Source: Actinomycetota bacterium (GTDB taxonomy: Bacteria; Actinomycetota; Actinomycetes; Mycobacteriales; JACQDL01). Taken from it: a stretch of 33,636 nt of DNA. The stretch spans positions 1-33,636 of the forward strand of contig JACQDL010000050.1 of the NCBI GenBank assembly GCA_016201065.1. The letters run 5' to 3'. A program made the position numbers and the translations under genes. The notes under the pieces are model-generated. The model saw only the letters and a program-made list of their open reading frames with translations. It did not search any database and was not told the DNA's origin. Shown piece by piece: positions 1 through 33,636 of this stretch; within the stretch, counting starts at the first letter, position 1, and each line of letters starts with the position of its first letter.

Positions 1-475
1 CCCTCAGGCGAGGGCAGGTGATCCGACGGAAGCACGAGAAGGCCCAGTGGCTCAGTTCAAACGAGAACGGCGGCGCAGCCGCCACGAGTACATCGGCTCA
101 ACCGCGCAAGCCTGACGGCTCCCAAGCACGCTCATATGCATGCGGGCACGTCCACCTGTTCGCGGGCCGCCGGCAGGAGACGCGCCAGGGCGCACTGGTA
201 ACGCCGCGAACTTCGCTGCGGATCGCCAGCAGTCGCGGGCTACAGGCCGCGCTGGGACAGCTCGCCGGCCAGATGGCCGCGCACCTGCGGGATCATCTGG
301 CAACCCTGGGTCCGGCGCCGGCCACGCGGCCATGGCCGTCCTGGACCACTACCTCACTGCCGTTCTTGATCAACCGAACGGCGGACCCGACGACGTGACC
401 GGACCGACCGCGACGTGAACCCGGCTGGCACTGGAGCCCGGCCGCGCACTGGCGCCGTGGGGTCGAGGTCCGGAG
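1..475. other. No recognisable gene
   Basis: Open frames exist on both strands, but their translations are Arg/Pro/Gly-rich and match no family I recognise. The minus-strand frames that run into the pentapeptide gene are shadows of it. A short minus-strand tail ending in a run like MIPQVRGHLAGELSQRGL near 230-300 could be the end of a lost gene, but this is only an impression. Confidence 0.4.
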
Positions 476-1126
476 TCAGGTTTGGACGGTGACACCGGCG
501 GAGTGGGCGAACCACGGCGCCAGTTCGTACAGCTGCGTCTGGGTGATGGTGGCACCCCGGAGGGCGTCGATCCCGTCGTCGATCTCCAGTGCGGTGGCCT
601 GGGTGAGGTCGACGTTCGTCATCTGGGCCTTCGCGAACCGAATCGGTCCGAGCCGAGATCCGGGGAAGCTGACGTTGGTGAGGGACGCTCCGGCGAGGTC
701 GACGTCGCGCAGTTGGCAGTCGGTGAAGCGGACGTCGGTGATGGTTGCCCCGCGCAGGTTGACCGAGTCGAGTTTGCAGCCGTGGAATGTCACCTGGCGC
801 AGGATGCTGGAGTGCATCTCGACCCCGACGATCGCGGTGGAGATCAGTTCGGCGTCCACCCAGTCGGTTTCCACCAGGCTGGTGCCCGCCCAGCGGACGG
901 CCCGCAGCCACACGTCGTTGAATCGCGCGCCGCGCATGCTTCCCCTGGTGAACGTCACCGCGGAGAATGCGGTCTCCAGGAACCGGGAGGTGCCGGCGTT
1001 GACGTCCTCGATCGTGGCGGCGTCAACGTGCGCGCCGTCGTGGACGGCGCCGGGGATGATCCGGCCGGTGAACGGTTCGAGGTACGGCGCGTAGGGCAGG
1101 TCGGTCAGCTCACGTGGTAGAGGCAC
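476..1126 (-). CDS. Pentapeptide-repeat protein
   Basis: A 216-residue protein rich in A(D/N)LxX-type pentads, for example SVNLRGATITDVRFTDCQLRDV and DVDLAGASLTNVSF read as successive five-residue steps. These normally fold into a right-handed quadrilateral beta-helix. The cellular role is unknown; some family members mimic DNA and protect gyrase, but nothing here shows that. The frame is open much further upstream, but that part is low-complexity Pro/Ser/Arg sequence opposite the esterase. I chose the GTG at 1124-1126 because GGAG lies about 9 bases before it and VPLPRELTD begins the sensible protein. Its first 17 bases overlap the end of the carboxylesterase gene, suggesting cotranscription from the TetR gene. 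Confidence 0.8.
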   Translation of the reverse strand: MPLPRELTDLPYAPYLEPFTGRIIPGAVHDGAHVDAATIEDVNAGTSRFLETAFSAVTFTRGSMRGARFNDVWLRAVRWAGTSLVETDWVDAELISTAIVGVEMHSSILRQVTFHGCKLDSVNLRGATITDVRFTDCQLRDVDLAGASLTNVSFPGSRLGPIRFAKAQMTNVDLTQATALEIDDGIDALRGATITQTQLYELAPWFAHSAGVTVQT

Positions 1127-2579
1127 GGGGGTGGCTCCTGGATGTGATCGTGGGGCGGGCGTGGTTCTGCCAGATGTGGCGGGAGCCGGCGAGGGGGTCG
1201 TCGGCGTCGCGGGGGGTGGTGTCCCAGATCCGGGTCCGGTGGTGGGTGGGGTCGAAGCGGGGCCAGCCCGGGTCGCCGGTGGCGGCGAAGCCGGTCCACG
1301 CGCGCCGGATCTGCCCGGACAGCGACCCGAAGCCGGCTGGTGGTGGCGAGCCGAGGAAGCGGGCGGCGTACCGGGTGGTGCCGGTGTCGAACACGAACGG
1401 GACGTCGATCCCGTGCCCGGCTCCGAGTGTGGGTCCTGGCCAGGCGAAGTCGTACAGCCACGTCCGGCCACCCGCGCCGGCATGTGCCTGTGCGACCCGG
1501 AGTGTCGGCATGCGGACCAGCGCGTCGGACAGCATCACGGTGAACAGGTCGGTGTCGCTGGTTCCGGGCGATGCCCGGCGGTAGGCGCCCGCCGCTTCCC
1601 GGGTCAGGCCGACGCTCTCGGCGACGACCGCCAGGTCGACGCCGGGCGGGGCCGGTGGACCCTGGCCCCGCCACTCCTCGTGGGTGAACCCGCAGATCAG
1701 GTCCACCCCCCGGCCGGCACCGGCCTGGAGCGCCTGCCAGGGCGGCCCGGTCACCAGGTCGCCGTCGACGACGGGCCCGAAGGCGGTGAACCCCGCGTCA
1801 CGGCCGCGCAGCGGCGCGTCCTGGACGGCGAGGATCGCCTCCGGAGGCAACCCGGCGAACCCGGCCACGGTCGGCGGTACGCCGGCGGCCCGCGCGATCG
1901 CCTCCGTGACCTCCTGGGCCTCGGTGGGGGAACGCTGCCCGGCGGGGATGCTCTGGGCGATCGCCCGGCGGAACAGCCCCGCGGCCGCCGGTGCCGCCAC
2001 CAGCAGCGCGATGGAGGCGGCACCGGCGGACTGGCCGAACACCGTCACGTTCCCGGGGTCACCGCCGAAGGCTGCGATGGTGGACCGGACCCATTCCAGG
2101 GCGGCGATCTGGTCACGCAGGCCCCGGTTGTCGGCAACACCCGGTAGGTGGCCGAAGCCCTCGAACCCGACCCGGTAGTTGACCGTGACCACCACGACCC
2201 TGGACCGGGCCAGGGCGGTGGCGTCGTACTGCGGCATGCTCGACGCGCCGTGCTTCCACAGCCCGCCATGGATCCACACCATGACCGGCAGGCCCGCCGC
2301 AGCGGGGTCCGGGGTCCACACGTTCAGGGTCAGGCAGTCCAGACCGTCCCCGGGCCGCCACGCTGCCGGCGCGCCCGGAGCGGGCGCCAACTGGGGCGGG
2401 GCGGACCCGAACGCGACGCAGTCCCGGATCCCGGTCCACGCCGCTACCGGCTCCGGTGGCCGGAAGCGCAGCGCCCCCTGCGGCGCCGCCGCATACGGCA
2501 CACCCTTGAACGCCATCACACCGCCCACATCCAGGCCCCGGACCCGACCCGGCCCCGTCCGCACCACGCTCCCCGTCAT
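1110..2579 (-). CDS. Type-B carboxylesterase (alpha/beta hydrolase)
   Basis: A 489-residue serine esterase of the carboxylesterase/cholinesterase family, which hydrolyses carboxylic esters. Visible landmarks are the early GVPYA motif (27-31), the oxyanion-hole HGG (104-106), the nucleophile elbow GQSAG with Ser184, a likely acid at Glu301 or Glu302 (FTHEEW), and the catalytic His389 in GHGIDVPFVF. The length matches bacterial members. No signal peptide is seen, so it is probably cytoplasmic. The ATG at 2577-2579 overlaps the TetR stop as ATGA, implying translational coupling. A GTG four codons upstream is possible but less likely. The adjacent TetR repressor probably controls it. Confidence 0.92.
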   Translation of the reverse strand: MTGSVVRTGPGRVRGLDVGGVMAFKGVPYAAAPQGALRFRPPEPVAAWTGIRDCVAFGSAPPQLAPAPGAPAAWRPGDGLDCLTLNVWTPDPAAAGLPVMVWIHGGLWKHGASSMPQYDATALARSRVVVVTVNYRVGFEGFGHLPGVADNRGLRDQIAALEWVRSTIAAFGGDPGNVTVFGQSAGAASIALLVAAPAAAGLFRRAIAQSIPAGQRSPTEAQEVTEAIARAAGVPPTVAGFAGLPPEAILAVQDAPLRGRDAGFTAFGPVVDGDLVTGPPWQALQAGAGRGVDLICGFTHEEWRGQGPPAPPGVDLAVVAESVGLTREAAGAYRRASPGTSDTDLFTVMLSDALVRMPTLRVAQAHAGAGGRTWLYDFAWPGPTLGAGHGIDVPFVFDTGTTRYAARFLGSPPPAGFGSLSGQIRRAWTGFAATGDPGWPRFDPTHHRTRIWDTTPRDADDPLAGSRHIWQNHARPTITSRSHPRASTT

Positions 2580-3214
2580 GGCTGCGACCACCCGGCGGCG
2601 CGTCCGGCATCACGATGACCGGCGGGTGTCTCGGCGTTGGATGGCGCGATCCCCGCGCGAACCAGGCGGAGGAGCAACGCGCGTCGTTCCCGCCACTCCC
2701 GCGGGTCCGTGCTCGCCTTCGTCAACCCGTCCGCGGCCGCGAGCAGCAGGACCACGATGTCCTGGGCGGTTGTGCCGGCGGTCGAGAACTGCACCTCGCC
2801 GGCCACCGAGGCTGCGTCCAGCGCTCCGGCCAGCCGGGCCACCAGGGCGGCATGGGCTTCCCCGACGATGTCCCCGGTCACCGCGATGCTGGCGTCGAGA
2901 AGTTCCCCGCCGTGGACGCTGGAGGTGATTTGCGCCATCAGGCCGCCGAAGTAGGCGGCCATCGCGGCGTCGATCCGGGAGACCACGTCACCCGGTGCCG
3001 CCAGGGCGGCGTCCACCTGGTCGAGCGCCCGGAAGTGTGCCCGTCGGGATCCCTCCCGGAAGAGGCCTTCCTTGCTGGGGAAATGCAGGTAGAGGGCGGC
3101 ACGGGACATCCCGGCGGCGCGGGCGATGTCCTGCATGGTGGTCTTGCCGTACCCGTACTGGCAGAAGACCGTGAGGGCCGCATCAAGGATGTGTCCGGTT
3201 CGCTCGTCCACCAC
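2576..3214 (-). CDS. TetR-family transcriptional regulator
   Basis: A 212-residue protein with an N-terminal TetR helix-turn-helix at about residues 10-55 (TTMQDIARAAGMSRAALYLHF, here quoted in part as GMSRAALYLHFPSKEGLF). A helical ligand-binding half follows. It starts with two consecutive GTG codons (3212-3214 is the first); the ribosome site is weak (GGGG). It is the first gene of a three-gene minus-strand cluster and ends in an ATGA overlap with the esterase, so it likely represses that cluster in response to a small ligand. Upstream, a TTGACG hexamer (minus strand, about 3242-3247) could be a -35 element. No clear palindromic operator was found. Confidence 0.9.
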   Translation of the reverse strand: MVDERTGHILDAALTVFCQYGYGKTTMQDIARAAGMSRAALYLHFPSKEGLFREGSRRAHFRALDQVDAALAAPGDVVSRIDAAMAAYFGGLMAQITSSVHGGELLDASIAVTGDIVGEAHAALVARLAGALDAASVAGEVQFSTAGTTAQDIVVLLLAAADGLTKASTDPREWRERRALLLRLVRAGIAPSNAETPAGHRDAGRAAGWSQP

Positions 3215-3411
3215 GCCCCAACCATGTCACCGCGAACGAATATCGTCAAGGAGTCCAGTTGGACGCATCATGCCATTTTGTCTAGCGGGTAGCCGGTGTG
3301 CGATGCGGGCCTGTCACCGTTCCGTCCCTGGCCGGTTCGGCCATCACCCACCGATGCGTAACCGCCGGCAGGAGCCATGGAGGTTCGGGGGCGGCGGTGC
3401 CGCAGGCGGCC

Positions 3412-4087
3412 TCAGACCGGTTGTCCTGGTCGTTGGGCCGCGGCGAAGATGCGCCGGAACGGGAGCACGGTGCCGAACTCCTGCGGCGGATAAGCGAGCC
3501 GCAGCCGCCTGCCGTACTCGGCCTCCAACTCCGCTCCCTCGGCGGCCGACAGCGCGGTCAACACCGGGCGCAGGCCGGTCCCGCGAGCGCGGAGAGTCCA
3601 GGACGTCGGCGAGTTCGGTGTGTGCGGGTGCGCGGAAGTTCGCCGGCACCTGGAACGCCAGCCACCCCGCGGGCCGCAGCCAGCGGGCCAGCCGGTCGAG
3701 CAGGTCCAGGTGCTCGGGAACCCACTGCAGGGTGGCGTTGCTGATGATGACATCCACCGGAGCCTCGGGCGTCCAGTCACGCAGGTCGCCCAGCCTGAAG
3801 GCGACAGTACCCCGGTCGGCCCGGACGTCGGCGGTGTCGGTCCAGGCTTCGCCGGGCTGTCCGTCAGGCCGGACCTGGGCGCGCCTGATCATTTCCGGGG
3901 AAGCGTCGAGGCCTTCCACCCGGGCCCTGGGCCACCGGGCGGCGAGCGTACGGGTGAGGTTTCCCGGTCCGCAGCCGAGATCGACGATCACCGCCGGGTC
4001 GTCGGCGGCCACCTGGGCGATCAGGTCCTGGAATGGGCGGCCGCGGTCATCAGCGAACCTCAAGTACTGATCGGGGTCCCAGCGCAC
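3412..4087 (-). pseudogene. tam: Trans-aconitate 2-methyltransferase, internally deleted
   Basis: The first ~185 residues read as a normal class I SAM methyltransferase of the Tam type. The start [11 protein letters not shown] (GTG at 4085-4087, GAGGAGG about 10 bases upstream) and the SAM loop [12 protein letters not shown] are typical, followed by [10 protein letters not shown] and [10 protein letters not shown]. After LADVLDSPR the sequence jumps directly to the family's C-terminal block [11 protein letters not shown], with [20 protein letters not shown] following, but in another frame. By comparison with intact Tam proteins about 80 residues are missing, and the loss is not a multiple of three. 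The original frame runs on as nonsense to 3344. Function is presumably lost. Confidence 0.8.
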
Positions 4088-4381
4088 CGGACCTGACCTC
4101 CTCGTGGACCGTCCGGCGCCGGCCGGGCGGATGGTGCCGGGGCGGCCAGGATATCGAGGCGCCAGGTGACTCGCGTGCCGGCCTGCGAGAGCTCCAGCGT
4201 TGCACGTGGGGAGCCAGCGCGGGATCCATGATTCATCGCGTTCGGGTGCTGAACGGCGCGGATTGGCGACGGGCTCCCGCCTCGGAGCGCCGACCCCGAA
4301 CTTGATCGGACCGAGGATGGGAGATCTGGCGGGGATGGCGGTGGCCATGGACGTCGCACGTCACCTGACGGGTGACGTGGA
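4088..4381. other. No intact gene; possible SRPBCC scrap
   Basis: No credible complete frame is present. On the minus strand around 4147-4230 a short stretch reads [16 protein letters not shown], which resembles the C-terminal strand of SRPBCC/polyketide-cyclase proteins ([12 protein letters not shown] type). It is too short to annotate as a gene. It fits the pattern of gene remnants in this part of the window. Confidence 0.3.
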
Positions 4382-4741
4382 GTGGCTCCGGCCGGCGTCA
4401 GCGAGATCCTGATCCGTGGGTCACGCCGACCGTGCCGGAGGGCGCGGTGTTCGTGGGGATCGCCCGCTCCGACGCGGTGGCCGGGGACCGGCACCCAGAC
4501 GCTGACCTGGCCGGTGCAGTCCGGGACCTGGACGTTCGTGGTGATGAACACCGACGGCGGATCCGGTATCGCGGTCCGGGCCGACGCGGCAGCGACCGTG
4601 CCGGCGCTCGGCTGGCTGTCCGCGACGCTGCTGGTGGCCGGGTTGGTGCTGCTCGCGGCCGGCACCGTGGTGATCGTGCTCGCGGTCACCCCATCGATCC
4701 GGGCCAGGTCCGGGGTGGTCGCGGCACCCACCGGCACCTGA
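4382..4741 (+). pseudogene. Remnant of an actinobacterial membrane protein
   Basis: A piece like VSEILIRGS is followed in another frame by EGAVFVGIARSDAVAG, then back in the first frame by GTGTQTLTWPVQSGTW and FVVMNTDGGSGIAV. It ends in one long transmembrane helix (LGWLSATLLVAGLVLLAAGTVVIVLAV, here about residues 77-103). I recall these blocks, in this order, in ~250-residue actinobacterial proteins with a beta-rich exterior domain and a C-terminal helix. Here the start and the middle are gone and the frame shifts, so it looks like a decayed copy. The recognition is from memory and not certain. Confidence 0.55.
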
Positions 4742-4805
4742 TCATCCGGCCATCCCGGTCGATGCCAATGCCGCATCGATGCGTGCTACGGCATGCTACG
4801 GTTGG

Positions 4806-5066
4806 GTGGTGGAATCGGTGAGCCAGCGTGAGATGCGCAACAACTCCGGCGAATTGCTGCGGCGTGTCGCTGAGGGGGAGTCGGTGTTGATCACGAATGG
4901 GGGAGTGCCTGCTGCGGTGATGGTCCCGGCGGGCAGCGACCGGCGCACGCGCCTGATCGCGGCCGGCCTGCTGCGGACCGGGACGGGCCTGGATCTTGGT
5001 GCGCTGCCGACACCGGTGCGGTCCGTCCGGCCCAGTGACGACCTCCTTGCGGAGGACCGCGGCTGA
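4806..5066 (+). CDS. Phd/YefM-family antitoxin
   Basis: About 86 residues with the Phd/YefM N-terminal DNA-binding fold: VSQREMRNNSGELLRRVAEG, then ESVLITNGGVPAAVMVP. The C-terminal half (DLGALPTPVRSVRPSDDLLAEDRG region) is the flexible toxin-binding tail. The start is uncertain among GTG codons at 4806, 4809 and 4818, and no strong ribosome site separates them. It lies 46 bases upstream of a PIN-domain toxin gene in the same direction, the normal antitoxin-first order. Antitoxins of this kind usually repress their own operon. Confidence 0.88.
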   Translation: MVESVSQREMRNNSGELLRRVAEGESVLITNGGVPAAVMVPAGSDRRTRLIAAGLLRTGTGLDLGALPTPVRSVRPSDDLLAEDRG

Positions 5067-5112
5067 TGCCTCGGTGTCACGATGCCCTCGGTGGCGGTCG
5101 GGTGGGGGTCCG

Positions 5113-5523
5113 GTGACGTACGCGGACACCTCCGCACTGGCGAAGCTGTTGATCGCAGAGGCTGAGACCGCCGCGCTCGGCGCGTATCTGGCTGCCGCCC
5201 CCGACCGGACGACCTCCAGCGAGTTGACGATCGCGGAGCTGACCCGGACGGTGACCAGGGCGGGCGTGGACGCAGCCTCCGCGGGGCTGCTGTTGCGGCA
5301 GATCGATCTGCTTGCCGTCGATGAGGCCGGCCTGTGGCGTGCCGGTCGCCTTCCCTCACCGCCCGGGACGTTCCTGCGCACCGCTGACGCGATCCATCTG
5401 ATCGCGGCAATGGAGCTGGCGGAGACCGACTTCCTCACCTACGACCGCCGGCAGGCCCAAGCCGCCGGGGCCCGTGGCTTCACCGTCGTCGCCCCCGGAC
5501 GACCGGAGGGCTGGTATCGATAG
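5113..5523 (+). CDS. vapC: VapC-like PIN-domain toxin
   Basis: A 136-residue PIN-domain ribonuclease. The GTG at 5113 gives the classic start VTYADTSALAKLL with the first metal-binding Asp. Further conserved acids appear in SSELTIAELTRTV, in RTADAIHLIAAMELAETD and in LTYDRRQAQAA. The frame is open upstream but that segment is nonsense over the antitoxin end. Family members cleave RNA (tRNA or rRNA) when the antitoxin is lost. The acidic residues expected for activity appear intact, so the pair is probably functional. It sits among decayed genes, where addiction modules often persist. Confidence 0.88.
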   Translation: MTYADTSALAKLLIAEAETAALGAYLAAAPDRTTSSELTIAELTRTVTRAGVDAASAGLLLRQIDLLAVDEAGLWRAGRLPSPPGTFLRTADAIHLIAAMELAETDFLTYDRRQAQAAGARGFTVVAPGRPEGWYR

Positions 5524-5615
5524 CTCAGCCACCAGCCGCAACCCACCTACCGGCCGTCACAGCAGAAGGTGCGGGCCCCGGCGAACCGCGACCCGCACGC
5601 TGGTGGAGCAATGAA

Positions 5616-5640
5616 GGTGCGTCCGAGGGGAACTTGAACC
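5616..5640 (-). other. tRNA 3'-end-like fragment
   Basis: Read on the minus strand this contains GGTTCAAGTTCCCC followed by TCGGACGCACC, which resembles the T-loop and acceptor 3' strand of an actinobacterial tRNA ending in CC. The 5' side does not pair as a T-stem should, and no D-arm or anticodon arm lies upstream, so there is no whole tRNA. It could be a relic left by an element that integrated in a tRNA gene, or chance. Confidence 0.3.
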
Positions 5641-5659
5641 AAGATGCCCACGCCGGCAC

Positions 5660-5697
5660 ATCGCGTTGACCTGTGAATATCGCGTTGACCTGTGAAT
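5660..5697. repeat. Perfect tandem duplication, 2 x 19 bp
   Basis: The 19-mer ATCGCGTTGACCTGTGAAT occurs twice with no gap (5660-5678 and 5679-5697). Each copy contains TTGACC, so it could duplicate a promoter element or a binding site, but no -10 box was confirmed. Confidence 0.95.
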
Positions 5698-5848
5698 TCA
5701 GTGACGGTGTGGGCGTGCGGCCCCACCACGCTGCCGAAGACCTCACCCGCACCCTGTCCGAAATCCCCGGGGCACCTCACCTCGTGGGTAGGGTGCGCGC
5801 GGCTCGGCGCAGCAACGGACTGGTCGAGGATGAGCGGAGGAGGAGCCA

Positions 5849-6778
5849 GTGCTGCACCTGAGGGTCATCGCGGTGGTGGAGCGGGCCGACGCGGTGCTGG
5901 AGGTGTTCGACGGCAGCCCGGCCGTCACGGGTGTGATCGTGTTGCCCGGTGCCGCGCGCGAGCCGGCCGGGGACGTGATCCTCTGCGACGTCGCCCGCGA
6001 GGGCGCGAACGAGGTGTTGGAGCGGTTGCGCGGGTTGGGGATCGACCAGTCCGGTTCGATCGCCATCGAGGACGTCGCCGTGACCTTGTCCGCCTCGGCC
6101 GAGCGCGCCGCACAGCGGGCGCCTGGCCTGGGCGTGGACGCGGTCGTCTGGGAGGAAATCGAGCACAAGACCGGTCAGGAGACCCGACTGTCGGCCACTT
6201 TCCTGGTGTTGTTGACCGTCGCGACGATCATCGCGGCGATCGGCGTCCTGCTGGACCAACCGATTCTTGTCGTCGGTGCCATGGTCGTCGGGCCCGAGTT
6301 CGGGCCGCTCGCCGCGATCTGTGTGGGGCTGATCCAACGGCGTACGGCGATGGTCGCCCGATCGGCGGTCGCCCTCCTCGTGGGCTTCCCGAGCGCGATG
6401 GCCGCGACGGCGTTGGCGACCTGGGCGCTCACCGGCATGGGTCTGGTCAGCAAGGCGATGTTGCTGTCCGAACGCCCGCTGACGGATTTCATCTGGCGCC
6501 CGGACGCGCTGTCGTGGGTCGTCGGATTCCTCGCTGGGATCGCCGGCATCCTGTCGGTCACCTCGGCCAGGTCCGGGGCACTTGTCGGTGTGTTGATCTC
6601 GGTGACGACGGTTCCGGCAGCGGCAAACGTCGCCGTCGCGGCGGCGTACCGGGTTCCGGCGGAGGCTGTGGGCTCCGCGGTCCAGTTGGCGGTCAACCTG
6701 GCTGCGATCATCACCGCAGGCGTCCTCACGCTCGCGGTCCAGCGGCTGTGGTGGTGGCGGATCAACGCCGACCGCTAG
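5849..6778 (+). CDS. DUF389 integral membrane protein
   Basis: A 309-residue protein of unknown function. Residues 1-105 form a soluble alpha/beta domain (LHLRVIAVVERADAVLEVF and VILCDVAREGANEVLERLR are typical). Residues ~115-300 form about six transmembrane helices with the family's TIIAAIGVLLDQPILVVGAM and VVGPEFGPLAA signatures. The GTG at 5849 is preceded by GGAGGAGG at a good distance. It appears intact, unlike its neighbours. The family's substrate is not known; its helical part resembles small transporters or channels. Confidence 0.9.
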   Translation: MLHLRVIAVVERADAVLEVFDGSPAVTGVIVLPGAAREPAGDVILCDVAREGANEVLERLRGLGIDQSGSIAIEDVAVTLSASAERAAQRAPGLGVDAVVWEEIEHKTGQETRLSATFLVLLTVATIIAAIGVLLDQPILVVGAMVVGPEFGPLAAICVGLIQRRTAMVARSAVALLVGFPSAMAATALATWALTGMGLVSKAMLLSERPLTDFIWRPDALSWVVGFLAGIAGILSVTSARSGALVGVLISVTTVPAAANVAVAAAYRVPAEAVGSAVQLAVNLAAIITAGVLTLAVQRLWWWRINADR

Positions 6779-6819
6779 CAGGAGGTGCTGGGGAGCGCCG
6801 TACGACTGAGGTCAGCGCT

Positions 6820-7327
6820 GCGGGCGGCCCCAGCACCCCGCCCGACCCGACGCCGACGGGTCCGCCTGCGGCGTCGCCGGGCTGGATCAACATCGCCTCC
6901 ACGGTCGACTGCGAGGCTGCGATCGTCACCGCCATCGTCACCAACCACCACGACGTGCCGGTGACGGTTGTGGCGACGCCCAGCGGGGCGTCGATCTCTG
7001 TTGCGGCGCACGTGGTCGAGACCTGGCTGCTGGACAAGCCACACAGGGATGTGGGCGATCACGCTGCGCCTGCCGTGTGAGCTGGTCGGGATGGCGGGCC
7101 CCTCCTCGAAGCGGGGGCTGGTCCCGCACGCGGACGGCACCGCGGGCACCGTGCCGGTGAACCGGATCGGGCTGGTCGTCGAGACCGGCACCGGAGCCGG
7201 CACCACGCAGCTGGAGACCACCGGCATCGGCTGGGAGCCGTGGCAGCGGGTCTACTACCGGGAGCGGGTCAAGGCGGGGGTTCAGCAGCTCGTCTACGCC
7301 TTCGGCCGGGGCGCCGCGGTGCGGTGA
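6820..7327 (+). pseudogene. Unrecognised frameshifted remnant
   Basis: Two adjacent frames look protein-like. The first reads GWINIASTVDCEAAIVTAIV, then NHHDVPVTVVATPSG and VETWLLDKPHRD, and stops at 7080. The second, offset frame continues with WAITLRLPCELVGMAGP and RIGLVVETGTGAGTTQLETT, and ends at 7327 with VQQLVYAFGRGAAVR. The first frame has no start codon between its first sensible residues and the DUF389 stop. The simplest reading is a 5'-truncated gene with a frameshift near 7045. I do not recognise the family. An ATG at 7047 could give a free-standing 93-residue product instead. Confidence 0.35.
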
Positions 7328-7334
7328 GGGCGGG

Positions 7335-7717
7335 TCACGTCGTCGGCGTGACCTGGCTCGGCGGAACGCCGGTCGCGACCGGGTGGGTCGGGTCGTGGCT
7401 GTACTGCGACCACGAGCCGGGGTAGAGCCGGCCGGGTCCGAGGCCGGCGCGCGGGGCGATCAGCTCCTGTTCGCCCCGGTAGCGCTCCCCGTCGCGGGCG
7501 TCGAGCAGCACCGTGGCCTGGTCGGTGGCGCGCAGCATCCACACCAGCCTGGCCGCGGCCGGCGTCGTCGTAGCCGAGCACGACCGTGTCGTCGCCGATG
7601 CCCAGCTGCGCCATGCCCTCGGCGAACAGCTGCGGGTCGGGCAGCGGGTGGCGCCCCTCCGCCGGGCCGGCCGGGCCGGCCAGCCACCGGTCGAGGTCGA
7701 CGAACACTGCTGCCGCC
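7335..7717 (-). pseudogene. sseA: Two-domain thiosulfate sulfurtransferase, collapsed
   Basis: The gene once encoded a two-domain (SseA-type) rhodanese of about 280 residues. From 7717 one frame reads FVDLDRWLAGPAGPAEGRHP, then PLPDPQLFAEGMAQLGIGDD and TVVLGYDDAG, which is domain 1. Near 7570 the sense moves to another frame: ARLVWMLRATDQATVLLDAR, DGERYRGEQELI, then the family's C-terminal signature RLYPGSWSQYSHDPTHPVATG. Everything between the start of domain 2 and that tail is missing, including the catalytic Cys loop, and the N-terminus before GAVFVDLD is also gone. It cannot be an active sulfurtransferase. Confidence 0.75.
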
Positions 7718-7800
7718 ACCACGCGAGGTCCAGCACAGCCGGGATCACCCCCGCGACCTACCGAACGGGAAGGCTGCCGGCGACGCGGTGGCGGTGACCG

Positions 7801-7824
7801 TGGCCGTGGCCGTGGCCGTGGCCG
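7801..7824. repeat. Hexamer repeat, TGGCCG x 4
   Basis: Four perfect consecutive copies of TGGCCG lie in the gap between the rhodanese remnant and the XRE remnant. The period of six keeps reading frame, but no convincing gene crosses it. Confidence 0.9.
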
Positions 7825-7898
7825 CTCCAGTTGCCTATCGTGTGCGGAGCGGGTCCGGCGGTGCGGCGCCCGGACCCGCCGCGAGAGCACGGGGGGCG

Positions 7899-8160
7899 AT
7901 GCAGGAAGCCACCCGTCGCGACTCCACCCTTCGTGTGGGCGCGGCGGCCCGTTCGGCGCGGTTGAGCCGTGGACTGAGCCTTGAGGTCGTCGCCGGTCTG
8001 GCTGGACACAGCAAGTCGTGGTTGAGCAAGGTGGAACGCGGGCTGTTGCCACTGGTTCAGCCGGCACGACATCGCTGCCCTCGCCGCCGCCGTGCAGATC
8101 TCGCCCACCGACCTGATCAACACGGTGTCGGGGGTGCTGCCGGAGGCCGGCCCGGCGAAC
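7899..8160 (+). pseudogene. XRE-type HTH regulator, frameshifted and truncated
   Basis: From the ATG at 7899 the frame reads LRVGAAARSARLSRGLSLEV, then VAGLAGHSKSWLSKVERGLLPL, a standard XRE helix-turn-helix. After LLPL the sense moves to the next frame as SRHDIAALAAAVQISPTDLI, the expected continuation. Removing one G near 8052-8054 would join the two parts. The rest of the typical ~400-residue regulator (sensor/TPR part) is absent; the shifted frame dissolves after VSGVLPEAG. It is therefore both frameshifted and C-terminally lost. Confidence 0.65.
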
Positions 8161-8187
8161 GCCGCTGGACCCCGCGGGCGGCTGGGT

Positions 8188-8595
8188 TCAGGTGACTGTG
8201 TCCAGCGGCGTGAGCCGGGCCCGGGTCGGCGCCGCGACGGCGTGCCCCCGACAGACCGGGGCGGCACCCAGCAGGAAGGCGGCCGGCTCCCGGCAGTGCC
8301 GGTCCTCCCGGTCGTGGTCCCAGGTGGTGCCGCACACCGTGCACCGTGACCGGCCGGCCGCGGTGACCAGGGTGGCGCCATGCTCGGGGCAGACCCCCCA
8401 GCCCAGCGAGCACGACCCGGGTGGCGCGTCCAGCCGTTCGGCAACCGCCAGCAGCGCCCGCACCTGGTCGACGATGCCGGGGATCGCGTCGACCACACGC
8501 CGCAGTTCCCCGGCGGGTGCCGGCCCGGCGGTGGCCCGCTCCAGCGCCGCGATCGCCTCGCGCAACAACACGATGGTCTCCGCGGTCGTGCTCAT
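8188..8595 (-). CDS. Small Cys-rich (zinc-ribbon-like) hypothetical protein
   Basis: A 135-residue protein. Residues 1-55 are a helical segment (ETIVLLREAIAALERATAG). The second half has Cys/His pairs: CSLGWGVCPEHG, then CTVCGTTWDHD, then a later CREPAAF and CRGHAV. This pattern suggests one or two zinc-binding ribbons. I recall similar proteins in Micromonosporaceae and Streptomyces, without a known function. The ATG at 8593-8595 has GGAGGG about 7 bases upstream. It is divergent from the XRE/TPR regulator at 8961, which may control it. Confidence 0.75.
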   Translation of the reverse strand: MSTTAETIVLLREAIAALERATAGPAPAGELRRVVDAIPGIVDQVRALLAVAERLDAPPGSCSLGWGVCPEHGATLVTAAGRSRCTVCGTTWDHDREDRHCREPAAFLLGAAPVCRGHAVAAPTRARLTPLDTVT

Positions 8596-8960
8596 CCCGT
8601 GCCCTCCGGTCGATGCTGGTGGCGGGGCGTGGCGGCGGCCGGGGGAACCACCACCACGCCCCCTCGACCCGGTCCGGACGGGTCTACCCGCGTCGGGCGC
8701 GTCCGGCCGGGGAGCCCACGTCGCCCCGAAGGGGCGGGGCCGGTGGATGAGCGGACAAACACACCCTTCCGGTCACTTGACGTGAGCGTCTCCTACCGTT
8801 GCGTGCCCGGTCGGGTTCGGCGACCCTGGTGGCCGGTGAGTTTCGGGCATCGCGATTCCCGGCCGGACCGGGAAGATTTGGTGACGGTGGGTGGCGGCAC
8901 GATTGCGCGGTACCGTCGATCCGCCGACCGCTCACCGACGAACCCGCCGCAGAGAGGACC
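8596..8960. other. Divergent intergenic region
   Basis: The region between the Cys-rich protein and the XRE regulator must hold both promoters. A TTGACG hexamer at 8777-8782 and a TACCGT at 8911-8916 are possible promoter parts, but they are not correctly spaced with each other. No convincing operator palindrome was seen. Confidence 0.45.
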
Positions 8961-10448
8961 ATGACCGACACGTCACGCAGCCTCCGCCAGCAGCGCGCCC
9001 GGCTCGCCGAGCAGATGCGACGCGCGGGCAAGGACTGGGTGGAGATCGCCGAGGACTTCCGGCGGCGCTACCGCGTGAACGCGCGGGTCGCTCTCCGCAT
9101 GGCGCACGGCTGGAGCCAGCGCGAGGTCGCTGACCGGTGGACCGCCCGGTGGCCGGACGCGCCCAAGACCTCGAAGAACATCTCGTACTGGGAGGTCTGG
9201 CCCAGTTCCACCGGGCACGAGCCGTCGCTGGCCGTGCTGGACCGGCTGGCGCAACTCTACGAATGCGGTATCCCCGATCTCCTCGCCGACCTAGCCGACT
9301 ACCGGGCCGATCGCCAAGCCCACCATCCGGCCGGCGATCGTGCCAACTCCGGGCCATTTGCCGGATTTCTGGACATCTCCTGGGACGAGCCGTCCCCCGC
9401 CGGGCTACCGTGGCTGGGCAGGTCCGGGGAGGTGCAGGGGGACGCGATGGAACGGCGCCGGCTGTTGCAGTGGGCAGCCACCGGCCTCGGTTCGGGCGCG
9501 TTCGGCCTGTCTTCGGAGTCGGTGCGGCAACTCCTCGATCTCGCGCTGACCAGCGCGCAGGAGCCGCGGACCCCGGAGGAGTGGGAGATCACCTGCGCCG
9601 ACCACCTGTACGCCATCCGGACCCGGCCACCGGCCCAGGTCCGCGACGATCTCGCCATGGACCTGCTCGCGGTGCGGCAGCAGATCGACGCCGCGTCCCC
9701 GGGCCGGGAGGCGATCGAGTTGCACCGGGTCGCGGCGATGCTCGCGATGCTCCAGGCCAACGCGTTGACCCGCCTGGGTGAGCACGGTCCGGCGATCCGC
9801 TGGTGGCGCACCGCCCGCACCGCCGCCGACGCGACCACCGACCGCGACCTGCGGGTGCTCGTCCGCGCCGAGGAGGCGGGTTTCGGCCTCTACGGCCAGC
9901 GTGACCCGGACACCGTGCTGGTGCTCACCGAGCAGGCGCGGCGGATCGCCGGCCCACGCCCCTCGGTCGGGTCGGCGAAGATCGCCTCGACCCAGGCCAA
10001 GGCCCTGTCGCTGCTCGGCCGGCATGAGGAGGCCCGCCGGGCCCTGAACACCCTCGTCACCCTGAGCGAGGCCGACCTGCGGGCGACCGGGCCGACCTTC
10101 TGGACCCGGGACCAGGTCGACTTCACCGCGAGCTGGGTGCATGCCGGCAGCGGCGACGAACCGGCCGGCGACCGCGCCCGCGACCACCTCACGACGTCCG
10201 CGCTCGACTACCAGTACCGCGTCAACACCCAGTTGCACGGGGCGCTGTGCACGGTCGTCAACGGTGGCGTGGACCAGGGGGTGCAGCGGGCGGCCGGCGT
10301 GCTGGACGCGCTGCCGGTCACCTTCCGCAACACCATGATCGCCGAGACCGGCCGGATGGTGCTGCGTGCCGTCCCGCTGGAGCAGCACACCCGCCCGGCC
10401 GTGACCGACCTGCGCGGCATGCTCGCCCTCCCCGTGCCCCGGAGTTAG
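8961..10448 (+). CDS. XRE-family regulator with TPR-like C-terminal domain
   Basis: A 495-residue protein. Residues ~30-100 hold an XRE-like helix-turn-helix (RMAHGWSQREVADRW, then NISYWEVWPSSTGHEPSLAV and LDRLAQLYEC). Residues ~160-490 are all-helical with repeated Ala/Arg/Leu-rich hairpins typical of TPR-like sensor domains in actinobacterial regulators of this size. The ATG at 8961 follows GAGAGGA; the frame is open upstream, but that segment is not protein-like. Such regulators usually act near their own gene, here probably at the divergent promoter at 8596-8960. The ligand is unknown. Confidence 0.85.
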   Translation: MTDTSRSLRQQRARLAEQMRRAGKDWVEIAEDFRRRYRVNARVALRMAHGWSQREVADRWTARWPDAPKTSKNISYWEVWPSSTGHEPSLAVLDRLAQLYECGIPDLLADLADYRADRQAHHPAGDRANSGPFAGFLDISWDEPSPAGLPWLGRSGEVQGDAMERRRLLQWAATGLGSGAFGLSSESVRQLLDLALTSAQEPRTPEEWEITCADHLYAIRTRPPAQVRDDLAMDLLAVRQQIDAASPGREAIELHRVAAMLAMLQANALTRLGEHGPAIRWWRTARTAADATTDRDLRVLVRAEEAGFGLYGQRDPDTVLVLTEQARRIAGPRPSVGSAKIASTQAKALSLLGRHEEARRALNTLVTLSEADLRATGPTFWTRDQVDFTASWVHAGSGDEPAGDRARDHLTTSALDYQYRVNTQLHGALCTVVNGGVDQGVQRAAGVLDALPVTFRNTMIAETGRMVLRAVPLEQHTRPAVTDLRGMLALPVPRS

Positions 10449-10750
10449 CCCGGACCTTGCCCGGACCGGATTCCAGTCGGGTGGGCGGGGATCAGGTGAG
10501 CGTCGTACGGGCGATCGTCCCGGTCCCTCTCCCTCTCCCTCTCCCTCTCCCTCTCCCGGTCCCGGTGTCGGCGATGACGCTGGGGTTCCAGGTCTCCGCT
10601 ATTTGTCAACGAGACGTCGTGCGAGTCAAGAATCTTTGATGTGGTTCGATCCTGCTGGACTCCATGGAGGTGGTTGAAGGCAGCGCCAAGCGGCGCTGGC
10701 GTACCCGCGTGACCGATCAGGCTCTGTCAACGGGTCCAGGGCGGCATCCG
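10449..10750. other. Left edge of the defence island; no gene
   Basis: No credible gene is present. The stretch includes a CCCTCT hexamer tract and a less GC-rich segment around 10595-10660. Neither IS ends nor a clear attachment site were found. It separates the chromosomal-style XRE regulator from the island. Confidence 0.5.
10525..10554. repeat. Hexamer repeat, CCCTCT x 5
   Basis: Five perfect copies of CCCTCT are flanked by CCCGGT on the left (10519-10524) and by two CCCGGT copies on the right (10555-10566). The purine/pyrimidine asymmetry is strong. Confidence 0.95.
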
Positions 10751-11116
10751 TCAGCGGTCCTTTCCGTCTGACAGCAGACGCAGCACGGCCGTGACGTCCC
10801 GCAACCAGCCGTGCAACTCAGCGGTGGTCGGTGCCAGTTCGTAGCTGTGGTGGTGTGCTGCCCGGCACAACCCGGACCAGGCGATACGGGCCCGCACCGC
10901 GACCTCCTCGTCGGCGTAGAACGGTAGGGCGAGGAGCTGGTGCCGCATCGGGCTGCCGGCCAGGGTGGGTTCGGTGCGGTTCCAGTACCCTGCCAGGGTG
11001 TCCTCCAGGGCCGCCCGGGTCAGCACCACGCAGCCCCTTTGCCAGCAGCTCCGCATGCTCGGTGGCGGTCCAGCGAGCAACCTCGCGGTCAGTTCGAGCA
11101 ACTCGGGCGGGGTCAT
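10751..11116 (-). CDS. Small helical partner of the zinc-hook ATPase
   Basis: A 121-residue, probably all-helical protein. Its start overlaps the ATPase stop as ATGA (11113-11116), so the two are translationally coupled and probably work together. The segment ARIAWSGLCRAAHHHSYEL, ending in HGWLRDV, contains Arg followed by a run of His (R-x4-H). That spacing fits the R-x4-6-H motif of HEPN RNases, but the surrounding residues are not the classic RNxxxH, so the assignment is speculative. I recall similar small proteins next to ATPase genes in actinobacteria, with no established function. Confidence 0.7.
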   Translation of the reverse strand: MTPPELLELTARLLAGPPPSMRSCWQRGCVVLTRAALEDTLAGYWNRTEPTLAGSPMRHQLLALPFYADEEVAVRARIAWSGLCRAAHHHSYELAPTTAELHGWLRDVTAVLRLLSDGKDR

Positions 11117-13596
11117 GACCGCCGCAACCCGTCAACCAACCGCCGGGTGTAGTCGACCAGGCCACCCAGCGACGGGATGTTGCCGGTGCCGTGCACCCCC
11201 TTGTTGAGCACCGTCACCACCTGCGGCGAGGAGCGGTCGAGCCGCCGCAGCTTCTCGTCCGAGACATCGGTGCGCCCGTCGCCGCCGAGCGCCAGAGCAA
11301 GCAGCCGGCGGGTGCGGTGCTGCTCAGCGAGCATCCGTTCCGTTTCGGCAAGCGGCACGCCATTGGTCAGGTGACGGCGGCGGATCACCTCGTGGCAGGC
11401 GTATTCGATGGCGTCGCGGAGCAGCCCACAGACGATACGCACCCGTGCCGCCTGGGCCATGCCCTCATCCTGGGTGATCGCCCGGGCGTCGTCCAGGTAC
11501 CGCAGGGCAGGGTCGCCGTTCCCGTCCGATGCGACCATGACCCGCGACCCCGGCAAGCGGCTGATGGTGACGATCCGCGCCGGGATCTGGAGCAGCCGCG
11601 CCGCCATCGGCAGCCGGTCGTCATGGGTGAAGACGATGACCTGGCGGTCCCGGGCAACTACGGCCAGCGCTTGCGCGAGGCCGTGGACCTTCGCCGGGTC
11701 CATGGACTGCACCGGGTCGTCGATGACGAGGAACCGGAACGGGCTCTCCGGCATCGTGGCCCGGGGCAGGAACAGTGCCAACCCCAGCGAGTGCAGTTCT
11801 CCCTGACTCATCACCCCCAGGGCGGCACTGGGGACACCGTCAACGTTGACGTCGAGTTCGACATGACGCTGACTGCCGGTGCCGGCCAGCCGGACCCCTG
11901 CCAGGTCGACGTTGCTTTCCTGGCGGAGGGTGTTCCAGATCTCGGTCGCCTGCGCGACGACGGGAGCAAGACGATCGTTGCGGACCTGGTCGGCGACGAT
12001 TTTCAGCCAGGCGATCGCCTTCTGCAGCGCGGTGTACAGCCGGGCGGCCTGCCGGCTGTCGCGCTCCGTCTCGACCCAGCCCCGCAGCCGGTCGGCGATG
12101 GGCTGCCACCGTTGCTGGCGGCGTTCCAGCGCGTGTCGGGCCGCCACCTGGGCGGGGTGCAGGGCGGTGAGGAGCTCGTCGTACGCGGGCAGTGCCGCCG
12201 CGACGACCGTCACCCCATCGTCGGCACCGGCACCGGCACCGGGGCCGGCAGCAAGCAGGTCGTCCCACTGCCGCCACCGTGCCCGCAGCTCGCCGAGGTG
12301 CACCCTATCGGTGGTGAGGTCCAGATCGAGCAACCCCGGTGACACCGGGAGCCGCTCGCGAAGCGCGCGGCGGGCTGCGCGTTCGGCGCCGTGGGCCTCA
12401 TCCATCCGCGTCGCGCGTGTGGTCAGCCGTTCCAGTTCGGCGCGGGCCTGTCGCGCCCACTCCTCGTCGAGGGTGCGGCCACCGCAGACCGGGCACGGCT
12501 GGTTTGGGTGACCCTGCTGGTGCTGGAGCGCGTCACGCAGCAGGGCGGCGATCACCTTGGCTTCCTCGGCGGGGGTGCCGGCCAGATCGTCGATGTCCCG
12601 CAGGGCTGCGCGTAGCCGTTCCACATCGGCGGCGATGACGTCCCGCTCGGGGAGTTCAAGGACGTCGAGCTGCCGCAGCGGGGTGGCCGAACGATCACTG
12701 GCCCGGTCGTCGGCGGTGGCCAGCTCCACGAGCCGCTCCAGGTCGGCGGCCTTGCCGGCGAGCGCGTCCTCGGCCTGCCGGGCGCGGGGATCGGGGTGTG
12801 TGGCGAGCATGTCCCGAAGCGCCGGCAGATCTGCGGCCGCCATGGCGCGCTGATCGTTCATCTCCTTGCGTGCGTCCTTGAGCATCTTGTCGATCTTGAC
12901 CAGCTGATCCAGTCCGAGGATGCGGTGCAGGGAGTCGTGGATCTCGCTCGGTCTGCCATCCAGCAGCCCGCCGAGCTCGGCGTAGGACAGGAACGGGCGG
13001 TACAGCTCCATCGGGCGTTCCCAGCCGAGGTCGGCGACGGACCCCCGGGGTTCGCCGGTGACCTGGAGGAAACCGCTCCAGTCGGTGAGTTCGCCACCGG
13101 TCGTCCACCGGCATTCGATGGTGGCGGCTTGGCGTTGTCCGTCAACGCCAAGCCGGATCCGGATCGCTGGCGCCTCGTCGGTGTGCAGATTTCGCCAACT
13201 TTTCCACCAGACGTCGCTGCGTCCGGCCCACCGCTTGTTGTTCCCGGTGAGGGCGAACTCGGCGGCCTCGGCGAAGCTGGACTTCCCCGACCCGTTGCGG
13301 CCGGTGACGATCGTCAGTCCGGGTCCCGGGTGCAGGTCGAGTGTGGTGGTCGGTCCGATACCCCGGAAACCGGTCACCTCAATGCCGGCGAGATAGGTGC
13401 CCACCCGGGTCGGGGACTGTTCGTCAGCCGGCGGTGGCGCGGGTCTCGGCGGCACCTGCCCACCGAGCGTCGCGCGGAACTCGTCCTCACCGAGTACGGC
13501 GCCGAGGATCAGGTTGGTGGCGATCTCGGGGAGGGCGGCGTCATCGAGGCGCCCGAGGAGGATCTGGTCGACTGTCACTGGATCGGGGGATTCCAT
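11113..13596 (-). CDS. Rad50/RloC-like zinc-hook ABC ATPase
   Basis: An 827-residue ABC-type ATPase with these landmarks: Walker A GRNGSGKS (99-106), Cys-Pro-Val-Cys (368-371) between arginine- and glutamate-rich helices (a Rad50-style zinc hook), signature MSQGE (596-600), Walker B FLVIDDP (622-628), D-loop SMD (631-633) and H-loop His658. It resembles Rad50/SbcC with short coils. A ~170-residue tail follows the H-loop and contains R727-x3-E731 (LLRDAIEYACHE), His760 and His802. RloC and PrrC anticodon nucleases have an Arg-x3-Glu plus His triad after an ABC ATPase and are linked to type I restriction loci; this similarity is inferred. The ATG at 13594-13596 is preferred because GAGGG lies about 9 bases upstream; the frame is open to 13746. 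Confidence 0.85.
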   Translation of the reverse strand: MESPDPVTVDQILLGRLDDAALPEIATNLILGAVLGEDEFRATLGGQVPPRPAPPPADEQSPTRVGTYLAGIEVTGFRGIGPTTTLDLHPGPGLTIVTGRNGSGKSSFAEAAEFALTGNNKRWAGRSDVWWKSWRNLHTDEAPAIRIRLGVDGQRQAATIECRWTTGGELTDWSGFLQVTGEPRGSVADLGWERPMELYRPFLSYAELGGLLDGRPSEIHDSLHRILGLDQLVKIDKMLKDARKEMNDQRAMAAADLPALRDMLATHPDPRARQAEDALAGKAADLERLVELATADDRASDRSATPLRQLDVLELPERDVIAADVERLRAALRDIDDLAGTPAEEAKVIAALLRDALQHQQGHPNQPCPVCGGRTLDEEWARQARAELERLTTRATRMDEAHGAERAARRALRERLPVSPGLLDLDLTTDRVHLGELRARWRQWDDLLAAGPGAGAGADDGVTVVAAALPAYDELLTALHPAQVAARHALERRQQRWQPIADRLRGWVETERDSRQAARLYTALQKAIAWLKIVADQVRNDRLAPVVAQATEIWNTLRQESNVDLAGVRLAGTGSQRHVELDVNVDGVPSAALGVMSQGELHSLGLALFLPRATMPESPFRFLVIDDPVQSMDPAKVHGLAQALAVVARDRQVIVFTHDDRLPMAARLLQIPARIVTISRLPGSRVMVASDGNGDPALRYLDDARAITQDEGMAQAARVRIVCGLLRDAIEYACHEVIRRRHLTNGVPLAETERMLAEQHRTRRLLALALGGDGRTDVSDEKLRRLDRSSPQVVTVLNKGVHGTGNIPSLGGLVDYTRRLVDGLRRS

Positions 13597-13749
13597 TTGA
13601 TGTGTCCCTCGGCGGAAGTGGGGAAGTGGAAGCTGGCTGCGTTCCACGGCGCCGAGCGGCGATGCGGAGACGGGTGCCATGCACACGTCGTGGAAGTGCG
13701 GTGGATCGATGACAGCACCAGACCATCGACAACGCGAGTCGATCATGTT

Positions 13750-13785
13750 GTCTCTTGCTGATAACTAGGGTTATCGGCAAGAGAC
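13750..13785. promoter_or_regulatory. 16-bp inverted repeat in the island's divergent promoter
   Basis: The left arm GTCTCTTGCTGATAAC (13750-13765) and right arm GTTATCGGCAAGAGAC (13770-13785) pair at 15 of 16 positions around a 4-base centre. It lies between the divergent ATPase (start 13596) and methyltransferase-like gene (start 13860). Its position suggests an operator that controls both arms. It could be bound by the HTH at the N-terminus of the gene at 13860, which is inference. Confidence 0.8.
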
Positions 13786-13859
13786 TTGTTCTGCTTCCGC
13801 GCTGTCGTTACTGTCAGCACTCACTCGGTTCGGTGGAGACGACAGGCGGAGGTGAGTCA

Positions 13860-16109
13860 GTGCCGAGCGCGACCATGCTTCCCGGCTCACTCATCTCCAT
13901 GCCGGAGATCGCGGAGTTGGCGGCGGTGAAACGCCCGGTGGTCACCACCTGGCGCCGCCGCCACCCCGACTTCCCCACCCCGGCCGCCGGAGACACCGCA
14001 CGCCCCCTGTTCGACGCCCGCAAGGTCGTGGACTGGCTGGTCGGCACGGGTCGGGCCGAGCGCGACAGGATCGAGGCCGACCTGCGGCTGCACCTGCTCG
14101 CCTGCCTGACCGGCGACGCCGCGTCCGAGGTGGTGTCCGACCCGTCATCCGCCCAGCCGTCCGGACAGGTCTCTGGGCGGATGCTGTCGCCACGGCAACT
14201 CATCGGCGCGATCACCGCGTTGATCTGCCTGCGTCACCTCGACGACGAGCCGCTGCACGCCGAGCCGGAGCAGGCCGGACCCGAGCACGCCGGACCCGAC
14301 GCCGGCGGGCGGTGTCTGGCTGGTTTGCGCGACCGGGCCGCCCACCTCGATCCCGGCGACACGCTGCTGCGCGGCGAGATCGACGCGATCCCGGACGGGC
14401 TCGGCTGGCTGCCCACGGTCGTTGACGAGCTGATCGAGGCCGGGTGGGGCTGCCGGGGAGCCTACGAGCAACTCCTCGCCACCCGGCACCGGCTCGGTGT
14501 TCCCGACCTGTTCGTGGACACCGTCACCGCGCCGCTGGCCGGGCTCATCGCCGGGTTGGCGGGAGTCGGTGAGCACGCGGACCGGCACGGTGCGGTGCGG
14601 CTGGCCGTGCCCGACGCCAGTGGTGGTGACCTGGCGCTGGCGGCCCTGGCGCAGGTCGGCGACGAGCAGGTGGGTGAGGAGACGCTGGTCAGCGTCGTCG
14701 TCGCGAGTACGGACCGGTTCCTCGCCCGCCTGGTGGTGCGCCGGCTGCTGGTCCACGGCCTACCCCGATCCGGGGTCACGGTCACGGGCGGCGGGACCTC
14801 AGCCGTGGGCACCGCTGCCGGTGCCGATGTGGCGCTGCTGCACCTGCCATACCGGCCGGGTGAGGAGCGGGGCTCGACCAACCCACTCGACGAGGTGTGG
14901 GCCGCCGCCCAGGCGCTCGCCCCCGGCCAGACCGCGGTCGTCCTCGGGCCGGCGGAGCTGCTCGTCGGTGCGTTGCCGGCGCACCACCCCGCCTGGCCGG
15001 TCCGCCGTGACCTGCTCGAAAGCGGCCGGATGGAAGCGGTGATCCACCTGCCGGGTGGGCTGGTGCCGTTCCGCCCCGGATACCAGACCGCGGTGTGGGT
15101 GCTGCGGCACGAACCGCAATCACCGTGGCAGGGGCGGGTGCTGCTCGCCGACGTCGCCCACCTGCCGCTGACCGCCGCGCTCGCCGACACCCTGATCTGG
15201 GACGTCATCACCTGGCGGCGGGACGGGCACCACCCCCAGGACCACCTGCGGGCGCACGCGGCGCAGGTGGCGGTCGCCGCCCTGCTCCGCCCGCAGGTGC
15301 CGCTGACCACCCGCCGCCCCGTGGGGCCTCGGGACATCGCCGCCGACCCCCGGCCCGCCGTCGCCCGGGTCGCCGAACTGGAGGCGGAGCTCAACCAACT
15401 GGCCTCCACCGGAGGCGACCAGGCACCGCTGCGCAGCGGCCTCGCCACCCGCGACGACCCGACAGGGCGGGTGAGCCAGTCGGTCGGCACCCTGATCACC
15501 AACGGCCGGCTCATCGTGCGCAAAGGAAACCGGATCGACCCCGCGCACCTCGCACCGGACGGGCAGCACCCACTGCTCGGCGCACCGGAGCTGACCGGGG
15601 GGGTCCCGGTCGGGAGTCGCCGCATCGACCGGGCGGTGCTGGCCACGACGTACCCGAGGGTCGAGTTCACCGAACCTGGCGATGTGGTCGTCACCCTCAC
15701 CCCACGGCTCGGCGTCCACCTGGACCGGGATGGTTTCGCGGTGGTTGAGTTCCCCGCACGGGTGCTGCGGGTCCCGGCCGGCGCCACCGAACACCTGCGC
15801 CCCAGGGTGCTCACCGCCCTGCTGAGCAGCCTCGGCGGTGCGACGGGGCGGGCGAGCGGTGCCGTCCGCTCCTCGCACCGGCTGGAGGCGCTGCCGATCC
15901 CGGAGTTGCCAGCCGGGGAGGTGGCGCGGCTGGATGCACTGCTCGCGGAGATCGACGAACGCCGGGACGCGGTCCGCCGCCAGTTGGCGTTGCTCGACGA
16001 ACTCGACCGCATCGCCACCACCGGCCTCGCCGTTGGCAGGCTGACCATCACCCCCGACACCGCATCCACCACCGGACACCGACCCGCACCGCCGAGGAAA
16101 ACCCGATGA
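13860..16109 (+). CDS. Inactive N6-methyltransferase-like protein: HTH, dead MTase and HsdS-like tail
   Basis: A 749-residue protein. Residues ~13-62 are a winged/HTH domain (MPEIAELAAVKRPVVTTWRR, DFPTPAAGDTARPLF). I recall this type in front of actinobacterial N-6 DNA methylases. Residues ~220-420 follow the fold of such methylases (VIHLPGGLVPFRPGYQTAVW matches the post-motif-IV strand). The SAM-binding motif I is replaced by AVRLAVPDASGGDLALAA, and the catalytic NPPF/DPPF by LLHLPYRPG (326-334). Residues ~540-725 resemble half of an HsdS subunit, ending in LPIPELPAGEVARLDALL and a long helix. It is probably a non-catalytic DNA-binding protein. GTG 13860 has GGAGG seven bases upstream. The stop is close to the hsdM start. 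Confidence 0.75.
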   Translation: MPSATMLPGSLISMPEIAELAAVKRPVVTTWRRRHPDFPTPAAGDTARPLFDARKVVDWLVGTGRAERDRIEADLRLHLLACLTGDAASEVVSDPSSAQPSGQVSGRMLSPRQLIGAITALICLRHLDDEPLHAEPEQAGPEHAGPDAGGRCLAGLRDRAAHLDPGDTLLRGEIDAIPDGLGWLPTVVDELIEAGWGCRGAYEQLLATRHRLGVPDLFVDTVTAPLAGLIAGLAGVGEHADRHGAVRLAVPDASGGDLALAALAQVGDEQVGEETLVSVVVASTDRFLARLVVRRLLVHGLPRSGVTVTGGGTSAVGTAAGADVALLHLPYRPGEERGSTNPLDEVWAAAQALAPGQTAVVLGPAELLVGALPAHHPAWPVRRDLLESGRMEAVIHLPGGLVPFRPGYQTAVWVLRHEPQSPWQGRVLLADVAHLPLTAALADTLIWDVITWRRDGHHPQDHLRAHAAQVAVAALLRPQVPLTTRRPVGPRDIAADPRPAVARVAELEAELNQLASTGGDQAPLRSGLATRDDPTGRVSQSVGTLITNGRLIVRKGNRIDPAHLAPDGQHPLLGAPELTGGVPVGSRRIDRAVLATTYPRVEFTEPGDVVVTLTPRLGVHLDRDGFAVVEFPARVLRVPAGATEHLRPRVLTALLSSLGGATGRASGAVRSSHRLEALPIPELPAGEVARLDALLAEIDERRDAVRRQLALLDELDRIATTGLAVGRLTITPDTASTTGHRPAPPRKTR

Positions 16110-16117
16110 GGAGCACC

Positions 16118-17725
16118 ATGCCACCGAGGAAGAAGGGCACCGACCAGGCGAGCCTGCCCGGCATCGCCACCATGGCCGACCTGAAGGCCACCCTGTGGAA
16201 GGCCGCCGACAAACTGCGCGGCTCCATGGACGCATCGCAGTACAAGGACTTCGTGCTCGGTCTGGTGTTCCTCAAGTACGTCTCCGACGCCTTCGAGGAG
16301 CGGCGGGACGCGATCCGCCAGGAGGTGCTGGCCCAGGGCATCGACGAGTCCCGGATCGAGATGTTCCTCAACGACCGCGACGAATACACCGGAGAAGGCG
16401 TCTTCTGGGTGCCGGAGCAGTCCCGCTGGGAATACCTCGCCGCGCGCGCGAAGGGAGGCGAGATCGGCGTCCTGCTCGACGCGGCCATGGACGCGGTGAT
16501 GAAACAGAACACCGCGCTGCGCGCCGTCCTGCCACAAATATTCAACCGGAACAACGTCGACCAGCGCCGCCTCGGTGAACTGGTGGACCTCATCAGCGAC
16601 GCCCGGTTCACCGGCCACGACGACCGGCCGGCCCGTGACGTCCTCGGTGAGGTGTATGAGTACTTCCTGGAGAAGTTCGCCCGCGCCGAAGGCAAGCGCG
16701 GTGGCGAGTTCTACACCCCGGCCAGTGTCGTGAAGCTCCTGGTGGAGGTACTGGAACCGTACGCCGGCCGGGTTTACGACCCGTGCTGCGGCTCCGGCGG
16801 CATGTTCGTGCAGGCGGAGAAGTTCGTCGTCAACCACCGGGGGCGCCGCGACGACATCGCCGTCTACGGCCAGGAATCCAACGAACGGACCTGGCGGCTG
16901 GCGAAGATGAACCTCGCCATCCACGGCATCGGCGGCGACCTCGGGCCGAAATGGGAGGACACCTTCCACGCCGACCAGCACCCGGACCTGAAAGCAGATT
17001 TCGTCCTCGCCAATCCACCGTTCAACATGTCCGACTGGGCCCGCACCGCCAACGACCCACGCTGGCGCTACGGCACCCCACCGGCCGGCAACGCGAACTT
17101 CGCCTGGCTGCAACACATCGTCTCCAAGCTCGCCACGCGCGGCACCGCAGGTGTGGTCCTCGCCAACGGCTCGATGTCGTCCAAGCAGTCAGGTGAGGGT
17201 GAGATCCGCGCCGCGATGGTCGAGGCCGACCTGGTGGCATGCATGATCGCGCTACCACCACAGTTGTTCCGCACCACCCAGATCCCCGCATGCTTGTGGT
17301 TCTTCGCCGACGACAAGGGACCGCACGGCTCCCGCAAACTCACCGACCGACGCGGCGAGGTGCTGTTCATCGACACCCGCACCATGGGCACAATGATCGA
17401 CCGGACCGAACGAGAGTTGACCGCCGAGGATCTGGCGAAGATCGCCGGCACCTACCACGCCTGGCGCGGCACCGCCTCGGCAGGCGTGGAGCCGTATGCG
17501 GACATCCCCGGCTTCTGCCGCTCGGCCTCACTGGACGAGATCCGCCAGCACGAGCACGTGCTCACCCCCGGCCGGTACGTCGGCGCCGCCGAGATCGACA
17601 CCTCCAACGACGAACCGACCGCCGACAAGATCGCCCGCCTGACCAAGGAACTATACGAACACTTCGACGAATCTGCTCGTTTGGAGCGCGTCGTCCGCAC
17701 CCAACTGGAGCGCTTCGATGTCTGA
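16118..17725 (+). CDS. hsdM: Type I restriction-modification methyltransferase subunit HsdM
   Basis: A 535-residue N6-adenine methyltransferase subunit. The N-terminal helical HsdM domain (TLWKAADKLRGSMDASQYKD) spans ~20-150. The catalytic domain has FYTP (198-201), SAM-binding DPCCGSGGMF (221-230) and NPPF (299-302), all intact. It methylates adenine at the site chosen by HsdS and forms part of the restriction complex. The ATG at 16118 is preferred because GAGGAG lies just upstream. An ATG at 16106, overlapping the previous stop as ATGA, is the alternative. It overlaps hsdS by 8 bases. Confidence 0.95.
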   Translation: MPPRKKGTDQASLPGIATMADLKATLWKAADKLRGSMDASQYKDFVLGLVFLKYVSDAFEERRDAIRQEVLAQGIDESRIEMFLNDRDEYTGEGVFWVPEQSRWEYLAARAKGGEIGVLLDAAMDAVMKQNTALRAVLPQIFNRNNVDQRRLGELVDLISDARFTGHDDRPARDVLGEVYEYFLEKFARAEGKRGGEFYTPASVVKLLVEVLEPYAGRVYDPCCGSGGMFVQAEKFVVNHRGRRDDIAVYGQESNERTWRLAKMNLAIHGIGGDLGPKWEDTFHADQHPDLKADFVLANPPFNMSDWARTANDPRWRYGTPPAGNANFAWLQHIVSKLATRGTAGVVLANGSMSSKQSGEGEIRAAMVEADLVACMIALPPQLFRTTQIPACLWFFADDKGPHGSRKLTDRRGEVLFIDTRTMGTMIDRTERELTAEDLAKIAGTYHAWRGTASAGVEPYADIPGFCRSASLDEIRQHEHVLTPGRYVGAAEIDTSNDEPTADKIARLTKELYEHFDESARLERVVRTQLERFDV

Positions 17726-18938
17726 GTGGAAGACATATAGTGTCGCTGATATCGCGGCCCCCGGTAAGAATTCTCTTGCTACTGGACCGTTTGGTTCGGC
17801 AATAGGGTCGCGATTCTTCAGAGAGTCGGGAATTCCCGTGATCCGTGGCAGTAACCTTAGTGTAGAGGTTGGTTCTCGCCTGGTAGAAGATGACTTCGTA
17901 TTCGTCGAAGAATCAAAGGCGGCTGAATTTTCTCGGAGTATTGTTGCAAAAGGCGACCTCATTTTCACTTGCTGGGGAACGATTGGGCAAGTCGGCTTGG
18001 TCGACGACAATGCACACTACGAACGGTACCTCATTTCAAACAAACAGATGAAGCTTACCCCAAATCTCGACATCGCTGATCCTGTGTTCTGTTACTATCT
18101 CTTTACATCTCCAGTGTTCGTCGCGCAGGTAAATAATGTTTCGATCGGCAGCTCGGTCCCGGGATTCAATTTGTCGCAGCTCCGGAAACTGCCGATCTCA
18201 CTTCCGTCGTTGACGGAGCAGCGAGCAATTGTTGGACTCCTTGGGGCGCTGGACGACAAGATCGCGGTCAACGGTCGAATATCCATAACTGCCGAGAATT
18301 TGGCCCGTACGCTGGTCGGCGCAGTGTCTAAGACAAAGCGAGTCAGCTTGGCAGATCTGGTCGATCAAAGGCGAGGCCAAGTAGTACCAGATGTGTTGGA
18401 TGTTCCGGTCGTCGCCCACTACAGCCTGCCGGCATTCGACAGTTCCCACCTTCCTGAAATTGTGGATCCTGGGTTGGTTAAGAGCGGGAAGTTTCTAGTA
18501 TCTAACCCGTCCGTTCTTATTTCGAAGCTGAACCCGGCCACTCCGAGGGTGTGGAATGTACATCCGACACCTCTACTTCCCTCGATCGCGTCTACCGAGT
18601 TCTTGGTGCTAGAGCCGGCGCCAGGCTTCACGACTCACGAGATTTGGGCGGTCTGCGTACAGGAGGAGTTCTTGGTGGAACTGTCGAGCAAAGTCGCAGG
18701 TACATCGAATAGCCACCAGCGAGTACCCCCCGCGGATGTCCTTAGTGCCAAAGTCGTCGACCCGCGCACCATGGGTGGTGTTTGTCGCCATCAGATTTCC
18801 GTCCTATGCCAAGCTGCATCCCACGCACGGATTGAATCACGGGAATTGTCCCATTTGCGGGACACGCTGTTGCCGAAGTTGATGTCAGGGGAGATCCGGG
18901 TGCGGGACGCGGAGAAGGTCGTGGAGGAGGTGACGTGA
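17718..18938 (+). CDS. hsdS: Type I restriction specificity subunit HsdS
   Basis: A 406-residue specificity subunit. Target-recognition domain 1 covers ~1-160 (GPFGSAIGSRFF, GDLIFTCWGTIGQVG). The first conserved helix region is LPSLTEQRAIVGLLGALDDK (163-182). Domain 2 covers ~205-365, and the second conserved helix ends in LRDTLLPKLMSGEIRVRDAE. It reads the two halves of a bipartite DNA site for HsdM and HsdR. Its base composition is clearly less GC-rich than both neighbours, especially in the recognition domains (17740-18840). This is typical of recognition domains exchanged by recombination. The start overlaps the hsdM stop region. Confidence 0.93.
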   Translation: MSEWKTYSVADIAAPGKNSLATGPFGSAIGSRFFRESGIPVIRGSNLSVEVGSRLVEDDFVFVEESKAAEFSRSIVAKGDLIFTCWGTIGQVGLVDDNAHYERYLISNKQMKLTPNLDIADPVFCYYLFTSPVFVAQVNNVSIGSSVPGFNLSQLRKLPISLPSLTEQRAIVGLLGALDDKIAVNGRISITAENLARTLVGAVSKTKRVSLADLVDQRRGQVVPDVLDVPVVAHYSLPAFDSSHLPEIVDPGLVKSGKFLVSNPSVLISKLNPATPRVWNVHPTPLLPSIASTEFLVLEPAPGFTTHEIWAVCVQEEFLVELSSKVAGTSNSHQRVPPADVLSAKVVDPRTMGGVCRHQISVLCQAASHARIESRELSHLRDTLLPKLMSGEIRVRDAEKVVEEVT

Positions 18939-19111
18939 CCGTAGGGCGTGGCTGTGGTGCGCGGCGACGTGTTGGGGTTGCGGTACAAGGCGCGTGGCGT
19001 TGCGGCCGTCGGGGCGGCAACCGGCCGGGGCGGAGTTGATTAGTTCATTTAGCTGACGTCGTGGTGTATCAAGTTTGTGTGGTCGTTGTCGGGCTGAGTG
19101 GAGGTGAACCC

Positions 19112-20152
19112 GTGGTTGGTCGAGGGCGTCCGAGCCGGGCGAGCGTGTACGAGCGGCTGGACCGCGCGCTGACCGAGCTCAACGAGCGGCTCGGTGGCCT
19201 CCCGAGCCCGAAGAAGGCCCAGACGATCTGGGACGACATCTGGCATTTGGAGGCGCACCACTCCACCGCGCTGGAGGGCAACACCCTGGTCCTGCGTGAG
19301 GTGCAGACCCTGCTGGAGCAGGGCAAGGCGGTCGGGGCGAAGACGCTGCGGGAGTACAACGAGGTCCGTGGCTACGCAGACGCCGCCCGCTGGATCTACA
19401 GCCAGGCACTGGAGCCCGAAGGCTGGCACGACGGCCGGCTGCTGAGCATCACCGAGGTCCGTCGGGTCCACCATGCGGCGATGACGCCGGTATGGGATGT
19501 GGCGCCGCATGAGGACGCCACCGACCGGGAGACCCCCGGCAGCTTCCGGGAGCACGACATCCACCCGTTCGCAGCCGGCATGACCCCGCCGTCCTGGCCG
19601 CTGGTGCCGGCGCGCATCAAGCAGTGGGTGGCGGACGTGTGCGTGACCGGTGACGGGGTGCGGAAGGGGCAGCGACTCACCGATCCGTTGCCGGAGGAGC
19701 TGGCCCGGCTGCACAACCAGTTCGAGCAGATCCACCCGTTTCTCGACGGTAACGGCCGCACCGGGCGGTTGCTGCTCAACCTGATCTTGGTGCGGCTCGG
19801 CTACCCACCGGTGATCATCATGAAGCGGCAGCGGGCTGCGTATCTCACGGCGATGCAGCGGGCAGACGCGGGGGACTGCGGCGCGCTTGGTGAACTCATC
19901 GCGCGTGCCATGTACGACAACCTCAACCGGTTCATCGTGCCGAACGTCGCCGGCCCGGCCCGCCTGGTGCCCCTCGCGGCCCTCGTGGGAGCGGAGTTCA
20001 GTCTCGCGGCGCTGCGGCAGGCCGCGCAACGCGGACGGTTGGACGCCATCCAAGGGCCGGATGGGGTTTGGCGCAGCTCGCGCAAGGCCGTTGATGCCTA
20101 CCGGGAGACCAGGAACCAGCGGCGTGCGCGCGGCGGGGAGGGGAAGCCATGA
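19112..20152 (+). CDS. fic: Fic-domain protein (probable AMP-transferase), class II
   Basis: A 346-residue Fic protein. The catalytic motif HPFLDGNGRTGR (208-219) is intact. An inhibitory helix motif S-x3-E-G (STALEG, Ser51-Glu55-Gly56) lies N-terminal, so it is a self-inhibited class II Fic enzyme. A C-terminal winged-helix-like part (AALVGAEFSLAALRQAAQRG) follows. Fic proteins transfer AMP from ATP to protein hydroxyls; the target here is unknown. The GTG at 19112 has GGAGG (19100-19104) seven bases upstream, so the longer frame to 19061 is rejected. It lies between hsdS and hsdR and ends with an ATGA overlap with hsdR, so it belongs to the operon. A short AT-richer patch (19038-19058) upstream may hold a promoter. 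Confidence 0.92.
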   Translation: MVGRGRPSRASVYERLDRALTELNERLGGLPSPKKAQTIWDDIWHLEAHHSTALEGNTLVLREVQTLLEQGKAVGAKTLREYNEVRGYADAARWIYSQALEPEGWHDGRLLSITEVRRVHHAAMTPVWDVAPHEDATDRETPGSFREHDIHPFAAGMTPPSWPLVPARIKQWVADVCVTGDGVRKGQRLTDPLPEELARLHNQFEQIHPFLDGNGRTGRLLLNLILVRLGYPPVIIMKRQRAAYLTAMQRADAGDCGALGELIARAMYDNLNRFIVPNVAGPARLVPLAALVGAEFSLAALRQAAQRGRLDAIQGPDGVWRSSRKAVDAYRETRNQRRARGGEGKP

Positions 20153-23100
20153 GCATGGACATGTCCGAGGGGGACTGGGAAGCGCTCGCGATGGAGACGC
20201 TCGGTGAGTTGGCGTGGGAGCCGGTGGCGGGGACCGCGATCGCGCCGGGTTCCGGGGAGCGGGAGTCGTGGGCCGAGTTGATCCTCGCCGGCCGGTTGCG
20301 GGACGCCGTCGCCCGGATCAACCCGGCGCTGCCTGCCGCGTCCGTTGACGAGGCGGTCGGGGAGGTGCTCGCCGCCCGGTCGCGGGACGCGCTCGCCGAG
20401 AACCGCCGGCTGCACACCCTCCTCACCACCGGTATCCGGTCGGTGGTCTACACCGACGAGCACGGCGCCGAACACAACCCGACGATCCGCCTCGTCGACC
20501 TGCGGGACGTGACCGCCAACGACTACCTCGCCGCCAACCAGGTCACCGTCATCGACGGCGAACACAACCGCCGCTTCGACATCGTCTGCTACCTCAACGG
20601 GCTGCCGGTGGGGTTGATCGAGCTGAAGAAGGCCAGCAGCGAATACACCGACCTGCCCGGAGCCCACCGCCAGGTGCAGACCTACCTGGAGGAGTTCCCG
20701 CTGGCGTTCCGGGGTAACGCGGTGTGTGCGGTCACCGACGGGATCACCGCCCGCTACGGCACCGCGTTCACACCGTGGGAGCACTTCGCCCCGTGGAACG
20801 TTGACGAGACCGGCCAGCCGGTGCCACAGCCGGCGACCCGCGACGAGGACCTGGCGTTGAACCTGCTGCTGCACGGGGTGTTCGAGCAGCAGCGCCTGCT
20901 GGAGCTGCTGCGCGGCTACATCGCGTTCGCCGAACAACCCGGCGGGGCGGTGAAACGGATCGCCAAGGCGCACCAGTACTTCGCGGTGGACAAGGCGGTG
21001 CGCAAAACCGTCGAAGCGACCCGGCGGGACGGCAAAGCGGGAGTGGTCTGGCACACCCAGGGCTCCGGCAAATCGCTGGAGATGGAACTGTTCGCGCACC
21101 AGATCGCCACCCACCCCAGCCTCGGCAACCCGACAATCGTCGTCATCACCGACCGCACAGACCTCGACGACCAGCTCTTCACGTCCTTCGCCGCCAGCGA
21201 ACTTCTACCCGAGACCCCCACCCAGGCCACCACCCGGGACGCGCTGCGCGCCGAGCTGACCCACCGCCGCACCGGGGGGATCATTTTCACCACGTTGCAG
21301 AAGTTCGGCCGCACCGCGCAGGAACGAGAGGCCGGCCACCACCACCCGTTGCTGTCGGAACGGCGCAACATCATCGTCATCGTTGACGAGGCGCACCGCA
21401 GCCACTACGACAGCCTCGACGGCTACGCCCGGCACCTGCGTGACGCGCTTCCGCACGCCACCCGCATCGCGTTCACCGGCACCCCGATCTCCGAGGCCGA
21501 CCGCAACACCCGTCACGTCTTCGGCCCCGACATCGACGTCTACGACCTCACCCGGGCCGTCAACGACGGCGCGACCGTGCGGGTCTTCCACGAAAGCCGG
21601 CTCATCCCCGTCGAACTCCCCGAGGGCGTCGACCCGGACACCATCGACGACCGGGCCGAGGAAGCTACCGCCGGTCTGGACGACGCCGAACGGGACCGCA
21701 TCGAGCGCAGCGTCACCGTCATGAACGAGCTCTACGGCGCGCCCGCCCGGGTGGCCACCCTCGCCGACGACCTGGTGGAGCACTGGGAGTCCCGCTCGGC
21801 GCAGATGCGCAAGTACATCGACACCCCCGGCAAAGGGATGATCGTCTGCGCGACCCGGGACATCTGCGCCCGCCTGTATGAGGACATCGTCGCGCTCCGC
21901 CCCGGCTGGCACGACGACGCCGACGACAAGGGCCGGATCAAGGTCGTCTACACCGGTGGCCCCACCGACGAGACACACATCCGACGGCACGTGCGCCGCC
22001 CCTCACAGAACAAGGTGATCCAGAACCGCGCGAAAGACCCCACCGACGAACTGGAGCTGATCATCGTGCAGTCGATGCTGCTCACCGGCTTCGACTCCCC
22101 ACCACTGCACACCATGTACCTGGACAAGCCAATGCGGGGCGCCGCACTGATGCAGGCACTCGCCCGGGTCAACCGCACCTTCCATAACAAGCAGGACGGG
22201 CTGCTCGTCGGGTACGCCCCGATCACCCAGCACCTGCACGACGCCCTCGCCGAATACACCCCCTCCGACCGGGACACCCGACCCGTCGGGCGGGACACCG
22301 ACGAGGCGGTGCGGCAACTGCGTGACCTGCACCAGGTGCTCTGCGGCACGATCCTGCGCGGCGTTGACTGGCGGGCTATCCGCGCCGGCGGCACCAAGAG
22401 CAGCTTCCGCGACGCGGTCTACCGCACCATCGAGCACCTGCGCGACCCGCGACTGCCGGACAACCAGGTCACCACCCCCGATGAACCGACGCTCGCCGAA
22501 CGGTTCCGGCGGGCCAGCAAAACCATGGACCGGCTGTACGCGCTGTGCTCCACCAGCGGCGACATCAACGACCTGCGCGACGACATCGTCTTCTTCCAGG
22601 CGGTGCGGGTCTGGATGACCAAGTACGACGTGGAGGAGCGGCACAGCCGGGGCCTGCCGGTGCCGGCGGAGGTCACGCTCTACCTCCGGCAGCTCACCGC
22701 CGGGATGATCGAAACCGGTGGAGTCACCGACATCTACCAGGCCGCCGGGATCGACCGACCCGACCTGTCGCACCTGGATGAGGCGTACCTGGAGCGGCTG
22801 CGCGCCTCCAAAACCCCCAACCTCGCCATCGAGGCGCTGCGGCTGACCATCGAGCAGCAAATGCGCAAAGCCACCCGGCACAACATCGTCCGGCAGGAAA
22901 GCTTCGCCACCCGCCTCATCGAACTGATGCGCCGCTACACCAACCAGCACCTCACCTCCGCGGAGATCATCGCCGAGCTGGTGACCCTGGCGAAGGAAGT
23001 CGTCGCCGACGCCGACCGGGGGCAGCGGTTCACCCCACCGCTCACCACCGACGAGCTGGCATTCTACGACGCCGTCGCCCAGAACGAATCCGCCGTCTCA

Positions 23101-23337
23101 GAGATGGGGGAAGGCGTGCTGGCGGAGATCGCCCGGGCGTTGGTCGCGGGCATCCGCCGCTCGGTCACCGTCGACTGGATCTCCCGTGACGACGTGCGGG
23201 CACGGCTGCGCACCATCATCAAGCGGCTGCTCGCCGTGCACGGCTACCCGCCTGACGCCGCCCCGGAAGCCATCCGCCTCGTACTGCGCCAGATGGAAAC
23301 CTTCGCCGAGGAGTGGTCCCCCGATGCCCGCCCATGA
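20149..23337 (+). CDS. hsdR: Type I restriction endonuclease subunit HsdR
   Basis: A 1062-residue motor-nuclease. The N-terminal nuclease core FDIVCYLNGLPVGLIELKK gives Asp144 and Glu158-x-Lys160 of a PD-(D/E)xK site. The SF2 translocase has Walker A HTQGSGKS (302-309), VDEAH (412-416), FTGTP, and a late motif QALARVNRTFHNKQDG. A helical C-terminal region binds the methylase complex. All key motifs are intact, so with HsdM and HsdS it should form an active restriction enzyme that translocates DNA and cuts at a distance. Its start is coupled to fic by a 4-base overlap. Confidence 0.96.
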   Translation: MSMDMSEGDWEALAMETLGELAWEPVAGTAIAPGSGERESWAELILAGRLRDAVARINPALPAASVDEAVGEVLAARSRDALAENRRLHTLLTTGIRSVVYTDEHGAEHNPTIRLVDLRDVTANDYLAANQVTVIDGEHNRRFDIVCYLNGLPVGLIELKKASSEYTDLPGAHRQVQTYLEEFPLAFRGNAVCAVTDGITARYGTAFTPWEHFAPWNVDETGQPVPQPATRDEDLALNLLLHGVFEQQRLLELLRGYIAFAEQPGGAVKRIAKAHQYFAVDKAVRKTVEATRRDGKAGVVWHTQGSGKSLEMELFAHQIATHPSLGNPTIVVITDRTDLDDQLFTSFAASELLPETPTQATTRDALRAELTHRRTGGIIFTTLQKFGRTAQEREAGHHHPLLSERRNIIVIVDEAHRSHYDSLDGYARHLRDALPHATRIAFTGTPISEADRNTRHVFGPDIDVYDLTRAVNDGATVRVFHESRLIPVELPEGVDPDTIDDRAEEATAGLDDAERDRIERSVTVMNELYGAPARVATLADDLVEHWESRSAQMRKYIDTPGKGMIVCATRDICARLYEDIVALRPGWHDDADDKGRIKVVYTGGPTDETHIRRHVRRPSQNKVIQNRAKDPTDELELIIVQSMLLTGFDSPPLHTMYLDKPMRGAALMQALARVNRTFHNKQDGLLVGYAPITQHLHDALAEYTPSDRDTRPVGRDTDEAVRQLRDLHQVLCGTILRGVDWRAIRAGGTKSSFRDAVYRTIEHLRDPRLPDNQVTTPDEPTLAERFRRASKTMDRLYALCSTSGDINDLRDDIVFFQAVRVWMTKYDVEERHSRGLPVPAEVTLYLRQLTAGMIETGGVTDIYQAAGIDRPDLSHLDEAYLERLRASKTPNLAIEALRLTIEQQMRKATRHNIVRQESFATRLIELMRRYTNQHLTSAEIIAELVTLAKEVVADADRGQRFTPPLTTDELAFYDAVAQNESAVSEMGEGVLAEIARALVAGIRRSVTVDWISRDDVRARLRTIIKRLLAVHGYPPDAAPEAIRLVLRQMETFAEEWSPDARP

Positions 23338-23454
23338 CGCCCGGCAGCGCCTGAGCACGTGGGCCTTGAGCCAGATTCGGGGGTTATCGGGGGAGGCCGG
23401 CGGTGTCGAGCTCCTCCTGCAGGGCCCGGGGGGCGGGCCTGACCGAATAAACCA

Positions 23455-23637
23455 TCAGGGTCTGGGAACGGCGTCGGCGGGGTGGTGCTCGGCTCGGGCG
23501 CGGGCGAGTTGCAGCCACGGGTGGTCGGTGCACCCGCCGTGCTGGGCGGCCTGCCACGCGCCGTCGACGTCCTCCTCCCACAGCAGGATCTCAACCAGCG
23601 TGGAGTGCCCTTGCGACGGTCCCCACGGCGCCGACAT
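23455..23637 (-). pseudogene. C-terminal fragment of a SWIM-type zinc-finger protein
   Basis: The minus-strand frame reads HSTLVEILLWEEDVDGAWQA, then GGCTDHPWLQLARARAEHHP and ADAVPRP before a stop. It resembles the helical repeat region near the C-terminus of actinobacterial SWIM-finger proteins (LVEILLWEGDVDAAW ... HPADAVPVYRR). Only about 60 residues of a protein several hundred long remain; both ends are gone. The match is from memory. It lies directly beside the end of hsdR, so island insertion or later deletion may have cut it. Confidence 0.6.
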
Positions 23638-23682
23638 CCTGCCGAGCGATGACAGCGGGGCCGGGGGAGCGTCGAGGATGGG

Positions 23683-24177
23683 TTGGGCGCGAAGACCTCC
23701 GTCGCGGCGTCCCGGCGGTGCGGCCAGTCGCCGCTGGTCTCCGCGATCGTCGCCTCGCCGGCGATCCTCATCCCGTTCCTCGGGCTGGTGCTGAAGTACC
23801 CAGCGCTACTCGACACGCACACGGTCACCCTGGTCGGCCTGATCTACCTGTGTCTGGCGGCGATCGGCTACCAGACGACGCTGCTCCTGTCCCAGTTCGC
23901 GGTCCCGGCGGCGGCCGTGCCATGGCTTCGACTGGTGCTACTGGTCGTCGGCATGTCGCTGATCCCGTTCCCCGGATCGGACCCACTGTCGGTGGTGCTG
24001 CCGACCGGCGGCGTGCTGGCGTTCGCCCGGGCCGGCGATAGCGGTGGCTGGGCCGGCCCGCTGGGGTTGTTCGTGGCCTCGACGGGCGGCTGGACGGTGC
24101 TGAGCTGGGTGCTGCTGCGCCGGCGCACCCTGGCCAGGATCGAACGCAACCTGACTGACAATCGCGTCGCGCTGTGA
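23683..24177 (+). pseudogene. 5'-truncated ABC-type permease
   Basis: The recognisable protein starts only at about 23728 (SPLVSAIVASPAILIPFLGL) and then shows four or five hydrophobic helices. It ends at 24177 with RRRTLARIERNLTDNRVAL. No good start or ribosome site precedes the first helix; the frame opens at a TTG with nonsense codons. Bacterial ABC-2-type permeases are usually ~240 residues, so roughly the first third is missing. The next gene begins in a GTGA overlap, showing they once formed a two-permease operon. No ATPase gene is present nearby. Confidence 0.55.
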
Positions 24178-24890
24178 CTGCATTGTTGCGCAATGTGGAA
24201 ACAGCGGCGTCGTTGAGCCTGCTGGTGCTGCGCAACCGGGTCCGGCAAGAGGGGCTGGCGGCGTTCTTCTCCAGGGTGGTCCCGATTGGCCTCCTCAACG
24301 TGGCGTTGTTGTTCGCTCTTTTCACCACCGCCGGTGGGCAGCCGTTCAGCCTCGACCTGCTGGCGACGCAGTACGGCTACTTCATCCCCTTGCTGGCGAT
24401 GTCTGCCGCAGTCGGATCATGGGAGATCGAGCTGTTCGGTGGAATCGGCGAGGAGTACTTGCTGCGCAACCGCTGGATCCTGCCCAGCCGGCTGCTCTCA
24501 AGCCTGACCGAGTGCCTGGTCCCATGCGGATCGTTCATCGTCTTGGTCGCAACCTCCGACTTGCCGCACAAGGCGTGGCAGCTCACCACCGCTGTGCTGA
24601 TGCTGGTGGTGTTCTCACTGTTCGGCTCGGCGCTGGGCTTCTACTTCGGCTTCAGGCACGAGAAGGCGGTGAACAACTTCCTAGTCTCAGTGACCTGGGT
24701 GCTGGGGTTCGGCCCCGGTCCATTCTTTGGCTCCGACGCCGCCGGCTACCGCGCCCTGTTCCCCGGCGGCTTCTCAGTCACCGGCCGGTTCGACCTGGAG
24801 GCGGTCAAGTTAGGCGTTGTCACCGCCCTTGCCGGCCTGCTGCTCTACCTCGCTCGCCGGCCTCGGCGGTTCCGGTACTTCACCAAGTAA
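24174..24890 (+). CDS. ABC-type transporter permease
   Basis: A 238-residue protein with about six transmembrane helices (GLLNVALLFALF, FIPLLAMSAAVGSW, LTTAVLMLVVFSLFGSALGF, LGVVTALAGLLLYLA). It appears full length, with cytoplasmic charged ends (RNRVRQEG, RRPRRFRYFTK). The GTG at 24174 overlaps the stop of the truncated permease, so it is translationally coupled. With the partner truncated and no nucleotide-binding subunit in the window, its present function is doubtful. The substrate cannot be inferred. Confidence 0.7.
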   Translation: MTALLRNVETAASLSLLVLRNRVRQEGLAAFFSRVVPIGLLNVALLFALFTTAGGQPFSLDLLATQYGYFIPLLAMSAAVGSWEIELFGGIGEEYLLRNRWILPSRLLSSLTECLVPCGSFIVLVATSDLPHKAWQLTTAVLMLVVFSLFGSALGFYFGFRHEKAVNNFLVSVTWVLGFGPGPFFGSDAAGYRALFPGGFSVTGRFDLEAVKLGVVTALAGLLLYLARRPRRFRYFTK

Positions 24891-25195
24891 TCTCAGCGCT
24901 GGGTGGCGGTGGACAGGTAGGACCGCACGACGGCGAAGTTGACGAATCCTTGCAGGGTGCGCCGGGACCGGCCGGAGGTGGGTGGCTGGACTTTCACCGC
25001 TCTGGCGGGTAGGCCGGGTAGCCGGGGCACATGGCTGTGCCCCGGCCCCCGCAGAAGCGTGCGTGCCAGTCGTCTGCCAACGATGCTGAACCACGCACGA
25101 TTTCTCCCTGCTGGTGCGCCACCAAGATCATGTCTGGTGGTGCGCTGACCGTCTGAGATCGCCCACCGCAAGTCCGACGGTCAGTGCCAGAACTG
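24891..25195. other. No secure gene; hairpin-bearing stretch
   Basis: A 92-residue minus-strand frame (24893-25171) ends in LQGFVNFAVVRSYLSTATQR, which looks protein-like, but the rest is low-complexity and I recognise no family. The minus-strand text around 25020-25075, with TTCTGCGGGGGCC, a long GC hairpin and CTACCCGGCC, faintly recalls the ORF-proximal hairpin of bacterial group II introns. No reverse transcriptase or catalytic domain V was found, so I do not call an intron. Confidence 0.35.
25021..25046. terminator. Perfect 11-bp hairpin, possible terminator
   Basis: GCCGGGGCACA (25021-25031) pairs perfectly with TGTGCCCCGGC (25036-25046) around a 4-base loop. No T-tract follows on either strand. 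It lies between convergent genes (permease plus, rhodanese minus), which suits a bidirectional terminator. Confidence 0.5.
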
Positions 25196-25804
25196 TCACG
25201 GCCGGCTCCCCGTCGCGGGGGTCGCATCGCGGAGCTGGCCCACGATGGTGTCCAGGTCGCAGCCCGCGCCCTGGTTGTACGGCAGCTTGGCCAGGAGCAT
25301 GCCCATGGCGCAGGTGCTGGTGAGGGCGGCGACGGCGAGGCCGGCGCCCATCAGGGCGGCGACCCACTTCATGCCGGGCACGAGGACCGAGGCGAGGATG
25401 CTGATCAGGACGATGGCGCCGGCGCCCAGCCGGACCTGGCGCTCGAGATCCCAGCGGGGCCTGCCCCGGTTGACCGGTGCGTTCGCCGCCCGCCAGGCGA
25501 GCATGCCACCGTCGAGGACCTTGACGTTGGGCAGCCCGACCTTGGCGAGGGCCAGTTCGGCCTGGGTGGCGCGGGCGCCGGACTGGCAGACCAGGACGAC
25601 CTGATCGTCGAGGTGCGTGCGCAGCTCGGCGCGGTGCTCGCGGAGCAGGTCCAGCGGGACGTTGTAGGCGCCGGGGATGTGCACGGTCTCGAACTCGGCT
25701 GGGGTGCGCACATCGAGCACCCTGAGGCCGGGGTCGGCGGCGATCAGCTCGTGCAGGGTGGCCGCATCGACGGTGGTCGGGCCGGTGGGGTGCGTGGTAG
25801 TCAT
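25196..25804 (-). CDS. Rhodanese-like sulfurtransferase with membrane tail
   Basis: A 202-residue protein. Residues ~11-112 are a single rhodanese domain (LRVLDVRTPAEFETVHIPGA) with the active-site loop VCQSGARA and nucleophile Cys73. Residues ~120-170 contain two hydrophobic helices (GAGAIVLISILASVLVPGM, WVAALMGAGLAVAALTS), as in DUF2892-tailed rhodaneses, so the enzyme is probably membrane-anchored with its catalytic domain in the cytoplasm. It likely transfers persulfide sulfur. The ATG at 25802-25804 has GAGGAG five bases upstream. Its upstream neighbours are relics of an MBL-fold hydrolase and another rhodanese, the usual companions of such enzymes in CstR-controlled sulfide clusters. 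It appears to be the last working member. Confidence 0.9.
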   Translation of the reverse strand: MTTTHPTGPTTVDAATLHELIAADPGLRVLDVRTPAEFETVHIPGAYNVPLDLLREHRAELRTHLDDQVVLVCQSGARATQAELALAKVGLPNVKVLDGGMLAWRAANAPVNRGRPRWDLERQVRLGAGAIVLISILASVLVPGMKWVAALMGAGLAVAALTSTCAMGMLLAKLPYNQGAGCDLDTIVGQLRDATPATGSRP

Positions 25805-25904
25805 GTCTCCTCGTTCAGCTCACGATCGGGGGCTGGGCTGTGTATGGCCGGGCCGGCGGCGGTGGGGTACGAGGCGCCGGTCCGGCACTTGGGCTACCCG
25901 CTGG

Positions 25905-26066
25905 TCACCATCCGATGCCGATGCGGACCAGCTCCCGCTGCGCCTCGGCGACCGCGATGACGTCGTCGTCGCGCACCGCGACGCGATCGGACGCCACCTG
26001 CCCGTCGTGGACGAGGTAGCTGCGGTCGCCGAGGGTTGGTGTCTCAGTTGGCAGGACGCGTGGCAT
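25905..26066 (-). pseudogene. N-terminal stub of an MBL-fold (persulfide dioxygenase-like) hydrolase
   Basis: From the ATG at 26064-26066 (GGAG about 8 bases upstream) the frame reads TPTLGDRSYLVHDGQVA, then DRVAVRDDDVIAVAEAQREL and VRIGIGW before a stop: 53 residues in all. Intact relatives continue FVVDPQRDIDRVL and then the metal-binding HxHxDH motif over 400+ residues. Only the first strand and a scrambled piece of the next survive, with no metal ligands. The start region is intact, so a short peptide may still be made. Confidence 0.65.
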
Positions 26067-26132
26067 GAACAACTCCGTATCAGGGGTAAGGCGGAATCAA
26101 GGGCGGTCGCAGCGACGGCGCAGGTCCGCCCC

Positions 26133-26203
26133 TCAGGAGGGCAGCTGGCCCATCGGAATCAACCGTGCGCCGGACACATGGCCGGTGACGTACTCGTACG
26201 GCT
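26133..26203 (-). pseudogene. Scrap of a second rhodanese gene
   Basis: On the minus strand, PYEYVTGHVSGARLIPMGQL is followed by PS and a stop. This is the middle of a small rhodanese (DVREPYEYVTGHVPGARLIPMGQLPS type). The active-site Cys loop, which should follow, is missing. Nothing recognisable remains upstream except a possible DVR. It lies directly upstream of the MBL stub in the same direction. Confidence 0.6.
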
Positions 26204-26295
26204 GGGGGCTTCGTTCGTCACGGCTCCGTCGCGACAAGCCGCAGCGGACGTCGTTTGGCCGACTCAACGCACCAGTGTCCAATCTCCAGATCTAC

Positions 26296-26309
26296 TACCC
26301 CCAGGGGTA
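26296..26309. promoter_or_regulatory. CsoR/CstR-like operator
   Basis: The palindrome TACCCCCAGGGGTA has TACCCC/GGGGTA arms around CA. It closely resembles operators of CsoR-family repressors, whose persulfide-sensing branch (CstR) controls rhodanese/MBL-hydrolase operons. It lies upstream of exactly such genes, now decayed, on the minus strand. No csoR/cstR gene is present in the window. Confidence 0.6.
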
Positions 26310-26351
26310 TCGGCGTCCACCATAGCCCGTCGTCCGGGCATGTCGCCAACC

Positions 26352-26507
26352 TCAGTCGGGCACCACGGCGGTGTGGTACGCCGGGCACAGCGCCGACTCG
26401 GCGTAGCCGCCACGCATCGGCAGGCTGGCGACGGTCTGGCCGACCTCAAACACCTCGGGACCGCCGTGCCGGGGGACGACCCACTGCCGGTAGGTGCCGG
26501 TGGTCAT
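26352..26507 (-). pseudogene. NAD(P)H:quinone oxidoreductase, collapsed to 51 residues
   Basis: The frame reads MTTGTYRQWVVPRHGGPEVF, EVGQTVASLPMRGGYAES and then ALCPAYHTAVVPD before a stop. VVPRHGGPEVLEV is the start of zinc-independent quinone reductases, while DRVASLPMRGGYAEYAL belongs about 60-70 residues further on. The two are joined in frame by a deletion, and the Rossmann half (over 200 residues) is gone. The ATG overlaps the padR stop as ATGA, so this was once a PadR-controlled reductase operon. An enzymatic function is not possible. Confidence 0.65.
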
Positions 26508-27130
26508 GCGGTGCCCCTGCCGGCCCTGCCGGCCCTGCCGGCCCTGCCGGCCCTGCCGGCGCCGAGGGTGCCGAGGACGTCGAGGGCGTGGTCGCACCAC
26601 TGGACGTGGGCCTGGATGCCACGCAGGCCGTAGTCGAGGGTGAGCAGCCACAGTGGCTGGTCGGGCTGCTCGGGCTGGCCAGTGAGCGCTTCGTCAAGCT
26701 CCCGCAGCTGGTCGAGTTGGGCTTGGGCGTCGGTCCGGCTCTCGTTGACGAACCGGATGCAGTCGTCGACGTCGCCGAGTGAGGCGAAGAAGACCTTGAT
26801 GAGTAGCTCGTTGCGTTCGACGTGGTGTACGGGCGGCTGGCGCAACCATGCGGCGAGGGCCGCCCGCCCCGCTGCCGTGATGCGGTATTCGGCCCGGCCG
26901 CGTCCGGTGGCGTGGGGGTCGTCCGCCCGGGTGACGAGCCCCTCCTCGGCGAGCTGGTTGAGCACCGGGTACAGCTGGCCGTAGCCCTCCTGCCAGAAGT
27001 GACCCACGGTGCCCTCGATCCGCTGGCGCAGGTCGTAGCCGCTGGCCGGGCCCTGGGCGCCGAGCATGCCGAGGACGGCGTAGCGGGTGCGCCGGTGTCG
27101 GGGAGTGGAGGTACGAGACGCAGTTGACAC
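26504..27130 (-). CDS. PadR-family transcriptional regulator
   Basis: A 208-residue PadR regulator. The N-terminal winged helix spans ~15-90 (YAVLGMLGAQGPASGYDLRQ, GYGQLYPVLNQLAEEGLV, YRITAAGRAALAAWL). The C-terminal helical dimerisation half (ERNELLIKVFFASLGDVDD) extends to about 190. The last residues are a GRA-type tripeptide repeat made by a 9-bp DNA repeat and are not typical of the family. GTG at 27128-27130 is the likely start; no ribosome site precedes it and a -10-like element lies just upstream, so the transcript may be leaderless. It is divergent from the CPBP protease gene and probably binds the dyad between them. Confidence 0.9.
   Translation of the reverse strand: MSTASRTSTPRHRRTRYAVLGMLGAQGPASGYDLRQRIEGTVGHFWQEGYGQLYPVLNQLAEEGLVTRADDPHATGRGRAEYRITAAGRAALAAWLRQPPVHHVERNELLIKVFFASLGDVDDCIRFVNESRTDAQAQLDQLRELDEALTGQPEQPDQPLWLLTLDYGLRGIQAHVQWCDHALDVLGTLGAGRAGRAGRAGRAGRGTA
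26515..26559. repeat. 9-bp tandem repeat, CCCTGCCGG x 5, inside padR
   Basis: Five perfect copies of CCCTGCCGG lie in the 3' end of the padR gene and encode a Gly-Arg-Ala repeat on the minus strand. A change in copy number would keep the frame and only lengthen or shorten the protein's tail. Confidence 0.95.
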
Positions 27131-27153
27131 ATCTAAGAGATATACCTTATAGA
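27124..27153 (+). promoter_or_regulatory. Near-consensus promoter of the CPBP gene, leaderless
   Basis: TTGACA (27124-27129) and TATAGA (27148-27153) are separated by 18 bases, a near-perfect sigma-70/HrdB-type promoter. The expected transcription start, about 7 bases after the -10, falls on the ATG at 27160. No ribosome site is present, so translation is probably leaderless. Confidence 0.75.
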
Positions 27154-27154
27154 T
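27131..27154. promoter_or_regulatory. Candidate PadR operator
   Basis: An imperfect dyad begins ATCTA (27131-27135) and ends TAGAT (27150-27154); 9 of 12 positions of the half-sites pair. It covers the spacer and -10 of the CPBP promoter and sits immediately before the padR start, so one bound PadR dimer would block both. Confidence 0.5.
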
Positions 27155-27159
27155 AGGTC

Positions 27160-27924
27160 ATGTCAATCCGACCCCTCGATAGCGCCCCAACCCGGGCACC
27201 GATCCGGCGGGTGCTCCTGCCGCTGGTGCTCGCCCCACTGACGTTCCTGATCGCGATCGTTGCCTTCTCCCTCGTCCTGGGCGCCGACGCCGGGGGCGAC
27301 TCCGCCGTCATCACCCAGCGTCTGAGCGCCCACGTGCCCCAGCTCGTGCTGACCGGCGAGCTCCTGCTCACCGGTGTGCTCGGCTGGGTGATGTGGCGTG
27401 ACCGCCTGCGCCTCGGTGATCTCGGCTTCCGTCGCGTCGCGGGGGATCAGCAGCCTGACCCGAAACGCGCACGGCTCGCGGTCGACATCGTGCTCGGGGG
27501 CGCCGTCGGCATCGTCGTGGCGTTCGGGTACCTGTGGTGGCTGGCGCCCGGTCTGGAGGCACTCCAGCGCGTCACCGGGGACATCGTGCCGCCGGGCGAG
27601 CTGCTGCCGTCGTTCCGCACGGGCCTGACCGCCTTCTTCGTGGCCGACGTCGTGCTGGCGCCGCTGGTCGAGGAGAGCCTCTACCGCGGGTACGCCCTGC
27701 CCCGGCTACGCGAGCGCTGGGGCACCGCTCCGGCGGTGATCGTGTCGTGCGCGTCCTTCGGAGCCCTGCACTGGGCCGGCGGGCTCTGGTACATCCTGGC
27801 CACCGGGGTCGTCGCGGGTGGTGTCTTCGCCGCGCTGGCGCTCCGGCGCCGCTCGATCGTCGCCGCGTACGCCGCCCACCTCGCGCTCAACGTCGTCGAG
27901 TTCCTCGCCGTCGCGAACTTCTGA
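27160..27924 (+). CDS. CPBP-family intramembrane metalloprotease
   Basis: A 254-residue membrane protein with about seven hydrophobic segments. It carries the CPBP (Abi/CAAX protease) motifs: EESLYR (Glu171-Glu172-x3-Arg176), FGALHW with His204, and HLALN with His240 and Asn244. The residues needed for activity are present. Bacterial members can process peptides or give bacteriocin self-immunity; the target here is unknown. The divergent padR gene and the dyad overlapping this gene's promoter suggest direct repression by PadR. Confidence 0.9.
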   Translation: MSIRPLDSAPTRAPIRRVLLPLVLAPLTFLIAIVAFSLVLGADAGGDSAVITQRLSAHVPQLVLTGELLLTGVLGWVMWRDRLRLGDLGFRRVAGDQQPDPKRARLAVDIVLGGAVGIVVAFGYLWWLAPGLEALQRVTGDIVPPGELLPSFRTGLTAFFVADVVLAPLVEESLYRGYALPRLRERWGTAPAVIVSCASFGALHWAGGLWYILATGVVAGGVFAALALRRRSIVAAYAAHLALNVVEFLAVANF

Positions 27925-28390
27925 ACAACTTCCGGGTGGAATGCGCGAATAGCGCAACAGCTGGGCGCGCGGGGGAACTCCGGAAGCGAGCCGCTGATCT
28001 CGCCAACCACGACCGGGCCGGCGGGGTGTTGCACGGAGTGTGACCGTGCCCGCCGGCCATTCTGGTGATATACCGCCGCAACCGGACCAACTCGCCCCCG
28101 CTCCGGCTCGCTGGCCACCCACAATCACCGGCCTCCCGCCGTCGGCAGTCCGTCGATCTGCGCCATCGCCGGTTACCCCATTCAGGCAAATACAAGCCCA
28201 CACCAGTCGATGTCTCCACGGTTTCAGGGTATCGACCGTAACGGCCGCAAAATCGGGGTAAAATACCAGAATTGCAATCGCGCGATCACAGAGGGTAACC
28301 AAGGTGGCCGGGGACTTGGGGGGCTCCCTCTGCGCAGCGCGAAGGCCAGGCGAATCGACAGGTCCCGAGGGGGGCCGATTGGAGTCCGCC
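27925..28390. other. Upstream region of the multicopper oxidase; no gene
   Basis: No credible gene is present. Just before the oxidase are a short palindrome GGTAAAATACC (about 28257-28267) and a TTGCAA hexamer (about 28273-28278), possible promoter or operator parts; neither is secure. GGAG at 28381-28384 is the ribosome site of the oxidase. Confidence 0.4.
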
Positions 28391-31300
28391 ATGAGGTCGA
28401 GGTTGACGACCAGTGGTGCTGTGCTCGCCGTGTTCGCGGCGACACTCGTAGGCGTCGTTGGGAGAGCGTCACCAGCTGATGCCAGGCCGGCATCGGCGAC
28501 GGACGAGAGCACGGTCCCGCACTACTTCGGACCATATCCAAACTGGGCGAACAGCCCACTCACGTCGTCAAACGCCACCGTGGCGATCACCGGTGACGGC
28601 ACCGGAGCGACCGCCACGGCGCAGATCGACCCCGCCACCGGAGGCGTCGCGAGCATCGACGTCACGGCTCCGGGGCAGAACTACACGACGGCCACCGTCA
28701 CGATCACCGGTGAGAACGGCGCCGCGGGTGCGACGGCCACGGCGACGGTCACCGCCTCCGGGGCGGTCACCGGGTACACCGTGGCGGCCCCGGGCAGCGG
28801 ATACTCCGGCTTCGCGGTCGCCGTGACCGGAGGCGGCGGGATCGGCGCCACCGCCACGGCGTCCGGCGGCGTCGACGCCCTGACCATCGGCAACGGCGGC
28901 AGCGGCTACACCATGCCCACCGTTGACTTCGACCTTCCGGACGACCCGAACGGGACACAGGCCAGGGGCCACGTCCCGACGGTCGCCAACGGTGACCCGA
29001 TCGACGGCATCGACGCCAACGGCACGATCACGGCCCTCATCATCGACGACCCCGGTTCCGGCTACAGCACCGCGCCGGGGGTGGTGATCCGCAACGGCAC
29101 CATCTTCGAACCGATCGCCGGTGCGATCCCGGCGACGGTGTCCTCCAGCCTCAAGCTGACGGCGGTCACCGCCGTCGACATCGGGTCCGGCTACACCGGC
29201 ACGCCCACGGTCGACGTCACCGACCCGACCGGGACGGGTACCGGTGCCCTGGTCACCGCGACTACCGATGTCGGCGCCGTGAGCGCGATCACGGTGAACA
29301 CCCCCGGGTCGGGCTACCTCACGGTCGGTATGAAGAAGTTCCAGAACGCCCTGCCGCTGCCGTGCGACCCCGCGGTGGCCCCGGCGTCCGGCGGCTGCCC
29401 CGAGGGGGACCCGGCGGCGAAGTACCTGCCGCTTGCCGTCCCGGAGAGCACGACCTACAACAACGTCCAGGCCGACGAGTACGTGATCGGCCTCGTCCAG
29501 TACCGCACGTCGTTCTCCTCGGACCTGCCGCCGACCCTCGTCCGCGGCTACGTCCAGCTGGAGACCCCGGCGAACGCCGCTGTCAGCGAGCACTACCCGC
29601 TGACGAACGAGCTGCTCAACGGCACCAAGGCGCCCGTCACGGACGCCAACGGCAACCAGTACCTCGCCGTCACGGCCCCGCAGTACCTCGGTCCGATCAT
29701 CGCCGCGACCAAGGACCGGCCGGTCCGGATGGTCTTCCGGAACCTGCTGCCCAAGGGGAGCGACGGCAACCTGTTCCTGCCCGTCGACAGCTCGGTGATG
29801 GGGTCGGGCATGGGCCCGATGGCGGGTATGCCCGCGCCGGTGGACAACGCAAGCGTCCTGGACGACGTGCGCAACCCCACCTGCACCGACAACCCGCAGG
29901 ACGCGATGTGCTTCACCCAGAACCGGGCGACGGTGCACCTGCACGGCGGCACCTCGCCGTGGATCAGCGACGGCACACCGCACCAATGGATCACGCCGGC
30001 CGGTGAGAACACAGCCTGGCCCGAGGGTGTCAGCGTGAAGAACGTGCCGGACATGGCGGCGGCCGGATGCGACGCCGCCACGGACGGTTGCCAGACGTTC
30101 TACTACACCAACCAGCAGAGCGCGCGGCTGATGTTCTACCACGACCATTCATGGGGCATCACCCGGCTCAACGTGTACGCCGGTGAGGCCGCGGGGTACC
30201 TGATCACCGACAACACGGAGAAGTCCCTCGTCAGCTCCGGCACGATCCCCGCAGCCGCCGACACCCTCCCGCTCATCGTCCAGGACAAGACGTTCGTGCC
30301 CGGCGCCGCCCAGCTCGCCGCGCAGGACCCGACGTGGAACACGGCGAAGTGGGGCACCAAGGGCAGCTTCTGGTACCAGCACGTCTACATGCCGGCAGAA
30401 AACCCCGGTGACCCGACCGGGATGAGCGCCCTCGGCCGGTGGTTCTACGGGCCGTGGTTCTGGCCACCCGCGACCGGCACGGTGCACGGGCCGATCCCGA
30501 ACCCCTACTACAACGCGACCTGCAAGCTCGACGTCCCGTCGACCTGGCAGTACCAGGAGGCCCCGTTCTGCGAGCCGGAGCAGATCCCCGGCACGCCGAA
30601 CATCGCCAACGGGATGGAGCTGTTCAACGACACCCCGGTCGTCAACGGCGTCGCCTACCCGACGATCACCGTGCAGCCCAAGTCGTACCGGCTTCGGATG
30701 CTCAACGCCGCCAACGACCGGTTCTTCAACTTCCAGTGGTATGTCGCCGACCCGACCCAGGGTGACGGCACCACGGAGGTCGCGCTGAACCCGACGGAGC
30801 TCGCCGCCGCCCAGACCGACCCGACGGTGTCGCCGACACCGGTGCAGAACGCCGGCACGACGGGCCCGGACTGGGTGCAGATCGGGACCGAGGGTGGCTT
30901 CCTGCCGGCACCGGCCGTCATCGACGGGCAGCAGCCGACGACCTGGATCACCGACCCGACCCGCTTCGATGTGGGGAACGTCGACAAGCACTCCCTGGTC
31001 CTGGCCCCGGCCGAGCGCGCGGACGCGATCGTCGACTTCTCCAAGTTCGCCGGCAAGACGCTGATCCTCTACAACGACGCCCCAGCGGCCTTCCCGGGAC
31101 GCATCGCGTCGTACGACTACTACACGGGAGCCCCGGACCTGAGCCCGGTCGGTGCCCCGAAGATCCTCCCTGGATACGGGCCGAACACGCGGACCGTCAT
31201 GCAGGTGAAGATCGCGGCGGCCACGCCGGCGCCGGCGTTCAACCTCACGAAGCTCCAGGCCGCTTTCCGGCACAACGCGAATGGCACGGGCGTGTTCGAG

Positions 31301-33025
31301 TCGGGCCAGAACCCGATCATCGTCGGGCAGGCGGCCTACAACAGCGCCTACGGGACGAGCTTCGCGGCGGGCAGCAACTGCAACGTCGCGGGGAGCACGC
31401 TACAGACGTGCGACGGCCTCGTCCGGGTGAACGACACCACGACGTTCGGTTTCAACACCCTCCGGGCGCCGACCACCAAGATGTCGATGAAGCTGCAACC
31501 GAAGGCGATCCACGACGAGACGAACTCGACGACCTTCGACGAGTTCGGCCGGATGCAGGGCAACCTCGGCCTCGAGGCACAACCTCCGACACCCGGTGCG
31601 CAGAACGTCACGCTGTTCCCCTACGTCAACCCGCAGACCGAATTCATCGACGGCACGAGACTGCCGACGGCTGACGTCAAGGTGACGCCGATCGCCGACG
31701 CCGCCGACGGTACCCAGATCTGGCGGGTCACCCACAACGGGGTGGACACCCACCCGATCCACTTCCACATGTACGACGTCCAGCTCCTCAACCGGGTCAC
31801 CTGGGACAACATCGTCATCAAGCCCGACCCGAACGAGCTGGGCTGGAAGGACACCGTCCGGATGTCGCCGCTGGAGGACACGATCGTGGCGCTGCGGCCG
31901 GTGGTCCCGAAGGTCCCGTTCGAGGTGCCGAACTCGATCCGGCCGCTGAACCCGATGGAACCGCTCGGGTCGACGGCGATGTTCAACAACTTCGACGCCC
32001 AGGGGAACCCCACCGCGCCGATCACGAACCGGCTGGTGAACTTCGGGTGGGAGTACGTCTACCACTGCCACATCCTGTCCCACGAGGAGATGGACATGAT
32101 GCGGCCGGTCACCCTCGCCCTTCCGCCGCTCATGGCGGACGGGTTGGTGCGAACAATCGTCGGCGTCGGCGCCGGTCGGCGCAACGTCGTCACCTGGAAC
32201 GACAACTCGATCAGCGAGACGGCGTTCGTCCTGCAACGCAGTACCAACGGCACCACCTGGACCTCGGTGGGGACCAGTCCGTCGCCGTTGGATCAGCCGA
32301 ACACGCACGGAGTCCGTTCGCTGAGGGATGCGACGTCGAACGTCAACACGTCGTACTTCTACCGCGTGGTCGCGCAGAACACCGTGGGCTACGGAGGTTC
32401 GTTCCCGGGCATGACCGTGCGGAGTGTGTCGAGCACCCTGAACGCGGGATACCCGCCGGCCGCACCGACGAACCTGACGGCGACCGTGCAGGCCGGCCCC
32501 CAGGTGAGCCTCACCTGGCGGGACAACGCGACGAACGAGACTGGCTTCGTCGTCGAGCGCTCGATCGACACCGGGACCACCTGGACCCAGGTCGCGACGG
32601 CACCGGCGCGGGTCAACACGGGCAACGTCACCCTCGTTGACGCGACCGTGGCCACCGGCACGACCTACACCTATCGGGTGGGGGTGGTGGGTCTCTTCGG
32701 CACGGCCTACTCGAACCTCGCAACCGCGGTCGTGCCATCACCGATGGTCGCACCGACGATCCTGTCGGCGACCGCGGCGCCCAGAACGGCCACGCTGGAG
32801 TGGCTGACCGTCACCTGGCAGGACGTGCTGGGCGAGACCGGGTACACCGTCCAATGGAGTGCCGATCCCACCGGTGTGCCCCTCACCGGTGCCTCGAACC
32901 TTGGGGCGAACGTGACGGCCTACAGCAACGGCAACCTCACCCGGAGCATCTGGTACGTCCGGGTGGGGGCGACCAACGTCCTCGGCACGACATGGTCGGC
33001 GTGGCAGGCCGTCCCTGCGGCGTGA
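28391..33025 (+). CDS. Giant secreted multicopper oxidase with GSGY repeats and Fn3-like tail
   Basis: A 1544-residue exported oxidase that takes electrons from a substrate and reduces O2 to water. Residues ~1-35 are a signal peptide (SGAVLAVFAATLVGVVG, cut near ADA). Residues ~60-310 hold about six ~35-residue beta units marked by GSGY (APGSGYSG, NGGSGYTM, DPGSGYST, DIGSGYTG, TPGSGYLT, first copy APGQNYTT). All copper sites are present: HLHGG (516-520), YHDHSWG (His584, His586), HPIHFH (1121-1126) and YHCHILSHEEMDMM with Cys1226 and likely axial Met1236. About three fibronectin-III-like domains (~1250-1540) follow. The ATG at 28391 has GGAG six bases upstream. The substrate is unknown; metal (Mn/Cu) or phenolic oxidation are both possible. 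Confidence 0.92.
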   Translation: MRSRLTTSGAVLAVFAATLVGVVGRASPADARPASATDESTVPHYFGPYPNWANSPLTSSNATVAITGDGTGATATAQIDPATGGVASIDVTAPGQNYTTATVTITGENGAAGATATATVTASGAVTGYTVAAPGSGYSGFAVAVTGGGGIGATATASGGVDALTIGNGGSGYTMPTVDFDLPDDPNGTQARGHVPTVANGDPIDGIDANGTITALIIDDPGSGYSTAPGVVIRNGTIFEPIAGAIPATVSSSLKLTAVTAVDIGSGYTGTPTVDVTDPTGTGTGALVTATTDVGAVSAITVNTPGSGYLTVGMKKFQNALPLPCDPAVAPASGGCPEGDPAAKYLPLAVPESTTYNNVQADEYVIGLVQYRTSFSSDLPPTLVRGYVQLETPANAAVSEHYPLTNELLNGTKAPVTDANGNQYLAVTAPQYLGPIIAATKDRPVRMVFRNLLPKGSDGNLFLPVDSSVMGSGMGPMAGMPAPVDNASVLDDVRNPTCTDNPQDAMCFTQNRATVHLHGGTSPWISDGTPHQWITPAGENTAWPEGVSVKNVPDMAAAGCDAATDGCQTFYYTNQQSARLMFYHDHSWGITRLNVYAGEAAGYLITDNTEKSLVSSGTIPAAADTLPLIVQDKTFVPGAAQLAAQDPTWNTAKWGTKGSFWYQHVYMPAENPGDPTGMSALGRWFYGPWFWPPATGTVHGPIPNPYYNATCKLDVPSTWQYQEAPFCEPEQIPGTPNIANGMELFNDTPVVNGVAYPTITVQPKSYRLRMLNAANDRFFNFQWYVADPTQGDGTTEVALNPTELAAAQTDPTVSPTPVQNAGTTGPDWVQIGTEGGFLPAPAVIDGQQPTTWITDPTRFDVGNVDKHSLVLAPAERADAIVDFSKFAGKTLILYNDAPAAFPGRIASYDYYTGAPDLSPVGAPKILPGYGPNTRTVMQVKIAAATPAPAFNLTKLQAAFRHNANGTGVFESGQNPIIVGQAAYNSAYGTSFAAGSNCNVAGSTLQTCDGLVRVNDTTTFGFNTLRAPTTKMSMKLQPKAIHDETNSTTFDEFGRMQGNLGLEAQPPTPGAQNVTLFPYVNPQTEFIDGTRLPTADVKVTPIADAADGTQIWRVTHNGVDTHPIHFHMYDVQLLNRVTWDNIVIKPDPNELGWKDTVRMSPLEDTIVALRPVVPKVPFEVPNSIRPLNPMEPLGSTAMFNNFDAQGNPTAPITNRLVNFGWEYVYHCHILSHEEMDMMRPVTLALPPLMADGLVRTIVGVGAGRRNVVTWNDNSISETAFVLQRSTNGTTWTSVGTSPSPLDQPNTHGVRSLRDATSNVNTSYFYRVVAQNTVGYGGSFPGMTVRSVSSTLNAGYPPAAPTNLTATVQAGPQVSLTWRDNATNETGFVVERSIDTGTTWTQVATAPARVNTGNVTLVDATVATGTTYTYRVGVVGLFGTAYSNLATAVVPSPMVAPTILSATAAPRTATLEWLTVTWQDVLGETGYTVQWSADPTGVPLTGASNLGANVTAYSNGNLTRSIWYVRVGATNVLGTTWSAWQAVPAA

Positions 33026-33074
33026 TGGAGGTGCACCGCGGCTGACGTGACAGCGACAGCCGGCACGTGAGTGA

Positions 33075-33108
33075 CAGGTAGGGCGGGCCGCCGTGCTCGC
33101 CCTACCTG
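33075..33108. terminator. 11-bp hairpin after the multicopper oxidase
   Basis: CAGGTAGGGCG (33075-33085) pairs perfectly with CGCCCTACCTG (33098-33108) across a 12-base loop, 49 bases after the oxidase stop. No T-tract follows, as is common for actinobacterial terminators. Confidence 0.65.
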
Positions 33109-33507
33109 CACGTCTGGGCAACCATCCGGTGAGGCTGCCAGAAGTGGCCCGCAGCGTGGCGCGGGACACCCGACCCGAGGCCACCCACCTGGGGGTGCTG
33201 GGGCGGCGGCGGCGCCGCCTCCGGCGCGCAACACCCCATCCACGGCATCGACTACCGCGAGGTACCCGAACGCCCGACCATCACCGACATCCCCGACCGC
33301 GCCACCCCGTCGTTGCCGGTGTCGTGCGCGAGCTCGGGTCATGTTGCCAAAGCCTGCCCTTTCGGGCATAAGAAACATTAGCTGGTTGCAGTCCGTATGC
33401 TGACATTGCGGTATGTTCGACCGCAAGTCTGGGTGGTAAGGCACAGGCACCCGAGAGCTGGAGGTATGGTCTTGACTGTTCGTGGTGGAGGTCTAGGGGC
33501 ACTGCCC
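33109..33507. other. No secure gene
   Basis: A short plus-strand piece reads HGIDYREVPERPTITDIPDR (about 33240-33300) and looks protein-like, but I cannot assign it. From about 33360 the base composition becomes more AT-rich, approaching the IS-like end. Confidence 0.35.
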
Positions 33508-33636
33508 TTAACTTCCGGGACATGTGTCCACTTGTGGGAGATTTGACGGGATGATTGTTGTTGTGTAGTTGACTTCTTCGGTGTGCCAGTGTTGCCGTTG
33601 GTATGCGGTCCGTCCGGAGGTGCGGGTGGGCCGGTC
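33508..33636 (-). CDS. C-terminal end of a transposase, IS4-like, cut by the window edge
   Basis: The minus-strand frame is open from the last base of the window to a TAA at 33508-33510: RTSGRTAYQRQHWHTEEVNY, then TTTIIPSNLPQVDTCPGS. It reads like the end of a DDE transposase. The stop lies within GGCACTGCCCTTAACTTCCG (from about 33498), which resembles the terminal inverted repeat of IS4-family elements. Only 42 residues are visible and no catalytic motif is included, so the family is a guess. The element would extend beyond the window to the right. Confidence 0.5.
   Translation of the reverse strand, partial: DRPTRTSGRTAYQRQHWHTEEVNYTTTIIPSNLPQVDTCPGS

What the first reader, a model, noticed from the sequence alone, without database searches (positions are those of the whole stretch)
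13860..16109. Methyltransferase-like protein that has lost both SAM and catalytic motifs but gained an HTH and an HsdS-like tail
It keeps the outline of an N-6 methylase, but motif I reads AVRLAVPDASGG and the NPPF position reads LHLPYRPG. It starts with a winged/HTH domain and ends like half a specificity subunit. It sits directly before an intact hsdM. It may be a DNA-reading regulator or a decoy subunit that binds HsdM or HsdS.
Basis: partly seen in the sequence, partly recalled or inferred. Interest (0 to 1): 0.8.

Follow-up and report, generated by a model that had tools for sequence, protein, structure and literature searches.

The report
Dead methyltransferase turned restriction-system regulator
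A gene beside a bacterial DNA-cutting defence system encodes a DNA methyltransferase that has lost its enzyme motifs but kept a DNA-binding domain, and sequence evidence from more than 50 relatives indicates that it now switches the defence operon through its own dedicated DNA site.

Summary
Window 13860-16109 encodes a MerR-like winged HTH, an N6-adenine methyltransferase fold without SAM and catalytic motifs, and half an HsdS, directly before intact hsdM-hsdS-(fic)-hsdR. It is not a lone oddity. It belongs to a conserved family (54 members studied) in the host's class, adjacent to hsdM almost everywhere and under purifying selection. The HTH was not gained: active solitary relatives have it. 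The catalytic PP[FY] motif is gone in 48 of 54 members; the SAM motif decays more gradually.

New and not in the finding: nearly every member has a palindrome (core GATAAnnnnnnTTATC; window 13759-13776) at a fixed distance, 33 +/- 2 nt, upstream of a -10 box. It is absent before solitary relatives and before hsdM genes that lack this partner. In 29 whole genomes all 12 exact copies lie at these loci. Where the palindrome changes symmetrically (GTTAA or GTTTA), the residues that change with it lie in the HTH recognition helix, not in the rest of the protein. The protein is therefore most likely a dedicated transcription factor of its own type I operon, made from a bifunctional methyltransferase. 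The sign of regulation, the effector domain's ligand and direct binding are unproven. Mycobacteria that lost hsdR also lost this gene.

The parts
13759..13776 (.). palindromic operator TGATAACTAGGGTTATCG (core GATAAnnnnnnTTATC at 13760-13775)
   Evidence: found in 38 of 39 hsdM-linked members of the first set and 14 of 15 held-out ones; L055 has a symmetric variant; only full match in the 3.65-Mb genome
13786..13791 (+). -35-like TTGTTC
   Evidence: 17 nt before the -10; TTG is only weakly enriched across the family (11 of 44 against 2.9 expected)
13809..13814 (+). -10 box TACTGT, 33 nt after the palindrome core
   Evidence: TAnnnT at 31-35 nt in 29 of 38 loci, shuffles mean 1.5, maximum 6; 13 of 14 held-out
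13860..16109 (+). HTH / pseudo-N6-methyltransferase / half-HsdS protein (749 aa)
   Evidence: dN/dS 0.22-0.33 in seven related pairs of family members
13881..14069 (+). MerR-like winged HTH, residues 8-70; recognition helix KRPVVTTWRRR at 13929-13961
   Evidence: AlphaFold pLDDT 87 for the domain; CvkR, BldC, RacA matches
14607..14633 (+). former motif I (SAM), now VPDASGGDL
14835..14861 (+). former motif IV (NPPF), now LLHLPYRPG
15450..16049 (+). half HsdS: one target-recognition domain and one conserved helix
   Evidence: hhalign against the HsdS alignment, E 6.8e-8
16106..17725 (+). hsdM, intact motifs
   Evidence: Pfam N6_Mtase 8e-105; DPCCGSGG and NPPF
17718..18938 (+). hsdS
   Evidence: Pfam Methylase_S 2e-13
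20149..23337 (+). hsdR
   Evidence: Pfam HSDR_N and T1RH-like_C; NCBIfam hsdR
11113..13746 (-). divergent SMC/LmuB-like ATPase sharing the intergenic region with the operator
   Evidence: immediate divergent neighbour also in L108, L111, L113, L115

Best explanation
The protein is a dedicated transcription factor of its own type I restriction-modification operon, derived from a bifunctional HTH-methyltransferase-half-HsdS enzyme. Two copies bind the palindrome with their MerR-like HTH, centred about 53 bp upstream of the transcription start, and control the dMT-hsdM-hsdS-(fic)-hsdR transcript. Supported here by comparative evidence only, with no experiment: family, linkage, selection, dedicated operator, fixed spacing to the -10 box, HTH-operator covariation. 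Inferred: direct binding as a homodimer; activation with positive feedback as the more likely sign (about 60:40 over repression), because the site lies just upstream of a weak or missing -35 box; and a role of the dead methyltransferase plus half-HsdS as sensor and dimerisation module, for instance binding HsdM or DNA so that regulator activity follows the state of the complex.
For: Linkage: with few exceptions, full-length homologs sit directly before an hsdM of one clade; the dMT and HsdM trees show the same main groups. Selection: dN/dS 0.22-0.33 overall and 0.15-0.47 in the dead domain, seven pairs. Operator: core with at most 2 of 10 mismatches before 38 of 39 members, a symmetric variant in the 39th (L055, GTTTAn6TAAAC); none before the solitary relatives checked in the same way and none in 600 bp before 14 hsdM genes without the partner. 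Held-out: 14 of 15. Dedicated: 12 exact TGATAAn6TTATCA in 29 genomes (about 165 Mb), 11 at the dMT promoter and one in the same locus. Geometry: TAnnnT 31-35 nt downstream in 29 of 38, shuffle mean 1.5, maximum 6 of 38 in 1,000; 13 of 14 held-out at 31-36. Covariation: the three columns of the whole protein that best separate loci with a GT half-site (L112, L114, L055) from the rest are residues 24, 26 and 27 in the recognition helix. L114 matches L112 there (88% against 73% with L045), while its TRD and dead domain match L045, L111 and L113 better. A tree built without the HTH puts L114 with L045 (98/94) and the three GT loci apart. Precedents: M.SsoII, an HTH-MTase that binds a 15-bp palindrome as two molecules (PMC6100179); RptR before type I loci (PMC12255303).
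Against: No binding or expression data. Another host factor could bind the palindrome, although its absence elsewhere in the genomes and the covariation speak against it. Only three loci carry the GT variants, that is two or three independent events. L113 has Q at position 26 and L131 has E with a normal GATAA site, so no single residue decides. L141 (DPPF clade) has no site in the 300 bp examined. G581 keeps the gene and the palindrome without hsdM or hsdR. The -35 region is weakly, not completely, degenerate (TTG in 11 of 44), so the sign of regulation is open.
Confidence: 0.82

Rival explanations
1. Decoy or structural subunit: the dead methyltransferase takes the place of one HsdM, or of half an HsdS, in the methyltransferase or restriction complex, and the HTH only tethers it to DNA.
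For: HsdM fold with Z about 25 and a half-HsdS tail; always beside hsdM with 4-nt overlap in the window; lost together with hsdR in mycobacteria, which would fit a part needed for restriction.
Against: Does not predict the palindrome, its fixed spacing to the -10 box or its covariation with the HTH. M. tuberculosis HsdM methylates with HsdS and is an orphan without restriction partner (PMC7591249), so the partner is not needed for methylation in that branch.
Confidence: 0.1
2. Methylation-sensing regulator: same operator binding, but the half-HsdS domain reads the methylation state of HsdM-HsdS target sites, so that operon expression follows modification of the chromosome.
For: Target-recognition domain kept under selection. 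EcoRII methyltransferase, also HTH-fused, represses only when its sites are methylated even when catalytically dead (review PMC12707154).
Against: HsdS of neighbouring loci is swapped freely (21-49% identity to the window's in A4) while the dMT follows HsdM; a reader of the HsdS target would have to change with it. No target site known.
Confidence: 0.2
3. The palindrome is read by the half-HsdS domains, as a symmetric bipartite type I-like target, rather than by the HTH.
For: GATAA-N6-TTATC has the geometry of a type I half-S homodimer target (established knowledge).
Against: Operator variants track recognition-helix residues 24, 26 and 27 and not the TRD: L114's TRD is closer to loci with the other operator.
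Confidence: 0.06
4. Decaying pseudogene of an HTH-methyltransferase next to hsdM.
For: Motifs lost in steps across the family; a remnant exists in L054.
Against: Long open frames in all sampled members except L054 and contig ends; dN/dS about 0.25 also in the dead domain; conserved operator.
Confidence: 0.02

Closest known systems
M.SsoII / M.Ecl18kI / M.EcoRII regulatory methyltransferases (PMC6100179; review PMC12707154)
   Same: N-terminal HTH fused to a DNA methyltransferase; a palindrome in the system's own regulatory region, bound in M.SsoII by two molecules; regulation of the own restriction-modification system
   Different: those are active cytosine-5 enzymes of type II systems; this is an adenine-type fold without motif IV, with a MerR-like HTH and half an HsdS, in a type I operon
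RptR, repressor of gammaproteobacterial type I systems (PMC12255303)
   Same: dedicated transcription factor encoded before hsdM with a conserved operator
   Different: small protein, direct repeats of a 6-bp palindrome, repressor; no methyltransferase part
C (controller) proteins of type II systems; C-family member before hsd genes of Mycoplasma gallisepticum (review PMC12707154)
   Same: first gene of the operon, operator upstream of the own promoter
   Different: small HTH proteins unrelated in fold to HsdM
PADLOC PDLC03037 MTase_I: solitary HTH-N6 methyltransferases (L051, L123)
   Same: same architecture and sister in the tree
   Different: most keep DPxCG.. and PP[FY]; not in hsdM-hsdS-hsdR operons of this clade in the loci viewed; no GATAA palindrome
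Intact type I MTase of Vibrio vulnificus YJ016 (7eew)
   Same: HsdM fold; in the structural alignment chain A also covers the C-terminal part of this protein (model residues 78-735, rmsd 26, so domain by domain)
   Different: crystallised with a SAM-type ligand and Ocr; no HTH match

Membership tests
Type I HsdM methyltransferase | N6 methyltransferase fold | tested here: met
   VIA Z 25.7 to 2okc over residues 70-490
Type I HsdM methyltransferase | catalytic motif IV [DNS]PP[FYW] | tested here: not met
   LLHLPYRPG in the window; PP[FY] kept in only 6 of 54 family members
Type I HsdM methyltransferase | SAM motif I DPxxGxG | tested here: not met
   VPDASGGDL in the window; kept in 19 of 54 members
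Type I HsdS specificity subunit | target-recognition domain followed by conserved helix | tested here: met
   one copy only, hhalign E 6.8e-8
MerR-type transcription regulator | winged HTH of MerR type | tested here: met
   Foldseek CvkR E 4e-3 prob 0.99, BldC rmsd 2.3; weak Pfam MerR_1 and HTH_17 hits in some members
MerR-type transcription regulator | operator between -35 and -10 with a 19-20 bp spacer | tested here: not met
   palindrome lies upstream of the -35 region, 33 nt before the -10 box
Regulatory methyltransferase (M.SsoII kind) | HTH binds a palindrome in the own promoter region | tested here: inconclusive
   dedicated conserved palindrome and covariation; binding itself not assayed
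Regulatory methyltransferase (M.SsoII kind) | active methyltransferase | tested here: not met
   motifs I and IV lost in the window protein
RptR | small HTH protein binding TAGCTA repeats | tested here: not met
   749 aa; operator GATAAn6TTATC; definition from PMC12255303

The most novel reading that the evidence does not exclude
A methyltransferase-specificity fusion has been turned into a sensor-regulator: the dead methyltransferase and half-HsdS bind HsdM, HsdS or target DNA and report the assembly or methylation state to the HTH, so that a type I restriction operon measures its own modification capacity before it is expressed.
Probability: 0.3. Interest if true: 0.85.

Novelty: new variant of a known kind. 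Interest (0 to 1): 0.76.

Why it matters
[quoted passage not shown] This family offers a dedicated, widespread regulator with a defined operator in actinobacteria, and a traceable path from active enzyme to transcription factor: solitary active enzyme, hsdM-linked with PP[FY] kept, then catalytic motif lost once. It also suggests that the orphan HsdM of mycobacteria descends from a complete, regulated restriction system that lost its nuclease and its regulator. I found no description of it in the papers searched; subscription papers are not in that library.

Tried and rejected
(1) 'Gained HTH': rejected, because solitary active relatives share it. (2) MADS membership: PADLOC mad1/mad2 hits are weak and reflect generic HTH and methyltransferase similarity. 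(3) A 410-aa gene before mycobacterial hsdM looked like a shortened dMT but did not match the family profile; from memory it resembles a YcaQ-type protein. (4) 'No -35 box at all', read from information content, was corrected: TTG is weakly enriched (11 of 44 against 2.9). (5) A shared operator for solitary relatives: only scattered CTGTGnnCACAG palindromes, not general. (6) Rfam gave nothing at the intergenic hairpin. (7) Divergent ATPase controlled from the same palindrome: no consistent -10 on the other strand. (8) Paper searches for an inactive methyltransferase regulator of type I systems found none.

Full report
WHAT IS THERE. The frame 13860-16109 is real: GTG behind GGAGG, 749 aa, 4-nt overlap with hsdM at 16106. 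Downstream come hsdM with DPCCGSGG and NPPF, hsdS, a Fic protein and hsdR. Upstream and divergent are an SMC/LmuB-like ATPase and a 121-aa ORF. The protein has three parts: a MerR-like winged HTH (residues 8-70; AlphaFold pLDDT 87, best matches CvkR, CarH, BmrR, RacA, BldC), an HsdM-like methyltransferase fold (residues 67-490; Z about 25 to solved HsdM), and one target-recognition domain with one helix that aligns with the first half of HsdS (E 6.8e-8). Motif I reads VPDASGGDL and motif IV LLHLPYRPG.

IT IS A FAMILY. In 299 genomes of the order, 36 had a match; matches along most of the protein sat beside an hsdM of 60-81% identity to the window's. A profile search of 395 genomes of the class separated the hsdM-linked family (above 345 bits) from solitary HTH-methyltransferases (below 175 bits). 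A sample of the phylum gave hits in this class only. With a further family-level sample 54 members were compared. The known exceptions to the linkage are G581, which has no hsdM or hsdR at all, and members cut by contig ends. Seven related pairs of members show dN/dS 0.22-0.33, with no relaxation specific to the dead domain.

HISTORY. A tree rooted on the solitary relatives gives two hsdM-linked clades: one of four that keeps PPF, and a sister clade with no PP[FY]. The split stands at 100/97 and 100/99 support when the HTH and both motif regions are removed. The simplest reading is: active solitary enzyme, linkage to hsdM, then one loss of catalysis. Across 54 members PP[FY] is kept in 6 and DPxxGxG in 19. 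The HsdM tree shows the same main groups. Eight mycobacterial genomes whose hsdM-hsdS lies in a thyX-dapA-rnj neighbourhood (gene names, and the genus, by recalled gene order and length, not by search) have no hsdR and no dMT, yet nest inside the dMT clade. G051 retains only a C-terminal dMT fragment and no hsdR; G206 has a broken hsdR. The M. tuberculosis HsdM is described as an active orphan methyltransferase (PMC7591249); that these loci are its orthologs rests on gene order and was not tested. The partner thus goes with restriction, not with methylation.

THE OPERATOR. Reading the upstream regions showed a palindrome, CTGATAACnnnnGTTATCAG in the window's relatives. With core GATAAnnnnnnTTATC it is found with at most two mismatches in ten before 38 of 39 members, in L041 and L043 before the preceding gene of the operon. 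L055 has GTTTAn6TAAAC at the same place. It is absent from the solitary relatives and from 600 bp before 14 hsdM genes without the partner. Fifteen further members, not used to define the motif, gave 14 hits. One caveat: one of these 14 (L130, two mismatches) could be chance at about 0.09 by shuffling. The window's site is the only full match in its genome. Twelve exact TGATAAn6TTATCA in 29 whole genomes all lie at these loci, eleven before the gene and one just after hsdR in G542.

PROMOTER GEOMETRY. TAnnnT follows the palindrome core at 31-35 nt in 29 of 38 loci, against a shuffle mean of 1.5 and maximum of 6. In the held-out loci it is 13 of 14 at 31-36 nt. In the window the -10 is TACTGT 13809-13814 and the -35-like element TTGTTC 13786-13791. 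Over the family TTG is present at the -35 place in 11 of 44 promoters against 2.9 by chance, so the -35 is weak rather than absent. A site centred near -53 beside a weak -35 favours activation, but repression is not excluded.

WHICH PART READS IT. Three loci changed both half-sites together (GTTAA in L112 and L114, GTTTA in L055). Scanning every column of the protein, the columns that best separate these three from the rest are residues 24, 26 and 27, all in the recognition helix region (S/T, Q, A instead of R/Q/K, P, V). L114 resembles L112 in that helix but resembles L045, L111 and L113, which have the ordinary site, in its recognition domain and dead domain. The tree without the HTH places L114 with L045 and keeps the three apart. 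It is three loci and two or three events, so it is strong but not proof. L042 (GATAG..CTATC, helix QKDVVH) is a further symmetric change.

HOW IT PROBABLY WORKS. Two copies bind the palindrome and set transcription of the operon that begins with their own gene. Comparative evidence supports the site, its dedication to the locus and the HTH as reader. Inferred: binding, dimer, sign, and the purpose of the remaining 670 residues. The best guess for the latter is dimerisation plus sensing of HsdM/HsdS or of DNA, because the half-HsdS keeps the helix that in HsdS contacts HsdM (established knowledge of type I structure) and the whole domain is under selection.

KNOWN AND NEW. Works like: M.SsoII-type regulatory methyltransferases, C proteins and RptR. 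Member of: none of these by the tests above. It is best called a new variant: a regulatory methyltransferase whose enzyme died, in a type I system. The review PMC12707154 notes how little is known of type I transcription.

Noticed in passing
window 10751-13746 (-); L108, L111, L113, L115: An SMC/LmuB-like ATPase, in the window and L113 with a small partner ORF, recurs as the immediate divergent neighbour of this gene. Possibly a second defence module.
   Followed up: partly
L107, L108, L111, L113, L115 between the palindrome and the upstream neighbour: Conserved inverted repeat GTCCGGGC...GCCCGGAC preceded on the reverse strand by GTGATCTCCGTC; no Rfam match in L108, L113 and L115.
   Followed up: partly
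window 19061-20152 (+): Fic protein with HPFLDGNGR and a TALEGN inhibitory motif inserted between hsdS and hsdR; other genes sit at the same place in L044, L048 and L050.
   Followed up: no
L054, L058, L066-L073 (mycobacterial group): Orphan hsdM-hsdS loci nested within the regulated type I clade, with hsdR and the regulator missing or in remnants.
   Followed up: yes
L110 (G581): Full-length family member with its palindrome in a genome without a detectable hsdM or hsdR.
   Followed up: partly
G542:C1:3690203-3690220: Second exact palindrome just downstream of hsdR of the same locus.
   Followed up: no
L092/L121, L094/L123: Solitary HTH-methyltransferases with CTGTGnnCACAG palindromes at -88 to -136; the ancestral enzymes may also be autoregulators.
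   Followed up: partly
own genome G000:C29:34517-34693 (L003): A second HTH-methyltransferase relative, solitary, with partly degenerate motifs (DPACRDAI, IPPP).
   Followed up: no
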